From positions 2,092,436 to 2,156,435 of the forward strand of contig NZ_CP041352.1 in the NCBI RefSeq assembly GCF_009746125.1: a stretch of 64,000 bases of DNA, read 5' to 3'. A program made the position numbers and the translations under genes. Source of the stretch: Casimicrobium huifangae (GTDB lineage: Bacteria > Pseudomonadota > Gammaproteobacteria > Burkholderiales > Casimicrobiaceae). Under the pieces are notes generated by a model, which worked only from the letters and a program-made list of their open reading frames with translations, searched no databases and was not told the DNA's origin. This document shows, piece by piece, positions 1-64,000 of this stretch. Each line of letters begins with the position of its first letter. The stretch's first letter is position 1.

Positions 1-821
1 TGTCCGGGTTGGCTGGCACCGTGGACAGCGATTTCAATGTGTTTCATGCTGCATCCGGCGCCTGCGTGTTCGCCGACGCGCGGCCGGGCAGCACGCTCGC
101 TGGCAGTGGGCTCGCCGCGTGGCGCACGGCCATGCAGGCCGACGGCGCCAGCACCGAGGTCGCAGTGGCGCTGGACAGCACTGGCCGGCCACTGAGCGGC
201 GGGGCCACCGAAGGGCGAGGCGCGCCGCTGCCGGCCGTCGTTGATGATCTGCAGCGGGTGGTGCGGGCATCGCCACCGGATATTGGCGCGCATCAGGCGA
301 CGGCGGCTGCCGGTGTTCGCGTAATGTCGGAGTTCCGTCATGGCGAGCTTGACTACTACTTCATCACCGCGCGCGACGACGAGAAGCAACTGCTCGACGC
401 CGTCAGCGGCTGGCAACGCACCGGGGCGGAGTTCAAGGTGCATGCCAGCGTGCAGACCGGGCTGCATGGCATTGCCCGCTACTACTTTGATCAGGTGGCG
501 CGCGGCGGCCAGCGCGGGTCGCACTTCTACACGGCCATCGCTGCCGAGAAAGACGCGCTCGCTGCGCTGAACCCGGGCAACGCACGGGCACCGCGAGTGC
601 CGTTTGCTGAAGGAGAGGATGGCTATGTACCTTTACCAATCGTCAACGGCAGCGTGGCAAGCTGCGGCGCGGGCTACTGGCCGATCTACCGGGCGTTTCG
701 CGGGCCGGCGCGGTTTGCTGATGATGCCAACCACCGGTTCACCACTGACGCCCGTCTGCACGAGCGGCTGGTCGCCGCCGGCTGGGATGGTGAGGGCGTG
801 AAGCTCTGCGCGTTGCGCTGA
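1..821 (+). CDS. C-terminal part of a secreted/surface protein with DUF5648-like domain (cut by left edge)
   Basis: The reading frame is open to the first base of the window, so the true start lies outside; the first possible start codon inside (TTG at 9) is not trusted. Around residues 75-95 a segment ending in PDIGAH resembles the end of a choice-of-anchor Q (parallel beta-helix) domain. From about residue 105 onward the pattern YYFITA, GW.RTG.EF, SHFYTAI..E, PIYRAF, NHRFTT, GW..EGV..C matches a DUF5648-type domain. The same pattern ends the 1061-residue protein at 32577-35762, so the window holds two copies of the domain on unrelated partners. Probably exported; the missing N-terminus should hold the signal peptide. 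The role of the domain is unknown to me. Confidence 0.75.
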   Translation, partial: SGLAGTVDSDFNVFHAASGACVFADARPGSTLAGSGLAAWRTAMQADGASTEVAVALDSTGRPLSGGATEGRGAPLPAVVDDLQRVVRASPPDIGAHQATAAAGVRVMSEFRHGELDYYFITARDDEKQLLDAVSGWQRTGAEFKVHASVQTGLHGIARYYFDQVARGGQRGSHFYTAIAAEKDALAALNPGNARAPRVPFAEGEDGYVPLPIVNGSVASCGAGYWPIYRAFRGPARFADDANHRFTTDARLHERLVAAGWDGEGVKLCALR

Positions 822-1018
822 TGCCTGCGGGGGTGCGAGCAACACCTCGAAGTCAGTGACTTTTTCGTAGAAGCCCCACTGCATAGGGCGCCGCACCGCA
901 ATTGACGGATAGTCGACTTCAGTTGTTTTTGCGCTCTGAGCCCAGTTCGATAGCGGCTTTCACCGAAAAGCTGCTGGGCACTCCGCGTGCCGGCGCCGCA
1001 GCGCCGAGCGTTGCACCG

Positions 1019-2284
1019 TCAGGCTGCGACGGCCTGCTTTTCGCGTACCAGATCCAGCGCCGTCCATTCGGCGTCCAGCGCATCGACGAAAACGTCGAGC
1101 ATGGCGGACGTGTGGCACGGCCCCGGCGCGATGCGGATGCGCTCGGTGCCGCGCGGCACCGTGGGGTAATTGATCGGCTGCAGGTAGATACCGTGGCGGT
1201 CCTGCAGGCGGTCGGTCAGCGTTTTCACCTTCACCGGATCGCCCACGAATACCGGCACGATGTGCGATTTGCTCGGCATCACCGGCAGGCCGATGGCCGT
1301 CAGCCGCGCCTTCATCTCCGCCACGCGCTCGCGCTGCAGGCGGCGCTCTTCCTGCGAATTCATCAGGTGACTGACGCTGGCAATCGCGCCCGCCGCCAGC
1401 ACCGGAGCCAGTGAGGTGGAGAAGATGAACGAGGCGCCGAAGCTGCGGATGCAGTCCACCACCGCCGTATCGCCGGTGACGTAGCCGCCCTGCATGCCGA
1501 AGGCCTTGCCCAGCGTGCCCTGGATCACGTCGATCTGGTCGGCGACGCCCGTCTCCTGCGACACGCCGCCACCACGGTTGCCGTACATGCCCACCGCGTG
1601 CACCTCGTCAAGGTAAGTCATGGCGCCGTATTTCTTGGCGATGCGGGCAAATTCACCGATGGGGGCGATGTTGCCGCTCATCGAATAAACGCTCTCAAAC
1701 ACCACCAGCTTCGGGCGGTCCGGGCTGATGGCGGCCAGCTTGGCTTCAAGGTCGCGCGGGCTGTTGTGCTCGAAGATCACGCGGTCGCTGTTGGCGCGAC
1801 GGATGCCTTCGATCATCGAATTGTGGTTGTCGGCGTCAGACAGGATCACCGTGTCCGGCAGCAGCGAGCCCAGCACCGAGAGCGAGGCCAGATTGGCGCT
1901 GTAGCCCGAGGTGAAGGTCAGCGCGGCCGGCTTGTCGTGCAGCTTCGCCAGCAGGCGCTCCAGCTCCACATGCAGCGCATTGGTGCCGCCGATGTTGCGG
2001 GTGCCGCCGGCGCCGGTGGCGCCGTCGTCAATCGCCTTGTGCATGGCCTCACGTACCACCGGGTGGTGGCCCATGCCGAGGTAATCGTTGGAGCACCAGG
2101 TGATCACCTCGCGCACGCCGCTCGGGCTTGCCCACTGCACCCGCGGGAACTCGCCTGCGGGCCGCGTCAGCTCTGCGAAAATGCGGTAGCGCCCCTCGCG
2201 CTTGAGCGCATCAATGCGGGCGGCGAACAGGGCGGGATAGTCGGAAGAGCGGATCAAAACAGTGCTTTCAGAGTCCAGACGCAA
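1019..2284 (-). CDS. hemA: 5-aminolevulinate synthase (ALAS, C4 pathway)
   Basis: PLP enzyme condensing glycine and succinyl-CoA to 5-aminolevulinate, the first committed step of haem synthesis. Family-specific segments are present: EGRYRIF near the N-terminus, [17 protein letters not shown] (the Thr/Asn pair that separates ALAS from KBL and BioF), [16 protein letters not shown], the PLP-lysine motif GTLGKAFG (Lys260), FIFSTSL and the C-terminal [13 protein letters not shown]. The length, about 420 residues, is normal. The start at 2284 is TTG; a second TTG nine codons in is equally possible. It is transcribed divergently from folP. ALAS is typical of Alphaproteobacteria and eukaryotes, while most Betaproteobacteria use the glutamyl-tRNA route, so its presence here is unusual. 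KBL or BioF is less likely given the ALAS-type C-terminus. Confidence 0.93.
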
Positions 2285-2327
2285 TTTTACGGTTCACGCC
2301 CGCGAAAGCACAGCGGAAAATGGCGCT

Positions 2328-3230
2328 GTGCAACTGCCGGGGGCGGCGCCGGCCGGGGCGCAAGGGCTTACGGGCTGGCGGGCAGGGCGGTTTTTATTCG
2401 ATGTCGGGCCGTTCGCCCGGCCTCTGGTGATGGGCATTATCAACGTCACGCCCGACTCGTTTTCTGACGGCGGTCAACATATTAGGCTCCCGGCGGCCTT
2501 AAATCACGCTGAACGGCTGCTCGCGGATGGGGCCGACGTCCTGGACGTTGGCGGCGAATCCACCCGCCCCGGCGCCCCGCCAGTGCCCCTGGACGAAGAG
2601 CGGCGGCGGGTGCTGCCGGTGGTGGAGGCGCTGGCCGCCCGTGGTGCGTGCGTCTCGGTCGATACCCGGCACCCGGCGCTCATGCGTGAGGTGATCGCCG
2701 CCGGCGCCAGCATCATCAACGACGTGCAGGCACTCGCCGCGCCCGGCGCCATCGAGGCCTGCGCGGCGGCGGACGTGGGCGTGGTGCTGATGCACATGCA
2801 GGGCCAGCCCGGCACCATGCAGGCCGCGCCGCGCTACGAAGGCGCCGGCGGCGTGGTGGGCGAGGTCAGCCGCTACCTGATCGAACGGGCGGGCGCCTGC
2901 GAGGCCGGCGGCATCGCCCGCAACCGCATCGTGCTCGACCCCGGCTTCGGCTTCGGCAAAACCACCGAACACAACCTCGAACTCACCCGCCGCTTGGGCG
3001 AAATCGTCGCCCTCGGCTACCCCGTCCTCGCCGGCTGGTCACGCAAGCGCACGCTGGGCGAACTCACCGGTCGCCCCGTCGCCAGCGAACGCGTGCACGC
3101 CAGCATCGCCGCCGCACTCGCCTGCGTCGCGCACGGTGCGCGGATTGTGCGGGTGCACGATGTCGGGGCTACGGTGGATGCTTTGCGGGTTTGGGGGGAG
3201 ATGGTGGTGATCCCCGATAGTCGCGACTGA
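2328..3230 (+). CDS. folP: Dihydropteroate synthase
   Basis: Joins p-aminobenzoate to the pterin pyrophosphate in folate synthesis; target of sulfonamides. Visible motifs are MGIINVTPDSFSDGG (pterin/metal loop), DVGGESTRPGA, SVDTRHP, IINDVQAL, DPGFGFGKT and GWSRKRTLGE. The frame is open from GTG 2262, but that start would overlap the hemA leader; GTG 2328 gives about 300 residues, the usual size, and begins shortly before the FDVGPFARPLVMGIINVT strand. In many Betaproteobacteria folP directly precedes glmM; here glmM lies about 3.7 kb further on, separated by integron-type cassettes and accessory genes. The function is certain, the exact start is not. Confidence 0.93.
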   Translation: MQLPGAAPAGAQGLTGWRAGRFLFDVGPFARPLVMGIINVTPDSFSDGGQHIRLPAALNHAERLLADGADVLDVGGESTRPGAPPVPLDEERRRVLPVVEALAARGACVSVDTRHPALMREVIAAGASIINDVQALAAPGAIEACAAADVGVVLMHMQGQPGTMQAAPRYEGAGGVVGEVSRYLIERAGACEAGGIARNRIVLDPGFGFGKTTEHNLELTRRLGEIVALGYPVLAGWSRKRTLGELTGRPVASERVHASIAAALACVAHGARIVRVHDVGATVDALRVWGEMVVIPDSRD

Positions 3231-3472
3231 TGACGCATTGAGCTCGACGCACGTCGGGTTACGTTCGTGGCGCTCGCCGACTTCGCGGCGGTACGACGGC
3301 ATACTGATCGCAGCGTGCCGATAATCTTGCCCAAATCCGTGTGCGTGTTATCAAGGTTGTTTCGGCAGACCAATGAAAACATGCCTACGGATCAAAGTGT
3401 TACGGTCGTACGATGAACGAAAAGCGATTGTGGTGTTAACTGTTAACAGCGCCGCTATGTCCGATAAGACAC

Positions 3473-3479
3473 GTTGGGC
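3473..3479 (+). other. Left cassette boundary (R' core box GTTGGGC)
   Basis: The heptamer fits the GTTRRRY integron core consensus. With the following six bases it is the exact reverse complement of the sequence preceding the next attC (3887-3899), as expected if the downstream HNH gene was inserted here as a circle. The sequence to its left (3400-3472) has an L'-like stretch (CCGATAAGACAC) but I could not pair it with upstream L'' and R'' boxes. Whether this was an attC, an attI or a secondary site is therefore open. Confidence 0.7.
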
Positions 3480-3499
3480 AGCATCAGATGGAGGATCGC

Positions 3500-3886
3500 A
3501 TGGCTAATGGGCTAAACGGAACATCACTTGGCGGGTATGGCCGCGAGATCTACAAGCGGTATCACTATACCTGCGTCTACTGTGGCTTTGACGGTCGCGT
3601 ATTCGACAACTGGATGCAATTGAGCATTGATCATATTTTCCCCCGCAATCATCCTCGTGGTGCCGATCGAAAGAGCAAAGAAAATATGGTTGTCGCTTGC
3701 CGTGCATGTAACTCAATCACCAGCAGAATGGAGTTTCCGAAGAATGCAACACGCGAAGATATCCTCCGAGAAAAACGTGCAAAAGTAGCGGAGCGAAGAA
3801 AGGTGTTCTACGACCAGTGGAGCAGCGATGTTGCCCCAAGTTATCTAGAGCGCCCGTTACCTAAATTGCGTAAGCAGGCAACTTGA
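3500..3886 (+). CDS. Small HNH-family endonuclease carried on an integron cassette
   Basis: A 128-residue protein with the zinc-bound HNH nuclease layout: CVYC (Cys25, Cys28), SIDHIFPR (Asp44-His45), ENMVVACRACN (Asn62, Cys67, Cys70, Asn71). It consists of the nuclease core plus a basic C-terminal helix, with no other domain. An ATG at 3488 would add four residues, but the bases GGAGG at 3490-3494 form an ideal ribosome-binding site five bases before ATG 3500, so the shorter start is preferred. Base composition is near 50% GC, clearly below its neighbours. The stop codon lies directly before attC 3893-3961. It may act in DNA cleavage (restriction, homing or anti-phage); the target is not deducible. 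Confidence 0.88.
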   Translation: MANGLNGTSLGGYGREIYKRYHYTCVYCGFDGRVFDNWMQLSIDHIFPRNHPRGADRKSKENMVVACRACNSITSRMEFPKNATREDILREKRAKVAERRKVFYDQWSSDVAPSYLERPLPKLRKQAT

Positions 3887-3892
3887 GATGCT

Positions 3893-3961
3893 GCCCAACC
3901 CATCATTCGAGGGGGCCTCGCGCGAAAAGCCGCGCGAGGCCCCTCAATTCAAACGTTAGAT
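3893..3961 (+). other. attC recombination site, complete
   Basis: The boxes are in canonical order: R'' GCCCAAC (3893-3899), L'' TCATTCGAG (3903-3911), a long stem, L' CTCAATTCAAAC, R' GTTAGAT (3955-3961). L'' and L' pair (TTCGAG against CTCAA) leaving one extrahelical C, as in functional attC bottom strands. The central stem has 13-base arms, 3912-3924 and 3931-3943, perfectly complementary around a 6-base loop. The length of about 69 bp is within the normal range. It should be recognisable to an integron integrase supplied in trans. Confidence 0.9.
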
Positions 3962-3977
3962 TGCATAGGAAACTCCC

Positions 3978-4463
3978 ATGACAACTGAATCGCCAAAGTA
4001 CTCGGTATTCTCGATACGAGGGCTGCCCGCAGGAGTTTGGGGCGAGAGCTACGCCGTCGTAACGGCCTTCGAGTCCGCCCCAGATGAGTTGACCACTGAA
4101 TTTTTCATAATGACTAAACGGCCAAACGAGACGTTAAATTCTGGCGCCGTGAAAATCAGAGTCACTCCACTTCCTCCCGAACTCGGCAAAATAGATATGG
4201 AGTTCGCTTCGGAAGAGGGGCTACGTCAGACGGAACTAGCGCTTATGACCTTGCTAGAAGAGAGAGCAGCCGAACTGTCCAGGCCCGACGTCGCGTATTT
4301 ACAGTTTGAACTCAAACCCACAAACACGGGAGCCCTCCTCGGCTGCTGGATGCGAGGGCAGTTCAATTCACAGATCAAAGAAGTTCAGGCCAAGACTAAG
4401 TGCCGTCTGTTAGCGCGGTATCTCGACCTGTACTCTCAAGTCGGTATCATCAGACGAGTGTGA
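3978..4463 (+). CDS. Unknown cassette-encoded protein (161 residues)
   Basis: I do not recognise a family. The ATG lies 23 bases after the R' box at 3955 and is preceded by AGGA with 7-base spacing. The product is soluble-looking, without signal peptide or membrane segment. It appears alpha/beta with an acidic middle (EELRQ/LLEERAAEL region around residues 80-105) and a basic C-terminus (KTKCRLLARYL). A single Cys-Trp pair (CWMRG) is near residue 130. Its GC content is lower than the flanking chromosome. It ends exactly where the second attC begins, so it is the sole gene of the second cassette. Such orphan proteins are typical of chromosomal and environmental cassettes. Confidence 0.8.
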   Translation: MTTESPKYSVFSIRGLPAGVWGESYAVVTAFESAPDELTTEFFIMTKRPNETLNSGAVKIRVTPLPPELGKIDMEFASEEGLRQTELALMTLLEERAAELSRPDVAYLQFELKPTNTGALLGCWMRGQFNSQIKEVQAKTKCRLLARYLDLYSQVGIIRRV

Positions 4464-4468
4464 ATGCA

Positions 4469-4534
4469 ATCTGACTCTGCGGTCAACTGGACTTGCGCGA
4501 AAAGCTGCGTGGGCCGGTTAGCTCCACGTTGACG
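4469..4534 (+). other. Degenerate attC site closing the second cassette
   Basis: R'' is ATCTGAC (4469-4475; one change from ATCTAAC, the complement of the cassette's 5' GTTAGAT). Then follow L'' GCGGTCAAC, an imperfect stem around a GAAAA loop, L' GGTTAGCTCCAC and R' GTTGACG (4528-4534), which departs from GTTRRRY in its last two bases. Stem pairing carries mismatches and G-T pairs. The site is recognisable but eroded, so it may no longer recombine. Confidence 0.7.
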
Positions 4535-4571
4535 TCGCGCGATAGTCGCTGGCTGTGTGTAAGAGTAAGTT

Positions 4572-5372
4572 TTGACCGTGCGAATCCGGAAGGTTGCTGC
4601 AGTACTGCTGGCCAGCGTTTGTACCTTGGCATCGGCGAGTGAACCAGTGGTGGACAGACCCGCGTGGGGCAAGTACTTCTCCGACGCAGGCGTCACCGGC
4701 ACCATAGTCGTGGTTGACGAGCGCAAGACACCAGCAACCACGCTTGTGTTCGACCGCGAGCGCGCTGCACGTCGCTACTCGCCCGCATCCACCTACAAGA
4801 TTCCGCACACGCTCTTCGCGCTGGACGCGGGTGCGGTGGTGGACGAGTTTCAGGTGTTCAAGTGGGATGGTGTGAAGCGCACCTTCGCCGGCCACAATCA
4901 GGACCAGACCTTGCGCTCGGCGATGCGCTATTCGACGCTCTGGGTCTACGAGGGCTTCGCCCGGCAGATTGGGGAGCCGAAGGCGCGGGCCTACCTGCGC
5001 AGCATTGACTACGGCAACGCTGACCCGACGACCAGCCAGGGCGCGTACTGGGTGGATGGCAATCTGCGCATCTCGGCGCTGGAGCAGGTGGCGTTTCTGC
5101 GCAAGCTCTACCGCAATGCCCTGCCGTTCAAGATGGAGCATCAGCGGCTGGTGAAAGACCTGATGGTCAAGCAGGCGACGTCGGACTGGATCCTGCGCGC
5201 CAAGACCGGCTGGGAAGGGCGCTATGGCTGGTGGGTCGGCTGGGTGGAGTCCAACGAGGGCGCGGTGTTCTTCGCGCTGAACATCGACACCCCGCGGCGC
5301 ACGGAAGACTTGCCCAAGCGCGAGCAGATTGTGCGGGCGGTGCTCGAGTCGATGAACTTGCTTTCCGAGTGA
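4572..5372 (+). CDS. Class D (OXA-type) beta-lactamase, OXA-2-like
   Basis: A serine beta-lactamase of the periplasm. All class D landmarks are visible: S73-T-Y-K76 (nucleophile and carbamylated lysine), S121-T-L123 at the SxV position, Y147-G-N149, Trp160, and K211-T-G213. An N-terminal signal peptide ends near ASA at residues 21-23. Long stretches resemble what I remember of OXA-2, e.g. the FALDAGAV, FAGHNQDQ, DYGNADP, HQRLVKDLM and RAKTGWEGR regions. The start is TTG 4572; the N-terminus MTVRI aligns with OXA-2's MAIRI, favouring it over GTG 4578. The TTG is 38 bases after the degenerate attC, but no attC follows the stop, so it is not a complete cassette. Unlike the two cassette genes, its composition is GC-rich like the host. 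The substrate range cannot be read from sequence. Confidence 0.93.
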   Translation: MTVRIRKVAAVLLASVCTLASASEPVVDRPAWGKYFSDAGVTGTIVVVDERKTPATTLVFDRERAARRYSPASTYKIPHTLFALDAGAVVDEFQVFKWDGVKRTFAGHNQDQTLRSAMRYSTLWVYEGFARQIGEPKARAYLRSIDYGNADPTTSQGAYWVDGNLRISALEQVAFLRKLYRNALPFKMEHQRLVKDLMVKQATSDWILRAKTGWEGRYGWWVGWVESNEGAVFFALNIDTPRRTEDLPKREQIVRAVLESMNLLSE

Positions 5373-5403
5373 GACCCCCGAATGCGCGCCCCCAACCGTG
5401 AGC

Positions 5404-5814
5404 ATGGCAATGTCTGACGCCAACAAGCTGCCCTCGCCAGATTTCTTCCGCGCGCTGGAGCTTGAGCGCACGCAGGCGCTGGTCGCTCGGGATGTTGCAG
5501 CCATCCGCCGGCTGCACGCGCCGGACTACGAGTTGATCACGGTGCCAGGGCGAGTGATGAGCCTTGAGCGCTATCTTTCATTGATGGCGGAAGAAGTGTT
5601 CTACGCGAGCTGGAACCACGGCCCGATGCGGGTGCGAGTGACCGCCGGGATGGCCGCCGTCCGCTACCAGACCCGAATCAGATTCCCTTCAGGCCGGGAA
5701 GTGCTTTGCTGGCACACCGACATCTACGAGTGCGACGAACAACCGCCTCGTGTGTGGCGTGCAACGTGGTCGCAAGCGACGCCGCTGCCGCCGGATGCGG
5801 AACTGCAGGTCTGA
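5404..5814 (+). CDS. NTF2-like / DUF4440 family protein
   Basis: About 137 residues with the cone-shaped NTF2 fold pattern: an N-terminal helix FFRALELERTQALVARD, a helix RRLHAPDYELITV, GRVMSLERYL, then alternating strands (MRVRVTAGMAAVRYQTRIRF, WHTDIYE, WRATWSQATPL). Members act as small enzymes or ligand binders; nothing here fixes the ligand. Start codons GTG 5398, ATG 5404 and ATG 5410 are in frame with no clear ribosome site to choose between them. It follows the beta-lactamase by about 30 bases and precedes an acetyltransferase by 13, so the three may be co-transcribed. Confidence 0.75.
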   Translation: MAMSDANKLPSPDFFRALELERTQALVARDVAAIRRLHAPDYELITVPGRVMSLERYLSLMAEEVFYASWNHGPMRVRVTAGMAAVRYQTRIRFPSGREVLCWHTDIYECDEQPPRVWRATWSQATPLPPDAELQV

Positions 5815-5827
5815 GCAGGGCAGCACG

Positions 5828-6307
5828 ATGACCGCCTTCAGCTTGCGCCCAGCGACCCCCGACGACCTGGCGATCACTCATGCGATCACGGAAGACGCCA
5901 TGCGCGGCTACGTTGAGCAGACGTGGGGCGTGTGGGATGCCGAGGAGCAGTGGGCCAAACATCGCGCCAACTTCACGCCGGACACGCACCGCATGATTGT
6001 TATTGGCGATGAGGTGGCGGGTTTTGTCGCGGTGGAGGACATGCCGACGTACGTGTGGCTGGTGAAGCTCTATCTGTTCCTGCGCTACCGCAACGCCGGT
6101 ATCGGTTCAGCGGTGTTGCAGTCGGTGCTGGCGGATGCAAGAGCGCGGGCGATGCCGGTGCGGCTGCGCGTGCTCAGGGTGAACGAGCGGGCGCGGGCAC
6201 TTTACGAGCGGCACGGCTTTCGGGTGGCGGAGGAGGCGTCGGAGCGATTCTTCATGGAATGTGCATTCGATGACTCAACTTCAGACCGTGTAGGTCAATA
6301 CACTTGA
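5828..6307 (+). CDS. GNAT-family N-acetyltransferase
   Basis: A 159-residue single-domain acetyltransferase. Conserved parts are LRPATPDDLAI at the start, IVIGDEVAGFVAVE, the acetyl-CoA loop region LFLRYRNAGIGSAVLQSVL (R.x.x.G.G/A equivalent RNAGIG) and VNERARALYERHGFRV, the C-terminal motif B. The frame is open from 5750, but ATG 5828 begins exactly at the domain. The substrate is unknown: amines, amino acids or protein N-termini are all possible. Its place next to a beta-lactamase does not by itself make it a drug-modifying enzyme. Confidence 0.85.
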   Translation: MTAFSLRPATPDDLAITHAITEDAMRGYVEQTWGVWDAEEQWAKHRANFTPDTHRMIVIGDEVAGFVAVEDMPTYVWLVKLYLFLRYRNAGIGSAVLQSVLADARARAMPVRLRVLRVNERARALYERHGFRVAEEASERFFMECAFDDSTSDRVGQYT

Positions 6308-6368
6308 TTGGTGTATTTGCATACAGTATTCTTGCGGATCATCTGAGACCTTGCCGCGGAGTTCCGTG

Positions 6369-6941
6369 ATGACTGCTCGCAATCGCTCCAACACCGCAGC
6401 GTTGTTGCTTGCTGCATTCGCTTTCGCCGGCCTCGAATGTTCACCCGCTTATGCCCAGGAGAAAAAGCCCATGAGCCAGACCACCAGCACAGGTAGTGCG
6501 ACCCCTGCCGCCAACACTGCCAGCCAGTTGCAGGTGGCGCGGGGTACGTTCACGGTGGACATCAAACCTGCAGGTGAGGGGGCCGCGGCCGATGGCGTAA
6601 CGCTTGGCCGCATGTCGCTGAACAAGAAATTTGAGGGCGATTTGCTGGGCACGGGCGCGGGCGAGATGTTGACGGCGCTGACGTCGGTGAAGGGCTCTGC
6701 CGGTTACGTGGCGATCGAGCGCGTGACCGCCAAGCTGGCCGGCCGCAGCGGCAGTTTCGTCTTTCAGCACACCGGCACCATGAATCACGGTGCCCAGCAA
6801 TTGAGCATCACCGTGGTGCCCGACTCCGGCACTGGTGAACTGCAAGGCATTGCCGGGACTTTCCAGATTGACATTCGTGATGGCAAACATTTCTACGCGT
6901 TTGAATACTCGTTGCCAGCGCTGACCAGGGCTGGCCAGTAG
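6369..6941 (+). CDS. DUF3224 family protein with export signal
   Basis: After a signal peptide (hydrophobic run AALLLAAFAFAG, probable cleavage after AYA) and a Ser/Thr/Ala-rich linker, the DUF3224 domain runs from about residue 60 to the end. It is recognisable by GRMSLNKKFEGDLLGT, GEMLTALTSVKGSAGYVAIE, RSGSFVFQHTGTM, VVPDSGTGELQGI and DGKHFYAFEYSLP. The domain forms a beta-barrel of unknown function. Many relatives lack a signal peptide and start near ATG 6471 of this frame; ATG 6369 is preferred because of the clear signal sequence. It is the last accessory gene before glmM. Confidence 0.82.
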   Translation: MTARNRSNTAALLLAAFAFAGLECSPAYAQEKKPMSQTTSTGSATPAANTASQLQVARGTFTVDIKPAGEGAAADGVTLGRMSLNKKFEGDLLGTGAGEMLTALTSVKGSAGYVAIERVTAKLAGRSGSFVFQHTGTMNHGAQQLSITVVPDSGTGELQGIAGTFQIDIRDGKHFYAFEYSLPALTRAGQ

Positions 6942-6992
6942 CGACGCCCCATTCGGCGTGGCGCTGCAGGCGGCGAAACCTACAATCGCCGC

Positions 6993-8336
6993 ATGAGCAA
7001 AAGAAAATACTTCGGCACTGACGGTGTGCGCGGCGAGGTGGGCGTCGCGCCCATCACGCCAGACTTTGTCATGATGCTTGGCCACGCCACCGGGCGGCTG
7101 CTGCGCGCGCAAATGCGCAACGGCAAGCGGGCGGCTGTGCTGATTGGCAAAGACACGCGGATTTCCGGCTACATGCTGGAGGCGGCACTGGAGGCCGGGC
7201 TTTCCTCGGCCGGGGTGGACACCGTGCTGACCGGCCCACTACCGACACCGGCAATCGCCTACCTGACGCGTGCATTGCGCCTGCAGGCCGGGTTGGTGAT
7301 TTCGGCGTCGCACAACCCGTTCGCCGACAACGGCATCAAGTTTTTCAACGGTGATGGCGACAAGCTCTCCGACGCGGCGGAAGAGGGTATCGAGGCCGAG
7401 ATTGACCTGGGCCTGCGCTGCGTGCCATCGGGTGAGCTGGGCAAGGCAAAGCGGCTGAACGACGCGCCGGGCCGTTACGTCGAATTCTGCAAGCGGGCGT
7501 TCCCCTCCGAGCTGACGCTGCGTGGCCTGAAGATCGTGATTGACAGCGCCCACGGTGCGGCGTATCAGGTGGCGCCGTCAGTGTTCCACGAGCTGGGCGC
7601 CGAGGTGGTGAGCCTGGGTGCATCGCCGGATGGGATGAATATCAACAAGGGCGTCGGCGCCACGCATCCCGACTACCTGCGCGAGATGGTGCTCAAGCAC
7701 GAGGCCGACCTTGGCATCGCGGTGGACGGCGACGCCGACCGCCTGCTGATGGTGGATGCTGCCGGGCATACCTATGATGGCGATCAGCTCGTCTACATCA
7801 TCGCCTCGCATCGCGCGGCGAAAGGTGAGCTGGGAGGCGGCGTGGTCGGCACCCAGATGACCAACTATGGCCTCGAGAGCGCCTTCCACAAGCGCGGCAT
7901 CGAATTTGCGCGAGCCAAGGTGGGGGATCGCTACGTGCTGGAAATCCTGCGCCAGAAGAAGTGGCTGATTGGCGGCGAAAATTCCGGCCACATCCTCTGC
8001 CTCGACCGCCATTCCACGGGCGACGCCATCATTGCGGCACTGGAAGTGTTGCGCGCGCTGGTCGAGCGCGACGTGTCACTCGCCGATGCGGCGGCAGACG
8101 TGACGCTGCTGCCACAGGAGCTGATCAATGTGCGCATTGACAAGGCCTCGCCGTGGGCCGACAAGCCTGCGGTGAAGGCGACGCTGGCCGACTGGGAGGC
8201 CAAGCTTGCGGGGCACGGGCGCATCCTGCTGCGCCCGTCGGGCACCGAGCCGGTGGTGCGGGTGATGGTGGAGGCGGAGGACGCCGCACTGGCCAGACAA
8301 GGTGCCGAAGCCATCGCCGCGGCGGTGGCTGCGTAG
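6993..8336 (+). CDS. glmM: Phosphoglucosamine mutase
   Basis: Interconverts glucosamine-6-phosphate and glucosamine-1-phosphate for UDP-GlcNAc, peptidoglycan and LPS synthesis. The 447-residue length is standard. Motifs: N-terminal [10 protein letters not shown], catalytic serine loop ISASHNPF (Ser106), metal loop DGDADRL, sugar-binding GGENSGH and phosphate-binding [12 protein letters not shown]. It usually follows folP directly in Betaproteobacteria; that link is broken here by the cassette region. Confidence 0.97.
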
Positions 8337-8354
8337 CAACGCGCTGAACATTCC

Positions 8355-9041
8355 ATGCGCTTGACTTATTCGCATCTCGATCTCGTCGCGCTGGCGTTCT
8401 TTGCGCTTTGCTGGTTCGGCTACGGCTGGTTTGCCAGCCGCCATTCAGCGGACCGCCACTCGCTGCTGACAGTGATGAACCCGCTGCGTGATCGCTGGTT
8501 CGAGCAGACGCTCACGCGCGAAAACCGCATCGTCGATTCGGCGCTGCTGTCGAACCTGATGAACAGTGCCACCTTTTTCTCGTCAACGACGTTGCTGGCG
8601 CTGGGTGGTCTGATGGCGCTGTTCGGTTCGGTGGAGAAGAGCGCCGAGATCATTGAGAGCCTGCCGTTCGCCCAGCGCACCTCACAGGCGCTGCTGGAGG
8701 CGAAGGTGATTTCGCTGATCCTGCTGTTTGTCTATTCGCTGATCAAGTTCACCTGGTCGGTGCGGCAGTTCAACTTTGTCACCATCGTCATCGGCTCCAT
8801 CGCACCGCGCGACGCGCTCACCGACCTTGATCGTCGCAACGCACGGCGGGCGGCAGGCATCCTCAAGCTCGCCGGGGAGAATTTCAGCCAGGGCCTGCGG
8901 GCGTACTACTTCTCGGTCGCATTGCTGCTCTGGTTTGTGCAGCCGTGGTTCTTCATCGCGGCGACGGCGCTGGTGACCGTGATGCTTTACCGCATGGAGT
9001 TCCACTCGCGGACGCTGGAAGTGCTGGCTGGTGACGATTAG
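8355..9041 (+). CDS. DUF599 family integral membrane protein
   Basis: A 228-residue protein with about four membrane segments: residues 9-25, 80-95 (LALGGLMALFG), 118-132 (ISLILLFVYSLIKF) and 190-215. The DUF599 signature is visible as NPLRDRW near residue 45, the NSATFFSSTTLLALGG segment and FTWSVRQFNFV. The function of the family is unknown. The ATG is 18 bases after glmM's stop, so the two are probably co-transcribed. Confidence 0.85.
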   Translation: MRLTYSHLDLVALAFFALCWFGYGWFASRHSADRHSLLTVMNPLRDRWFEQTLTRENRIVDSALLSNLMNSATFFSSTTLLALGGLMALFGSVEKSAEIIESLPFAQRTSQALLEAKVISLILLFVYSLIKFTWSVRQFNFVTIVIGSIAPRDALTDLDRRNARRAAGILKLAGENFSQGLRAYYFSVALLLWFVQPWFFIAATALVTVMLYRMEFHSRTLEVLAGDD

Positions 9042-9130
9042 CAGCTTTTCGCTGAAATGCCCACCGGCATTGGGCCAAAGCCGCGAAATTGTGAAAAGTC
9101 GACTATTGGATATTTTGAGGCTCAGGCCCG

Positions 9131-11410
9131 ATGAAATATGACATCCCGGGAAAAGCGGTAGCGTTTTCATCGGCAACACGCAGGGCGCTGCTGGCGCTGT
9201 TTTGTGGCATGTTTGCCGGGGTCACGATCGCGTCCGCCCAGCCCGCAGCCACCGGCGCATCGCAGCCGGCAGCGGCACCGCGCCCCAAAATTGGCCTCGT
9301 GCTCTCGGGCGGTGGCGCGCGCGGGCTGGCGCATGTGGGGGTGCTGAAAGAACTGGAGGCGGCACGCATCCCGATTGACTACGTGGCCGGCACCAGCATG
9401 GGCTCAATCGTTGGCGGGCTCTACGCCAGCGGCATGACGCCGGCTGAGCTGGAGCGGCGCATTCTCGCGATGGAGTGGGACAGCATGTTTGCCGACCGGC
9501 CACCGCGCGACCAGCTCTCGCTGCGCCGCAAGGAAGACGATCTGCGGCTGTCGATCCCGCTGGAGTTCGGCATGCGCGACGGTGGCCTGCGCGCGCCACG
9601 CGCCGCAGTCGGTTCCTCGGGGCTGGAGACCATGCTGAAGCGGCTGACCGAGGGTGTGCCCGGCGACGTGAAGTTTGACCGCATGCCGATCCCGTTCCGG
9701 GCGGTGGCGACTGACTTGGTGAGCGGCGAGGCGGTGGTGTTCGAGCACGGCGAACTGGCTGCCGTCATGCGCGCCAGCATGAGCGTGCCGGCGGCCTTTG
9801 CGCCGGTGGAGATTGGTGGCCGGCTTCTGGTGGACGGCGGGCTGGTCGACAACCTGCCGGTCGACGTGGTGCGCAGGATGGGCGCCGATATCGTCATTGC
9901 GGTCAACATCGGCACGCCGCTGCTGCCGCGCGAGGAGCTGGGCTCGATCTTCGGCATCGGTATGCAGATGCTGAATATCCTGACTGAGCAGAACGTGCGT
10001 GCCTCAATCGCCTCGCTGAAGGCGAGCGATGTGCTGATCGTGCCGGATCTGGCCAAAGTCACGTCGGTGGACTTCAAGCTCGGGCGCGACGCCATCGCGC
10101 GCGGCGCCGAGGCCACGCGCGGTGTGCTGCCGTTGTTGTCGAACTACGCGTTGGCGCCGACTGACTATGTGAAGCAGCTTGCCGTGCAACGGCGGGTTGC
10201 CGTGCCGTCGCGCATTGACGAGGTCCGCATCGAAGGCACTGAGTACACGACCGCTGACGTCATCCGTGCCCAACTGTCGGTGCAGCCGGGCGCGCCGTTC
10301 AGCCGGGGCCAGATTGAGCAGGACCTTGCCTGGTTGCAGGGGCGGGGCGATTTCGAGCGGCTCGACTACCGGCTGGTGACTGAGCGTGACCGCAACGTGC
10401 TGCTGGTGAATGTGCAGGAGAAGCCGTGGGGCCCGAATTACTTTCGCTTCGGGCTGAATCTCGGCACCGATTTCCGTGGCGAAGGCGCATTCAACCTGAT
10501 CGGCAACCACACCCGGCGCTGGTTGAACAGTTACGGCGGCGAGTGGCGCAACGAGTTGCAGATCGGGCGCACGCAACGCTTGTCAACCGAGCTTTACCAG
10601 CCGCTGCTCGCCAACGAGACGCTGTTTGTCAGCGCGGGGGCCGAGCGAGAGCGCCGCATCGCTGATGTCGGACTGCAACTCGCCGACGGCACGACCAGTC
10701 GGCCGCTGCTGCAATACGCTGGCGTGGACACCCGCGTATGGCTTGATCTGGGGGCAGCTTTCGGGCGTTATGGCGAACTGCGTATCGGGCCGCACTACGA
10801 ACGCGTAAGCATTTCGCCCAAGATTTCGCCGCTGCAACTAACGGGCATCAAGTCGATCGACTCCGGCTTTCACGTCAACGCGGTGATCGACCAGCGCGAT
10901 TCGGCCGCGTTCGCGCGCTCGGGCTACCGCGTGGAGGCAGGTTTTCTGCGCGCGCTGTCATCGTTCGGCGCGAGCAGCACCTTTTCGCGCTACCAGTGGT
11001 CATCGGAATACGCCCATACATATGGCGCCAATACGGTGGACCTCGCGCTCAAGTTCGGCGGCCTGTACAGCAAGGCGCCGTCGGCGTACCCCTACTTCGA
11101 ATTGGGTGGCTTTCTGCAGTTGTCCGGACTGCGCGCGGCTGAAATGCGCGGCGATCAGGTCGCACTGGCGCGGGCGATGGCATTCCGCAAGATGGGCAAC
11201 ATGCCGGCGTTCGGGCGTGGCATCTATGTCGGCGGTTCGCTCGAAGTGGGGCGGATCGATTCGCCGAACAACGACTTCACGCTGGAGCGCTCGCTGTTCG
11301 GTGCCAGCCTGTTCCTCGGGCTCGATACCTCGCTGGGGCCGCTCTACGTGGGCTATGGTCACGCTACTGGCAACCGTCGCAGCGCCTATCTGATGCTGGG
11401 TCGACCGTAG
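9131..11410 (+). CDS. Patatin-like phospholipase with POTRA and Omp85 barrel (type Vd secreted, PlpD-like)
   Basis: Order of parts: signal peptide (about 1-36); patatin domain (about 52-250) with the oxyanion loop SGGGARG, nucleophile elbow GTSMG (Ser89) and dyad aspartate in DGGLVDNLP; a POTRA domain (about 357-430, VDEVRIEGTEYTTADVIRAQ); and a C-terminal 16-strand bacterial surface antigen barrel to residue 759. This is the architecture of PlpD-type self-secreted phospholipases, in which the barrel carries the lipase through the outer membrane. The final residues LMLGRP lack the usual aromatic end, as in some relatives. It is monocistronic by position. Confidence 0.92.
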   Translation: MKYDIPGKAVAFSSATRRALLALFCGMFAGVTIASAQPAATGASQPAAAPRPKIGLVLSGGGARGLAHVGVLKELEAARIPIDYVAGTSMGSIVGGLYASGMTPAELERRILAMEWDSMFADRPPRDQLSLRRKEDDLRLSIPLEFGMRDGGLRAPRAAVGSSGLETMLKRLTEGVPGDVKFDRMPIPFRAVATDLVSGEAVVFEHGELAAVMRASMSVPAAFAPVEIGGRLLVDGGLVDNLPVDVVRRMGADIVIAVNIGTPLLPREELGSIFGIGMQMLNILTEQNVRASIASLKASDVLIVPDLAKVTSVDFKLGRDAIARGAEATRGVLPLLSNYALAPTDYVKQLAVQRRVAVPSRIDEVRIEGTEYTTADVIRAQLSVQPGAPFSRGQIEQDLAWLQGRGDFERLDYRLVTERDRNVLLVNVQEKPWGPNYFRFGLNLGTDFRGEGAFNLIGNHTRRWLNSYGGEWRNELQIGRTQRLSTELYQPLLANETLFVSAGAERERRIADVGLQLADGTTSRPLLQYAGVDTRVWLDLGAAFGRYGELRIGPHYERVSISPKISPLQLTGIKSIDSGFHVNAVIDQRDSAAFARSGYRVEAGFLRALSSFGASSTFSRYQWSSEYAHTYGANTVDLALKFGGLYSKAPSAYPYFELGGFLQLSGLRAAEMRGDQVALARAMAFRKMGNMPAFGRGIYVGGSLEVGRIDSPNNDFTLERSLFGASLFLGLDTSLGPLYVGYGHATGNRRSAYLMLGRP

Positions 11411-11421
11411 TGGCTGGCCCG

Positions 11422-12588
11422 CTACGCCGGCGTTGGTTCGGGGTCACGTGCCGGCAGAAAGCTCACCGCGAGCAGTGTCAGCGAGGCGATCACGGCCATC
11501 GTGAAAAGCAGCGCGGTGAAGCCGCTGGCTTTCACGAACGGGCCCAGCGCCCACACCGCGAGCGACGAGAAGCCAAAGCTCACTGCGAGACGCAGTCCGG
11601 CCACCCGTGACCGCATGCTGTCGTCAACGAAGCGGGCGATGATGGCATCGGTAAACGGGATGGCGCCGAACACAAAGGTCATATAGGCAACCGCGAAGAC
11701 ATAGAACCACCAGCCGTCGGCGCGCGCCGCCAGCAGGAAGCAGACCACTTGGGCGGCAACGATGGGCAGGAAAACGCGCTTGATCGGAAAGCGGTCGATC
11801 AGGCGACCCACGATCACCTGGGCGAGCGAGGCGATGGCATAGACGCCAGCGAGCAGCAGCCCGAGCGCGGCAGGGTCGCTTGCGATGGCCGCAGCCCGTT
11901 CGCGCAACAGCTCGCCGTTGCCATTGGTCGTGAAGTTGAAAATGAGGCTGCCAAGCGTGGTGGTGCAGGTCAGCACAGCAAACACGCGCACCGCCGTGGC
12001 ATGGTCGATATGCAGCAATTTCGCGCCGCGTTTGGCGGCAGGCGACTCCGCCTCACGCGGGACTAGCCAGACAAAGGCGGCCCCAAGCACGAGCGACAGC
12101 ACACCAGGCACCGCGAACGCCGCACGCCAGCCAACATGCTTGACCAGGAAGCCGGTCAGCAGCGCGGCAAAGGCAATGCCGAGGTTGCCAGCGAGGCCGT
12201 TGACCCCGATCACCGCGCCGGCCTTTTTGGCATGCTGCAGCAGCATCGGGATGCCGACTGGGTGGTAAATCGCGGAGAACGCGCCCATCAGCGTCAGCGC
12301 AATACCGATCTGTAGCGGTGACCGCGTCAGCGCCACCAGCAGCAGCGACACGCCCATGCCGAAGAAGAACACGATCATCATCGCCCGGCGCCCCCACAGG
12401 TCGCCATAACGACCGGCCGGCAGCGACGCGATGCCGAACATCACAAAGGCACCGGTGGCGTAAGGCATCAGGTCTTCCCAGCGGCCAAGGCCGAAGTCGA
12501 CAGCAATGGCGCTGACGGCGGTAGCAAAGATCAGCAGCGCCAGGTGGTCAATGGCGTGGGCGAAGTAGAGCAGCAGGCGGGTGGTCAT
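11422..12588 (-). CDS. Major facilitator superfamily transporter
   Basis: A 388-residue inner-membrane carrier with 12 predicted helices. The loop 2-3 signature GRYGDLWGRRAMM is clear. The segment AIYHPVGIPMLLQHAKKAGAVIG and GLAGNLGIAF resemble fosmidomycin-resistance-like and related efflux MFS members, but the substrate cannot be assigned. ATG 12588 starts inside the first helix region. It is convergent with the patatin gene, with an 11-base gap. The neighbour upstream on the same strand ends 9 bases before, so the two may share a transcript. Confidence 0.88.
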   Translation of the reverse strand: MTTRLLLYFAHAIDHLALLIFATAVSAIAVDFGLGRWEDLMPYATGAFVMFGIASLPAGRYGDLWGRRAMMIVFFFGMGVSLLLVALTRSPLQIGIALTLMGAFSAIYHPVGIPMLLQHAKKAGAVIGVNGLAGNLGIAFAALLTGFLVKHVGWRAAFAVPGVLSLVLGAAFVWLVPREAESPAAKRGAKLLHIDHATAVRVFAVLTCTTTLGSLIFNFTTNGNGELLRERAAAIASDPAALGLLLAGVYAIASLAQVIVGRLIDRFPIKRVFLPIVAAQVVCFLLAARADGWWFYVFAVAYMTFVFGAIPFTDAIIARFVDDSMRSRVAGLRLAVSFGFSSLAVWALGPFVKASGFTALLFTMAVIASLTLLAVSFLPARDPEPTPA

Positions 12589-12597
12589 GGCGCAAGC

Positions 12598-14823
12598 TTA
12601 GGGCATGGCAGCCGGCGCGGGCGAAGCCGATTCCGTATCCGCCGTCGTCGGTGGAGCGATTGACTTGACGTACCACTGCAACGGCCAGAGCATCGGATCA
12701 AGCTTCATGGCCAGTACCAGGCGGGCGCGGGCGCCAACCGGATTGCCTTGCCGAAGCAGGATTTCGCCGAGCGCGGCATGGGCTGCGCCGAGTTGCGGAT
12801 GCCACATGGCCAGCTTGCCGACGCCATCGGCATGTGCGTCTGCACCCTGCGCACGCAGGCCAAGCCGGGCGATGTAGGCTTCTCCGGTCGGGCTGTCGAG
12901 CGGAATGCCGGTTAGCACCAGGGCCTGTTGCGTCGCCGGCAGATCGTCGAGCAACAGATTGATCTCGGCGATGTCGCGCGCGAGGGCGTCGGCGCTGGGC
13001 GATTGCCGCAGTGTCTGCAATGCCGCCCGGCGCCCATCGGTGCTGTCGTCGAGGAGGTGGGCCAGCGCCACCGCGCGGGCGTTGCCGGGCGTTGCGGAGG
13101 CGTGCGGTGCAAGCTCGATGACCTGACGGTGCCCGGCGCTTCTATGCGCGTATTCCAGCAGCACGTCATATTCGGTGGTGGACAGTCCACCGAATGCCTG
13201 CAGACGCTTGGTGGCCGGTGCAGCAGCGTCGAGGTCGTCATCTGCCAGGGCGACACGCAATGTTGCCAGTGCGGTCATTCGGGCGGCAGGCGCCATCACC
13301 GTCATCTGCCGCAACGCCTGCCGGGCGTTGCCCATTTCGCCGCGTTCGAGATTGAGGCGGACCCGCTCGGCATGACTTTCCAGCAGCAGCAGCGCGTTGG
13401 CAGAAAGGTCGGCTTCCGTCTTGTCGGCGCCGGAGTCCAGCGCGTCGTCAGCCGATGCAGCGACCTCTCGGAAACGCGGTGTCATGGCGAGCGCGAGGCA
13501 GACCAGCGCCGGCAGCATCAGGCCGATGAAGGCGCTGCTGTCGTTGGCAAGTACGGCAAGCCGTGGCACTGCGAGCACGCAAACGGCGCCCGTGACGGCC
13601 CAGGCGGCAGCGGCGGCGGGTGCGGTAGCCCAACGCGCGGCACGGGCCGGGGCCGGCCACAAACGATGCAAGGCAACCAGACCGAGCGCGAATCCGGGCA
13701 GCCCACTGGCATTGTTGGCGACGGTCAACAAGGTGCTGGTCGGATCAACCAGCGGTGTGAACATCGCTGGCAGCTGGATAAGGCGCTGGGCTGCTGCTGC
13801 GATAGCGAGCGGCGGCAGGATTGCCAATAGCGACGCGCCGGTGGTCATCCACGTTGGCCAGACGGGCGCGACAGTCAGGATGATCGCGGGAATCGCAGCG
13901 ACCGCCGCGACCATGGGCGACAAGGCGGCACCGCCGGCAAACAGCAGCAGCGCACCAAGCAGAGCTTGCCAGCGCGCGATTGGCAATGGCCGGTTGATCA
14001 ATGGCGCTCCCGCCAGCAGCAGCGCCGCCACCAGCGCAGCGCTGCCAAGAATCGCCTGCGTCCAGCCGGGCCAACGGTTGCCAAGCACGGTAAGCAGCAA
14101 TGCAAGCGCAGCAATACCCAGCGCTACCGCGCGCAGCGCCTGAGCGCGCGCAGCTGGTTGGCGCCGCCACCAGAGCGCTACCAGCAGGGCGCTGACGACA
14201 GCGACGAACGCGATCCACAGCGCCAGCGGCAGCACGCGCACCGCAGTGCCGTCGGCCGCCAGCAGCGCGTTGCGGTCACCAAACCAGGTTGCCAGCATCA
14301 AACGGGCGCCACCGACGGGATTGGCGGGCACGACGGACGCAGAAGTCAGCGTGAGTGGCCCCGGATGACCAGGCTCCAGCGCGAGAGCCATCTGCGTGAC
14401 GCTGCCGCGCCAGCGCGGGTGACCGACCAGCGGGATCATTGCCTCACGCGGTGCGCTCTGCGGCGCAAGCTGCACACCGGTGCTGGCTGCACGGCGACTG
14501 TCCTCGGCGATACGCCACCCGAGCGCCAGCCGCGCTGCGCCGTCGCCTTCAGACACTGCCAGCACCACAGCCAGCACCTGGCCAGCGTGCAAATTGAGTC
14601 CCCGGACCTGCACCACGGCCGGTCCGCGTGACGCATCAAAGCGCAAGGGCGGCGACAGGCCCGCCTGTGTCGGCTGTACGTTGACGACGGGTTGCAACTC
14701 GAACTGGTCAATGTCCGGTCCGAATCCCAAGGCGCCCAGGATAATCAGCTGGACAATGAACGCAACAGTGATCGCCAGTCCGATCATCACCAGAGCGACT
14801 GCAGTCGCGCGCCGGCTCAGCAT
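12598..14823 (-). CDS. Large membrane protein with periplasmic sandwich domain and helical-repeat tail, function unknown
   Basis: 741 residues. One N-terminal membrane helix (about 9-33) is followed by a soluble, probably periplasmic beta-sandwich (about 40-185: VQVRGLNL, LGWRIAE, ALALEPGH). Then come about eight to nine hydrophobic helices (195-445) and a cytoplasmic alpha-helical tail (about 470-720) with TPR-like pairs such as RVRLNLERGEMGNARQALRQ and AALGEILLRQGNPVGARARL. It ends in a Pro/Ala-rich tail. I do not recognise a named family. It is divergent from the PhoD-like gene. Confidence 0.75.
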   Translation of the reverse strand: MLSRRATAVALVMIGLAITVAFIVQLIILGALGFGPDIDQFELQPVVNVQPTQAGLSPPLRFDASRGPAVVQVRGLNLHAGQVLAVVLAVSEGDGAARLALGWRIAEDSRRAASTGVQLAPQSAPREAMIPLVGHPRWRGSVTQMALALEPGHPGPLTLTSASVVPANPVGGARLMLATWFGDRNALLAADGTAVRVLPLALWIAFVAVVSALLVALWWRRQPAARAQALRAVALGIAALALLLTVLGNRWPGWTQAILGSAALVAALLLAGAPLINRPLPIARWQALLGALLLFAGGAALSPMVAAVAAIPAIILTVAPVWPTWMTTGASLLAILPPLAIAAAAQRLIQLPAMFTPLVDPTSTLLTVANNASGLPGFALGLVALHRLWPAPARAARWATAPAAAAAWAVTGAVCVLAVPRLAVLANDSSAFIGLMLPALVCLALAMTPRFREVAASADDALDSGADKTEADLSANALLLLESHAERVRLNLERGEMGNARQALRQMTVMAPAARMTALATLRVALADDDLDAAAPATKRLQAFGGLSTTEYDVLLEYAHRSAGHRQVIELAPHASATPGNARAVALAHLLDDSTDGRRAALQTLRQSPSADALARDIAEINLLLDDLPATQQALVLTGIPLDSPTGEAYIARLGLRAQGADAHADGVGKLAMWHPQLGAAHAALGEILLRQGNPVGARARLVLAMKLDPMLWPLQWYVKSIAPPTTADTESASPAPAAMP

Positions 14824-14968
14824 GATTGCAACCGCCCAAACGGGCGAGCGTGATGCCGCTCCAGGGCGGTAGTCAGGCCAAGGTGGGCAGGGCAGGGCAT
14901 AGGGCGGGGCGATAATGGACGCCGGACCCGGTTAGTTGTAGCAATCATCCTTCAATTCTGTCATCAGC

Positions 14969-16267
14969 ATGAGTTTCGACCGTGATCAGGGGTATCCCGC
15001 GCAGCCCGAGCGCCGCCAGTTGCTGCGGGCAGCCGCCACCCTGGGCGCACTGCCACTGGCGGGTGCACTGGGCGACGCGGATGCGGCTGCGCTTGCCTTT
15101 GCGCCAGCAGCGTTTGATGTGCACGACGACCGCGCACTGATCTGGCTGTCGGCCAATCAGGTGTCGCGCCTGCATGTGCGCTGGGGCACGAAGCCGGATG
15201 CGCTTGACCAGCGCAGCGCGGAAGTCGAACTCAATGCGACGATGGATTACACCGGCCACGTCGCGCTGACGGGCTTGCCGCGTGGCGCGACGGTCTACTA
15301 CCGCGCCTTTGCCGGCGACAGCGCGGTCAGCGAGACCGGGCGCTTCAATTCGGCGCGCAAAGCCGGGCAGAACCTGACCATCGCGTTTTCCGGCGACATG
15401 GAAGAGAAGTACAAGCCATTCCGCCTGTTTGACGTCATGGCTGCAGCGGCGCCAGACTATTTCGTTCACCTTGGCGACACGGTGTACGCCGACATTCCCA
15501 AGCGGGAGTTCTCGCCCACGCTGGCGCACTACCGGCGCAAGCATTCACGCATCCGGGCGGACCGGCCGCTGCAGGCCTTCCTGGCGCAGTGCGCCACCAG
15601 CGCGATCTGGGACGACCATGAGATCGAAAACGACGCCCACGGCGGCCTGCCGCAACTGGCGGTAGCAGAGCAGGTATTTCGCGAGTACTGGCCCTGTGCG
15701 ACAGCGCAGCGGACGGGGCTCTATCGTGCGCTTTCGCTCGCGCCCGAGGTCGATCTCATCATCGTCGACACGCGGCGCTTTCGCAGCGTGCAGGCACTGG
15801 TCGATGGGCCGGAAAAGACCATGCTAGGCAGCGAGCAGAAGGCATGGTTTCTGGATGCGCTGAAGCGTTCGCGAGCAAAGTGGAAGATTGTCGCCACCTC
15901 GGTGCCGTTTCACGGTGGCAGCCAGGACGCCTGGGGCAACTACAAGACCGAGCGCGACGAAGTGGTGGACTTCATCAAGCGCGAACGCATCACGGGCGTG
16001 GTGATGATCTCGGCGGATTATCACTTTGCCCGCGACTGGAGCAGCAAGCGCACTGGCATCCATGAATTCATGGCCGGTCCGATCGCCACCTTCCGCACCT
16101 TTGACAAACAGCCGGAAGCGCGCGAACGCCATAGCAAAGGGCCGCATTTCGTGTTCGGCGATGACTTCAACTTCGGACTGTTGCGCTACGACGCGGCCAG
16201 CGGAAAACTGACTGTCAGCTATCAGGACAGTGGTGGCAAGACGCTGTTCGAAACGGTTCTGGTCTGA
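14969..16267 (+). CDS. PhoD-like alkaline phosphatase family protein with Tat signal
   Basis: A metallophosphatase of the PhoD type, which hydrolyses phosphate mono- or diesters in the periplasm. A twin-arginine export signal starts ERRQLLRAAATLGALPLAG. A Fn3/PhoD N-like domain covers about 40-130; the catalytic domain carries AFSGDMEEKYKP, YFVHLGDTVYAD, IWDDHEIEND (metal ligands) and a late histidine pair in SADYHFAR. 432 residues, somewhat short for PhoD but complete. No neighbouring phosphate-regulation genes and no clear Pho box were seen. Confidence 0.9.
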   Translation: MSFDRDQGYPAQPERRQLLRAAATLGALPLAGALGDADAAALAFAPAAFDVHDDRALIWLSANQVSRLHVRWGTKPDALDQRSAEVELNATMDYTGHVALTGLPRGATVYYRAFAGDSAVSETGRFNSARKAGQNLTIAFSGDMEEKYKPFRLFDVMAAAAPDYFVHLGDTVYADIPKREFSPTLAHYRRKHSRIRADRPLQAFLAQCATSAIWDDHEIENDAHGGLPQLAVAEQVFREYWPCATAQRTGLYRALSLAPEVDLIIVDTRRFRSVQALVDGPEKTMLGSEQKAWFLDALKRSRAKWKIVATSVPFHGGSQDAWGNYKTERDEVVDFIKRERITGVVMISADYHFARDWSSKRTGIHEFMAGPIATFRTFDKQPEARERHSKGPHFVFGDDFNFGLLRYDAASGKLTVSYQDSGGKTLFETVLV

Positions 16268-16308
16268 TTTGACTCAGGCCGCCGTCGGATTTGCGCGGGG
16301 CTGCTCGG

Positions 16309-18600
16309 CTAGAACCCGATGCTGCGCGCGAACTTCACGTCCGGCTTCACCTTGTGTTCCTGCTCGAGCTGGGCAAGGAACTCTTCCGGGGTCATCGTTT
16401 CATCAAGCAGCGTGATTTGCCGTTTGACAGCGGCAAAGTCGCCCGGCGTCAGCAGTTGCAACTTGTTGAGCCGGTCGGCAAAGCCACCGGTCAGGTAGGC
16501 CGCGTTGCCGTCGAGCGCCTCGGTCACGAACATCTTCTCGCGCTGCTCACGGGTGAGCGGCTTGAACTGGATCTTGAACGTGAAGCGGCGCAGCGCCGCC
16601 TCGTCGATGCGGTCAAACAGGTTGGTCGTGCAGATGAACACGCCCTTGAAGCGCTCCATGCCCTGCAGCATTTCGTTGACTTCGGTCACCTCGTAGCTGC
16701 GCTGCGCGAGGGCGCGGTTCTGCAGGAAGCTGTCTGCCTCGTCAAGCAGCAGCACGGCTTTCTCCTGCTCGGCCTCCTTGAACATGGCGGCCATGTTCTG
16801 CTCGGTCTCGCCGACGTATTTGCTCATCAAGTCGCTGGCCTTCTTGATGATCAGCGGCTTCTCGATGGACTTCGCGATGTGCTCGCCGAGGGCAGTCTTG
16901 CCGGTGCCGGGCATGCCGAAGAAGCACAGCGTGCCGCTGCCCTTGTTTTTGAGCGCGTTGATGATCTTGTCGACCGGGTGCCGTGTCTCAATGTTCAACA
17001 GCGACAGATCGTAGGTAGTGACCAGCGGGCGAAACTGGCCGCGCTCGTTGTCGTCCTTGTGACCAAGCGCTTCGTCGCTGCGCTCAAGCTGCTTGAGCAG
17101 CAGCGCCTCCACGTCGTCCTCGACATGCCCGTGGGTGAGCTGCGCAAAGCGAGCGGCCGCGTGGATCTGTGCTGGCGTCAGCGTGCGCCGTGCCGCTAGT
17201 TTTTCGACGAACTCGGCACTGACATCAAGGCCCGAAAGGTGCTTGCGGGTGATGTTCGCACGCACATTCTGGGGCGGGTTCTTCAGTTCCAGATGAAACT
17301 GGAAGCGGCGGCGATACGCTGGATCGATCTGGTTGATCGAGTTCGAGATCCAGATCGTCGGCACCGGGTTTGATTCCAGTGTCTGGTTCACCCAGGCCTT
17401 GCCGTTGACGCTGCCGCGATGGTGCTCATCAGCGAGGAACATATTGAGCATCTCCGAAGGATTGCTTGGGAACACATCTTCCACTTCGTCGAACAGCAGC
17501 ACCGTGTTCTCGCGGCCCTTGAGAAATGACTGCGACACCTGCAGCGAGCGATAGCGCTCCTTGCCGGTGAGGCTCTGGCCTTCGCGGTCGAAGCATTCCA
17601 CCTCGTACAGCTCGGCACCAGCCAGCGCGGTAATCACCTTGGCAAATTCCGTCTTGCCGGTGCCGGGTGCACCGTAGATCAGCACATTGACGCCCTTCTC
17701 GCGACGCTGTGCTGCGCTCTTGAGCAGCGCCGCCAGATAACGCGCGTCAGCCTCGACGTGCGGGTAGTCCGACACCGACAGATCGGAGGCTTTTGAAGGC
17801 CGGGTGAAGGCGGCCATCATTGCGCCTTCCGATTCATAGGGCTCAAGCAGGATCGGCAGCAGCCGGTCCGACAGGCGCATCAGATCGCCAAGGTCGGTGA
17901 TGTTGTGTTCAGCGATCGGCGTATCGATCAGCGCCAGTGACTCCAGGCGACCGCCGGGTTTGAGGGCGACGGCGATGTCGTTGGGCGAGACCTTGGCGAC
18001 TTCGCCAAGCATGGCGTGTGCTTCTGCAGCGCTGGCCGCCTTGCAGTCAACCAGGATCGGGCGCAGGTCACGCGTGCACTTGGCCAGCGCCGCGCATTCG
18101 ATCAACGTGCGCTCGGCAGCGGTGAGCGAGAGCACGCGGGCGAGCATGCCGATGTTTTCGGTCAGCCTGACCGGTGTGTCACGTGTCTGCTTCGCCAGCG
18201 CAACGACGCTGCCCTGAAACAGGGCGAGGATGTCCTTGCCGTTCTGCTTGCAGAATTCGTCGAGATAGTAGAAAAGGGTGGTGTCGTCGTAGGTGCCATT
18301 CCACACCCCGTGCCGGGTGATGAACTCCTCTGGCGAGAGTTTGCCGACGCCAGCCCATGCGGGCATTTCGGCGCAGCGACCAACCAGAAACTTCTGCACC
18401 TTCTGCGCAATGGACACAGGCCACACCAGATGCCGGGCGGCGAGCGTCATGATGTCGTTGATGTCGCGCCGCAGGTTGAACTTCGGCCCGAGCGAGAGCA
18501 CGAGGCGCAGCGCGAACAGCGTGGACAGCCTGTCCACGGGCGCAGTCAGCGGCCCGTGCGGCGAGGCAATCATCACGTTGCTATCGAATTCGTCGGACAT
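16309..18600 (-). CDS. Two-module AAA+ ATPase
   Basis: 763 residues. An N-terminal helical domain (1-280) precedes two AAA+ modules. The first has Walker A GAPGTGKT (310-317), Walker B VLLFDE (about 367-372) and an RRRF arginine-finger region near 430. The second has Walker A GMPGTGKT (562-569), Walker B VLLLDE (617-622) and ALRRF. The second module has a Cdc48/spastin-like look (LMSKYVGETEQNM). Both ATP sites look intact. Such proteins remodel or unfold partner proteins; the client is unknown. It stands alone between convergent phoD-like and divergent Bug genes. Confidence 0.88.
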   Translation of the reverse strand: MSDEFDSNVMIASPHGPLTAPVDRLSTLFALRLVLSLGPKFNLRRDINDIMTLAARHLVWPVSIAQKVQKFLVGRCAEMPAWAGVGKLSPEEFITRHGVWNGTYDDTTLFYYLDEFCKQNGKDILALFQGSVVALAKQTRDTPVRLTENIGMLARVLSLTAAERTLIECAALAKCTRDLRPILVDCKAASAAEAHAMLGEVAKVSPNDIAVALKPGGRLESLALIDTPIAEHNITDLGDLMRLSDRLLPILLEPYESEGAMMAAFTRPSKASDLSVSDYPHVEADARYLAALLKSAAQRREKGVNVLIYGAPGTGKTEFAKVITALAGAELYEVECFDREGQSLTGKERYRSLQVSQSFLKGRENTVLLFDEVEDVFPSNPSEMLNMFLADEHHRGSVNGKAWVNQTLESNPVPTIWISNSINQIDPAYRRRFQFHLELKNPPQNVRANITRKHLSGLDVSAEFVEKLAARRTLTPAQIHAAARFAQLTHGHVEDDVEALLLKQLERSDEALGHKDDNERGQFRPLVTTYDLSLLNIETRHPVDKIINALKNKGSGTLCFFGMPGTGKTALGEHIAKSIEKPLIIKKASDLMSKYVGETEQNMAAMFKEAEQEKAVLLLDEADSFLQNRALAQRSYEVTEVNEMLQGMERFKGVFICTTNLFDRIDEAALRRFTFKIQFKPLTREQREKMFVTEALDGNAAYLTGGFADRLNKLQLLTPGDFAAVKRQITLLDETMTPEEFLAQLEQEHKVKPDVKFARSIGF

Positions 18601-18764
18601 GGCAACCCCTCACTCGAACACTGCACAGCTTGATATGAACACACCGCCAGCAAATGCCGGCGGCGGCCGGTCAACGGCGCCACTGTAACGCAGGTGCCAC
18701 GGAATCCGTGCACAGCACGGCTACAATCCGCGCGGTTTAACGTCGGCTTGCCCGTTTCCTGTTC

Positions 18765-19721
18765 ATGCGCTCTCTTCTTGCTGCCCTGCTTGTCGCATCC
18801 TTGGCCAACGCGGCTTTCGCCGACTATCCCGATCGCCCGATCAAGCTGATTGTTCCCTTCGCCGCCGGCGCAGGCACCGACGCAGTGGCGCGTTTCACCG
18901 CACAAAAGCTCGAGGAGCAACTCAAGCAGCCGGTGGTGGTGGAGAACCGCGTTGGGGCCAGCGGGGCGATCGGCACGCTGGCGGTGGCGTTGGCGCCTGC
19001 GGACGGCTATACGTTGCTGTTCGTCGCCTCGCCATTCACCACCGTTGCCGCGGCTACGCCGCTCACTGCAAACTATGATCCGGTCAGGCAGTTCGCGCCG
19101 ATCGCGCTGATCGCCGCCGGCCCGCTGGTGTGGATTGCCAACGCCCAGGCGCCGTTTGGGTCGATGCGGGAAATGATTGCCTATGCCCGGGCGAACCCCG
19201 GCAAGCTGGCTTATGGCAGCGCCGGTGCAGGAGGTGTCAACCACCTCGCGCTCGAGTTGTTCAAGAACAGAACGGGAACTGACATCCTGCACGTGCCGTA
19301 CAAGGGCATCGCGCCGGCAACGACTGATTTGCTGGGCGGCTCGATCATGACGCTCACTGGCACCATTCCGGCGGTGCTGCCTCACCTTAAATCGGGCAAG
19401 GCTCGCGCGCTGGCGGTGACTGGTGACAAGCGCTCGCCGCTGCTGCCCGACGTACCGACGATGAAGGAAACGGGCGCCAACGGCACCGAGGTCTACAACT
19501 ACTGGGGGATCGTGGCGCCGGCCGGAACGCCTGCGGCCATCGTGCAGCGTCTGAACGGTGAAGTGCAGAAGTTCCTGGCCCAGAAGGACGTGCAGGAGCG
19601 GCTCGCATCCGATGGCGTTGATCTCACGCCCGGTGGACCGGAGCGGCTGGCGGCATTCATTGCCAACGACTACAACGGCTGGAAGCGGCTGGTGGTAGAT
19701 GCCAGACTGAAGCTCGAATAG
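18765..19721 (+). CDS. Bug-family (TctC-type) periplasmic solute-binding protein
   Basis: 318 residues with a signal peptide ending at AFA and the family opening YPDRPIKLIVPFAAG. Further marks are AGTDAVARF, VENRVGASG, YGSAGAGGVNHLALELF and HVPYKGIAPATTDLLGG. These proteins bind carboxylates or aromatic acids for tripartite tricarboxylate transporters or act as orphan sensors, and are greatly expanded in Burkholderiales. No TctA/TctB partner is adjacent, so it is an orphan. Ten bases after its stop lies the 270-bp inverted-repeat element. Confidence 0.93.
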   Translation: MRSLLAALLVASLANAAFADYPDRPIKLIVPFAAGAGTDAVARFTAQKLEEQLKQPVVVENRVGASGAIGTLAVALAPADGYTLLFVASPFTTVAAATPLTANYDPVRQFAPIALIAAGPLVWIANAQAPFGSMREMIAYARANPGKLAYGSAGAGGVNHLALELFKNRTGTDILHVPYKGIAPATTDLLGGSIMTLTGTIPAVLPHLKSGKARALAVTGDKRSPLLPDVPTMKETGANGTEVYNYWGIVAPAGTPAAIVQRLNGEVQKFLAQKDVQERLASDGVDLTPGGPERLAAFIANDYNGWKRLVVDARLKLE

Positions 19722-19730
19722 CGTTCGGAC

Positions 19731-20000
19731 TAGGGCCTGTTCACCCTATTTTCGCGAGATGCGTTGTCACGAGACGGCGATGGATGCAAGGAGCACTGCG
19801 CCGGCCGTGGTGGTTCCACGGCCAAGCAGGGCGACGCGGCAGACGCGCCGTCTCGTGGCAACCCTGCGGGGCGTGACGTATTTTCGCGCCCGGTGTTGTT
19901 GCGAAGTCCTTGTGGTGCCGGCACCACGGCGGCCTTCGTGCCTAACCGTGCATCGAAAATACGACCGCCGCACTCGCGAAAATAGGGTGAACAGGCCCTA
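19731..20000. mobile_element. 270-bp MITE-like element with 28-bp perfect terminal inverted repeats
   Basis: The first 28 bases (19731-19758, starting TAGGGCCTGTTC) are an exact reverse complement of the last 28 (19973-20000). The outermost TA on each side may be a TA target duplication, leaving 26-bp repeats. The interior holds two further fold-back units. In the first, 17-base arms starting GTTGTCACGAG pair with arms ending CTCGTGGCAAC (one mismatch) around a GGCCGTGG/CCACGGCC hairpin. In the second, CGTATTTTCG pairs with CGAAAATACG around the palindrome GTGGTGCCGGCACCAC. No transposase or credible gene is inside. Its right end runs into the exonuclease/GIY-YIG gene. Confidence 0.85.
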
Positions 20001-21384
20001 GCGGACGAATGGTGTGCCCGGCCTTGCCAATCGTGCGCCGCAGCAGCCGGAAGACATCGCCATCGAAGGGCAGGCGCACGCCGCCCGACATTGCGCACCA
20101 GCGGTCAAAAGCCAGCAGGTCGGTGCGGTCGTTGGCAACGTCGCGTTCCTCCAGCACAACGTCAGCCTCGTAAGGCCACACCGGAAAACGCATCGGCTCC
20201 AGCGCTGCAAGCAGCCGTTCCGAATAACGGGTGCCGCTCTCGACGCCTTCGCAAACACCGTGGCAGCGTCCTACCTGCCGCGCGAAGCAGGGCTCGCCCA
20301 CCGTACGTGGGCGGGAAAAACCCAGCTGGTGGTCACACAGGCGGTGTTCGCGAGCGGCGTACATCAGCCATTTCTTCGCTGAGCTACGATCACCGAAGGG
20401 GCCGAACAAGTCGCCGTTTGCCGTATCCATCGCTGCAGCGGGCAGCCATTCCAGTCGTGGTGCGTCGCTACCGCCGACAAGCGTGAAGAATCCCTGTTTC
20501 TCGCGCCGTCGAAGTGCCACGTTGTGCAGTGGCATGCGTTCCTTGATGAGTTGACCTTCCAGCAGCAGCGCGCCAAATTCACCGGCAGTCGGAATCCATT
20601 CGATGCGCCGCATCTCCTGCGATAGCCGTACGTCGTTCGGCGTCATGTGGTCGCTGGAGAAGTGGGCCCGGATCCGTTCACGGAGATGTTTTGCTTTGCC
20701 AATGTAGATCGGCATGTCGTTGATGCCGTAGAAGAGGTAGACACCCGGCGAGTCGGGAATGTCCTGCAGCGCGTCTGCGGGCAGGTTGGCTGGCAACGAC
20801 GGTGTGCGCAGCAAGGCCCGCACTGCAGCGGCGACCGTGCAGGCGGACAACTCGTCTGCTGCGTCTTGCACAAACGCTGCGGTGGCTTCGGTATCGCCCA
20901 TCGCCCGGTGGCGATCAAAACCATCGAGGTGGTGGCGGGTGATGATGGCGTCGAGCCCATGACCGGTCGCGTTTGGGTAGAGCCGGCGCGACAGGCGGAC
21001 GGTGCAAAGCACATCGGCGGTGAAGGCTTCCTGCTGGCGACGGAACTCGTTCTTGATGAAGCCGTAGTCGAAGCGCGCGTTGTGTGCAACGAAAACCGCG
21101 CCTTCGAGCATCCGTCTCACGTCATCGCGCACAGCGAAAAAATCAGGCGCATCGCGCACCATGGCGTTGGTGATACCGGTCAGTGCCTGGATCTCGGTCG
21201 GGATCGGTATGCCCGGATTGATCAGCGATTGCCAGCGCGTCTGCTCACCATTGGCATGGAAGCGGATGATGGCGATCTCGGTAACCCGATCCTCCAGCGG
21301 GCGAGCGCCAGTCGTCTCAACGTCAATGAACGCAAAGTCGCCGAGTGAGGTCAGGGCTGGCGGCAGATGCAACGGCACTCGCAT
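19942..21384 (-). CDS. DEDDh exonuclease fused to GIY-YIG endonuclease (Cho/UvrC-like)
   Basis: The N-terminal third is a DnaQ-type 3'-5' exonuclease: FIDVETTG, VAHNARFDYGF, HRAMGDTEAT (DEDDh set). From about residue 210 follows a UvrC-like GIY-YIG domain: PGVYLFYGINDMPIYIGKAK. A Cys-rich stretch (CFARQVGRCHGVC) lies further on, as in Cho-type nucleases. It is probably a repair nuclease acting like the excision nuclease Cho. The last 20 or so residues (from RPLGPVH) are encoded by the 270-bp inverted-repeat element, so the original C-terminus has been replaced or extended by that insertion. The functional domains lie upstream of the junction. Confidence 0.9.
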   Translation of the reverse strand: MRVPLHLPPALTSLGDFAFIDVETTGARPLEDRVTEIAIIRFHANGEQTRWQSLINPGIPIPTEIQALTGITNAMVRDAPDFFAVRDDVRRMLEGAVFVAHNARFDYGFIKNEFRRQQEAFTADVLCTVRLSRRLYPNATGHGLDAIITRHHLDGFDRHRAMGDTEATAAFVQDAADELSACTVAAAVRALLRTPSLPANLPADALQDIPDSPGVYLFYGINDMPIYIGKAKHLRERIRAHFSSDHMTPNDVRLSQEMRRIEWIPTAGEFGALLLEGQLIKERMPLHNVALRRREKQGFFTLVGGSDAPRLEWLPAAAMDTANGDLFGPFGDRSSAKKWLMYAAREHRLCDHQLGFSRPRTVGEPCFARQVGRCHGVCEGVESGTRYSERLLAALEPMRFPVWPYEADVVLEERDVANDRTDLLAFDRWCAMSGGVRLPFDGDVFRLLRRTIGKAGHTIRPLGPVHPIFASAAVVFSMHG

Positions 21385-21395
21385 TGCAGCGAAAT

Positions 21396-22337
21396 TCAGG
21401 GGCGTGGCACCAAAGCCAGCGCGAGCGTCAGGCTGGCAATCGCAGCGAGACTGGAGACCGCAGTGGCCGCTGTGATGGTGTTTTCCTCCGTGCGGTAACG
21501 CTGCGCGAACATGAACACGTTATTGCCAATCGGCAGCGACGCGCAGGTGACAGCGACTGCCATCGCGAGCGGCGGCAGGCCGACTGCCCAACTGACCAGT
21601 GCGACGATAGCCGGATGCGCAAAATTTTTCAGCACGGATAGCGTGAAGGCATCGCGCAGGTGCTCGGCCAGCCGCATGGTGGAAAGCTGCGCACCCATCA
21701 GCACCAGCATGATGGGGCCGGCGGCTGAAGCGAGGAAACCCAGCGGCTGGTCGATCCAGCCGGGCAGGGGCAAAGCCGCTGCGCTCCACAGCAGGCCGGC
21801 CACAATGGGCAGGATGACGGGATGCAGCACTGCGGATTTGATCACCGGGCCGATGGTCTGGCTGAGAGGCGGCGCATCATCGCCAGCATGCGCCTGTGAC
21901 AGCTCCAGCCAGATGGTGCCCACGGTCAGCAGTACCAGCGTGTGCATGGCGATGATCGACAGATGCATCTTGAGGCCGTCATCGCCGAACGCCAGCTTGA
22001 TGATTGGAATGCCAAGCTGCACGGTGTTGGAGAAGACGGCGCCCAGCGCGAAGACGATTGCGGCCGGCGTGGCTGCCGACTTGCGCAGCTTGAGAAACAG
22101 CGCCACGGCAAAAAACCACAACAGGGATGCGCCGTAGTAGGTGGCCAGCAGTTTTGCATCGGACCCGCCAAAGCTGGCAGTCGCCATGGAGCGGAACAGC
22201 AGACAGGGCAGAAACAGGAAGTAGACGAGATCGGACAGTGCCTTGACGCCAGCCGCATCAAGCACTCGCTTGCCCGCCACATAACCGGCGATGACGATGA
22301 TCGCGGCCGGCAGGATGACCGAGATGATGGCGAGCAT
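21396..22337 (-). CDS. AEC family (auxin efflux carrier-type) transporter
   Basis: A 313-residue inner-membrane carrier with about ten helices. Typical segments are ILPAAIIVIAGYVAGK at the start, ALSDLVYFLFLPCLLFRSM, the internal FALGAVFSNTVQLGIPI crossover-type motif (N-x-x-x-x-G-x-P) and VTCASLPIGNNVFMFAQRY in the second half. The frame is open upstream to 22676, but that part overlaps the CorC gene and is not protein-like; ATG 22337 is the start. Probably exports an organic acid or similar solute. Confidence 0.9.
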   Translation of the reverse strand: MLAIISVILPAAIIVIAGYVAGKRVLDAAGVKALSDLVYFLFLPCLLFRSMATASFGGSDAKLLATYYGASLLWFFAVALFLKLRKSAATPAAIVFALGAVFSNTVQLGIPIIKLAFGDDGLKMHLSIIAMHTLVLLTVGTIWLELSQAHAGDDAPPLSQTIGPVIKSAVLHPVILPIVAGLLWSAAALPLPGWIDQPLGFLASAAGPIMLVLMGAQLSTMRLAEHLRDAFTLSVLKNFAHPAIVALVSWAVGLPPLAMAVAVTCASLPIGNNVFMFAQRYRTEENTITAATAVSSLAAIASLTLALALVPRP

Positions 22338-22359
22338 GAGACCGCGTGCTCCGGGTGGT

Positions 22360-23688
22360 TCAGACGCCGGTGTCGTCGCGTGGCGGAGTGACCAGCAGCT
22401 TGTCGACGCGCTTGCCGTCCATGTCCAGCACCTCCAGGCGATAGCCGCCGTGGTTTGTGACATCCGCAACGGCGGCAATGCGGCCCAGTTCGGCCATGAC
22501 GAAGCCGCCAAGGGTGCGGTAGTCGCCGCTGCTCTCGCCGGCGAAGGCGGGGGCCTCGGTGAACAGCTCGCGGAAGCGCTCCAGCGACATTGAGCCTTCG
22601 ACCAGCCAGGTGCCGTCCGTCCGTCGCACAGCATCAGAGTCCGCCGCTTCATCCTCGTCGCCGAGGTCGCCGACAATCGCTTCCAGCACGTCAGTGAGCG
22701 TGATCAGGCCGAGCACCTCGCCGTGTTCGTCCACCACAAAAGCCAGCGATTCGCGCGTGCGCTTGAAGGTTTCCAGCGCTTCCAGCACCGAGACCGTCTC
22801 GGGAATGAATACCGCATCCTTGCGCACCCGCTCCGGCATCAGCTTGCCGCTTTTCAGATAGTGCGCCAGCAGGTCACCAGAGTCGATGACACCGACAACA
22901 TTGGACACGTCGCCACGCACCACCGGATACCGCGTGTAGTCGCTTTGCTTGAGCAGTTCCAATGTGACAGCGGGATCGACCTCGGTGTCGATCACCGTCA
23001 GGTCGGCGCGCGGCGTCATGATGTGGCCAACCGTGTGGTCATCAAGATTGAACACCCGTGACACGATGTGCGACTCGTGCGCCTCAAACACGCCGGCGCT
23101 TGCACCCTGCCGCATCAGCCCCTTGATCTCCTCCTCGGTCACCGGAGGTTCGTCTGCCTTGTGTCGCCCCAACGGGCGCACCAGCGCATCAGTGGTCACG
23201 GCAAGCAGGCGCACCAGCGGTTTTGCCGCCAGCGACAGCCACAGCATGGGGCGAGCGCTCCAGCGGGCAATGATCTCCGGGAACAACAATCCGATGCGCT
23301 TGGGCACCAGCTCGCCGAAAATCAGTGACAGCATGCCGATAATCGCCACGACGATCACTGTCGAGGCCTGTTTGGCGTAGGGCACCGCCCATGTCCATTG
23401 CGTCAGCCAGTGCTCCAGCGGTTCGGTGAATGCGCTTTCGCCAAATGCGCCCTGTGCCAACGTAATTAGCGTAATGCCGGTCTGTACCGTAGATAGCAAA
23501 CGCGTCGGCTCGCCCGCCAGCGTCACGGCGGCAATGGCGCCGCGGTCACCCTGGGCGGCGGCCTGTTCGAGGCGAATTCTTTTTGCTGATACCAGAGCGA
23601 TTTCGCTCATGGCGAAGAGCGCATTCAGCAGAATGAGCCCGAGAATGATGAAGACGTCCAATGCAGGCGTAGGGGAGGGCGCGCGCAA
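22360..23688 (-). CDS. Hemolysin/CorC family membrane protein (CNNM-CBS-CorC)
   Basis: 442 residues. A DUF21/CNNM transmembrane domain (about 10-190, NALFAMSEIALVSAKR, GELVPKRIGLLFPE) is followed by a paired CBS domain (about 210-335, HIMTPRADL, YTRYPVVRG, VVDEHGEVLGLITLTDVLEAIVG) and a C-terminal CorC_HlyC transporter-associated domain. The family is linked to magnesium or cobalt efflux. The start is TTG at 23688, or another TTG nine codons later (23661); there is no ATG near. It lies 22 bases upstream of the AEC carrier gene. Confidence 0.9.
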   Translation of the reverse strand: MRAPSPTPALDVFIILGLILLNALFAMSEIALVSAKRIRLEQAAAQGDRGAIAAVTLAGEPTRLLSTVQTGITLITLAQGAFGESAFTEPLEHWLTQWTWAVPYAKQASTVIVVAIIGMLSLIFGELVPKRIGLLFPEIIARWSARPMLWLSLAAKPLVRLLAVTTDALVRPLGRHKADEPPVTEEEIKGLMRQGASAGVFEAHESHIVSRVFNLDDHTVGHIMTPRADLTVIDTEVDPAVTLELLKQSDYTRYPVVRGDVSNVVGVIDSGDLLAHYLKSGKLMPERVRKDAVFIPETVSVLEALETFKRTRESLAFVVDEHGEVLGLITLTDVLEAIVGDLGDEDEAADSDAVRRTDGTWLVEGSMSLERFRELFTEAPAFAGESSGDYRTLGGFVMAELGRIAAVADVTNHGGYRLEVLDMDGKRVDKLLVTPPRDDTGV

Positions 23689-23781
23689 GCGGCGCAGCAG
23701 ACGCTACTATACCCGACGATTCTGTCATTCACGTTGACGGTGCCGTTGCACGATCATGCGACGGGCGCCCGCTTCCGCACC

Positions 23782-24954
23782 ATGTCTGCACCCGTTCTGC
23801 AAAGCAAGCTCCCGAAGGTGGGAACCACCGTCTTTTCGGTGATGTCGGCGCTGGCCGTCAAGCACGAAGCAATTAACCTCGGTCAGGGGTTTCCTGACTT
23901 TGATTGCGATCCGAGACTGGTCGAGGCGGTTGCCGACGCGATGCGCAGCGGCCACAATCAGTACCCGTTGATGCCGGGCGTGCCACTGCTGCGCGAGCGG
24001 GTCGCTGCCAAGGTGGAGGCGATGCATGGCGTTCGCTACGACCCGGCCAGCGAGATCACCATCACCGCCGGTGCCACGCAGGGCATCCTGTCGTGCATTC
24101 TGGCCGTTGCGCGACCGGGCGACGAGGTGATTGTGCTGGAGCCGTGCTACGACAGCTACAGCCCGAACATTGAACTGGCCGGTGCGCGGGCGGTACCGAT
24201 CCCGCTGCGGCGAGGAACTTTTGATCCCGACTTTGATGCCATTGCTGCAGCGGTCGGGCCGGCGACCCGAGCCATCATTGTCAATTCGCCGCACAACCCC
24301 TCCGGACGGACGTGGAGTGCGGCGGACTGGCAGCGCCTCTCGGACATCATTGGCCACCGCGATATCTGGGTCATCAGCGATGAGGTCTATGAGCACATGG
24401 TATTCGACGGCGTGCCCCACATCAGTGCGGCGCGGCATCCGATGCTGCGCGAGCGTACCTTCGTCGTGTCCTCGTTCGGCAAGACATTTCACGTCACTGG
24501 CTGGAAAATTGGTACGGTCTGTGCGCCAGCGCCCTTGACAGCGGAATTCTGCAAGGTCCACCAGTACACCGTGTTCACGGCCAACAGCCCCATGCAGCAT
24601 GGCATTGCGGCCTACCTCTCGGACCCGAGACCTTATGTCGAATTGCCAGCCTTCTATCAGGCCAAGCGTGACAGTTTCGCCGCCGGTCTGGCGCAGACGC
24701 CGCTGCGTGCGCTCGCCTGCGAGGGCAGTTACTTCCAGTGCGCGAGTTATGCCGACATTTCTGAGCTGCGCGATTTCAGCGAACGCGACTGTTGCGAGTG
24801 GATGACGCGTGAAATTGGCGTGACACCGATTCCGGTATCGGCGTTCTACTCCACGCCGACTGAACAGCAGGTGATCCGCTTTTGCTTCGCCAAGCGCGAT
24901 TCAACACTGGACGCTGCGCTGGCGCGCCTGCTGCGATTGGCGCCGCCGCGCTGA
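23782..24954 (+). CDS. PLP-dependent aminotransferase, methionine aminotransferase-like (YbdL type)
   Basis: A class I/II fold-type I aminotransferase of 390 residues. Visible are NLGQGFPDFDCDP, NQYPLMPGVPLLRERVAAK, GATQGILS, NSPHNPSGRTW, SDEVYEHMVFDG and the PLP-lysine segment SSFGKTFHVTGWK. The Gln-rather-than-aromatic context and the GFPDF opening fit the YbdL/KAT group, which transfers amino groups from methionine and aromatic amino acids. The frame is open from TTG 23734, but ATG 23782 begins at the usual place (VLQSKLPKVGTTVF). Confidence 0.9.
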   Translation: MSAPVLQSKLPKVGTTVFSVMSALAVKHEAINLGQGFPDFDCDPRLVEAVADAMRSGHNQYPLMPGVPLLRERVAAKVEAMHGVRYDPASEITITAGATQGILSCILAVARPGDEVIVLEPCYDSYSPNIELAGARAVPIPLRRGTFDPDFDAIAAAVGPATRAIIVNSPHNPSGRTWSAADWQRLSDIIGHRDIWVISDEVYEHMVFDGVPHISAARHPMLRERTFVVSSFGKTFHVTGWKIGTVCAPAPLTAEFCKVHQYTVFTANSPMQHGIAAYLSDPRPYVELPAFYQAKRDSFAAGLAQTPLRALACEGSYFQCASYADISELRDFSERDCCEWMTREIGVTPIPVSAFYSTPTEQQVIRFCFAKRDSTLDAALARLLRLAPPR

Positions 24955-25024
24955 CCCGCACTCGGCGCCGGGCCGCGAGCGGCTACACTTTCACCTTTCG
25001 GTTGCCGATAAATTCGTCCACAAA

Positions 25025-26413
25025 ATGGTCTCGACGCGAACTGCTGCTTCCCTGAGTCTTGCTGCACTGGCCTCCGCCAGCGTGCTTTTGCTGGGGGGGT
25101 GCGGCGGCGGATCGAGCTCGTCGTCACCCACGACGCCCGCTGCCGGCACATTGGTGGCGGGGCCCGCCGCTTTCGTGGCCTTTGGCAACACACCCAACAC
25201 GATCGGGATTACCGGTGGCAAAGGCCCGTTCACAGTCAAGTCAAGCGACAACACGCTGGTGCCGGTGCCGGCCACCATCGCCGGTGCGTCGTTCGTCATC
25301 GTGCCCAAGAACGTGCTTACTGCGGCACCAGTAACCTTGACGGTTACCGACGCGCTGGGCGCAACGTCGGCCGTCGTTGCAACGGTGACGCCAGCGACCA
25401 TTGCTTCGAATGTGATCCAGATCACCCCGGCGGCCAATTCGATCTGCGCACCGGAAAATAATGCCGCGATCACTGCCGCGACGCTTTGCGCGGGCGAGGT
25501 CGCCTCTGCGTCGGTGACGCTGAAAGACGCCAACGGTGCGGTGCTGGCCAATCGCGAAGTCCGTTTTGAAGCGCTAACGTTTGGCGCCACCATGGCTGCC
25601 ACGGCCAACAGCCAGTTCTTTTCGCGTATCGTCACGGTCAATACCAACAGCAATGGGATAGCAACGGTTGCCCTTCGTGCCGACGTTGAAGTGACCTCCG
25701 AAGCTGCATTCCTGCGTGCTACCGATACGGTCAGCACCCATCGGATTGACACCTGGATTACCGTGCTCAAGCAGACAGACAACAAGTCGGCGCTGAGTGT
25801 GGTGCCCACCACGGGCGGGCAGTTCAGCTACTACGCGTCCGAGTGCCCGGCGGTAACCCGCGAGTACGGCGTCAATGGCGGCACGGCGCCGTACGCCGTG
25901 TCGCTGGCTTCGGGCAGCACGTTGATTCTCGGTGACGGTACAACCCAGGCATCACCCGGCGCCGGGGTGACAGTTGCCCGCGCGGGCGGCCGTTTCACCG
26001 TCAGCAACGCTGCCAGCACCACTTGCTCGGCGACCAGCAGTATCGTGACCGTGACGGATGCGACTGGCGCAACGGCGACAGCCTCGCACGCAATTACACC
26101 GGGTTCTGCCACGCGTCCTGCAGCGACAGCTGATCTTGCACTGTCGCCGCCGTCGCTCAGCATGTCGGCCGATCTGGTCAGCACCTATTGCACCAGCAGC
26201 AGCGGTCGCTTCACCATCAGCGGTGGCACGGCACCCTATATCGCTACCGCGTCCATCCCGCAGATATCGACGGTCATCGCTGCCGACGGGGTCAACATTG
26301 ATGTTGGTTTCGTCTCCGATGGCAAGTGGAAAATGCTGAAAGGGCAGTCGGCAAGCATCCTTGTGCTCGACAGTGCCGGCAAAGTCATCACCGCCGTCCT
26401 GAACTGCTCGTAA
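25025..26413 (+). CDS. Putative lipoprotein with repeated Ig-like beta domains
   Basis: 462 residues. A lipoprotein signal ends in LLLGGC followed by a Gly/Ser-rich tether. The rest is low in charged residues and rich in Thr, Ala and Val, with recurrent strand patterns such as ITGGKGPFTV, VNGGTAPYAVSL and ISGGTAPYIATA spaced about 100-200 residues apart, suggesting three or more related bacterial Ig-like or SprB-like domains. A middle segment (VTLKDANGAVLANREVRFEA) looks like a Big_1-type domain. Probably anchored in the outer membrane; the function is unknown. It is convergent with exbD. Confidence 0.8.
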   Translation: MVSTRTAASLSLAALASASVLLLGGCGGGSSSSSPTTPAAGTLVAGPAAFVAFGNTPNTIGITGGKGPFTVKSSDNTLVPVPATIAGASFVIVPKNVLTAAPVTLTVTDALGATSAVVATVTPATIASNVIQITPAANSICAPENNAAITAATLCAGEVASASVTLKDANGAVLANREVRFEALTFGATMAATANSQFFSRIVTVNTNSNGIATVALRADVEVTSEAAFLRATDTVSTHRIDTWITVLKQTDNKSALSVVPTTGGQFSYYASECPAVTREYGVNGGTAPYAVSLASGSTLILGDGTTQASPGAGVTVARAGGRFTVSNAASTTCSATSSIVTVTDATGATATASHAITPGSATRPAATADLALSPPSLSMSADLVSTYCTSSSGRFTISGGTAPYIATASIPQISTVIAADGVNIDVGFVSDGKWKMLKGQSASILVLDSAGKVITAVLNCS

Positions 26414-26469
26414 TCCGCGCCAACATCCACCCGATTCGGCGGCCGCGTCCGCCGTAACGACGAGACCGG

Positions 26470-26880
<411 letters not shown>

Positions 26881-26890
26881 GGTCGTCGCC

Positions 26891-27616
26891 TCAGGTTCTT
26901 TTCATCGCGACGACAGTAGACGCCGCCGTTCCCGGCCGCTGCGCCTGCACTCGCGCACCGGTAACGAAGTGCGCGTGCAGGTCGTGCGCAAAACTGTTCA
27001 GTTTGGCAAGCACTGCCTTGTTGCCACGCACTAGCGCGTTGTAACCAAGCACCGCGGGGATTGCCACAGCGAGGCCGAGAGCGGTCATGATCAACGCTTC
27101 GCCAATGGGGCCGGCGACGCGGTCGATGGTGGCCTGGCCGCTACTGCCAATCGAGAGCAGCGCGTGATAGATGCCCCAGACCGTGCCGAACAGTCCAACG
27201 AAGGGCGCGGTGGAGCCCACCGAGGCGAGGATCGCCAGACCCGATTGCAGCTTCGCTGTGATTTCGTCGAGCGAGTTCTTCAGGCAGCGTGTGACCCAGT
27301 CGGACAGGTCAAGCGTGTCGTGCAGTTGAGGCTTGGTGTTGCGGTGGTGAACTGTGGCCTCCTGGCCTTCCAACGCCAGCATGCGCAACGGATTGTCAGT
27401 CTGCGGGCCAAGCGCTGTGACGCCCGACGCGAAGTCATCGGAGTGCCAGAACGCATTGCTGTTGCGGGCGAGTTTCTTGTAGCGGGTGATCGCCAGTGCC
27501 TTGACAATGATGACAATCCACGAGGCCAGCGACATGGCAAGCAGGAAGAGGGCGACCATGCGGGTGACGATGTCGCCCTGGTGCCACATGTTGATGAGGC
27601 CGAATTGAGATTCCAT
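26891..27616 (-). CDS. exbB: Biopolymer transport protein ExbB (MotA/TolQ/ExbB family)
   Basis: 241 residues with three membrane helices: about 15-38, 125-150 (LASVGSTAPFVGLFGTVWGIY) and 170-192 (ALIMTALGLAVAIPAVLGYN). The GLFGTVWGI and GEALIMTALGL motifs are diagnostic. Forms the pentameric proton channel with ExbD. It lies 27 bases downstream of tonB in the same direction. Confidence 0.93.
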   Translation of the reverse strand: MESQFGLINMWHQGDIVTRMVALFLLAMSLASWIVIIVKALAITRYKKLARNSNAFWHSDDFASGVTALGPQTDNPLRMLALEGQEATVHHRNTKPQLHDTLDLSDWVTRCLKNSLDEITAKLQSGLAILASVGSTAPFVGLFGTVWGIYHALLSIGSSGQATIDRVAGPIGEALIMTALGLAVAIPAVLGYNALVRGNKAVLAKLNSFAHDLHAHFVTGARVQAQRPGTAASTVVAMKRT

Positions 27617-27643
27617 GCGATAGATGTGCGGAGAGGTTGAAGG

Positions 27644-28327
27644 TTATTCGAGAACAAAGTTGATTGGCACGTTGAACCACATCGCCTCGGCGACGCCTGC
27701 GCGTTTGCCTGGCACGTAACGCCACTTCATGACGGTGTCGGCGGCCGAGCGGTCGAGGCGTTCGAAGCCGCTGGATTTGCGGATTTCCGCCCTTTGCGGC
27801 TGGCCGTCGGCACCGATCAGCACCCGCATCACGACGGTGCCCTGTTCATTCAGGCGCTTGCTCATCGGTGGATACGGCGGCTTCGGGTTCTGCAGATAGT
27901 CGGCATCACTGGACGGCAGCTGGATCGCGGGCGCTGCTGGCGGCGCTGGCGGCGCAGCAACAGGGGTCGGGGGCGCCGGGGTCACCGGGGCAGCGATCGG
28001 CGGCAACGGTGCTGGCGGTGGGTCAACGATGCCGACCGGGGCGGTGGGCGCCGGGGTTGGATCGGTGATCGCTGCAAGCCTTGGTGCTGGAGCCACGGGG
28101 GGCTTTTTTTGCGCTGGTGCGGGTGGTGGCGGCGGAGGCTCATCCTGTGGTCGCGGTGGCTCCACGAATTCGGCGATTACTGCTGCCGGCACCACCAGCT
28201 CGACAGCACGACGCAGCAATCCGGTTTGCAGCAGCCACAGCGCGACAGCGTGAAACGCCACTACGGCAAGGGTGACCACGACGGCGCGATTGAGCCGCGG
28301 AGCAGGTGGGTCTTCAAATGCTGACAT
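27644..28327 (-). CDS. tonB: TonB energy transducer
   Basis: 227 residues. One N-terminal membrane helix (about 15-33, VVVTLAVVAFHAVALWLLQ) precedes a long Pro-rich, Ala-rich periplasmic spacer (about 55-140). The C-terminal TonB domain is marked by PPYPPMSKRLNEQGTVVM and RSAADTVMKWRYVPGKR. It couples ExbB/ExbD to outer-membrane receptors. It starts four bases after the end of the hydroxylase gene, supporting one transcript with the receptor upstream. Confidence 0.93.
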   Translation of the reverse strand: MSAFEDPPAPRLNRAVVVTLAVVAFHAVALWLLQTGLLRRAVELVVPAAVIAEFVEPPRPQDEPPPPPPAPAQKKPPVAPAPRLAAITDPTPAPTAPVGIVDPPPAPLPPIAAPVTPAPPTPVAAPPAPPAAPAIQLPSSDADYLQNPKPPYPPMSKRLNEQGTVVMRVLIGADGQPQRAEIRKSSGFERLDRSAADTVMKWRYVPGKRAGVAEAMWFNVPINFVLE

Positions 28328-28331
28328 GGTT

Positions 28332-29015
28332 CTAGGTGTCTGCCCACATGCGCAGCAGGTTGTGATAAGTGCCGGTCAAAGCGATTGCAGCGGGCGTTTC
28401 GCCTTGCTCGTTGCGCAGACTGATGATGGTGTTGTCGAGGTCGTGCAGCAGCCGGCGCTGCTCAATGTCACGTACCATGCTTTCGATCCAGAAGAAGCAG
28501 GCCAACCGGTAGCCGCGCGTCACTGGCATTACCTGATGCAGCGTCGTGCCCGGATAGATGACCGCATCACCCGCTATCAGCTTGATGCTGCGCGGGCCGG
28601 CGGTATCCTGAATCACCAGCTCGCCGCCGTCGTACTCCTCCGGCTCGGCAAAAAAAATAGTGCAGGAAATGTCCGTGCGGATACGCAGGCCCGAGTCGGG
28701 CGCGAAGCGAATCGCGTTATCGACGTGGTTGCCGAAAGCGTTGTAATCCCCGCCGTAGCGGTTGACCCGCGGTGGAAACACCCGCTTGGGCAGCGTTGCG
28801 GAAAAGAACTGCGGATGACGGTCGAAGCCGCGTAACACAATGGCCCGAATCTCGCGAGCCTCGTCGCAGTCATGCGGCATCTGCTCATTGTTTTTGACGG
28901 CGACAGCCTGTCGTCCTGCACTTTCGCGCCCAGATGCCCACGGGGCCTGTTCAATCAATGTGCGGATGCGTAACAGTTCGGCGGCATTGAGGACGTTGGC
29001 AATCGTGAGCAGCAT
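28332..29015 (-). CDS. piuC: PKHD-type Fe(II)/2-oxoglutarate hydroxylase (PiuC/YbiX family)
   Basis: 227 residues. Iron ligands are visible as His-x-Asp in NHVDNAI and the distal His in [12 protein letters not shown], followed by the 2-oxoglutarate-binding Arg. It starts [14 protein letters not shown], usual for the family. Such enzymes are typically encoded next to catecholate siderophore receptors (PiuA/Fiu) and are iron-regulated; the substrate is not established. Here it sits directly between the receptor gene and tonB. Confidence 0.92.
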
Positions 29016-29035
29016 GGTGGCGTTGGCAGCAAGGC

Positions 29036-31438
29036 TTAGAAAGTGATCGCCAGCGAAAGCTGGTAGATGCGTCCGGCACCGGGAATGTAGTGACCGCGGT
29101 AGAGGCCGTCGGCGTACAGCTTGTTGGTCACGTTGTTGACATTCGCCTTGATCTTGTATTCATCATTGAAGGCGTACTCGGCCATCAGGTCACCGGTGAT
29201 GAATCCTGGCGCCTCCCACGCCGGTGCGGTGACATCAGCCGGCGCCTGCCGCGAGCGGAAATTGAGCCCAGCACCGACGCGCAGTTTCGATGTGATCTGG
29301 TAAGTGCTCCATACCGTCCCGCTGTGCTTTGGGCTTAGTCCCGGGCGATCACCGACGCGGTTGCCCACGGTGGTTGAGGTAGAGGCTGCCTGATCAACGC
29401 GCGCAACCGGCATCCACATGTAGGAAACGTAAAGCTCCCAATCGGGGGTGATTCGTCCGGACAGGTCGATCTCGACCCCAGCCGTGTGGCGTTTGCCTGA
29501 CAGCAGCAGCCGGGTCGCGGCCGTATCGGGGTCAGTATTACGCTCGTTGAGCTTGGTCGAGCGGAAGAGGGCCAGGCGGGTGGTGAATCGCTTGTCTGCG
29601 CTATCCAGGCGCGCGCCCAGTTCGATGTTGGCGCTGCTCTCAGGTGGGGTATTTGCGCTAAGCGCGTTGTAAGAATAGGTGTCGCCAGAGGTATTGAATG
29701 ACGTGCCGTAGGACAGGTGATAAGACTGCAGCGGCGTTGGCTGGAAGAGCAGCGCGGCGCGGTAGCTGACCTCGGAGATTTTTTGCGTGTAGGTGGTCGT
29801 GGTGACTGGTGTGACCGCATTGGCGGGGACTGCGTAGGCGTTGTAGTGGCCATCCATATTGTCATAGCGCAGTCCGCCAAGCGCTTTCCAGCCCGGCAGG
29901 AACTCAACCATGTCCTGTGCGTAGACGCCGAGTGCCTTGGCGACGAAATCGTTGGTGACGCGCAGCGGCCGACCGAATTCATTGGTCACAGCCCCATCGT
30001 TGGGCGTGCCGGCCTGTGTGGTCGGCTTGGTGGTCGGCAAACCACCCTGCGCAGCGCTCAGAGCACCGTACACCGTCCGTTCGTCGCGCGAGTAGTCAAC
30101 GCCGGCCAGCAGATGGTGCTTCATGCCAAATGCCGCAAATTTCGAGCTGAAGTCACTTTGCGCATGGACTGTATCGAGGTCCTGGATCTTCAGATTGAGA
30201 CCGCGAGTGAATACGGTGTTGGGCCCGAAGTTGCTCAGATCGACCGCGGCTGGGTTGGTCGTCGGCGTGGTGCCAACGCCAGCGAAACGCACCGTGCCAG
30301 CGTGCTGGTCACGCTTGTATTCGCCCTTGCGCACTTGAGTCTTGAGCTCGGTGTCGGCGCTCAGCCGGAAGGTGTGCGCCACTGTGCCGATGTTGGCCTG
30401 ACCAGCGTTGTAGTCGCTGGCCATGCCGTAGTAGCTGGCCGGATCAAGGCCGCTGATGACCGTGTTGGTGGCGCCGGTGTCGGTGGCACGTGGCTTGATC
30501 CAGGGTAGGCCGTAGTTCATGCCGTTGTCGTTGTCCAGGTGATAGATGCTGGCCATGAACTCGTGCTGCTCGCCAATGCCGGTGCGGAACGCGGCCGCAA
30601 AACCGTTCTTGTCGATGCTGCTGCCGGCGCCGTTGTTGTCGGCTTTGGTGTACATGCCAGCCATGCGGAAGGCAGAGGATTCGCCGACTCGCTGGTTGAG
30701 ATCGGCGACGACGCGACGGTACTCGTGATTGCCTGCCGTCAGCGTCACGTTCTTCTCGTCCACCAGTCGCGGCACCTTGCTGACTTGATTGACAGCACCC
30801 CCGGTCGATCCGCGGCCGAATAGCATCGACGCCGATCCGCGCAAAACGTCAATGCGGTCGTTGTTGAAGGTGTCACGATCGTAGAAGGCTGCGTCACGCA
30901 TGCCGTCGAGGAAGATGTCGCCGGTCGCCGCCAGCGAGAAGCCCCGCAGACGGATGTCTTCTTCACCGCCCTCTGCAGCAAGAAAAGTGACACCGGCGGT
31001 GTTGTGCAACGCCTCCTTTACCGTGTCGATGTTGCGATCGACGATCAGTTTTTCAGTGACCACAGTGATCGACTGCGGAATATCGCGCAGAGCCTGCGTG
31101 CCTTTGCCGATTGTGGTGGTCGTCGCGCGGATGGCATCCTTGCCGAGCTGCGCTTCCGCCTTTTCCTTGACCGTGACTGCTTTCAGCGTCTTGCCCTCAG
31201 CCGGTTCGCTGGCAGTCGCCGGTGGGGAGGAGGGTTTGCCGGTATCCGGTGTTGTCGCAGGTGTGACAGGTTGCGAAGACGCCGTCTGCGCCCAGCTTCC
31301 CGGCGATGCCGCGAGCAGCACTGCGGCCAGTGGTAGCAGTGCAACGCCGTGCGCCGCGCGCGCGCAGAGCTGGGTGTGAATGTTGGTAACAGGGAGCGGC
31401 GGGCGTGCTGCATGCACCGCAGTTGAGGTCAAGGCCAC
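29036..31438 (-). CDS. TonB-dependent siderophore receptor (Fiu/PiuA-like)
   Basis: 800 residues: signal peptide (about 1-50, cleavage near SWAQ), a TonB box around residues 85-92 (LKAVTVKE), plug domain (about 105-215, [52 protein letters not shown]) and a 22-strand barrel ending YQLSLAITF with terminal Phe. The [11 protein letters not shown] and [15 protein letters not shown] regions are of the catecholate siderophore receptor type. GTG 31438 is preceded by GGAG with 6-base spacing. A Fur-box-like palindrome is 128 bases upstream. First gene of the iron operon. Confidence 0.93.
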
Positions 31439-31565
31439 GTGAGTCTCCAGTCAGTTTCCGCCCGGACAACAGGGCGGTGGGTTGGCAACTGGCTGGCTGA
31501 TCCCCGCTGTGGTGTGCGTCGAACGGGAGTGGCTTGCCGCAGAAATTACCGATAATTGTATAGCA

Positions 31566-31584
31566 AATGCGAATCGTTCGCATA
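31566..31584 (-). promoter_or_regulatory. Fur-box-like operator of the iron-uptake operon
   Basis: The 19 bases AATGCGAATCGTTCGCATA contain the perfect 6-3-6 palindrome TGCGAA-TCG-TTCGCA. They agree with the classical Fur box (AATGAGAATCATTCTCATT) at about 15 positions by eye. The site lies upstream of the receptor GTG (31438). A TATACAAT sequence reading towards the operon follows immediately and could be the -10 region. Repression by Fur-iron is inferred. Confidence 0.7.
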
Positions 31585-31729
31585 TGCAGATACTGGCTTC
31601 AGCGGCTGAATGTTGATCTGGCGCAAGAGTTGCGTATTAGGGCAGAGCGGACACAGGGCAGCCGCCGCAGTGCAGGCGAGTCGCTATCGACAGCTACCGC
31701 CTCGCGGTGTTGCAGTCGCTTTGCAACGG

Positions 31730-32389
31730 CTACGTCGTGGCCATCCGCGCCGCGTATTCCGCTTCGTGTCGCTCTGCCTCAAGCCGCTCGCGCTCGGTCG
31801 CGCGGATGTAGGCGTCGCGTTGCTTCAGGCGATCGATGTAGGCGACGCAAGCTTCGCCGGCCAGTTCCAGCTTGGCTGACAATGCCCACACGAGGCAATG
31901 AAACACCACAATGTCTGCCAGGGTGAATGCCTCGCCAGCAATGTAGGGTGAAGTGGCGAGCCGCTTCTCGATCACCTTTGCCGCGCGGCCGAATTGCCAG
32001 ATCGCGGTGGGCTCCAGTGCTGCGACGCGCTTGTCCTCGGGCAGTGCAAAGCGATGCTGTGCGATGGCCCAGAGATGCGGCTCCAGCTCGGTCAGCGCAT
32101 AGAACGTCCAGCGATGCGCTTCGGCGCGGCTACGCAGATCGGCAGGAAGCAGACCGGACTGTGGAAATTTCTCGGCGATGTAGTGCACGATGGCAGCGGA
32201 CTCGGTCAGCGTCAAGTCGCCGTCCTCCAGCACCGGGATCTTGCCCGCCGGATTGACTGACTTGAACCACGGCGCCTGGCCTTCTCCCTTCATCATCCAG
32301 ACCCGCACGTAGTCATACGTGGCGCCTGCTTCTTCCAGTGCCCAGACACAGCGAAGCGAACGCGAATTGCGGCTGCCGTAAAGTTTCAT
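31730..32389 (-). CDS. Glutathione S-transferase
   Basis: 219 residues. The N-terminal thioredoxin-like domain opens MKLYGSRNSRSLRCVWALEE and contains PAGKIPVLEDGDLTLTESAAI (cis-Pro and the Glu-Ser glutathione-binding pair). The C-terminal helical domain contains the YIAGEAFTLADIVVFH capping motif. The frame is open to 32455, but ATG 32389 has AAGGAG with good spacing and starts exactly at the domain. The substrate is unknown. Confidence 0.92.
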   Translation of the reverse strand: MKLYGSRNSRSLRCVWALEEAGATYDYVRVWMMKGEGQAPWFKSVNPAGKIPVLEDGDLTLTESAAIVHYIAEKFPQSGLLPADLRSRAEAHRWTFYALTELEPHLWAIAQHRFALPEDKRVAALEPTAIWQFGRAAKVIEKRLATSPYIAGEAFTLADIVVFHCLVWALSAKLELAGEACVAYIDRLKQRDAYIRATERERLEAERHEAEYAARMATT

Positions 32390-32576
32390 GTCATTCTCCT
32401 TGCCGTGATTGTCCACGATGCAGGTCCGCACAGGCGGCCAGGGTTGTGTCATCAAATTTGACGGACGGCGTCGATTCGGTGTTCAAGTGCAAACGCCTCG
32501 TTCACGCTCTCCTTTGCGCCACTAGAATGAAACGCAAGAAAGCCGCGATGGCATCACAAGACGGAGGGGACCTGCG

Positions 32577-35500
32577 ATGCGAAGAAATGCGCTACGGATA
32601 GTCGGGACGCTGATTATCCTGCTGGGCCTCGTCGGCTTTGGCGGGCAGGGCAGCAAGATCGGCGTGGCGAACTCGCTGATCGAGCAATCGCTGGGGACAA
32701 CGTTGCAACGACCAGTCTTTCAGTGCGGTACCGGCGCCGATGCGGTCACCGACGACGGCATTGCTGGCAGCGTCACGCTGTTTGAAAGCGGGCCGGTACG
32801 GCCGATTGCACTGTCGACTGATGGCAAGCGTCTGTACGTGACCAATCGCCCGGCGCACTGCCTGGAAATCTACGCAGTCGAAAACGATACGCTGCGCCTG
32901 GCCAGTACCGTCGCTGTGGGGCTGGAGCCGGTCGCGGTCGCCGAGCGCAACGGCAACGAAATCTGGGTGGTCAATCACCTCTCGGATTCGGTGAGTGTGG
33001 TTCGCCTCGATGGTACGCCGCGCGTGTTGCGTACGTTACAGGTGGGCGACGAGCCAAGGGACATTGTGTTCGCCGGGCCCAATCGCGACCGTGCTTTTGT
33101 GACTGCAGCCTTTCGCGGCCAGAATCGCCCCAACCTGACATCGGCCAGCCTCACCGCGGCGGGTCAGGGACGCGCCGATGTCTGGGTGTTTGATGCAGCG
33201 AATCTCGACGACAGTCTTAACGGCAATCCGTTGACCATTCTCACGCTGTTTGCGGATACGCCTCGCGCCCTGGCCGTCAGCGCCGACGGTGCAACGGTCT
33301 ACGCCGCGCCGCTGTTCTCGGGCAATGGCACGACAACCTTGCATCGCGATGCTGTGTTCAATCGCAAACCGTCGCCGCTGGCGAGCAGCGACGGCGTGCG
33401 CGCCCCTGATACTGGACTGATCGTCAAGTTCGACGGCTCGGCCTGGCGCGACGAGGCGAAGGTGGACTGGTCGTCCTCGGTCAAGTTCTCGCTGCCTGAC
33501 TACGACCTGTTCGCCATCGATGCCAACGCGGCTACGCCGACTTTGAAGTCGCGGGTGAGTGGCGTAGGCACGACGCTGTTCAACATGGCTGTCCATCCCG
33601 GCAGCGGCAAGGTGTATGTGAGCAACACCGACGCCAAAAACCACATTCGCTTTGAAGGCCCCGGTGCCAGCGCCAGCACGGTGCGTGGCCGCATTGCGGA
33701 AAGCCGGATCAGCGTGGTTGACCCGGCGAGCGGTGCGGTAGATGCCGTGCACCTGAACTCGCATGTCAACTTTGCGTTGCCGCAAGGCCAGGCGATCAGC
33801 GCGGCTGACAAGGCGCGCAGCCTCTCGCAGCCGACGGCGATGGTATTCAGCCCTGCCGGCGACACGCTTTACGTCGCTGCGTTGGGCTCTGCCAAGGTCG
33901 CCGCGCTTCCGGTGTCGTCACTGTCGACGGCCGCTTTCACAGCCAACGCCGCGCAGCACATCGCTGTGCCGGACGGCCCGGCTGGACTTGCGCTTGATTC
34001 GGGCGGCACGCGGTTGTTCGTGTACTCACATATTGCGCACAGCGTGAGCATTGTCGACACAGCAAACAAAGCCGTGCTGACTACCAAGGTGCTATTCACA
34101 CCCGACAGCGCGCGCGTGAAGACGGGCCGCCGCCTGCTCTACGACGCCAATTTCACATCGAGCAACGGCACCAGCGCCTGCTCATCGTGTCACACCTTCG
34201 CAGACGTGGATCATCTGGCGTGGGATCTCGGCAATCCGGATGACGGCCCGAAAACCAACAATAACCCGTACGTCGCCAACAGTCCCAAGACGACGCCGCG
34301 TTTTCATCCCATGAAAGGTCCGATGACCACGCAGACCTTGCGCGGCATGGCGAAGAACGGTCCGACGCACTGGCGTGGCGACCGCACCGGCGGCAACCGG
34401 CAGACGGTGCGTGGCAGAGTCGAATCGCTGGAAGAGGCCTCGTTCAAGGAATTCAATCCAGCGTTTGTCAGTCTGGTAGGACGGCAGACGCCGTTGTCCG
34501 AAGCCGACATGCAGGCGTTCACCGATTTTGCAATGGCGCTGAAGATGCCGCCCAATCCGGTGCGGGCGCTCGACAACTCGCTGAACGCGACCGAACAAGC
34601 CGGACGTGACATCTATTTCAACGTCAATAACATCACCCTGCTGGGCAGTTGCAACCACTGTCACAGTCTTGACCCTGCTGCTGGTCGCTTCGGTACCGGC
34701 GGCCTGATGTCATTCGAGGGTTTCCGCATCACCGAGAACTTCAAGGTACCGCATCTGCGCAACATGGTCCAGAAGCTCGGCATGTCCGGTTTCAGTGGCG
34801 ACAGCAGCGCGGCGACCGGTCCGCAGATTCGCGGCTTTGGCTTCGCCAACGACGGCAGCATCGACACGCTGAACAATTTCTTCAGCGATCCCGTCTTCAA
34901 CTTCCCTGCACCCGCAGCGACCTCGCGCGGCCAGGTGACCGCGTTCATGCTGGCGATGGATAGTGACTTGCTACCGGTGGTCGGACAGCAGGTGACCTGG
35001 CGGCCCGGCGCAGTGGACGCCGTGGAGGCGCGGCTTAATCTGCTCAAGCAGCAAGCCCGCGTGACCACGCCGCGTGCCGCCTGCGACCTGGTGGTGCGGG
35101 CCAATATCGATGGCATCGCACACACTGGCCTGATGCAAAGTGACGGCAACTGGCAGATGCGTAGTGGTGCAGTGCTCAGTGATGCCAGCCTGCGCGCGCT
35201 GGCGAGCGTGAGCCAGCCGCTCAGCTTTACCTGCGCGCCGCCCGGCGATGGCAAGCGGATTGCGCTCAACGGTGGGCCGGTGCCGGCAAACGCTGTCGTC
35301 GAGTACTACTTTGCGGCGATGGACCAGTACTTCATCACTGCCAGCGGCGGCGATCAGGCCTTGCTCGACAGTGGCATCGCGCCGGGCTGGTCGCGTACGG
35401 GTGAATGGTTCAAGCAGGGTGGCAGCACGCCAGTGTGCCGCTTCTACGGCAGCGTTTCACCGGGGCCGAACTCGCATTTCTACACGGCGATTCAGTCGGA

Positions 35501-35762
35501 GTGCGATTTGCTTCGTTCGTTGCAAGCGAGCACGCCAGCGACGCAGCAGCGGCTTAATTTCGAAAGTCTGGATTTCACGACGACCCCTGCCGTCAACGGC
35601 ACCTGCGTCGCCGGCACGATACCGGTCTATCGCGCCTACAACAACGGCGCCGCGCGTGGCATTGATGGCAACCATCGGTTCACGACCAGTGCCAGCTCAA
35701 TCGCTCAGGTGGTTGCCCGTGGTTGGGTCAATGAAGGCGTGGTGATGTGCGCGCCGTCGTGA
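32577..35762 (+). CDS. Beta-propeller / di-haem cytochrome c / DUF5648 fusion protein
   Basis: 1061 residues. A signal peptide or N-terminal anchor (about 5-24) precedes a YVTN-type seven-bladed propeller (about 60-510; blades RPIALSTDGKRLYVTN, LEPVAVAERNGNEIWVVN, PTAMVFSPAGDTLYVAA). Next is a cytochrome c region with haem sites C535-SS-C538-H and C692-NH-C695-H, linked by TTQTLRGM and THWRGDRTGG as in MauG/cytochrome peroxidase-like proteins. The DUF5648-like domain (about 908-1061: YYFAAMDQYFITA, SHFYTAIQSEC, NHRFTT) resembles that at 1-821. GGAGGGG precedes the ATG. Probably periplasmic or surface redox protein; partner and substrate are unknown. Monocistronic by position. Confidence 0.85.
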   Translation: MRRNALRIVGTLIILLGLVGFGGQGSKIGVANSLIEQSLGTTLQRPVFQCGTGADAVTDDGIAGSVTLFESGPVRPIALSTDGKRLYVTNRPAHCLEIYAVENDTLRLASTVAVGLEPVAVAERNGNEIWVVNHLSDSVSVVRLDGTPRVLRTLQVGDEPRDIVFAGPNRDRAFVTAAFRGQNRPNLTSASLTAAGQGRADVWVFDAANLDDSLNGNPLTILTLFADTPRALAVSADGATVYAAPLFSGNGTTTLHRDAVFNRKPSPLASSDGVRAPDTGLIVKFDGSAWRDEAKVDWSSSVKFSLPDYDLFAIDANAATPTLKSRVSGVGTTLFNMAVHPGSGKVYVSNTDAKNHIRFEGPGASASTVRGRIAESRISVVDPASGAVDAVHLNSHVNFALPQGQAISAADKARSLSQPTAMVFSPAGDTLYVAALGSAKVAALPVSSLSTAAFTANAAQHIAVPDGPAGLALDSGGTRLFVYSHIAHSVSIVDTANKAVLTTKVLFTPDSARVKTGRRLLYDANFTSSNGTSACSSCHTFADVDHLAWDLGNPDDGPKTNNNPYVANSPKTTPRFHPMKGPMTTQTLRGMAKNGPTHWRGDRTGGNRQTVRGRVESLEEASFKEFNPAFVSLVGRQTPLSEADMQAFTDFAMALKMPPNPVRALDNSLNATEQAGRDIYFNVNNITLLGSCNHCHSLDPAAGRFGTGGLMSFEGFRITENFKVPHLRNMVQKLGMSGFSGDSSAATGPQIRGFGFANDGSIDTLNNFFSDPVFNFPAPAATSRGQVTAFMLAMDSDLLPVVGQQVTWRPGAVDAVEARLNLLKQQARVTTPRAACDLVVRANIDGIAHTGLMQSDGNWQMRSGAVLSDASLRALASVSQPLSFTCAPPGDGKRIALNGGPVPANAVVEYYFAAMDQYFITASGGDQALLDSGIAPGWSRTGEWFKQGGSTPVCRFYGSVSPGPNSHFYTAIQSECDLLRSLQASTPATQQRLNFESLDFTTTPAVNGTCVAGTIPVYRAYNNGAARGIDGNHRFTTSASSIAQVVARGWVNEGVVMCAPS

Positions 35763-35791
35763 CCGCCTGTTGAACTGCTATTCGCGTCGCG

Positions 35792-36682
35792 TCAAGCCGG
35801 CGCAGCTTGCCGACGCGGCACGATCTCGTTGGCGACCAGCGCCGCCAGCACGATGGCACCACCGATCAGGGTGGATGCGCCGGGCGTCTCGCCAGCGCCG
35901 AGCCACGACCATAGCGGCCCCATCAACACTTCGAGCAGTCCGAGCAGAGCGACCTCCGGTGCCGTCAGGTGGGCGCTGGCGCGCACCATCATCACGCAGG
36001 GAATGCCGAGCTGGAAGACACCGAGTATTGCGAGCAGCAGCACGTCTTTCGTTGAGGCGACAAACGGCAGCGACAGCGGCAGCGTGATGGCGCAGGAGAG
36101 CAGCGCGCCGAGCAGCACTGCCGGTGCCAGATCGACATGGGCGCCGGTGCGCTTCAGCGTGACGATATTGATGGCGGACGCAACCGGCACACCAAACGCC
36201 ACCGCCATGCCGAACAGAGCCGCGCCGCTGGCCTGCGCCTGACTGGCGAACATGATGACCATGCCGGCGAAGGCGGCGGCGATCGCCAGCCAGGTGCGCG
36301 TGGCAATCGGCGTCTTCAATACTGCCCAGGCAAGGATGGTGGCGAACAGCGGCGATAACGCATTGACGATCAGCGTGTTGGCCGTCGAAGTCAGCGTCAG
36401 CGCGATCATGAAGCAGGTGAACATCACGGCCCAGCACAGGCCCGAGATCAGGCCAGGCCGCCCGCTGGCGCGCACGTAGGCTGCTGCACCCGTCGCGCCG
36501 CGCGTGTACACGAACCACACGATCAGCGTGATGGCGCAGAACAGGCTGCGCCAGAAGGTCACCTCAAAGCTCTTCGCACTATCGAGATGGCGTGTGAAGA
36601 CGCCAGCGATGCTCCACATGAAGGTGGCGAGCACCATGGTGAGGATTGCGCGGCGATGCTGTTGTGGCGTACTGCTGGTCAT
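35792..36682 (-). CDS. EamA/DMT-family transporter
   Basis: 296 residues, ten hydrophobic helices in two repeated EamA halves (about 13-140 and 155-285). Recognisable parts are LATFMWSIAGVFTRHLD, FWRSLFCAITL, TANTLIVNALSPLFATILAW and APEVALLGLLEVLMGPLWSWL. Carriers of this type export amino acids, purines or other metabolites; the substrate is unassigned. It follows an MFS gene on the same strand with a 46-base gap. Confidence 0.9.
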   Translation of the reverse strand: MTSSTPQQHRRAILTMVLATFMWSIAGVFTRHLDSAKSFEVTFWRSLFCAITLIVWFVYTRGATGAAAYVRASGRPGLISGLCWAVMFTCFMIALTLTSTANTLIVNALSPLFATILAWAVLKTPIATRTWLAIAAAFAGMVIMFASQAQASGAALFGMAVAFGVPVASAINIVTLKRTGAHVDLAPAVLLGALLSCAITLPLSLPFVASTKDVLLLAILGVFQLGIPCVMMVRASAHLTAPEVALLGLLEVLMGPLWSWLGAGETPGASTLIGGAIVLAALVANEIVPRRQAAPA

Positions 36683-36728
36683 GGTTGAAATTCAGGACGA
36701 AACGATAGGGTAGTTTTGTAGGTCTTGC

Positions 36729-37934
36729 TTACGAGGCGTTGTGCCCCTCGTTGCGCACTTCCGGCACACCGAGACAACAGATTGCGGCGACCGTCATCAG
36801 CGCCGCCGCTGCCATCAATGTGCCCAGGACGCCGAAGCGCTCGATAAGCCCGCCACCAGCCCAGAAGCCAATACCGAGGCCGATCATGAACAGCGTCATG
36901 CTCCAGGTGAAGGCTTCGGTTGAATATTCGCTGGGCGCCAGCTTGCCGAGCTGCAAGGAGAGCGCGGTGATCATCGGGCCAAAGGCAAGACCGGTCAGTG
37001 CGCAGGCGAGCAAAAAACTCCAAGTCTCGCTACACACCGCCATCAGCGCCGACCCAACTGCGAGCCAAAGCCCGGTTGCCATGATCTGGCGGTTTAACGG
37101 CCACGAAAAATGCCGCGAGCCATAGGCGAAGCCCATGATCGCCGACGGAATGCTCATCGCCGCGTAGAACCAGCCAACGCGCGCCGGAAAGCCGCTGGCG
37201 TTGGCGAACGCGGGCAGTGCAATCTCGTTGAGGCCAATGCCGATGGCGAAGCAGAACGACAGCACGAGCGCGCGGCGCACCCCGAAGGACTTCAGCGGGC
37301 CGAGCCAGTGCCGCTCGACACCACGCTCAACCTCGCCCCAGCGCGCGATCGCGCCCGAACGCGAGAAATGCCAGGTGCCGACCGCCGTCATCACTGCTGA
37401 CGCTGCCACCGCGAATGCGGGCGAGCCGGCCAGCATGGTCAGGCTCACCAGCAGCGGCCCGAGGATGAAGCAGGTCTCCATGATCACCGACTCCACCGCA
37501 AACGCGCTCTGCTTCTGCGCGTCAGGCATGCCCGATTTGCGATACATCGCGCGGATCGTCATCGAGATCGGCGGGAACACAACACCCGCAAAGAACGCCG
37601 CCGCCAGCACCAGCGGCAGCGGTGCCTGCTGCGTCACCGCGAACACTAGCAATAGCAGCGCGATCGCGTGCAGCAAACCCAGCGGCAGCATCACGGCGCG
37701 CGGGCTGTTCTGGTCAACGTAGCGGCCAATGATCGGTGCCTGGATCGCCAGCGCGCACATGTAGGCCGCGCTGACCATGCCGGCGCGGGTAAACGACGCC
37801 GTCTGCGACTGCACCAGCAGCGTCAGCCCAAGCGCGTTCATGCCAAATGGCAATCGCGGCAGGATGGAGGAGAGAACAATGCGCCGCAGCTCACGGTCAG
37901 CGAACAGCGTGCGGTAGGGGGTGAGATTGAGCAA
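36729..37934 (-). CDS. Major facilitator superfamily transporter
   Basis: 401 residues, 12 helices. The N-terminus YRTLFADRELRRIVLSSILPRLPFGMNALGLTLLV is typical of YfcJ/YbjJ-like MFS proteins. The loop IIGRYVDQNSPRAVML replaces the canonical GxLxDRxGRR. The start at 37934 is TTG without a good ribosome site; no ATG is near the expected N-terminus. The substrate is unknown. Confidence 0.87.
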   Translation of the reverse strand: MLNLTPYRTLFADRELRRIVLSSILPRLPFGMNALGLTLLVQSQTASFTRAGMVSAAYMCALAIQAPIIGRYVDQNSPRAVMLPLGLLHAIALLLLVFAVTQQAPLPLVLAAAFFAGVVFPPISMTIRAMYRKSGMPDAQKQSAFAVESVIMETCFILGPLLVSLTMLAGSPAFAVAASAVMTAVGTWHFSRSGAIARWGEVERGVERHWLGPLKSFGVRRALVLSFCFAIGIGLNEIALPAFANASGFPARVGWFYAAMSIPSAIMGFAYGSRHFSWPLNRQIMATGLWLAVGSALMAVCSETWSFLLACALTGLAFGPMITALSLQLGKLAPSEYSTEAFTWSMTLFMIGLGIGFWAGGGLIERFGVLGTLMAAAALMTVAAICCLGVPEVRNEGHNAS

Positions 37935-38157
37935 GAGAGGGGACTACGGGTAAAGCGTGGGCTGGTGACGATGCACCAGCTTTTTGTTGGAAGCCTTTTT
38001 GGCTGGGGGCTCAAGGCGAAAATAGCCTGAAGTCGAGAAATCGAAAAAAACAGCTTGAAGCCCCATTTATGTGTGGCTTCCAGTGAAAAGTTGATAGGGT
38101 GTTGTCGGCGCCTGAGATTGTCAGACGACTCACTTTGGAGTGAGAGCGTACCTGAAG

Positions 38158-39849
38158 CTAACTGCTGGAGCTCTGAAGTTCTCGCAGCGCCCATGGAACA
38201 AAGACATCGAGCGCATCGAAGATTGGTCCGGCCCAATCCGCGCTGAGCCAATCGATAGCCGCTCCGTGTGGGTGAGCATTGCCTTGGCGGACCCCGTCTA
38301 CAGCGAGTGCGAACGCAAGAATCAGCTCACTTCTGGTTGCGGCCGATTTAATACTTTCGGAGATTTTCTGCAATTCCATTTCAGTATTGACTCGCTCGCC
38401 CTTGCACCAACGGTCCCAGTCCTCGCCCTTTCCACCCAGATTGCATGCGACTTCGCGCATCACCTGCTGCTTACTTCTTTCTTTCGCTTTGCTGGACTTG
38501 CTCGCACCGATGGCGTCGCGTTTCCGCAAAGCGTCTTCGAGCATGTTGAAGGCGACGATTGCGATCACTCGATACCAGGAAGCACGGCTGCGAGGCCTGA
38601 ATGGGTCCGCTCCCTGTCGATGAGTGCTTTCCTCAAGCAGGCGCCAGAGCGCGTCGAGATACTGCTCAAAAAGCGGGGAATAATCACACAAACTCAGCAA
38701 CTCTATCGGACTGGGTGTGTATGCTGGCCCCAGGCTTTTGGGACTATCCCCAAAGTAGCGGCTCGAAATCTCTGCGATGAACTTGGACACGTCGCGGCAA
38801 GCAAGCCAAAGCGGGTATCCCAGCACATTTTCGAGTGGTGCCCACTCAAGCTGGCCCATGAACGTGTAGCGCAAACTTGCCAGATAGTCGACAGGCTGCT
38901 TGCCATTCAGCAAGCAAAGCCAGTCAACGGCTGCCTGAATCTGCTTTTGCAGCGCACGCCACAGCGGGAGCATGGCCTCAGACTTGTCGTACTTCCGCCA
39001 CAGCCACTCTTGCGCCAGCGTAAGAAAGTCATGCTTGAGCGCATGTTCGATGTCGAGTGACGCAATTCCCAACCATCTAACAAGGTCGAGTGCGCCGCGT
39101 CCCCTTTGCTCGCGAAGGTGGCGCCCCACGCTTAGCTTTGAGGACTGTTCCGCGTTGTTTTGCGAAGCTGCAAAGTGATAGGAGTAGTTGTCAAAGGTCT
39201 CGTCAAACGCAATGAAGTGCGCCAGCCAGGTGAACGACTTCGCACGAGAATCCCAGCCTCGGGCAATGGCGGGCCGATCAAAGCGCTCAGCCGGTGTCTC
39301 TTGCGCATAGCGGACGAGATTCGCGTGCGCACCCGGTCGCCAGAAGTGCGGATGTTCCCCTTGCATCCAGTGAACAACGTCGGCGAATCGAAATAACTGC
39401 CATTCGTAGAAGTAGTCGAACGAAGGAGCGAACTCGGCGCCTTGGCTATCGCACAAGACGTTCCAGCTTTCGCGGTTGATGTTGGGGGTCGAGTGCGCGA
39501 GGAAGTCAACTCCACTGTGGCCTTTTCGGAAATAGGGATGGACGAACCACTCTTCTGAAGCAATTTCTTCGGCTTTAATCCACCATTGAACGTCGAAAAA
39601 ATCAGCCCAGTGTGGCGCGGCGTCGGCTAAATCGCGCGGATGCCAAGGGTAGTTCTTCCAATTGTGAAACCACGCTTCTGGCACTGGGACATGGAAGGCA
39701 GGTCGCAGCCAGTCATATTCGGCAAGTAGCGGATACCGCTGAAAATGCTCGTGCAGATTGAAGTGCTTCAACCTGTCTGTGAGCCCACCTGAAAATCCCG
39801 CGCCTGGGTGCTGGTATCGAATTAGCAATGTTCTCGATGAATCAAGCAT
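38158..39849 (-). CDS. Orphan 563-residue protein with C-terminal HEPN-like RxxxxH motif
   Basis: I recognise no named family. The protein is soluble, very rich in Trp, His and Phe in the first 230 residues (WFHNWKNYPWHP, WIKAEEIASEEWFVHPYF) and mainly helical afterwards. Near the end, LAVDGVRQGNAHPHG places Arg521 and His526 in the R-x4-H spacing of HEPN ribonuclease domains, preceded and followed by predicted helices as in HEPN folds. GC content is lower than neighbours. The next genes are a Phd/PIN pair and a REP pair, which suggests an accessory or defence locus. The HEPN assignment is inference. ATG 39849 starts the frame. Confidence 0.7.
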   Translation of the reverse strand: MLDSSRTLLIRYQHPGAGFSGGLTDRLKHFNLHEHFQRYPLLAEYDWLRPAFHVPVPEAWFHNWKNYPWHPRDLADAAPHWADFFDVQWWIKAEEIASEEWFVHPYFRKGHSGVDFLAHSTPNINRESWNVLCDSQGAEFAPSFDYFYEWQLFRFADVVHWMQGEHPHFWRPGAHANLVRYAQETPAERFDRPAIARGWDSRAKSFTWLAHFIAFDETFDNYSYHFAASQNNAEQSSKLSVGRHLREQRGRGALDLVRWLGIASLDIEHALKHDFLTLAQEWLWRKYDKSEAMLPLWRALQKQIQAAVDWLCLLNGKQPVDYLASLRYTFMGQLEWAPLENVLGYPLWLACRDVSKFIAEISSRYFGDSPKSLGPAYTPSPIELLSLCDYSPLFEQYLDALWRLLEESTHRQGADPFRPRSRASWYRVIAIVAFNMLEDALRKRDAIGASKSSKAKERSKQQVMREVACNLGGKGEDWDRWCKGERVNTEMELQKISESIKSAATRSELILAFALAVDGVRQGNAHPHGAAIDWLSADWAGPIFDALDVFVPWALRELQSSSS

Positions 39850-40262
39850 TTAGCCAATTTTCTAGGGATTGACGATTTCCAGCACCAGACTGCCTCAACA
39901 TCTGAGTCGCGGGCGCTCATGAGGAACCACCGTGTCAATGGGGTTGTGATCACGAGCTCATCGATAGCGATAGTAGTGTCACGCAGTTGATAAGTTTGCC
40001 TAGCCCGTAGGACCGCTTGAGTGGGATTCGGGCGCTAGTCGTGTTGGCGGGCAACCAGCTTTTGGCTAGAAGTGTCGTTCGGATTGGGTTGACACTGGAA
40101 TTCCGCCGTCTGTCGACTTTCACTAAAACGTGCCTTGAGCCCACCTTGTATAAAGGTTTCGCAGCGGAGCTATATGTGCTCGTTGCGGGCTTGCCGCTGC
40201 GGCCAAATATTTAGCTAAAATTAGCTAAGCAAGCTTCTATTTGAAACTCAATCGCCCAACCC
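39850..40262. other. Intergenic region between divergent orphan gene and toxin-antitoxin pair
   Basis: 413 bases, visibly poorer in GC than the surroundings. Apart from the promoter and twin palindromes next to the antitoxin (40191-40228) I see no gene, tRNA or strong hairpin. It must contain the promoter of the leftward 563-residue gene, but no convincing -35/-10 pair was found. Short frames in it have no protein-like composition. Confidence 0.6.
40191..40228 (+). promoter_or_regulatory. Promoter with twin TTAGCTAA palindromes (probable antitoxin operator)
   Basis: The self-complementary octamer TTAGCTAA occurs twice, at 40211-40218 and 40221-40228, separated by AA. A -10-like TAAAAT (40216-40221) falls between them, and TTGCCG (40191-40196) could be the -35 with 19-base spacing. 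Paired palindromes over the -10, 35 bases before the antitoxin ATG, are the arrangement expected for autoregulation by a Phd/YefM dimer or its toxin complex. Inferred from position and symmetry only. Confidence 0.6.
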
Positions 40263-40589
40263 ATGCAAATCAACGTTCACGATGCCAAGACAAAACTCTC
40301 AGCTTTGCTTGCGGCCGTTGAAGGTGGCGAGGAGGTGGTGATTGCGCGTGCGGGCAAGCCTGTGGCGCGCATCGTGCCTTACGTCAAGGCGCCGGGCGGC
40401 ATGTTGCTTGGGCTTGCCCGCAGCGATGCGCTGAACATCCCGGATGCGGCCGCGCTCGCTGACATGGATCGCGAGATTGAGGCGATGGTCTACGACGGCG
40501 GTGCTTTGTTGCCACCGCTTGCAGTACATGAGCCGCCGCCCGGCGCGTACCAAGGCAAGGCCGCAGGCAAGTCGCCGAAGTCGAAGTGA
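40263..40589 (+). CDS. Phd/YefM-family antitoxin
   Basis: 108 residues. The N-terminal domain MQINVHDAKTKLSALLAAVEGGEEVVIARAGKPVARIVP is the DNA-binding Phd fold. The C-terminal half, with acidic ADMDREIEAM and a Pro-rich/basic tail, would wrap the toxin. It is 10 bases upstream of a PIN-domain toxin gene. The C-terminal extension (about residues 85-108) is longer than in many antitoxins. Confidence 0.9.
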   Translation: MQINVHDAKTKLSALLAAVEGGEEVVIARAGKPVARIVPYVKAPGGMLLGLARSDALNIPDAAALADMDREIEAMVYDGGALLPPLAVHEPPPGAYQGKAAGKSPKSK

Positions 40590-40599
40590 ATGACCGGTG

Positions 40600-41004
40600 A
40601 TGAGCGGCACACGTTACCTGCTGGACACGCACATTCTGGTGTGGGCGATGTCGGCGCCGGAACGCCTTTCTGTGGCAGCGCGGGACATTCTGACTGGAAC
40701 TGAGAACCAATTGGCCTACAGCACGCTGGCGTTCTACGAAGCCGGCATCAAGCAGAGCATTTATCCAGAGGTGCGACTATTTGACTTCGCAACGATTGAA
40801 GCCGATTGCGAACGTGCCGGCCTCGCTCGGGTTGACCTGCGCGCCTCGCATGCGGCTGCGCTAGCCGGTCTGCCGATGCATCATCGGGATCCGTTCGATC
40901 GCATGCTGGTGGCGCAGGCCAAAGTTGAAGGCATGCGTCTGCTGACGGCAGATCGGGCGCTGGCGGCGTATGGCGCCGACGTGGAATTTGTGGGCGTTGC
41001 CTGA
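40600..41004 (+). CDS. PIN-domain toxin (VapC-like ribonuclease)
   Basis: 134 residues with the four PIN acidic positions: Asp in YLLDTHILVW, Glu in STLAFYEAGIK, Asp in HHRDPFDRMLVAQA and Asp in LLTADRAL. Such toxins cleave RNA (often initiator tRNA or rRNA) when the antitoxin is degraded. ATG 40600 is chosen; GTG 40597 is one codon earlier. With the gene before it, it forms a type II toxin-antitoxin module. Confidence 0.9.
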   Translation: MSGTRYLLDTHILVWAMSAPERLSVAARDILTGTENQLAYSTLAFYEAGIKQSIYPEVRLFDFATIEADCERAGLARVDLRASHAAALAGLPMHHRDPFDRMLVAQAKVEGMRLLTADRALAAYGADVEFVGVA

Positions 41005-41020
41005 CGAGTCACATCAACTG

Positions 41021-41092
41021 TGCAGGAGCCGCTCCGGCGCGATCCAGTGCCGCACTTTGTTAGCGGCTGGTCGCGGCAGAGCCGCTCCTACA
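41021..41092. repeat. Inverted pair of REP-like sequences
   Basis: The left copy starts TGCAGGAGCCGCTCCGGC. The right copy (41068-41092) read on the other strand starts TGTAGGAGCGGCTCTGCC. The TGTAGGAGCGGCT opening is that of REP elements well known from Pseudomonas and related genomes, here arranged head to head as in BIMEs. It lies between the toxin gene and the convergent aldo/keto reductase. No RAYT transposase gene is in the window. Confidence 0.75.
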
Positions 41093-41121
41093 TGCGTTGC
41101 GCGACCAATGATGTGCTGTCG

Positions 41122-42084
41122 TTAACCCGCCGTCGCTGCTTCAACAGCCTTCACGACCTCAGCGGTTAGCTTCGGCACTACGTCCAGCGCCTTCATGTTT
41201 TCGTGCACCTGGCTGACCCGTGAGGCGCCGGTGATGACGGTGGATACGTTCGGGTTTTTCAGGCACCAGGCCAGCGCGAGTTGCGAGATGGTGCAGCCTA
41301 GATCGCTGGCGATCGGGCGCAGCTTTTCGACAGCGGCGACTTTGGCCGGATCGGTCACCCGTTCGGCGATCCATTCGTAGCCTTTGACCGCAGCGCGGCT
41401 GTCGGCCGGGATGCCGTCCTTGTACTTGCCGGTCAGCAGGCCTGACGCGAGCGGGCTCCAGATCGTAGTCCCCAGGCCGATGTCGGCATACAGGCGCGCG
41501 TACTCTCGCTCGACGCGCTCACGGGCGAACAGGTTGTACTGCGGCTGCTCCATCACCGGCTTGTGCAGATGGTGGCGCTCGGCAATCTCATACGCGGCGC
41601 GGATTTCGTCAGCCGACCATTCACTGGTGCCCCAGTAGATCGCCTTGCCCTGAGTGATCATGTCGCTCATCGCGTAGACCGTTTCCTCGATCGGCGTATG
41701 CGGATCAGGACGGTGGCAGAACACGAGGTCGACGTAGTCGAGCTGCAGGCGCTTCAACGAGCCGTCAATCGCCTGCATCAGGTATTTGCGGTTGAGCGTG
41801 TTCTTCTCGTTGGGGCCGTCATTGATGCCCCAGAAGAACTTGGTCGAAATGACCATCTGCGCGCGGCGCCAGCCCAACTGCTTGAGCGCTTCGCCCATGA
41901 TGGTCTCCGACATCCCCTTGGCGTAAACCTCGGCGTTGTCGAAGAAATTGACTCCGGCATCCCACGCAGCCGCCATGCAATCGACGGCGGACTTGGTGTC
42001 CACCTGATTGCCGTAGGTCACCCACGAGCCGAAGGAGAGTTCAGAAACTTTGAGGCCGGAGCGGCCGAGACGACGATATTGCAT
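41122..42084 (-). CDS. Aldo/keto reductase (Kv-beta/YghZ-like)
   Basis: A 320-residue NADPH-dependent oxidoreductase. Catalytic Asp and Tyr are in [11 protein letters not shown], Lys in ISTKFFWG, His in [11 protein letters not shown]. The cofactor end is [15 protein letters not shown]. The family pattern [21 protein letters not shown] is complete. It lies downstream of the Do protease gene on the same strand, but the intervening 397 bases are filled by an inverted-repeat element. The 5' leader right up to 8 bases before the ATG is that element's hairpin array, and no Shine-Dalgarno is visible. Confidence 0.92.
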
Positions 42085-42092
42085 GGTTAGTT

Positions 42093-42171
42093 CAGGACGA
42101 CGGCGCTATGCGCCTAAGACGACGGCCTGCTGCGCGGCCTAAGACGACGCCCCGATGGGGCTAGGACGCGA
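42093..42171 (+). repeat. Left arm: array of three hairpins
   Basis: Hairpins GGCGC-TAT-GCGCC (42102-42114), GGCC-8-GGCC (42124-42139) and GCCCC-GAT-GGGGC (42149-42161), each preceded by AGGACGAC or AAGACGAC, ending TAGGACGCGA. The linkers repeat with a period of 22-25 bases. Confidence 0.85.
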
Positions 42172-42299
42172 GCAGGGGGGAAGAATTCTTGTTCTAGCAG
42201 GGAGATTAACAAACGAGAGCAAAATTGAGCGGTGTGCGAGGCGCTGCTTGCGGCCTATGGGGACCGATTGATTCAGCACGAATTATTTCTTTTCTCCGT

Positions 42300-42330
42300 G
42301 TTCATGGTTCGACAGGCTCACCACGAACGG
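42300..42330 (-). repeat. REP-like sequence nested in the element
   Basis: Read on the minus strand it begins CCGTTCGTGGTGAGCCTGTC and continues GAACCATGAA. I know this type of palindromic unit (CCGTTCGTG.TGAGC.TGTCGAA) as a repeat found many times in proteobacterial genomes. A single copy is seen in this window, in the middle of the inverted-repeat element. Confidence 0.65.
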
Positions 42331-42399
42331 AAAAGTGATTCTCAATTCATGGTGGGTCATTACTGCACCGATTGACAGAAGAAAGTTCATCGCAACCAT

Positions 42400-42478
42400 C
42401 GCGTCCTAGCGCCGAATGGCGCGTCGTCCTAGGCCGCGAAGCAGGCCGTCGTCTTAGGCGCAACGCGCCGTCGTCCTG
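42400..42478 (-). repeat. Right arm: inverted copy of the hairpin array
   Basis: The hairpins are GCGCC-GAAT-GGCGC (42409-42422), GGCC-8-GGCC (42432-42447) and GGCGC-AAC-GCGCC (42457-42469), joined by GTCGTC(C/T)TA. Relative to the left arm, differences fall in loops, in one linker base, and in one stem pair that has changed on both sides (C-G to G-C), so pairing is kept. Confidence 0.85.
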
Positions 42479-42481
42479 TCG

Positions 42482-43897
42482 TTAGGCGCCTTGCGACGCG
42501 CCCTTGCGCGCCCGCAGGTCGATGCGATTATCACCGCGCAACAGGTTGAACACGACAAAGCGGTTCGACTCGCGAATCGCGCGGCGTACCTCCTGCGGCG
42601 AGCTGACGTAGTTGCCGTTGATGCCGAGCAGGATGTCGTTCTCGCGCAGGCCGATCTGATAGGCCTCGCTGCTTTCATCCACGTCGAGCACGTAGACGCC
42701 GCGCCGGTTCAGCTCCTTCGGGATGCTGGCCAGCTCGGTGCCAGGCAGCTCGTTGACTTTTTCCGGCTTCAGCCCTTGGGCACGGGCCGGGGTCTCGATG
42801 GTGATGCGCACGTGGCGCTGGCTGCCGTTGCGCATCACGGTGAGATCAAGTGCCTGTCCAATTGGCGTCAGGCCCTGCTGGTTGCGCAGGTCGTAGCCGG
42901 TACGTACCGGCCGGCCGTTGGCATTGAGTACGACGTCACCTTTCCTCAGCCCCGCCTTGTCGGCCGGGCTGCCGGAGATCACGGTGTTGATCACTGCGCC
43001 TTCAATGGCCGGAAGTTTTTGCTCCTTCGCGATGTCCTGGGTGACCTCGCCAACGGCCGCGATGCCAATTCCGCCGCGCTTGACTTCACCGAAGCGCGCA
43101 AGCTGGTCCATCACCCGCATCGCCATGTTGGTTGGCACTGCGAAGCCGATGCCGACGTTACCGCCAGTCGGGCCGATGATGGCCGTGTTGATGCCGATCA
43201 GCTCACCGCGCAAATTGATCAGCGCGCCACCCGAATTGCCAGGGTTGATCGAGGCATCGGTCTGGATGAAATCTTCATAGCCTTCAATATTGAGCCCGGC
43301 GCGGCCGAGCGCCGAAACGATGCCGGACGTGACGGTTTGCCCAACGCCAAATGGGTTGCCGATGGCCAGCACATAGTCCCCCACCTGCAGCGCATCCGAT
43401 TCGCCCACCTTGACCGCGGTGAGCCGCTCAGCCGGGATTTGCACCAGCGCGATGTCGGTGGCGGGGTCAGAGCCGATCAGTTTGGCCGTGAACTCGCGGC
43501 GGTCGCGCAGGGTGACGACGATTTTGGTGGCACCTTTCACCACATGGTGATTGGTCAACACGTAGCCCTTGGCCGCATCCACGATGACGCCGGAGCCAGA
43601 CGCCTGCGCCTCCCGCGGCCGTTCCGGCGCGCCGAAGAAGCGGCGGAAGAACGGGTCGTTGAACATCGGGTTGTCGCTCTCGGCGCTGCGCGTGAGCGTT
43701 GAGATGTTGACCACGCCGGCTGCCGTCTGATTGACTACCGGTGCGAGAGAAGGCATCGCACCGCTGAGGCCGGGCGCCGCCTGGCGGGGCATCGGCGCGG
43801 GCAAACCGGGTTGCGCCAGGCTTTGCCCGGTGAACAGGGCCAGCAGGCTGGTGGAGGTGGCGAGAAGGAGGGCGCGAACAGGTTTCATGGGGTGCAT
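42482..43897 (-). CDS. Do/DegQ-family periplasmic serine protease (MucD-like)
   Basis: 471 residues. Signal peptide (cleavage near SLAQ, residue 29), then a trypsin-like domain with triad His118 (TNHHVV), Asp148 (ATDIAL) and Ser222 (NPGNSGGAL), then two PDZ domains (about 280-365 and 385-465; GSPADKAGLRKGDVVLNANG, AYQIGLRENDILLGINGN). It handles misfolded envelope proteins. ATG 43897 or ATG 43888 could start it. No rseA/rseB or sigE gene is next to it here. Confidence 0.93.
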   Translation of the reverse strand: MHPMKPVRALLLATSTSLLALFTGQSLAQPGLPAPMPRQAAPGLSGAMPSLAPVVNQTAAGVVNISTLTRSAESDNPMFNDPFFRRFFGAPERPREAQASGSGVIVDAAKGYVLTNHHVVKGATKIVVTLRDRREFTAKLIGSDPATDIALVQIPAERLTAVKVGESDALQVGDYVLAIGNPFGVGQTVTSGIVSALGRAGLNIEGYEDFIQTDASINPGNSGGALINLRGELIGINTAIIGPTGGNVGIGFAVPTNMAMRVMDQLARFGEVKRGGIGIAAVGEVTQDIAKEQKLPAIEGAVINTVISGSPADKAGLRKGDVVLNANGRPVRTGYDLRNQQGLTPIGQALDLTVMRNGSQRHVRITIETPARAQGLKPEKVNELPGTELASIPKELNRRGVYVLDVDESSEAYQIGLRENDILLGINGNYVSSPQEVRRAIRESNRFVVFNLLRGDNRIDLRARKGASQGA

Positions 43898-43962
43898 GAT
43901 CCATTCGAAGGCAAAGTGTCACAAAGTTCCCGTGCCAGCGTGATGGCGCAGGTTTGGCGAGT

Positions 43963-45090
43963 TCAGGCCGTCACCACCAGATTGTCGCGATGGATCAACT
44001 CATCCTCGTCGACGTAACCGAGCACGGCCTCAATTTCAGTTGAGGGTTTGCGCATGATCCTCAAGGTCTCGCTCGACGAGTAGTTGGCGAGGCCGCGTGC
44101 CAGCTCACGGCCATGCTCATCGACACAGACGATCACTTCGCCGCGCTCGAATTCACCGCTGACCGCCGTCACGCCAATCGGCAGCAGGCTTTTGCCGCCA
44201 TGCAGCAATGCCTTGCTGGCGCCAGCATCCAGTGTGACGCGACCGCGCATCTGCAGCAGGTCGGCCAGCCAGCTCTTGCGTTTGGCGAGGCTGGCCTCCG
44301 GCGCGTAGAGCAGGGTGCCGATGGCCTCGCCACCGAGCACACGTTGCAGCACGTTCTGCTCATGACCGCTCGCAATGACGGTGTGGATGCCGGTGTTTGC
44401 TGCGCGGCGTGCGGCGAGGATCTTGGTCAGCATGCCGCCGCGAGAAATGCCGGTGCCAGTGCCGCCCGCCATCGCCTCGTACTGCACGTCATCGGCGCGG
44501 CCGACGCTGACGAACTGCGCCGTTTGGTCTCGGCGCGGGTCCGCCGTGTAGAGGCCGCGCTGGTCGGTCAACAGCACCAGCGCTTGCGCATCGACGAGAT
44601 TGGCGACCAGTGCGCCGAGGGTATCGTTGTCGCCGAACTTGATTTCGTCGGTGGTGACGGTGTCGTTCTCGTTGATGATCGGAATGACGTTGTGCTTGAG
44701 CAGCGCCAGCAGCGTCGAACGGGCGTTGAGATAGCGTTTGCGGTCGGCCAGATCTTCGTGGGTGAGCAGCACCTGCGCCGTGCGCAGGCCGTGCGCGCCG
44801 AACGCCTGCTCATAGACGTTGACCAGCCCCATCTGACCGACCGCAGCAGCCGCCTGCAGCTCGGAGATCGCCTTCGGACGTTCCTTCCAGCCGAGCCGTG
44901 CCATGCCTTCGGCGACGGCGCCAGACGACACGAATACAACTTCGACACCACGCTGGCGCAGCGCCGCGACATCAGTGGCCCAGCGGGCGATCGCGCTGCG
45001 GTCAATGCCCGCACCGCCATTGGTCACCAGTGCGCTACCGACTTTGGCGACGACGCGGCGGGCGGGTTTGAGAATTTCAAAAGAAGACAT
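43963..45090 (-). CDS. proB: Glutamate 5-kinase
   Basis: Phosphorylates glutamate as the first step of proline synthesis. 375 residues: amino-acid kinase domain (about 8-260; [61 protein letters not shown]) and a C-terminal PUA domain (about 275-370). The frame is open to 45204, but that part overlaps obgE and is not protein-like; ATG 45090 is the start. It follows obgE by 23 bases, a common betaproteobacterial order. Confidence 0.96.
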
Positions 45091-45113
45091 GACGCAATCG
45101 GGGACCACGCGGA

Positions 45114-47827
<2,714 letters not shown>

Positions 47828-47941
47828 TGGGCGGGGCTGCGGCAGCGATTCGGAGTAGTACGGGGCGTCAGGGAGGCACCGATGTTCAGTGCGGCAGGAT
47901 CGAGATGGAGGCGCTACGGGCGCAAAGAGTGAACAGTCAAA

Positions 47942-47975
47942 AACAAAAAAAGGCAGCGCCAGGCTGCCTTTTCTG
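47942..47975 (-). terminator. Rho-independent terminator, probably bidirectional, after rpmE
   Basis: A 6-bp stem GGCAGC/GCTGCC (47953-47958 and 47964-47969) with loop GCCAG has a run of A on the left (T on the minus strand) and TTTT on the right. On the minus strand it lies about 50 bases after the L31 stop. Confidence 0.8.
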
Positions 47976-47979
47976 ACTG

Positions 47980-48005
47980 ATCCGAGCCGCTGGCGGTTCG
48001 GATCG
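47980..48005 (-). other. Hairpin between rpmE stop and terminator
   Basis: Twelve-base arms starting GATCCGAGCCGC and ending GCGGTTCGGATC pair completely with one G-T, around a very tight loop. There is no U-run, so it is more likely an mRNA-stabilising or accessory hairpin than a second terminator. Confidence 0.6.
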
Positions 48006-48022
48006 GCATGCTTGAACGCTGT

Positions 48023-48277
48023 CTAGGCAGCCTTCTTGGCATACTTCTTGTTGAAGCGCTCAACACGACCGGCGGTGTCGAGAATACGCTGCTGTTTGCC
48101 GGTGTAGAACGGGTGCGAGGCGCTGGAGATTTCGAGGATGACCAGCGGATACTCTTTGCCGTCGTCCATGGTGATCTTGCGGTTGGTGCTGAGCGTGGAA
48201 CGGGTGATCCATTTCACGTTGGCAGCGGTGTCGTGGAATACGACTTCGCGATATTCGGGGTGAATTCCGGTTTGCAT
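48023..48277 (-). CDS. rpmE2: 50S ribosomal protein L31, type B (zinc-free form)
   Basis: 84 residues starting [20 protein letters not shown] and containing [28 protein letters not shown], the type B pattern. It lacks the CxxC zinc ligands of the other L31 type. AAGGAAAACC precedes the ATG. No Zur-box-like palindrome was seen upstream, so zinc control is not supported here. Confidence 0.95.
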
Positions 48278-48836
48278 GGTTTTCCTTCAGGTTTCACGGC
48301 GCCCCGGGCGTTTGCGGCTTGCATGACGCCTGCGACCGGGATACGTGACTGGCTTGCTTGCGGATCTGTCCGCTCGGTCGCCTGTGGGTGAACTGCCAAA
48401 GCAGCAAAGCACGAAATTATGCCGAAAAACAAGCAGTTACGCAAGCCAATGGAGCCAAAACCGGCAATAACGGCGCGCCGCGTCGCCGGCAGAGGGAACA
48501 GCTTCGACGCACGATGGTCATGGAACGCCTGTCTGACTGGGCTGTGCAGCGAATGAACGCACAAAATGCATGAAGTCGACTTTATTCATTTTCATTGTCA
48601 ATGCCCTTTACGAATGGGCATGCATGGAAAAAGGTGATGGCCAGGACATTCACCTGTTGCCAGAACAAACTCCTCGCTACGGGTTTCCGTGGCATTGAAG
48701 TTCGCGTTATCGTTCGCATATCGCCGGTGAGCAGGGTTGCCTGCCAACGCGGTGACCGGGCGGCCGGCCCGCCGACTGTCGTTTGTTCCGTTACCCCCTT
48801 GTCCTTATCGTCCTTAGCTATTTCAAGGAAGTTTGC
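48278..48836. other. 559-base intergenic region between divergent rpmE2 and htpX
   Basis: No frame in it looks like a gene. It contains two separate promoter regions by necessity. A short stem (AATGCCC/GGGCATG, about 48600-48622) is the only local fold noted. A sigma-32-like promoter for htpX would be plausible, but CTTGTCC followed by CTATTT (48799-48822) is only a weak match. Confidence 0.5.
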
Positions 48837-49703
48837 ATGAAACGAATTCTTCTCTTCGTCCTGACCAATGTCGCGGTAGTCGCGGTGCTTGGTCTGGTGT
48901 CGAGTATTTTTGGCCTGAACAAATTCCTCGGACCGCGCGGACTCAATCTGGGCGCCTTGCTCGGCTTTGCGCTGGTGATGGGCTTCACCGGTGCCATCTT
49001 TTCGTTGCTGATCAGCAAGATGGTGGCCAAGTGGACGATGGGTGTTGAGATCATCAACGATTCACCGGATCCGACCCATCAGTGGATCGTGCAGACGGTG
49101 CGCCGGTTCTCGGAAAGAGCCGGCATCGGCATGCCCGACGTTGGCATTTATGAGGGCGAGCCCAACGCTTTCGCCACCGGTGCGTTCAAGAATTCAGCGC
49201 TGGTGGCGGTATCGACCGGATTGCTGCAAAGCATGAACCGCGAGGAAGTGGAGGCAGTGATCGGGCACGAGATCGCCCACGTGACCAATGGCGACATGGT
49301 CACCATGACACTCATTCAGGGCGTCATGAATACGTTTGTGATCTTCCTCTCACGCGTCATCGGGTACTTTGTTGATCGTGTCATCCTGCGCAATGATCGC
49401 GACAGCGTGGGCATCGGCTACACCATCTCGGTATTTGTCCTTGATCTGGTGCTCGGCTTCGTCGCGCACATGGTGGTCGCCTGGTTCTCGCGGCAGCGCG
49501 AATTCCGCGCCGATGCCGGCGCTGCCGACCTGATGGGCACGACGCAACCGATGCAACACGCGCTGGCGCGTCTGGGTGGCCTGCAGCCGGGCGAGCTCGC
49601 GGGACCGGTGAAGGCGATGGGCATCGGTGGCGGCATGGGTTCGCTGTTCTCCACCCATCCGCCGATCGAAGACCGGATTCGCGCGCTGCAGGAGCGTCGC
49701 TGA
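48837..49703 (+). CDS. htpX: Membrane-bound zinc metalloprotease HtpX
   Basis: 288 residues, M48B peptidase of inner-membrane quality control. N-terminal helices (about 4-24, 36-58); catalytic HEIAH (144-148) with the third ligand Glu in [12 protein letters not shown]; conserved [22 protein letters not shown]; and [12 protein letters not shown] at the end. The frame is open from 48783, but ATG 48837 with AAGGAAG upstream matches the family start. Confidence 0.96.
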
Positions 49704-49726
49704 CACTCTCGCTGGTCGAGCAACCA

Positions 49727-49750
49727 GCAAGGGCCCCGCAAGGGGCCTTT
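49727..49750 (+). terminator. Rho-independent terminator of htpX
   Basis: Stem AGGGCCCC/GGGGCCTT closed by a GCAA tetraloop and followed by TTTTT, 24 bases after the htpX stop. Confidence 0.85.
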
Positions 49751-49892
49751 TTCATTTGGACGTTGCTGTCGATACAGTTCCCCACTCCGTATTGCCGATG
49801 TTGATCGTGATGGGATAATGCGCGCGCCCTGGCGGCGTCGTTGCACGGCAACACACGTCGGGTCAGTCCATTCACCCGAAATTCCCGGTCCC

Positions 49893-51944
49893 ATGCACTT
49901 CTACGCGGTTGTCGCGCTGTCGGCGTTTTTGCTCTTTCTCGTCCAACCGCTCATTGCCAAGCAGATCCTGCCCTGGTTTGGTGGAAGCTCTGCGGTGTGG
50001 ACCACCTGCATGCTGTTTTTCCAGGGCGCGTTGCTACTGGGCTACGCCTACGCGGACATTGCGCCGCGCAAGCTCGGTGCGAAGCGGCAACCGCAACTGC
50101 ACATCGTCTTCGCCCTGATCGCGTTGCTGACGCTGCCGATTCTGGCGCCCGAGAGCTGGAAGCCCGCTGGCGGCGAGGAACCAATTTCGCGCATCCTGCT
50201 GTTACTGTCGGTGACTATCGGGTTGCCATACGTATTGCTTTCGACCACTAGCCCGTTGATCCAGAGCTACTTCGCACGGCTTCGTCCGGGGCAGGATCCG
50301 TACCGGTTGTTTGCGCTGTCGAATGCGGCGTCGCTGGCCGCACTGGTGGCCTATCCGGTTGCGATTGAGCCGTATGTCGGCACCCGCATGCAGGCGTGGG
50401 GCTGGTCGACCCTGTTTGCCCTGTTTGTGCTGCTGCTTGGCGCGCTGGCGTGGCGCGTCAGCCGCGCCCAGTCACCCGCAGGGGAAAGCGTCGCTGTGGC
50501 GGGGAGCACCGGTGAAGCGAACAGTATTGGTTCGCCTGAGCTTAAAAAGCAATTGCGCTGGATCGCACTGTCGGCCGCCGGCTCCATGCTGCTGCTGGCA
50601 GTGTCAAACCACATCACGCAGAACGTTGCCAGCGTCCCGCTGCTGTGGATACTGCCGCTGACGCTCTATCTGCTGACCTTCATCCTCACCTTTGACGGCA
50701 CCGGCTGGTACAAGCGCGCTGGTTACGCGGGGCCGTTTCTGGTCCTCGTTTCCGGCATGTGTTTTTTGCTGCTGAACAAGGACTTTCAGTTCGATCTGGT
50801 CGTGCAGACCAGCGTGTTCTGCGTTGGTCTGTTCGTCGTCTGCATGGTCTGCCACGGCGAGCTGGTGCTGGCGAAACCTGCACCGGAGCATCTCACGCGT
50901 TTCTACTTGCTGGTGTCGATTGGCGGCGCGCTGGGAGCGCTGGTGGTCAGCGTGCTGGCGCCGTTGCTGTTCGCCACCTACGTTGAGACAGCCCTTGCGT
51001 TGCTCGTTGCTGCGTTGCTGTTCGTGCCCATCGCGCAGGCGGCACATCCGTTTCTGCAATGGGTGGCTGTAGCGCTGGCTATCGGCGTGGTCGGCACAGC
51101 GGGCTGGTATGTCAGGGAGGAACACAAGAACGCCGTCGAAGTGACGCGCAACTTTTACGGCGTACTGAAAGTGAAGTCCTACGACGAGCCGGGCAGCGAT
51201 GGCTATCTGGTGCGCCTGGTGCACGGCGCGATCCTGCACGGCGAGCAGTATCCGCACGAGAAGTGGCGTCGCGAGCCGACCACGTACTACACGCCAACCT
51301 CCGGCTTCGGCCGTGCCGTCAACCTGCAGCGGGAGAACGCACCTCTGACCCTCAACACGCAGCGCATTGGCATGATCGGACTCGGCGTCGGCACAGTCGC
51401 CGCCTGGTGCCGTGCCGGCGACGTCTGCCGCATCTACGAAATCAACGCTGAAGTCGAGCGTCTAGCGCGCAAGCACTTCACCTATCTGACTGACAGCAAG
51501 GGCAAGGTTGACGTCATTCTCGGTGACGCCAGGCTGTCACTCGAGCGCGAGGCCAGCAACCAGTTCACTGTGCTCGCTGTTGACGCGTTTTCCGGCGACT
51601 CGATTCCGATGCACCTGATTACACAGGAGGCAGTACGCGTCTTCATGAACCAGGTGTCCAGCGGTGGTATCGTCGCCTACCACGTGTCCAACCGCTTTCT
51701 TGACCTGCCGCCAGTGTTGGCTGAAATCGCCGCGAAGGAGAATCTGGCCGGCGTGGTCATTGAAGACCCCGCCCAGACTGACAACGCCCTGCATTCGTCA
51801 AGTACCTGGGTGCTGCTCGCCCGCAACGCTGACACCCTCAAGGGCATCGGTGACGCTGGCAAGCCACTTCAGCGCAGTGTCGGCGCTCCGCTATGGACTG
51901 ACGACTTCAACAACCTGCTTTCGGTGGTGAAGTGGAAGCACTGA
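49893..51944 (+). CDS. Fused membrane domain / spermidine synthase-like methyltransferase-fold protein
   Basis: About 683 residues. Some twelve hydrophobic helices (MFS-like half; LVQPLIAKQILPWFGGSSAVWTTCMLFFQ at the start) are followed by a spermidine synthase-type Rossmann domain (about 450-680; IGMIGLGVGTVAAWC, YEINAEVERLA, VILGDARLSLE, VDAFSGDSIPMHLIT). Related proteins are widespread, but no aminopropyltransferase activity is established for them. The frame is open from 49818; ATG 49893 begins at the first helix. No speD is adjacent. Confidence 0.87.
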   Translation: MHFYAVVALSAFLLFLVQPLIAKQILPWFGGSSAVWTTCMLFFQGALLLGYAYADIAPRKLGAKRQPQLHIVFALIALLTLPILAPESWKPAGGEEPISRILLLLSVTIGLPYVLLSTTSPLIQSYFARLRPGQDPYRLFALSNAASLAALVAYPVAIEPYVGTRMQAWGWSTLFALFVLLLGALAWRVSRAQSPAGESVAVAGSTGEANSIGSPELKKQLRWIALSAAGSMLLLAVSNHITQNVASVPLLWILPLTLYLLTFILTFDGTGWYKRAGYAGPFLVLVSGMCFLLLNKDFQFDLVVQTSVFCVGLFVVCMVCHGELVLAKPAPEHLTRFYLLVSIGGALGALVVSVLAPLLFATYVETALALLVAALLFVPIAQAAHPFLQWVAVALAIGVVGTAGWYVREEHKNAVEVTRNFYGVLKVKSYDEPGSDGYLVRLVHGAILHGEQYPHEKWRREPTTYYTPTSGFGRAVNLQRENAPLTLNTQRIGMIGLGVGTVAAWCRAGDVCRIYEINAEVERLARKHFTYLTDSKGKVDVILGDARLSLEREASNQFTVLAVDAFSGDSIPMHLITQEAVRVFMNQVSSGGIVAYHVSNRFLDLPPVLAEIAAKENLAGVVIEDPAQTDNALHSSSTWVLLARNADTLKGIGDAGKPLQRSVGAPLWTDDFNNLLSVVKWKH

Positions 51945-51966
51945 CAGCCTGACGGGCCGGCGGGCA

Positions 51967-52695
51967 TCAGTCCGCGCCGGCGGTCGCTCCCAGCGCCGGA
52001 TCCAGCGCCGCTCGCTCGTCGAACACAAAGCAGTCGCCGTGATAATGGTCGCGGCCAATTTGCTCGAAATAGCGCAGGATGCCACCTTCCAGCTGGTACA
52101 CATCACTCGCCCCCAGGTCGCGCAGATAGGGCGCGGCCTTCTCGCAGCGGATGCCCCCGGTGCAAAAGCTGACAACAGTCTTGCCCTGCAGCTCGCTGAT
52201 GTGATCGCGTGCCATGTGGCCGAACTCGGTGAAGTTGCGATTGCCCCAGAACACAGCGTTGTCAAAAGTGCCCTTGGCTACTTCCACGTCATTGCGGGTG
52301 TCCAGCAGCACGATTGCCTCGCCTGCGTCCAGCCGGCGCTTCAGCTCAGCCGGTGGCATGAAAGGCGCAGGCGCATTGACCGGATCGACGCCTTCCTGGC
52401 GGAAGGTCACGATCTCGCGCTTCAGCTTGATTTTCATGCGCTTGAACGGCACGGTTTCGCTCCAGCTTTCCTTGAGGTCGAGCTTGGCAAAACGCGAATC
52501 GTCGTCAACGGATGCCATGAAGCTGCGGATTGCCGTCTCGGCACCCGCGAGGAACAAATTGATCCCTTCGTGCGCCAGCAGAATGGTGCCCTTCAGTCCG
52601 AGGGTCTTGGCTTTGGGCAGCCAGGTGGCCTTCAGCGCAGCCGGGTCGTCGATACCGACGAAACGGTAGGTTGCGATGTTCAGAATTTGCGACAT
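51967..52695 (-). CDS. trhO: tRNA uridine-34 hydroxylase (rhodanese family, TrhO/UPF0176)
   Basis: 242 residues. The N-terminal YceA-like domain (ILNIATYRFVGIDD, GTILLAHEGINLFLAG) precedes a rhodanese domain (about 115-220) with active-site loop FCTGGIRCEKA (Cys178). TrhO makes 5-hydroxyuridine at the wobble position of tRNAs in an oxygen-dependent way. Divergent from the dienelactone hydrolase gene. Confidence 0.92.
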   Translation of the reverse strand: MSQILNIATYRFVGIDDPAALKATWLPKAKTLGLKGTILLAHEGINLFLAGAETAIRSFMASVDDDSRFAKLDLKESWSETVPFKRMKIKLKREIVTFRQEGVDPVNAPAPFMPPAELKRRLDAGEAIVLLDTRNDVEVAKGTFDNAVFWGNRNFTEFGHMARDHISELQGKTVVSFCTGGIRCEKAAPYLRDLGASDVYQLEGGILRYFEQIGRDHYHGDCFVFDERAALDPALGATAGAD

Positions 52696-52786
52696 GACGC
52701 AATTTTAGGGCGACAGCGTTGGGTGATAATTGCCGGGCAGAATCACATGCCACGGAAAGCGTCGGCAGAACACTCAGGAGAACGGC

Positions 52787-53485
52787 ATGAACGGACAGTG
52801 GATCGACATCAAGGCTCATGACGGCGGCAGTTTTGGCGCGTATATGTCGACGCCACCAAAAGGCAAGGGGCCCGGCCTCGTCATCATCCAGGAAATCTGG
52901 GGCGTCAACGAGCACATTCGTGAAGTTGCCGACCAGTACGCCATGGATGGCTTCACCGTGTTCGCGCCGGACGTGTTCTGGCGCCAGCAGCCGCGTGTGG
53001 ATCTGGGCTACAACGATGTCGATACGCCAAAGGCATTTGCCTACATGACGGCGCTCGACGCGCCAAATGCCGCGAAAGATCTGGTCGCGACGGCGACGGC
53101 GCTACGCGCTCATCCGGCGTGCAACGGGCGCGTCGCCAGCCTTGGCTTCTGCATGGGCGGTCGCCTGTCGTTCGTCTGCGCAGCTGAGGGCGCGGTGGAT
53201 GCGGCGGTTTGCTACTACGGCGGTGGTATTCACAACATGCTCGACCGCGTGCCGTCGATCAAGGTGCCGATGTTGCTGCATTTCGCAGAGAAGGACGGCT
53301 ACATCCCTATGCCTGCTGTTGAGTCCGTGAAAGGCGCGTTCGCCGGTCGCGACGATGTTCGGGTCGATGTCTACGGTGGTGTCGATCACGGCTTCAACTG
53401 CTGGGGGCGTCCGATGTACAACCAGAAGGCGGCGGCGCTTGCACGTGGCCGCTCGTTGTCATTTCTGTCGGGCGTGATCTGCTGA
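52787..53485 (+). CDS. Dienelactone hydrolase family protein
   Basis: 232 residues, alpha/beta hydrolase with catalytic Cys122 in GFCMGG, Asp170 in AEKDGYIP and His201 in VDHGFNCW. It opens DGGSFGAYMSTP and GPGLVIIQEIWGVNEHIREVAD. ATG 52787 has AGGAG at ideal distance; the longer frame from 52730 lacks support. It may act on dienelactone or similar esters; no aromatic-degradation genes are adjacent. Confidence 0.92.
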   Translation: MNGQWIDIKAHDGGSFGAYMSTPPKGKGPGLVIIQEIWGVNEHIREVADQYAMDGFTVFAPDVFWRQQPRVDLGYNDVDTPKAFAYMTALDAPNAAKDLVATATALRAHPACNGRVASLGFCMGGRLSFVCAAEGAVDAAVCYYGGGIHNMLDRVPSIKVPMLLHFAEKDGYIPMPAVESVKGAFAGRDDVRVDVYGGVDHGFNCWGRPMYNQKAAALARGRSLSFLSGVIC

Positions 53486-53560
53486 CGGGCAGCGAATCGA
53501 CAATGGCGGCAAAATAGTTGCCGGACCTCCAACTAAAAGACTCAATCCAGGGGAGACTTG

Positions 53561-54697
53561 ATGACTTACGCCGCCATTACCGGTTGGGGCAAATGCATGC
53601 CGCCGGCCGTGCTCAGCAATGCTGATCTGGCAACTTTTCTGGAGACCGATGACGAGTGGATCACGTCACGCACCGGCATGAAGGAGCGGCGCATCTCGCA
53701 CGTCAATGCCATCGAGCTTTCCTACGTAGCGTCGATGCGTGCGCTGGCCTGTGCCGGTCTCAAGGCGTCCGACATCGACCTCATCGTCTATGGGTCCTGC
53801 AGTTTCGACGAGATGGTGCCGAACACCGCGTCGGGACTGCAGTACAAGCTGGGTGCCAGCAATGCCGCGTCCATGGACGTCAACACGGCGTGTACGTCAT
53901 TCCTGTATAGCTGGTCCACCGCCAACGCGATGATTCGCACCGGCGTGGTCAAGCGTGCGCTGGTGGTGGGGGTCGAGCTGATCTCGCGCTACATGGACTG
54001 GGAAAATCGCGGCGTTGCCGTGCTGTTCGGTGACGGCTGTGCGGCGATCGTCATTGAGGCCACCGAAGAACGTACCGGACTGCTTGGCGAAACGCTTGGC
54101 TGCATCGCTGACTCCCGTGGCATCCTGCGTATTGGTGGCTATGGCGCCACTTATGCCAACGCCAACGTGACTTTCGGCGACATGTCGTGGATCTTTGACG
54201 GGCCGCAGATTTTCAAGAAAGCGGTGCAGGGCATGACCGATGCCAGCGCAAAGACGCTTGCCAAGGTGGGCGTTACAGCCGAGCAGGTTGATCTCGTGGT
54301 GCCTCATCAGGCCAATTCGCGCATCATCGAGGCGGTGGCCAAGTACGCTGGCATTCCGATGGGCAAGGTCCACTTGACCGTGCAGAAGTACGGCAATATG
54401 AGCGCCGCCACGGTGCCGGTCGCGATGGTCGAAGCTCTGGAAGAGGGCCGTCTGCAGCCGCATGCAAAGCTGTTAATGCCCGCCTTCGGTGCCGGCCTCA
54501 CCGTTTGTTCGCACTATGCCGAATGGGGCGAACGCACGACACCGAAAGACGTGTCGGATGTCGAACTGGCGCCGTGTGACAAGACGGCGCTCCAGATGGT
54601 GCTTGAAATGCGCGCTGCCAAAGACATTCGCGGCCGTAGCGCTGCTGGCTTGGCAGCGGCTTACGTCGTCGACCAGAAACCGTTCGGGTCGCAGTAG
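53561..54697 (+). CDS. Beta-ketoacyl-ACP synthase III-like condensing enzyme
   Basis: 378 residues, thiolase fold. The active-site triad is visible: Cys111 (VNTACTSF), His249 (VPHQANSR) and Asn279 (YGNMSAAT). It opens GWGKCMPPAVLSN and DEWITSRTGMKERRI as in FabH. It is about 50 residues longer than housekeeping FabH because of a C-terminal tail, and it stands away from fab/acp genes, so it may be a paralogue with its own substrate. GGGGAG precedes ATG 53561. Confidence 0.88.
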   Translation: MTYAAITGWGKCMPPAVLSNADLATFLETDDEWITSRTGMKERRISHVNAIELSYVASMRALACAGLKASDIDLIVYGSCSFDEMVPNTASGLQYKLGASNAASMDVNTACTSFLYSWSTANAMIRTGVVKRALVVGVELISRYMDWENRGVAVLFGDGCAAIVIEATEERTGLLGETLGCIADSRGILRIGGYGATYANANVTFGDMSWIFDGPQIFKKAVQGMTDASAKTLAKVGVTAEQVDLVVPHQANSRIIEAVAKYAGIPMGKVHLTVQKYGNMSAATVPVAMVEALEEGRLQPHAKLLMPAFGAGLTVCSHYAEWGERTTPKDVSDVELAPCDKTALQMVLEMRAAKDIRGRSAAGLAAAYVVDQKPFGSQ

Positions 54698-54707
54698 ATA
54701 AGTGGGC

Positions 54708-55595
54708 TCAGTGCCGCGCGTAGAGCGGCACTGCCTCGCCCTCTGCGCAGAATTTGCGCAGGTAACTCAGGCGGTCCCCTGAGGCCTTGCCGTCCGCGAC
54801 TAGTGTTTGCAATGCGCAGTTTGGCTCATGCAGATGCTTGCAGTCACGGAAACGGCACTGACCGATGCTGTCGCGGAATTCCGGGAAGGCACGCTCAATT
54901 TCGTTGCGTGAGAAGTGGGCCAGACCGAACACCTGCATCCCTGGTGAATCGATCACCCAGGTGTCGTTGCCACCGAGCGTGAACAGACGGGTGAAGGTGG
55001 TCGTGTGCTTGCCGGAGTCGAGCGCTTCCGAAATTTCATTGGTGCGCTGCGCTTCGCTGCCCACGAGCGCGTTCAGCAGTTTGCTCTTGCCCATTCCTGA
55101 TTGCCCGATCAGCACCGAGCGTTCGCCAGCGAGGCGCTCGCGCATCGGGCCGTGGTTGAACTTGGCGGAGAACGGGATCACCTCATAACCGAGGTCGCGG
55201 TAGAGTGCGAGCGCGTTGGCGGTCGCAGCGGCTTCGACCAGGTCAACCTTGTTCAAACCAATGATGGCCTTGACGCCACTGGCCTCGGCGCAGACCAGCC
55301 AGCGGTTGAGCAATTCGTCAGAGTAAGCGGGCAGCGGCGCCACGATACAGGCCACCTGGGTGACATTGGCCGCGACCAGTTTCTCCTTGAAAGCGTCGGC
55401 GCGGTAGAACAGCGACCCGCGCTCGCCAATGCGCTCGACCACACCTTCGTTGTCATTGGTTCGCGTGACCGACACCTGATCGCCGCAGGCGATCTGCAGT
55501 TGCCGACCTTTGCTGACACAGGTGATTCTGGAACCGTCATCGAGCTGAACAACACAATGACGACGTTGGGTTTCGATCACCAGGGCTTGCTGCAT
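54708..55595 (-). CDS. rsgA: Ribosome small-subunit GTPase RsgA
   Basis: 295 residues. OB-fold (about 1-65), then a circularly permuted G domain: NKVDLV (G4) comes before GQSGMGKSKLLN (G1), then KHTTTF (G2) and DSPGM (G3). C-terminal zinc knuckle: CRFRDCKHLHEPNC. Acts in late 30S maturation. Convergent with the KAS III-like gene; the pterin dehydratase gene lies 17 bases upstream on the same strand. Confidence 0.96.
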   Translation of the reverse strand: MQQALVIETQRRHCVVQLDDGSRITCVSKGRQLQIACGDQVSVTRTNDNEGVVERIGERGSLFYRADAFKEKLVAANVTQVACIVAPLPAYSDELLNRWLVCAEASGVKAIIGLNKVDLVEAAATANALALYRDLGYEVIPFSAKFNHGPMRERLAGERSVLIGQSGMGKSKLLNALVGSEAQRTNEISEALDSGKHTTTFTRLFTLGGNDTWVIDSPGMQVFGLAHFSRNEIERAFPEFRDSIGQCRFRDCKHLHEPNCALQTLVADGKASGDRLSYLRKFCAEGEAVPLYARH

Positions 55596-55612
55596 GCAGT
55601 GTCTTTGCGCGT

Positions 55613-55990
55613 TTAGAGGAGTCGATGGGCGACTTCAATGCGCGCGGCGCAAATGAAATCGTTGTTGGAGATGCCACCCTGACCGTGGCCGACGTCGTGC
55701 GTGTTGTACGACACCTCGCAGCGGCTGAAGTGCACACTCAGGTCCGGGTGGTGGTCAGTCACATGCGAAATCGATGCCACGATGTTCACAAAGGCAATCG
55801 TTTCGTAGTAGTTCTTGAAGTGGAAATTCTTGACGATGCGGCCGCGCGGGAACGTCACATCGGCCGCGACGTAGCGCCAGTCGGGCAACACTGCCAGATG
55901 GGCGTCGATATCCGCTTGTGTGAAAGCGGCGTGATGGTGCTGCGGCTCGGTCTTGCTATAGGCCAGCGCATCAAGTTTGGGGGCGTCCAT
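55613..55990 (-). CDS. phhB: Pterin-4a-carbinolamine dehydratase
   Basis: 125 residues. Active-site signature SHVTDHHPDLSVHFSRCEVS followed by a further His-Asp and the late Asp of NNDF; the preceding FHFKNYYETIAFVNIVA matches the family helix. It recycles tetrahydrobiopterin for phenylalanine hydroxylase, or may serve another pterin. No phhA is adjacent. Its position between the M48 protease and rsgA genes on one strand suggests a shared transcript. Confidence 0.92.
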   Translation of the reverse strand: MDAPKLDALAYSKTEPQHHHAAFTQADIDAHLAVLPDWRYVAADVTFPRGRIVKNFHFKNYYETIAFVNIVASISHVTDHHPDLSVHFSRCEVSYNTHDVGHGQGGISNNDFICAARIEVAHRLL

Positions 55991-56065
55991 GGCGGCTCCT
56001 TTCCGGTATGAACGTGCGCCGCGCGATACTTTGGGTTGACGGTCGCTGCACTCTGTTTGCCTGCT

Positions 56066-57349
56066 TCAGCCTTGCTGCAGGTGGGCGATCCGGATCATCG
56101 CTGGCGGGTGCGAGTGATGATACGCCGAATAGATCGGGTCCGGCGTCAGCGTATTGGCGTTGTCCTTGTACAACTTGGTCAGCGCGGCGATCAGATCGTC
56201 GCGACTGGCCACCTCAGCCGCGTAACTGTCAGCTTCGAATTCGTGTTTGCGTGAATAGGCAGATGCGAGCGGTGCAACCCAGAAGAGCAGTGGCGGCAGC
56301 GCCAGTGAGAACAGCAGCAACGCGACGCCAGGTGACGCAGCGCCGGTGTCGGTCGGGAAGCCAAATGAGCTGTAGAGCCAGGGCTGGGGCAGCACCCAGG
56401 CCAGCGCCGCCATGAAGGCAAGACTCGCCAGCGCAATGAAAACGATGCGCTTGACTATGTGCTTGCGCTTGAAGTGCCCGAGCTCATGGGCCAGCACGGC
56501 AACAATCTCGCTGGTGCTGAGCCGCTCCAGCAGGGTGTCGAAGAACACGATGCGCTTGGCGCGGCCGAAGCCAGTGAAGTAGGCATTGCCATGCGCCGAG
56601 CGTTTCGACCCGTCCATCACGAACAGCCCGTTGCTGGTGAAGTCCGCCCGCTTCAGCAGCGCCTCAATCGCGCTACGGGTATCGCCGGCGTCCAGCGGTG
56701 AGAACTTGTTGAAGATCGGTGCGATGAAGGTTGGATAGATCGCCAGCATCAGCAACTGGAAGCCGATGAATACCAGCCACGCATACAGCCACCAGAGCGA
56801 GCCGGCGGAACGCATCAGCCAGAACACCAGCGCGGCCAGTGGCAACATCAGCGCCGCCGAGAGCAGGGTGCCCTTGACTAGGTCCGCCCAGAAGGTGGCG
56901 CGGGTTGTCTTGTTGAAGCCAAATTTCTCTTCGATGTGGAAGGTGCTGTAGTAACTGAACGGGATGCCGATCAGCCCGGTGATCGCCGAGAACAGGGCCA
57001 GCAACGCTACTTCGCGCAGCACTGGCATATCGGCGAGTGGCGCTGTCAGCGTCCACAAGCGGCTAAGGCCACCGAACAGGATCAGCGCTGTCACGATCAG
57101 GCCGACGGCCGCCTCAATCTTGCCTAGCTGGCCCTTGGCGAGTGTGTAGTCGGCTGCACGCTGGTGGTCGGCCAGCGGAATGCTGGCGTCAAAAGGCGCC
57201 GGCACCGCATCGCGGTGCGCCGCCACGTGCGCCAGATGACGATTGAGCAGCCAGCGTTCGATGAAGTAGTGAGCCAGCAGGGCGATGATGACAAGCGTGG
57301 CAAAAGTGCCCGGCGATGTGGTTGCCGGGGTCAAGGCGTCGGTGGGCAT
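56066..57349 (-). CDS. M48 family (Ste24/CAAX prenyl protease 1-like) metallopeptidase
   Basis: 427 residues with about six to seven membrane helices. Zinc site HELGH in VLAHELGHFKRKHI; the third ligand Glu is in HEFEADSYAAE. The FHIEEKFGFNKTT segment and the N-terminal PEPTIDASE_M48_N-like region are typical of Ste24 homologues. Presumably cleaves membrane or lipoprotein substrates. Divergent from orn, an arrangement common in Betaproteobacteria. Confidence 0.92.
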   Translation of the reverse strand: MPTDALTPATTSPGTFATLVIIALLAHYFIERWLLNRHLAHVAAHRDAVPAPFDASIPLADHQRAADYTLAKGQLGKIEAAVGLIVTALILFGGLSRLWTLTAPLADMPVLREVALLALFSAITGLIGIPFSYYSTFHIEEKFGFNKTTRATFWADLVKGTLLSAALMLPLAALVFWLMRSAGSLWWLYAWLVFIGFQLLMLAIYPTFIAPIFNKFSPLDAGDTRSAIEALLKRADFTSNGLFVMDGSKRSAHGNAYFTGFGRAKRIVFFDTLLERLSTSEIVAVLAHELGHFKRKHIVKRIVFIALASLAFMAALAWVLPQPWLYSSFGFPTDTGAASPGVALLLFSLALPPLLFWVAPLASAYSRKHEFEADSYAAEVASRDDLIAALTKLYKDNANTLTPDPIYSAYHHSHPPAMIRIAHLQQG

Positions 57350-57477
57350 GCGCTGTGGGAAAATGACTTTGTCTCAATTGTTGTCGATTTTGGGGCGCGC
57401 CGCCGCGTTTCAGCCCCCCAACCCGCGTCCAGGCCCTTTAGGGTGCTTGACCGGGCATTGATTGTTCCATCGCCCAC

Positions 57478-58083
57478 ATGCCGCAAAACCAAAATCACCT
57501 GATCTGGCTCGACATGGAAATGTCCGGCCTGGACCCGGAAATCTGCCGTGTTCTCGAAGTGGCCATTGTCATCACCGACAAGGATCTCAATACTGTCGCA
57601 GAAGGCCCGGTGCTGGTTGTCCACCAGCCCGACGCAGTGCTTGACGCAATGGACGAGTGGAACAAGAACACTCACGGTCGCTCCGGTCTGATCGACAAGG
57701 TCAAGGCCTCGACATTGACCGAGGATGAAGCTTCGCGGCAGATGATCGACTTTCTTGCGAACCACGTGCCGAAAGGCGCGAGCCCGCTGTGCGGCAACAG
57801 CGTGCATCAGGATCGCCGCTTCATGGTTCGCTACATGCCGAAGCTTGAAGCGTACTTTCATTACCGCAATCTGGACGTCAGCACACTCAAGGAACTGGCT
57901 GCCCGCTGGGCGCCTGAGGTGAAGAAGAGCTTCCAGAAGAAGACCCGGCACACGGCGCTGGCTGATGTCTACGAAAGCATCGACGAGCTGAAGCACTACC
58001 GTGATCACTTCATCCGGTTGCCGCAGGCGGTGCCAGCGACGAGTGCTGGGCGTGACGAACTGACCGCCGGAGGCGGTGATTGA
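57478..58083 (+). CDS. orn: Oligoribonuclease
   Basis: 201 residues, DEDDh exonuclease that degrades 2-5 nt RNA and pGpG. Motifs: [45 protein letters not shown] (His-x4-Asp). The C-terminal tail of about 20 residues after HYRDHF is extra. Its stop overlaps the TTG start of the NUDIX gene. Confidence 0.96.
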
Positions 58084-58610
58084 AGTTTTGTTCTGCGTGC
58101 GGCAGCGCTGACATCGGGCTGCGCATTCCCGACGGTGACCACCGTGAACGCTATGTCTGCAGCAACTGCAGCACCGTGCATTACAAAAATCCGCTGATCG
58201 TTTGTGGTGTGGTGCCGGTATTTGAAGATCGGGTCATGCTTTGCCGCCGTGGCATTGAGCCACGCTACGGCAAGTGGACGCTGCCGGCGGGTTTCATGGA
58301 AAACGGCGAATCGGTGGAAGAAGGTGCCCAGCGCGAATTGCTGGAGGAAGCCGCCGCGACGGTGACGCTCGGGCCGCTGCTGACGGTGCTGTCGGTTCCC
58401 TACATCTCGCAGGTGCACATGATGTATCTGGGCACCATGTCCGAGCCGAAGTTCGCCACCACGCCCGAGAGCACCGAAATCGCGCTGTTCGGGGAGCACG
58501 AGATTCCCTGGAAGGAACTGGCGTTTCGCACGGTCAAGACGGCGCTGGAACACTATTTTGAATGTCGCCGCAGCGGTGAATTCACCCTCAAGCGGGCCAA
58601 AATCGAGTGA
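58080..58610 (+). CDS. NUDIX hydrolase with N-terminal zinc ribbon
   Basis: 176 residues. Zinc ribbon CSACGS...CSNCS (residues 4-30), then a NUDIX domain whose box is spread as [21 protein letters not shown] (GX5EX7REUXEEXGU with the last Gly replaced by Ala). Similar to NudC-like or YjaD-related pyrophosphatases but lacking the NudC SQPWPFPxS motif. The start is TTG 58080, overlapping orn's stop, supported by GGAGG six bases upstream; likely translationally coupled. Confidence 0.9.
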
Positions 58611-58671
58611 TTGCGGACAATCGTCATTGGATACAGCTTTTTGCTGAAATGACCATTGGATAAGGGCTCAG

Positions 58672-59283
58672 GTGGTGAAAACACCAGAAGTCGATCAAAT
58701 TCAGAGCCAAATGCACGATTCGCAGCCTGTCATTCGCCCGCTGGACGCCTCCACGCTGCCGGATTTCCTTCATTTTTTCGATCACGACGCCTTTGCCGAC
58801 AATCCGCGCTGGGCGTTTTGCTACTGCCAGTTTCTCTACGTTGATCACAATCAGGTGAACTGGAAGGCGCGAACGCTCGACGAGAACCGGACCGCAGCCT
58901 GTGACCGGGTTGGCGCCGAGCGCATGCGGGGGCATCTGGCCTGGCTGGATGGCAAGGTGGTCGCCTGGTGCAACGCGGCGCCGCGGCCGATGATGCATTC
59001 GTTTGACGATCAGCCGGTTGCTGACGCTGATCGCATCGGCATGATCGGCTGCTTCGTGGTGGCCAAACCGTATCGGCGACGCGGCCTTGCTCGTGCCTTG
59101 CTGCGTGCCGCGTGCGATGCTTTCGCCGCACAGGGGCTCGTCTGCGCGCAGGCGCTGGCGCAGCGCAACGCGGGTAGCGAGGCCGAAAACCACTTTGGGC
59201 CGTTGGCGATGTACCTGTCCGAGGGCTTCGTGGTGCAGAGTGAGGACGACGACGGCGTCGTTGTCCTCCGCAAGTCGCTCTAA
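58672..59283 (+). CDS. GNAT-family acetyltransferase
   Basis: About 203 residues. Acetyl-CoA motif FVVAKPYRRRGLARALLRAA (R-R-x-G-x-A) and a preceding IGMIGC strand are clear. The N-terminal part (IRPLDASTLPDFLHFF, AFCYCQFLYV) is of a longer GNAT type. GTG 58672 or 58675 has AAGGG upstream; ATG 58711 starts exactly at the domain without a ribosome site. The substrate is unknown. Confidence 0.85.
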   Translation: MVKTPEVDQIQSQMHDSQPVIRPLDASTLPDFLHFFDHDAFADNPRWAFCYCQFLYVDHNQVNWKARTLDENRTAACDRVGAERMRGHLAWLDGKVVAWCNAAPRPMMHSFDDQPVADADRIGMIGCFVVAKPYRRRGLARALLRAACDAFAAQGLVCAQALAQRNAGSEAENHFGPLAMYLSEGFVVQSEDDDGVVVLRKSL

Positions 59284-59338
59284 ATCCTCACAAGGCGCAT
59301 TGATGCCTGGCTGCGGCACTGCAGCGTCGCATCAGTGC

Positions 59339-59737
59339 TCAAGTCGACGACGGTTCAAGCTTCGCGCCATGCTCGGCGAGCAGCAGTCGCAGGATCGATC
59401 GATGGCAGTGCGACTCGTTCTCGCAGTAGCAGCCTACCGAGAAATTGGTCCCCTGCGATAGCGCAGCCAGCAGGCGCAGTGAATGCGCGTTCTCGGGGGC
59501 GTCCATTTCGGCGCGGTACTTCTTCGTGAACGTCGCCCATTGTTTGGCCGTGGTCGCCTCCTGCCCGAGCTTCATCGTCTCCACGCTGGGCGCCAGATTC
59601 GGGTACCAGACGTCATACCAATTCTGTTTGGCGAACTCCGTCTTCGGCACGCCGCGCGGCGGCCGGCGAACTGTACCGATGCGCAGGCCTTCGCCTTCGC
59701 TGCGCGCGCTGCCCAGCCTGACAATGCGGATGCTCAT
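59339..59737 (-). CDS. DUF488 family protein
   Basis: 132 residues. Family marks: IRIVRLGSAR at the start, FAKQNWYDVWYPNLAPS, FTKKYRAEM and the CYCENESHCHRSIL motif with conserved Cys and His. Function unknown, possibly a nucleic-acid or metal-binding role. 21 bases downstream of an NTF2-like gene on the same strand. Confidence 0.88.
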   Translation of the reverse strand: MSIRIVRLGSARSEGEGLRIGTVRRPPRGVPKTEFAKQNWYDVWYPNLAPSVETMKLGQEATTAKQWATFTKKYRAEMDAPENAHSLRLLAALSQGTNFSVGCYCENESHCHRSILRLLLAEHGAKLEPSST

Positions 59738-59758
59738 TGCATTTCTCCCCTTGAGTCG

Positions 59759-60235
59759 TCAGGGCTTCTTGCCCTCGCGAATGCGCTTGACCACCTCGCT
59801 GGCCAGTTCGTTTGGTACTGGAATCGTCAAATGGTATTGCTCGATGCGCCACTGCCCGTCAATCAGCCTGAGCACACCGGTGCCGCGGCAGCGCCCGAGG
59901 CCGGCGTTGTCCAGCAGCTCGTCAAACGAAGCGTGTTTGCCATCCGCGGCGACGGTGATGTTGCGTTCGACTTTGGTGTACGTCCAGCCACGTCCCTTGT
60001 CGAAATGCGGCTTGGCGTAGGCCTTGAACTGCGCAACCGTCCAGCGCTCGCTGGCGTCGGTGCCGATGAAGACACCCTCTGGCGCGAACAGAGAGAAATA
60101 CTCCTCGAACTGCGCCCTGGCTGCTGCCTGATGAAAGCGGTCCAGGGTTTGGCTGGCGGCATCCTGCGCCGGGTTGGCAGCAGCGAGGTTGGTGATGGCG
60201 ACAGCGGCGACAGTGGCGACGATTTTGCGGAGCAT
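59759..60235 (-). CDS. Exported NTF2-like (SnoaL/DUF4440) protein
   Basis: 158 residues. Signal peptide (cleavage near AAANP), then an NTF2-fold domain: TLDRFHQAAARAQFEEYFSLFAPEGVFIGTDASERW, KAYAKPHF, RNITVAADGKHASF, GTGVLRLIDGQWRIEQYHLTIPVPN. Function unknown. The second NTF2-like protein of the window, not close to that at 5404-5814. Confidence 0.85.
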   Translation of the reverse strand: MLRKIVATVAAVAITNLAAANPAQDAASQTLDRFHQAAARAQFEEYFSLFAPEGVFIGTDASERWTVAQFKAYAKPHFDKGRGWTYTKVERNITVAADGKHASFDELLDNAGLGRCRGTGVLRLIDGQWRIEQYHLTIPVPNELASEVVKRIREGKKP

Positions 60236-60369
60236 GGCAGACGTTCTCTCGCGACGTGACGATCAAATGCCAATTTCATCACGACTGAACGGCCCGGTCT
60301 TCCCTATCGATGCGTGGCACCACGCTTGCATTTGGGGTTCGCTGTCCCAAAATGCCTTCGACGAGGTCA

Positions 60370-61266
60370 ATGATGAAAAAAATCCTTCGCATTCAACGTG
60401 CGCCCACCCCGCACTGGGTCGGTAACGGCTTCCACGTCAACTCCCTGTTTTTCTACGGGCAGGACGCCGAAGCCTTCAGTCCGTTCCTGATGCTCGATTA
60501 CGGGGCGCCCCGAACCTTTGCGCCGTCCAGTGAACCACGTGGCGTCGGGCAGCATCCGCATCGAGGCTTTGAGACCGTCACCGTGGCCTATCAGGGCGAG
60601 ATCGAGCATCACGATTCCGAAGGAAATCGCGGCATCATCGGGCCCGGCGACGTGCAATGGATGACTGCGGCGTCGGGCATCATCCACGAGGAGTGGCTGT
60701 CGCCCGAATTCAATGCCCGCGGCGGCACGCTGGAGATGGCGCAACTTTGGGTGAATCTGCCGGCCAGGGACAAGATGGCGCCGCCGGCCTACCAGGGCAT
60801 TCTCAAGTCGCAAATCCCCTCGGTAGTGGCGACCGGCGGTGCCCGGGTGCAGGTCATTGCAGGCGAATTTGCAGGCAGTGCCGATGGGGCTGTCACCAGC
60901 GGCCCGGCACGGACGTTTTCGCCGGTGAACGTGTGGGACGTGCAACTCGCTGCGGGGCAGGTGATTGATCTGGATCTGCACGCCGGCTACACAACGCTGT
61001 TTGCCGTGCTCAAGGGCAAGGTGAACGTGAATGCAACGCAGGAAGCAAGCTCGCCGTCGCTGGTGGTGCTCGACCGGGAAGGCACTGCGGCGCGGCTGGA
61101 GGCGATCGGTGGTGACGCCACGGTGCTGGTGTTGCACGGCGAACCGCTCAACGAGCCAGTCGCTGGCTACGGCCCCTTTGTGATGAACACGCGCGAGGAA
61201 ATCATGCAGGCCATGCAGGACTTTCAGCGCGGCACATTTATCCGCCAGAAGGTGGCCAGCGCGTAG
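60370..61266 (+). CDS. Pirin family protein
   Basis: 298 residues, bicupin. Iron site residues in HPHRGFETVTVAY and a later His/Glu (DSEGN..GPGDVQWMTAASGIIHEE). Family segments: FSPFLMLDYGAP and MAQLWVNLPARDKMAPPAYQ. Some pirins are quercetinases, others regulators; the role here is undetermined. The frame is open from 60310; ATG 60370 (or 60373) with GAGG upstream starts at the conserved MKKILRIQ. Followed by a strong terminator. Confidence 0.9.
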   Translation: MMKKILRIQRAPTPHWVGNGFHVNSLFFYGQDAEAFSPFLMLDYGAPRTFAPSSEPRGVGQHPHRGFETVTVAYQGEIEHHDSEGNRGIIGPGDVQWMTAASGIIHEEWLSPEFNARGGTLEMAQLWVNLPARDKMAPPAYQGILKSQIPSVVATGGARVQVIAGEFAGSADGAVTSGPARTFSPVNVWDVQLAAGQVIDLDLHAGYTTLFAVLKGKVNVNATQEASSPSLVVLDREGTAARLEAIGGDATVLVLHGEPLNEPVAGYGPFVMNTREEIMQAMQDFQRGTFIRQKVASA

Positions 61267-61283
61267 GCATCGGCGACACGTAG

Positions 61284-61309
61284 CCCGGCTGCTAGCAGCC
61301 GGGGTTTTT
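61284..61309 (+). terminator. Rho-independent terminator of the pirin gene
   Basis: Perfect 9-bp stem CCCGGCTGC/GCAGCCGGG around TA, followed by GTTTTT, 18 bases after the pirin stop. The stop codon of rnfH on the other strand begins right after it. Confidence 0.88.
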
Positions 61310-61621
61310 CTACGTCTGGGCCTGTCGCGCAGCCCGCCGTGTGCGGCCCTGCCAGCGGTAGCCCTGTTCCGTTGCCCGTTTCTTCCGGGCCGCTTTCGGG
61401 TCTGCAATCAACGGGCGATACAGCTCGATGCGGTCGCCGTCGGAGAGCAGGGTGTCAGGGGGCATCCGTTTTCCCCAGATACCGGCATCAATTGCGTCTG
61501 GTGTCTGGCCGGACACCGCCAGCGCGTCCGCGAGTGAGGAGCCAGCGGGCAGCGACAGTAGCGTCTGCTCCAGGCGATCAGGCCACGCCGAGACGAGTGT
61601 GACGGAAATTGAAGCAGTCAT
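61310..61621 (-). CDS. rnfH: RnfH family ubiquitin-like protein
   Basis: 103 residues, beta-grasp fold: [67 protein letters not shown]. Conserved partner of ratA, directly downstream of it here and divergent from smpB. Cellular role unclear despite the Rnf name. Confidence 0.93.
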
Positions 61622-61630
61622 GGCTCGGCT

Positions 61631-62059
61631 TTACAGGTGCAAGGCTTCAGCCCGCCGCACAAAAGCATCGACGAAAGACGAGGCAATGCGGTCAAACACC
61701 GGCGCCACCAGATTGCCGATCAACCCGTCAAACGCATAGTTCAACTCAAACTCGACTTTGCAGCCAACGTCGCCCAACTGCTTGAACCGCCACTGGCCGC
61801 TCAACCTGGAGAATGGCCCGCTCAGCAGCGCCAGATCAATGCGCTCGTTCGGCACCAGCGTGTTGTGGGTGGTGAAAGTCTGCTGTACGCCCAGATAGGC
61901 GATATCCACCGCTGCCTGCATATGCGTGTCCGACTGTTCCAGGATGCGGCCGCCCCCGCACCACGGCAGGAACTCCGGGTAGGACGGAACGTCATTCACC
62001 AGCGCGTACATCTTGGCCGCAGGGTGGGTGACCAGTATCGAACGGACGACATGCTTCAT
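61631..62059 (-). CDS. ratA: RatA/Coq10 family START-like protein
   Basis: 142 residues, polyketide cyclase/START fold: [61 protein letters not shown]. Relatives are reported to bind ubiquinone-like lipids (Coq10) or to block 70S assembly (RatA toxin). ATG 62059 is at the conserved start; the longer frame to 62080 adds an unlikely tail. Confidence 0.9.
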
Positions 62060-62101
62060 CGCCGCAGCGCCGTGCGGCACGGCATCCCTAAAATCCAGTC
62101 A

Positions 62102-62554
62102 ATGAGCATTGTCGACAACAAAAAGGCTTTCTTCGATTATTTCATCGAAGACCGCTACGAGGCCGGGCTGGAGCTGGAAGGCTGGGAGGTCAAGGCCATC
62201 CGCGCCGGCCGGGTGGGCATCAAGGAGGCCTACGTCCGCGTCATCCGCAGTCAGGTCTGGCTGGTCGGCGCCAATATCAGCCCGCTCAACAGCGCTTCCA
62301 CCCACATACGTCCGGACGCCATCCGCATGCGTCGCTGCCTGCTGCACCGGGAAGAAATCAACAAACTGATCGGCAAGGTCAAGGAAAAGGGCTACACCCT
62401 CATCCCGATCAACCTGCATTTCTCAAAGGGCCGCGTAAAACTTGAAATCGGCCTGGCCAAAGGCAAGAAAGACCACGACAAGCGCGCCGCGATCAAGGAT
62501 CGGGAGAATCAGCGGGACGCGGCGGATGCGATGAAGAAGGCGGGTAGAGCGTAG
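62102..62554 (+). CDS. smpB: SsrA-binding protein SmpB
   Basis: 150 residues. [32 protein letters not shown] is the family start, [28 protein letters not shown] the core, and [14 protein letters not shown] the basic C-terminal tail that enters the ribosome. Works with tmRNA in rescue of stalled ribosomes. The frame is open far upstream, but ATG 62102 is the conserved start. No ssrA gene follows within the window. Confidence 0.96.
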
Positions 62555-62756
62555 CAAGTTTCCCCGGGCTCGCGAAATTGCTCACCCTACCTGTCCAGGT
62601 GGGGAGCCTTACTGCGTTACCACGTAGGCTACGGTGATGCGTCTACAGCGGGTCCAACAGGTGAATCGGCAAAGGTCAGACTGCCGTTTCGGTGCATCGC
62701 CAGATTCGCTATGCTCGTGGCTAGCACGTGAGGCGGAGCAGGGGGCCGCATGGGGC

Positions 62757-64000
62757 ATGCATACTGGTGACGATGTCGCGCTTCGTGTAGAACGGCTTAC
62801 GGTGCTGTTTGCCGATCTCGTCGAGTCCTCGCAAATGCTGGCTGATGACGAAATTGCCGGTGTGAGGCGCATCGCCCGGTTGTTTGCTGACGTGACCGGC
62901 GCCGCGGCTGATGGAGGTTCGGGCAGATTGCTTGAGCGTCGCGGTGATGGGCTCATATTTTTGTTCCGTCACGCCATCGACGCCGCCAACGCCGCGTCTG
63001 CGATTCACCGGACAGCCGCGAGCTTTGATGCGGTCAACGGCAGTGCGTTTGTGTTTCGGATTGGGTTGCACTGCGCAAACGTACTCGATCATGACGGCGT
63101 GCGGTTTGGCCTTGGCTTGTCAATCTGCTCCCGCATTGCCAGTCTGGCATTGCCCGGGCAATCGCTGGTCTCTACCGAGTGCCGAGATGAACTCGCTGGC
63201 TTTGCTCACCTGACGCTTGTGGACAAGGGGCGCTGCTATATCAAGGGGGCATCCGATCCGATACGTGTGTTTGAGCTGGCGAGGCGGCAGGGAGGCATGG
63301 CTGCAGGAAGCCTGCCGAAAAGTCAGGTTCAGACCTCGGTTACCCTGGCTGTGTTTCCGCTCAGTCATCTTAGCCTCGCGCCGGCAAATGAAAGTCAGAA
63401 TGGCGCGGCGGTCGGTGACGTTTACGCCGATCTTGCATTGCAGGCGTTCTCGCGGTGCACAGGCATCGAACTGATTTCCCGCCTTTCGTCCGCTGCAGCG
63501 GCGCGGGCGGTCCGATCCGGTGCGCAACTGACGACAGTCATTTCGGCTGACTATGTACTTTCCGGCACCTGGCAACAGCCAGCGGGCGATGAGTATCGTT
63601 TTGCAGTGGAGTTGATGAGTACGGTCGACGGCAGAGTGGTATGGCATGACAGCGCCCGCGCGACCGCCGTTGAATTGCTTGCCCCCGAGTCGCAATACTT
63701 TCTGCGCATCGTGTCCGAGGCAACCCACCGCATTGCGGGCCGAGAGCTCGAAACAAGCAGGACAGCGCCGCTTCCAACGGTACCGACGCACTCTCTGGTG
63801 CTTTCAAGTATCAGTCTTATGCACCGCCTCGGACGCGATGACTTTGACTCAGCCCTTTCGCTCATCGAGCGAGTTGCCGAACGGGCGCCGCGTCATGCGG
63901 TACCGCACGCCTGGCGCGCACGCTGGCATACGTTTCGCGTCGTACAGGGTTGGGCGCATCACGATCAGCGCGATCACGAACAGGCCAAGCGCGAGAGTGA
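62757..64000 (+). CDS. Class III nucleotidyl cyclase-like protein with TolB-like middle part (cut by right edge)
   Basis: The frame runs open to the last base, so the gene continues outside. Start ATG 62757 gives MHTGDDVALRVERLTVLFAD; ATG 62637 in the same frame would add 40 residues of non-protein-like composition. The cyclase homology domain covers about 10-175: LTVLFADLVESS and LERRGDGLIFLF hold the two metal Asp positions. The substrate loop reads GLGLSICSRIASLA, where the usual Asn before the Arg (NxxxR) is Ser, so activity is uncertain. From about 190 a TolB/FlgO-like domain (SVTLAVFPLSHLSLA, ADYVLSGTWQQ, GRVVWHD) and then the start of a helical-repeat region follow. Confidence 0.82.
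   Translation, partial: MHTGDDVALRVERLTVLFADLVESSQMLADDEIAGVRRIARLFADVTGAAADGGSGRLLERRGDGLIFLFRHAIDAANAASAIHRTAASFDAVNGSAFVFRIGLHCANVLDHDGVRFGLGLSICSRIASLALPGQSLVSTECRDELAGFAHLTLVDKGRCYIKGASDPIRVFELARRQGGMAAGSLPKSQVQTSVTLAVFPLSHLSLAPANESQNGAAVGDVYADLALQAFSRCTGIELISRLSSAAAARAVRSGAQLTTVISADYVLSGTWQQPAGDEYRFAVELMSTVDGRVVWHDSARATAVELLAPESQYFLRIVSEATHRIAGRELETSRTAPLPTVPTHSLVLSSISLMHRLGRDDFDSALSLIERVAERAPRHAVPHAWRARWHTFRVVQGWAHHDQRDHEQAKRES

Follow-up and report, generated by a model that had tools for sequence, protein, structure and literature searches.

A putative integrase-less integron carrying two gene cassettes behind folP in Casimicrobium huifangae

The genome of Casimicrobium huifangae (hereafter G000) is a single contig of 4.47 Mb, of which a stretch of 64,000 nt (NZ_CP041352.1, positions 2,092,436-2,156,435; hereafter the window) was analysed. 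Behind folP, the window holds two gene cassettes that are preceded by a putative attI-type site and followed by a class D beta-lactamase gene. The features of this locus, numbered from the first base of the window, are as follows:

2262..3230, + strand: folP, encoding dihydropteroate synthase (TIGR01496, 301 bits), the left flank of the array
3412..3475, + strand: putative attI-type site without intI, subtype attI-B (crossover G^TT at 3473/3474; core 35-mer at 3441-3475, TGTTAACAGCGCCGCTATGTCCGATAAGACACGTT)
3474..3955, + strand: cassette 1 in its linear form, TT...G (3473-3485 complementary to 3887-3899 at 13/13 positions)
3488..3886, + strand: gene of cassette 1, encoding a 132-aa HNH endonuclease-domain protein (PF01844, 34.9 bits, over the cut-off)
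3893..3961, + strand: attC1, intact (R'' 3893-3899, R' 3955-3961; covariance model 44.1 bits; register score 16/16)
3956..4528, + strand: cassette 2 in its linear form (3955-3966 complementary to 4464-4475 at 11/12 positions)
3978..4463, + strand: gene of cassette 2, encoding a 161-aa protein
4469..4534, + strand: attC2, decayed (R'' ATCTGAC, R' GTTGACG; covariance model 10.9 bits; 80% identity to an attC of G049)
4572..5372, + strand: gene of a class D beta-lactamase of the OXA-2/OXA-46 family (NF012161, 284 bits, over the cut-off; 65.8% to OXA-732)

The gene of cassette 1 has a second ATG at 3500; its HNH protein shows weak similarity to PtuB (PADLOC) and had no match in any named genome. 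The cassette 2 protein, for which Pfam and NCBIfam searches gave no family, has distant homologues (at most 31% identity) in three relatives, and its predicted structure, with a mean pLDDT of 36, gave no useful information. A plasmid origin, or one from a visiting integrase, was also considered and rejected, with no plasmid or viral-contig match for either cassette protein. An Rfam scan returned zero matches, and a promoter scan gave chance-level signals only.

The array begins behind an R' box whose G at 3473 precedes the crossover (G3473^T3474). The first recombination site, attC1, combines the boxes R'' GCCCAAC and R' GTTAGAT with an L''/L' pairing that is complete in the canonical register (eight of eight), a single extrahelical C and a perfect 13-bp VTS stem (3912-3924/3931-3943), which bears out in every point the complete attC described in the initial annotation. 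To score both sites we used a covariance model of our own rather than that of IntegronFinder; this model, R1, was built from ten attCs of other loci with trimmed loops, the window sequence being left out entirely. It returned attC1 (E 1.1e-8) as the sole match across the 64-kb window, and attC2 as a weak second-best match near the locus (E 0.18 over 7 kb). A register-based detector likewise found attC1 once in the window and nothing in six 64-kb Markov controls. Of the two sites of the array, attC1 is thus clear and attC2 is below significance on model R1 alone; nevertheless, over 69 nt the latter has 80% identity with an attC from the intI-linked array of another species (G049), and the earlier reading of 4469-4534 as a degenerate attC stands. 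Its loop has 18 of 21 nucleotides in common with that of attC1. Paired R and L boxes, an extrahelical base and a palindromic VTS are therefore all found at the locus, and the 5' end of each cassette is complementary to its own R'' region, as expected of a circular form; on recomputation, these complementarities had the values first reported. Taken by itself, the weak attC2 would suit the idea of ordinary accessory genes among which the attC-like hairpins are terminators or arose as inverted repeats by chance, but the score of attC1, the complementary cassette ends and the empty controls refute this idea for attC1 and make it extremely improbable. Judged by sequence, the two sites belong to two different attC types, each with kin in other taxa, in keeping with the proposal that the cassettes were drawn from a wider pool; attC1 is 72% identical over 69 nt to the attC type of the resident integron described below.

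No intI adjoins the head of the array, and no intI fragment was found in the ~20 kb around the locus. A search of the whole genome revealed one true integron integrase, the only TIGR02249 match over the cut-off (446 bits; C1:694194-695132), in a complete integron 1.4 Mb away; the supposition that an integrase lies elsewhere in the genome was thus correct. This resident intI is intact, with an open frame of 364 aa, and the resident array comprises an acyltransferase, two tandem identical AbiV cassettes, a short protein and a VapBC pair. The resident integron and the window locus are alike in the skeleton of their attI and in an attC type that resembles attC1; they differ in that the former has intI and an attI of its own type (type A), whereas the latter has attI-B and lacks intI. 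The identical AbiV cassettes (L006, 16449-17207 and 17221-17979) suggest a recent duplication or recent integron activity. The intI promoter regions of the genus carry a LexA-like box, CTG-N10-CAG (~15150-15200 in L006, and at other intI loci), remnants of which are seen at some orphan attI sites (G009, G010c).

The left boundary of the array itself appears to be an attI-type site. At the intI loci of the genus, the conserved end of attI reads ...AAAAAGTTATAC-N-TAAAACACG^TT, and the bases preceding the first cassette of the window are ...TGTTAACAGCGCCGCTATGTCCGATAAGACACG^TT. The pattern GTTAN{14,20}TAANRCACGTTR has exactly four matches in the genome (the resident attI, 584705, the window site and 4209047) and none when reversed as a control; all four stand at the head of a cassette array, in the window with the crossover G^TT. 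A stricter attI-B pattern, applied to 64 family genomes, recovered only the window site, 4209046 and 2175060 in G000 and one place in the sister species G011; each of these sites heads cassettes, and none has an intI or an intI remnant next to it. With a profile derived from the other three attI-B sites, the window site scored 46.1 bits and the next-best window position 7.5. With a profile of type-A attI, the same site came no higher than fourth in the window; a two-base difference in internal spacing accounts for this rank and makes the profile a poor test of attI-B, which has the GTTA...TAARACACG^TT skeleton and a spacing similar to that of the genus attI but differs from type A outside this skeleton. 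An origin of attI-B as a copy of the resident attI was not supported, the upstream alignment being at noise level, and a pattern match in L093 was attributed to chance, as it lies inside an acpS-like coding sequence. An exact 10-bp direct repeat, CGATAGTCGC (3215-3224 and 4540-4549), flanks the segment formed by attI-B and the two cassettes; it is near chance level and was not counted as a target-site duplication, because that stretch contains a second exact pair of 10-mers. In another family (G039, L235), the inverted repeat TATACACCTGCACAGGTGTATA and TTTCACG^TT precede a cassette start and may represent a further attI-like head.

Together with the orphan site at 584,705, whose type is that of the resident attI (type A), and with two further attI-B sites, the chromosome of G000 would thus hold four intI-less attI platforms and one complete integron. 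The initial annotation had missed these other intI-less arrays, and the one in the window is not unique. The clearest comparison is offered by paaK, directly behind which attI-B stands both in G000 (2175060) and in G011, at orthologous places. The left flanks of the two species are ~85% identical up to about -166 and the right flanks are alignable again at +2328 (G000) and +2208 (G011), with no blastn match between the inserts that lie between them. This intI-less platform has therefore seen its contents change after the divergence of the two species. The G011 insert has a clear attC (34.1 bits) and that of G000 has weak ones (12.5 and 11.8 bits), and no intI was detected in G011, whose genome is 98% complete. 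The second locus lies behind a hydrolase gene (4209046 in G000), where the array starts with attI-B and is closed, at its border with a conserved converging gene, by an attC-like site (12.7 bits). In the relative G012 this place is empty, the flanking genes being ~27 bp apart, and the ~260 bp leading up to attI-B are also absent; the attI-B segment and the array were therefore either gained together or lost together. In contig C58 of G011 (L225), an attC of 45.1 bits is found ~1.3 kb behind the same hydrolase gene, and no attI-like site was recognised there. The orphan type-A attI of G000 and that of G015 (L169, L170) are located at opposite ends of one five-gene cluster.

Sites with the attI skeleton that lack intI and are followed by cassettes or an attC also occur in G006, G007, G009, G010 and G015, several of them having been found from the attC side through the expected cassette start and hence independently of the attI pattern. 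In G003, in G001 and at G006-C12, intI fragments are still present beside attI, which suggests a decay series from the complete integron, through an intI fragment, to attI and cassettes only. The orphan attI sites of G015 and G007 (L170, L171) share, ~150-400 bp on their upstream side, a repeat containing AGTCACTTTCTTTGCTTCGCCAAAGAAAGTAACC that may hint at dispersal.

This recurrence bears on how the cassettes came to stand behind folP. Insertion of cassettes at attG, a non-classical genomic site, has been reported (Loot et al. 2024, doi 10.1038/s41564-023-01548-y), and an integrase acting in trans might have put the cassettes at such a secondary site, the likeness to attI then reflecting the preference of the enzyme. 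Off-target insertion at attG sites is established, as cited by PMC12901181 and PMC12444791; a GNT/GTTRRRY-like motif is all that a secondary site requires (PMC10127599), and an integrase is present in the genome. The window array and attG insertions both have cassettes outside the intI-linked array, but the recipient in the window is a recurring attI-type sequence: attI-B is found at three loci of G000 and at the orthologous place in G011, in every case at the head of cassettes, and nowhere else in the 64 family genomes. Moreover, the identity between type-A orphans and intI-linked attI extends to as many as ~20 bases (TGCACTATTAAAAAGTTATA), too many for convergence. We thus regard insertion at an attG site as unlikely, and the same recurrence speaks against the earlier idea of a visiting integrase acting at an arbitrary place.

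The surroundings of the array are themselves variable. The comparison of close relatives that had been suggested for the folP-glmM interval was made, and its contents differ: it holds nothing, an aldolase, an aldehyde dehydrogenase, a DUF4279-like gene with a GNAT gene, or a DUF4440-GNAT pair (in unannotated relatives, gene names were read from the sequence and not from a family search). The window interval additionally contains the OXA-2-like, DUF4440, GNAT and DUF3224 genes. None of the relatives showed an empty folP site whose flanks could be aligned. Thus, of the initial proposal of two cassettes without an integrase inserted into a normally plain folP-glmM arrangement, the cassettes and the local absence of intI are retained and the plain arrangement as the norm is not. 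In G005 (L039, 1230-2360), the interval includes, besides a DUF4279-like gene, what may be a degenerate attC; folP-glmM may therefore have taken cassettes more than once.

The OXA gene of the window starts ~40 bp past the last crossover and may be an older third cassette whose attC was lost. A kin gene with 67% identity, in one environmental relative, is a true cassette between two attCs. G012 has folP, two other genes and then an OXA gene 85% identical to that of the window, with no attC. Given this folP-linked OXA and the lack of an attC after the window OXA, a bona fide third cassette is not provable. An intact attC1, a decayed attC2 and no attC past OXA would fit an entry of newer cassettes on the attI side. 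Relatives of the window OXA gene are found in cassette form (L109) as well as in ordinary chromosomal settings (L105, L106).

With an attI-type head, cassettes and no intI nearer than 1.4 Mb, the locus therefore appears to be a CALIN that has retained its own attI. In our view it is probably an integrase-less, or 'satellite', integron, in which attI-B is the dock for two cassettes on a platform left by an integron that lost intI, with service in trans as a further, inferred element. The platforms would be descendants of once-complete integrons, and a cassette circle would have recombined by attC x attI at G^TT, which would place the newest cassette next to attI; cassette 1, with its intact attC, would be young and cassette 2, with its decaying attC, older. 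Loading would have been the work of the former local integrase and probably now that of the resident IntI. A plainer history, conceivable though on balance doubtful, is that of a degraded integron: the locus would once have had an intI of its own and would by now be dead, with attI-B and the attCs as fossils that no longer recombine. This history accommodates the decay of attC2, the intI fragments beside attI in G003, G001 and G006-C12 and the difference in type between attI-B and the resident attI, but less readily the intact attC1, the intact intI that remains in the genome and the different cassettes at the intI-less paaK site of two close species, although this turnover may predate the loss of intI. 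Returning to the satellite integron, cassette turnover is documented at paaK, and the service by the resident IntI in trans is what we infer. Since three further intI-less docks and one complete integron are found on the same chromosome, one recombinase may serve, or may once have served, several docks.

CALINs, including those in genomes with intI, are well known (PMC9024848, PMC9229058, PMC12444791). As in the CALINs defined with IntegronFinder (PMC9024848), the window has attC cassettes and no nearby intI, and as in those of Shewanella and Xanthomonas (PMC9229058, PMC12444791), a complete integron is present elsewhere in the genome. Unlike an ordinary CALIN, the window array keeps its own attI-type site at its head, and four such attI-headed loci lie on one chromosome. 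In the literature searched, one published precedent was found for a CALIN with its own attI, the Shewanella prophage M16-3, which also carries a complete integron (PMC9892861). The two attI sites of M16-3 are of one type and both within the prophage, whereas G000 has several dispersed chromosomal loci, two attI subtypes and one locus that is orthologous between species and differs in its contents. No precedent emerged from the non-subscription literature searched, either for four dispersed intI-less attI-headed arrays in one chromosome or for an orphan attI that is orthologous in two species and loaded differently in each.

Integrase-less arrays are usually taken as dead relics or stray insertions. 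In this genus, attI-type sites stand at the head of many arrays distant from intI, and the cassettes differ at one site that is orthologous between species. This makes plausible, if only tentatively, a distributed integron in which one chromosomal IntI serves remote intI-less attI platforms in trans, the platforms persisting and turning over even after the loss of intI. If so, cassettes would be delivered to selected places on the chromosome, such as those behind folP, paaK and the hydrolase gene. The orphan attI also provides a search handle that attC-only tools do not use. Whether one recombinase and several docks can together make up a multi-site integron is a question that this genus would allow to be tested directly.
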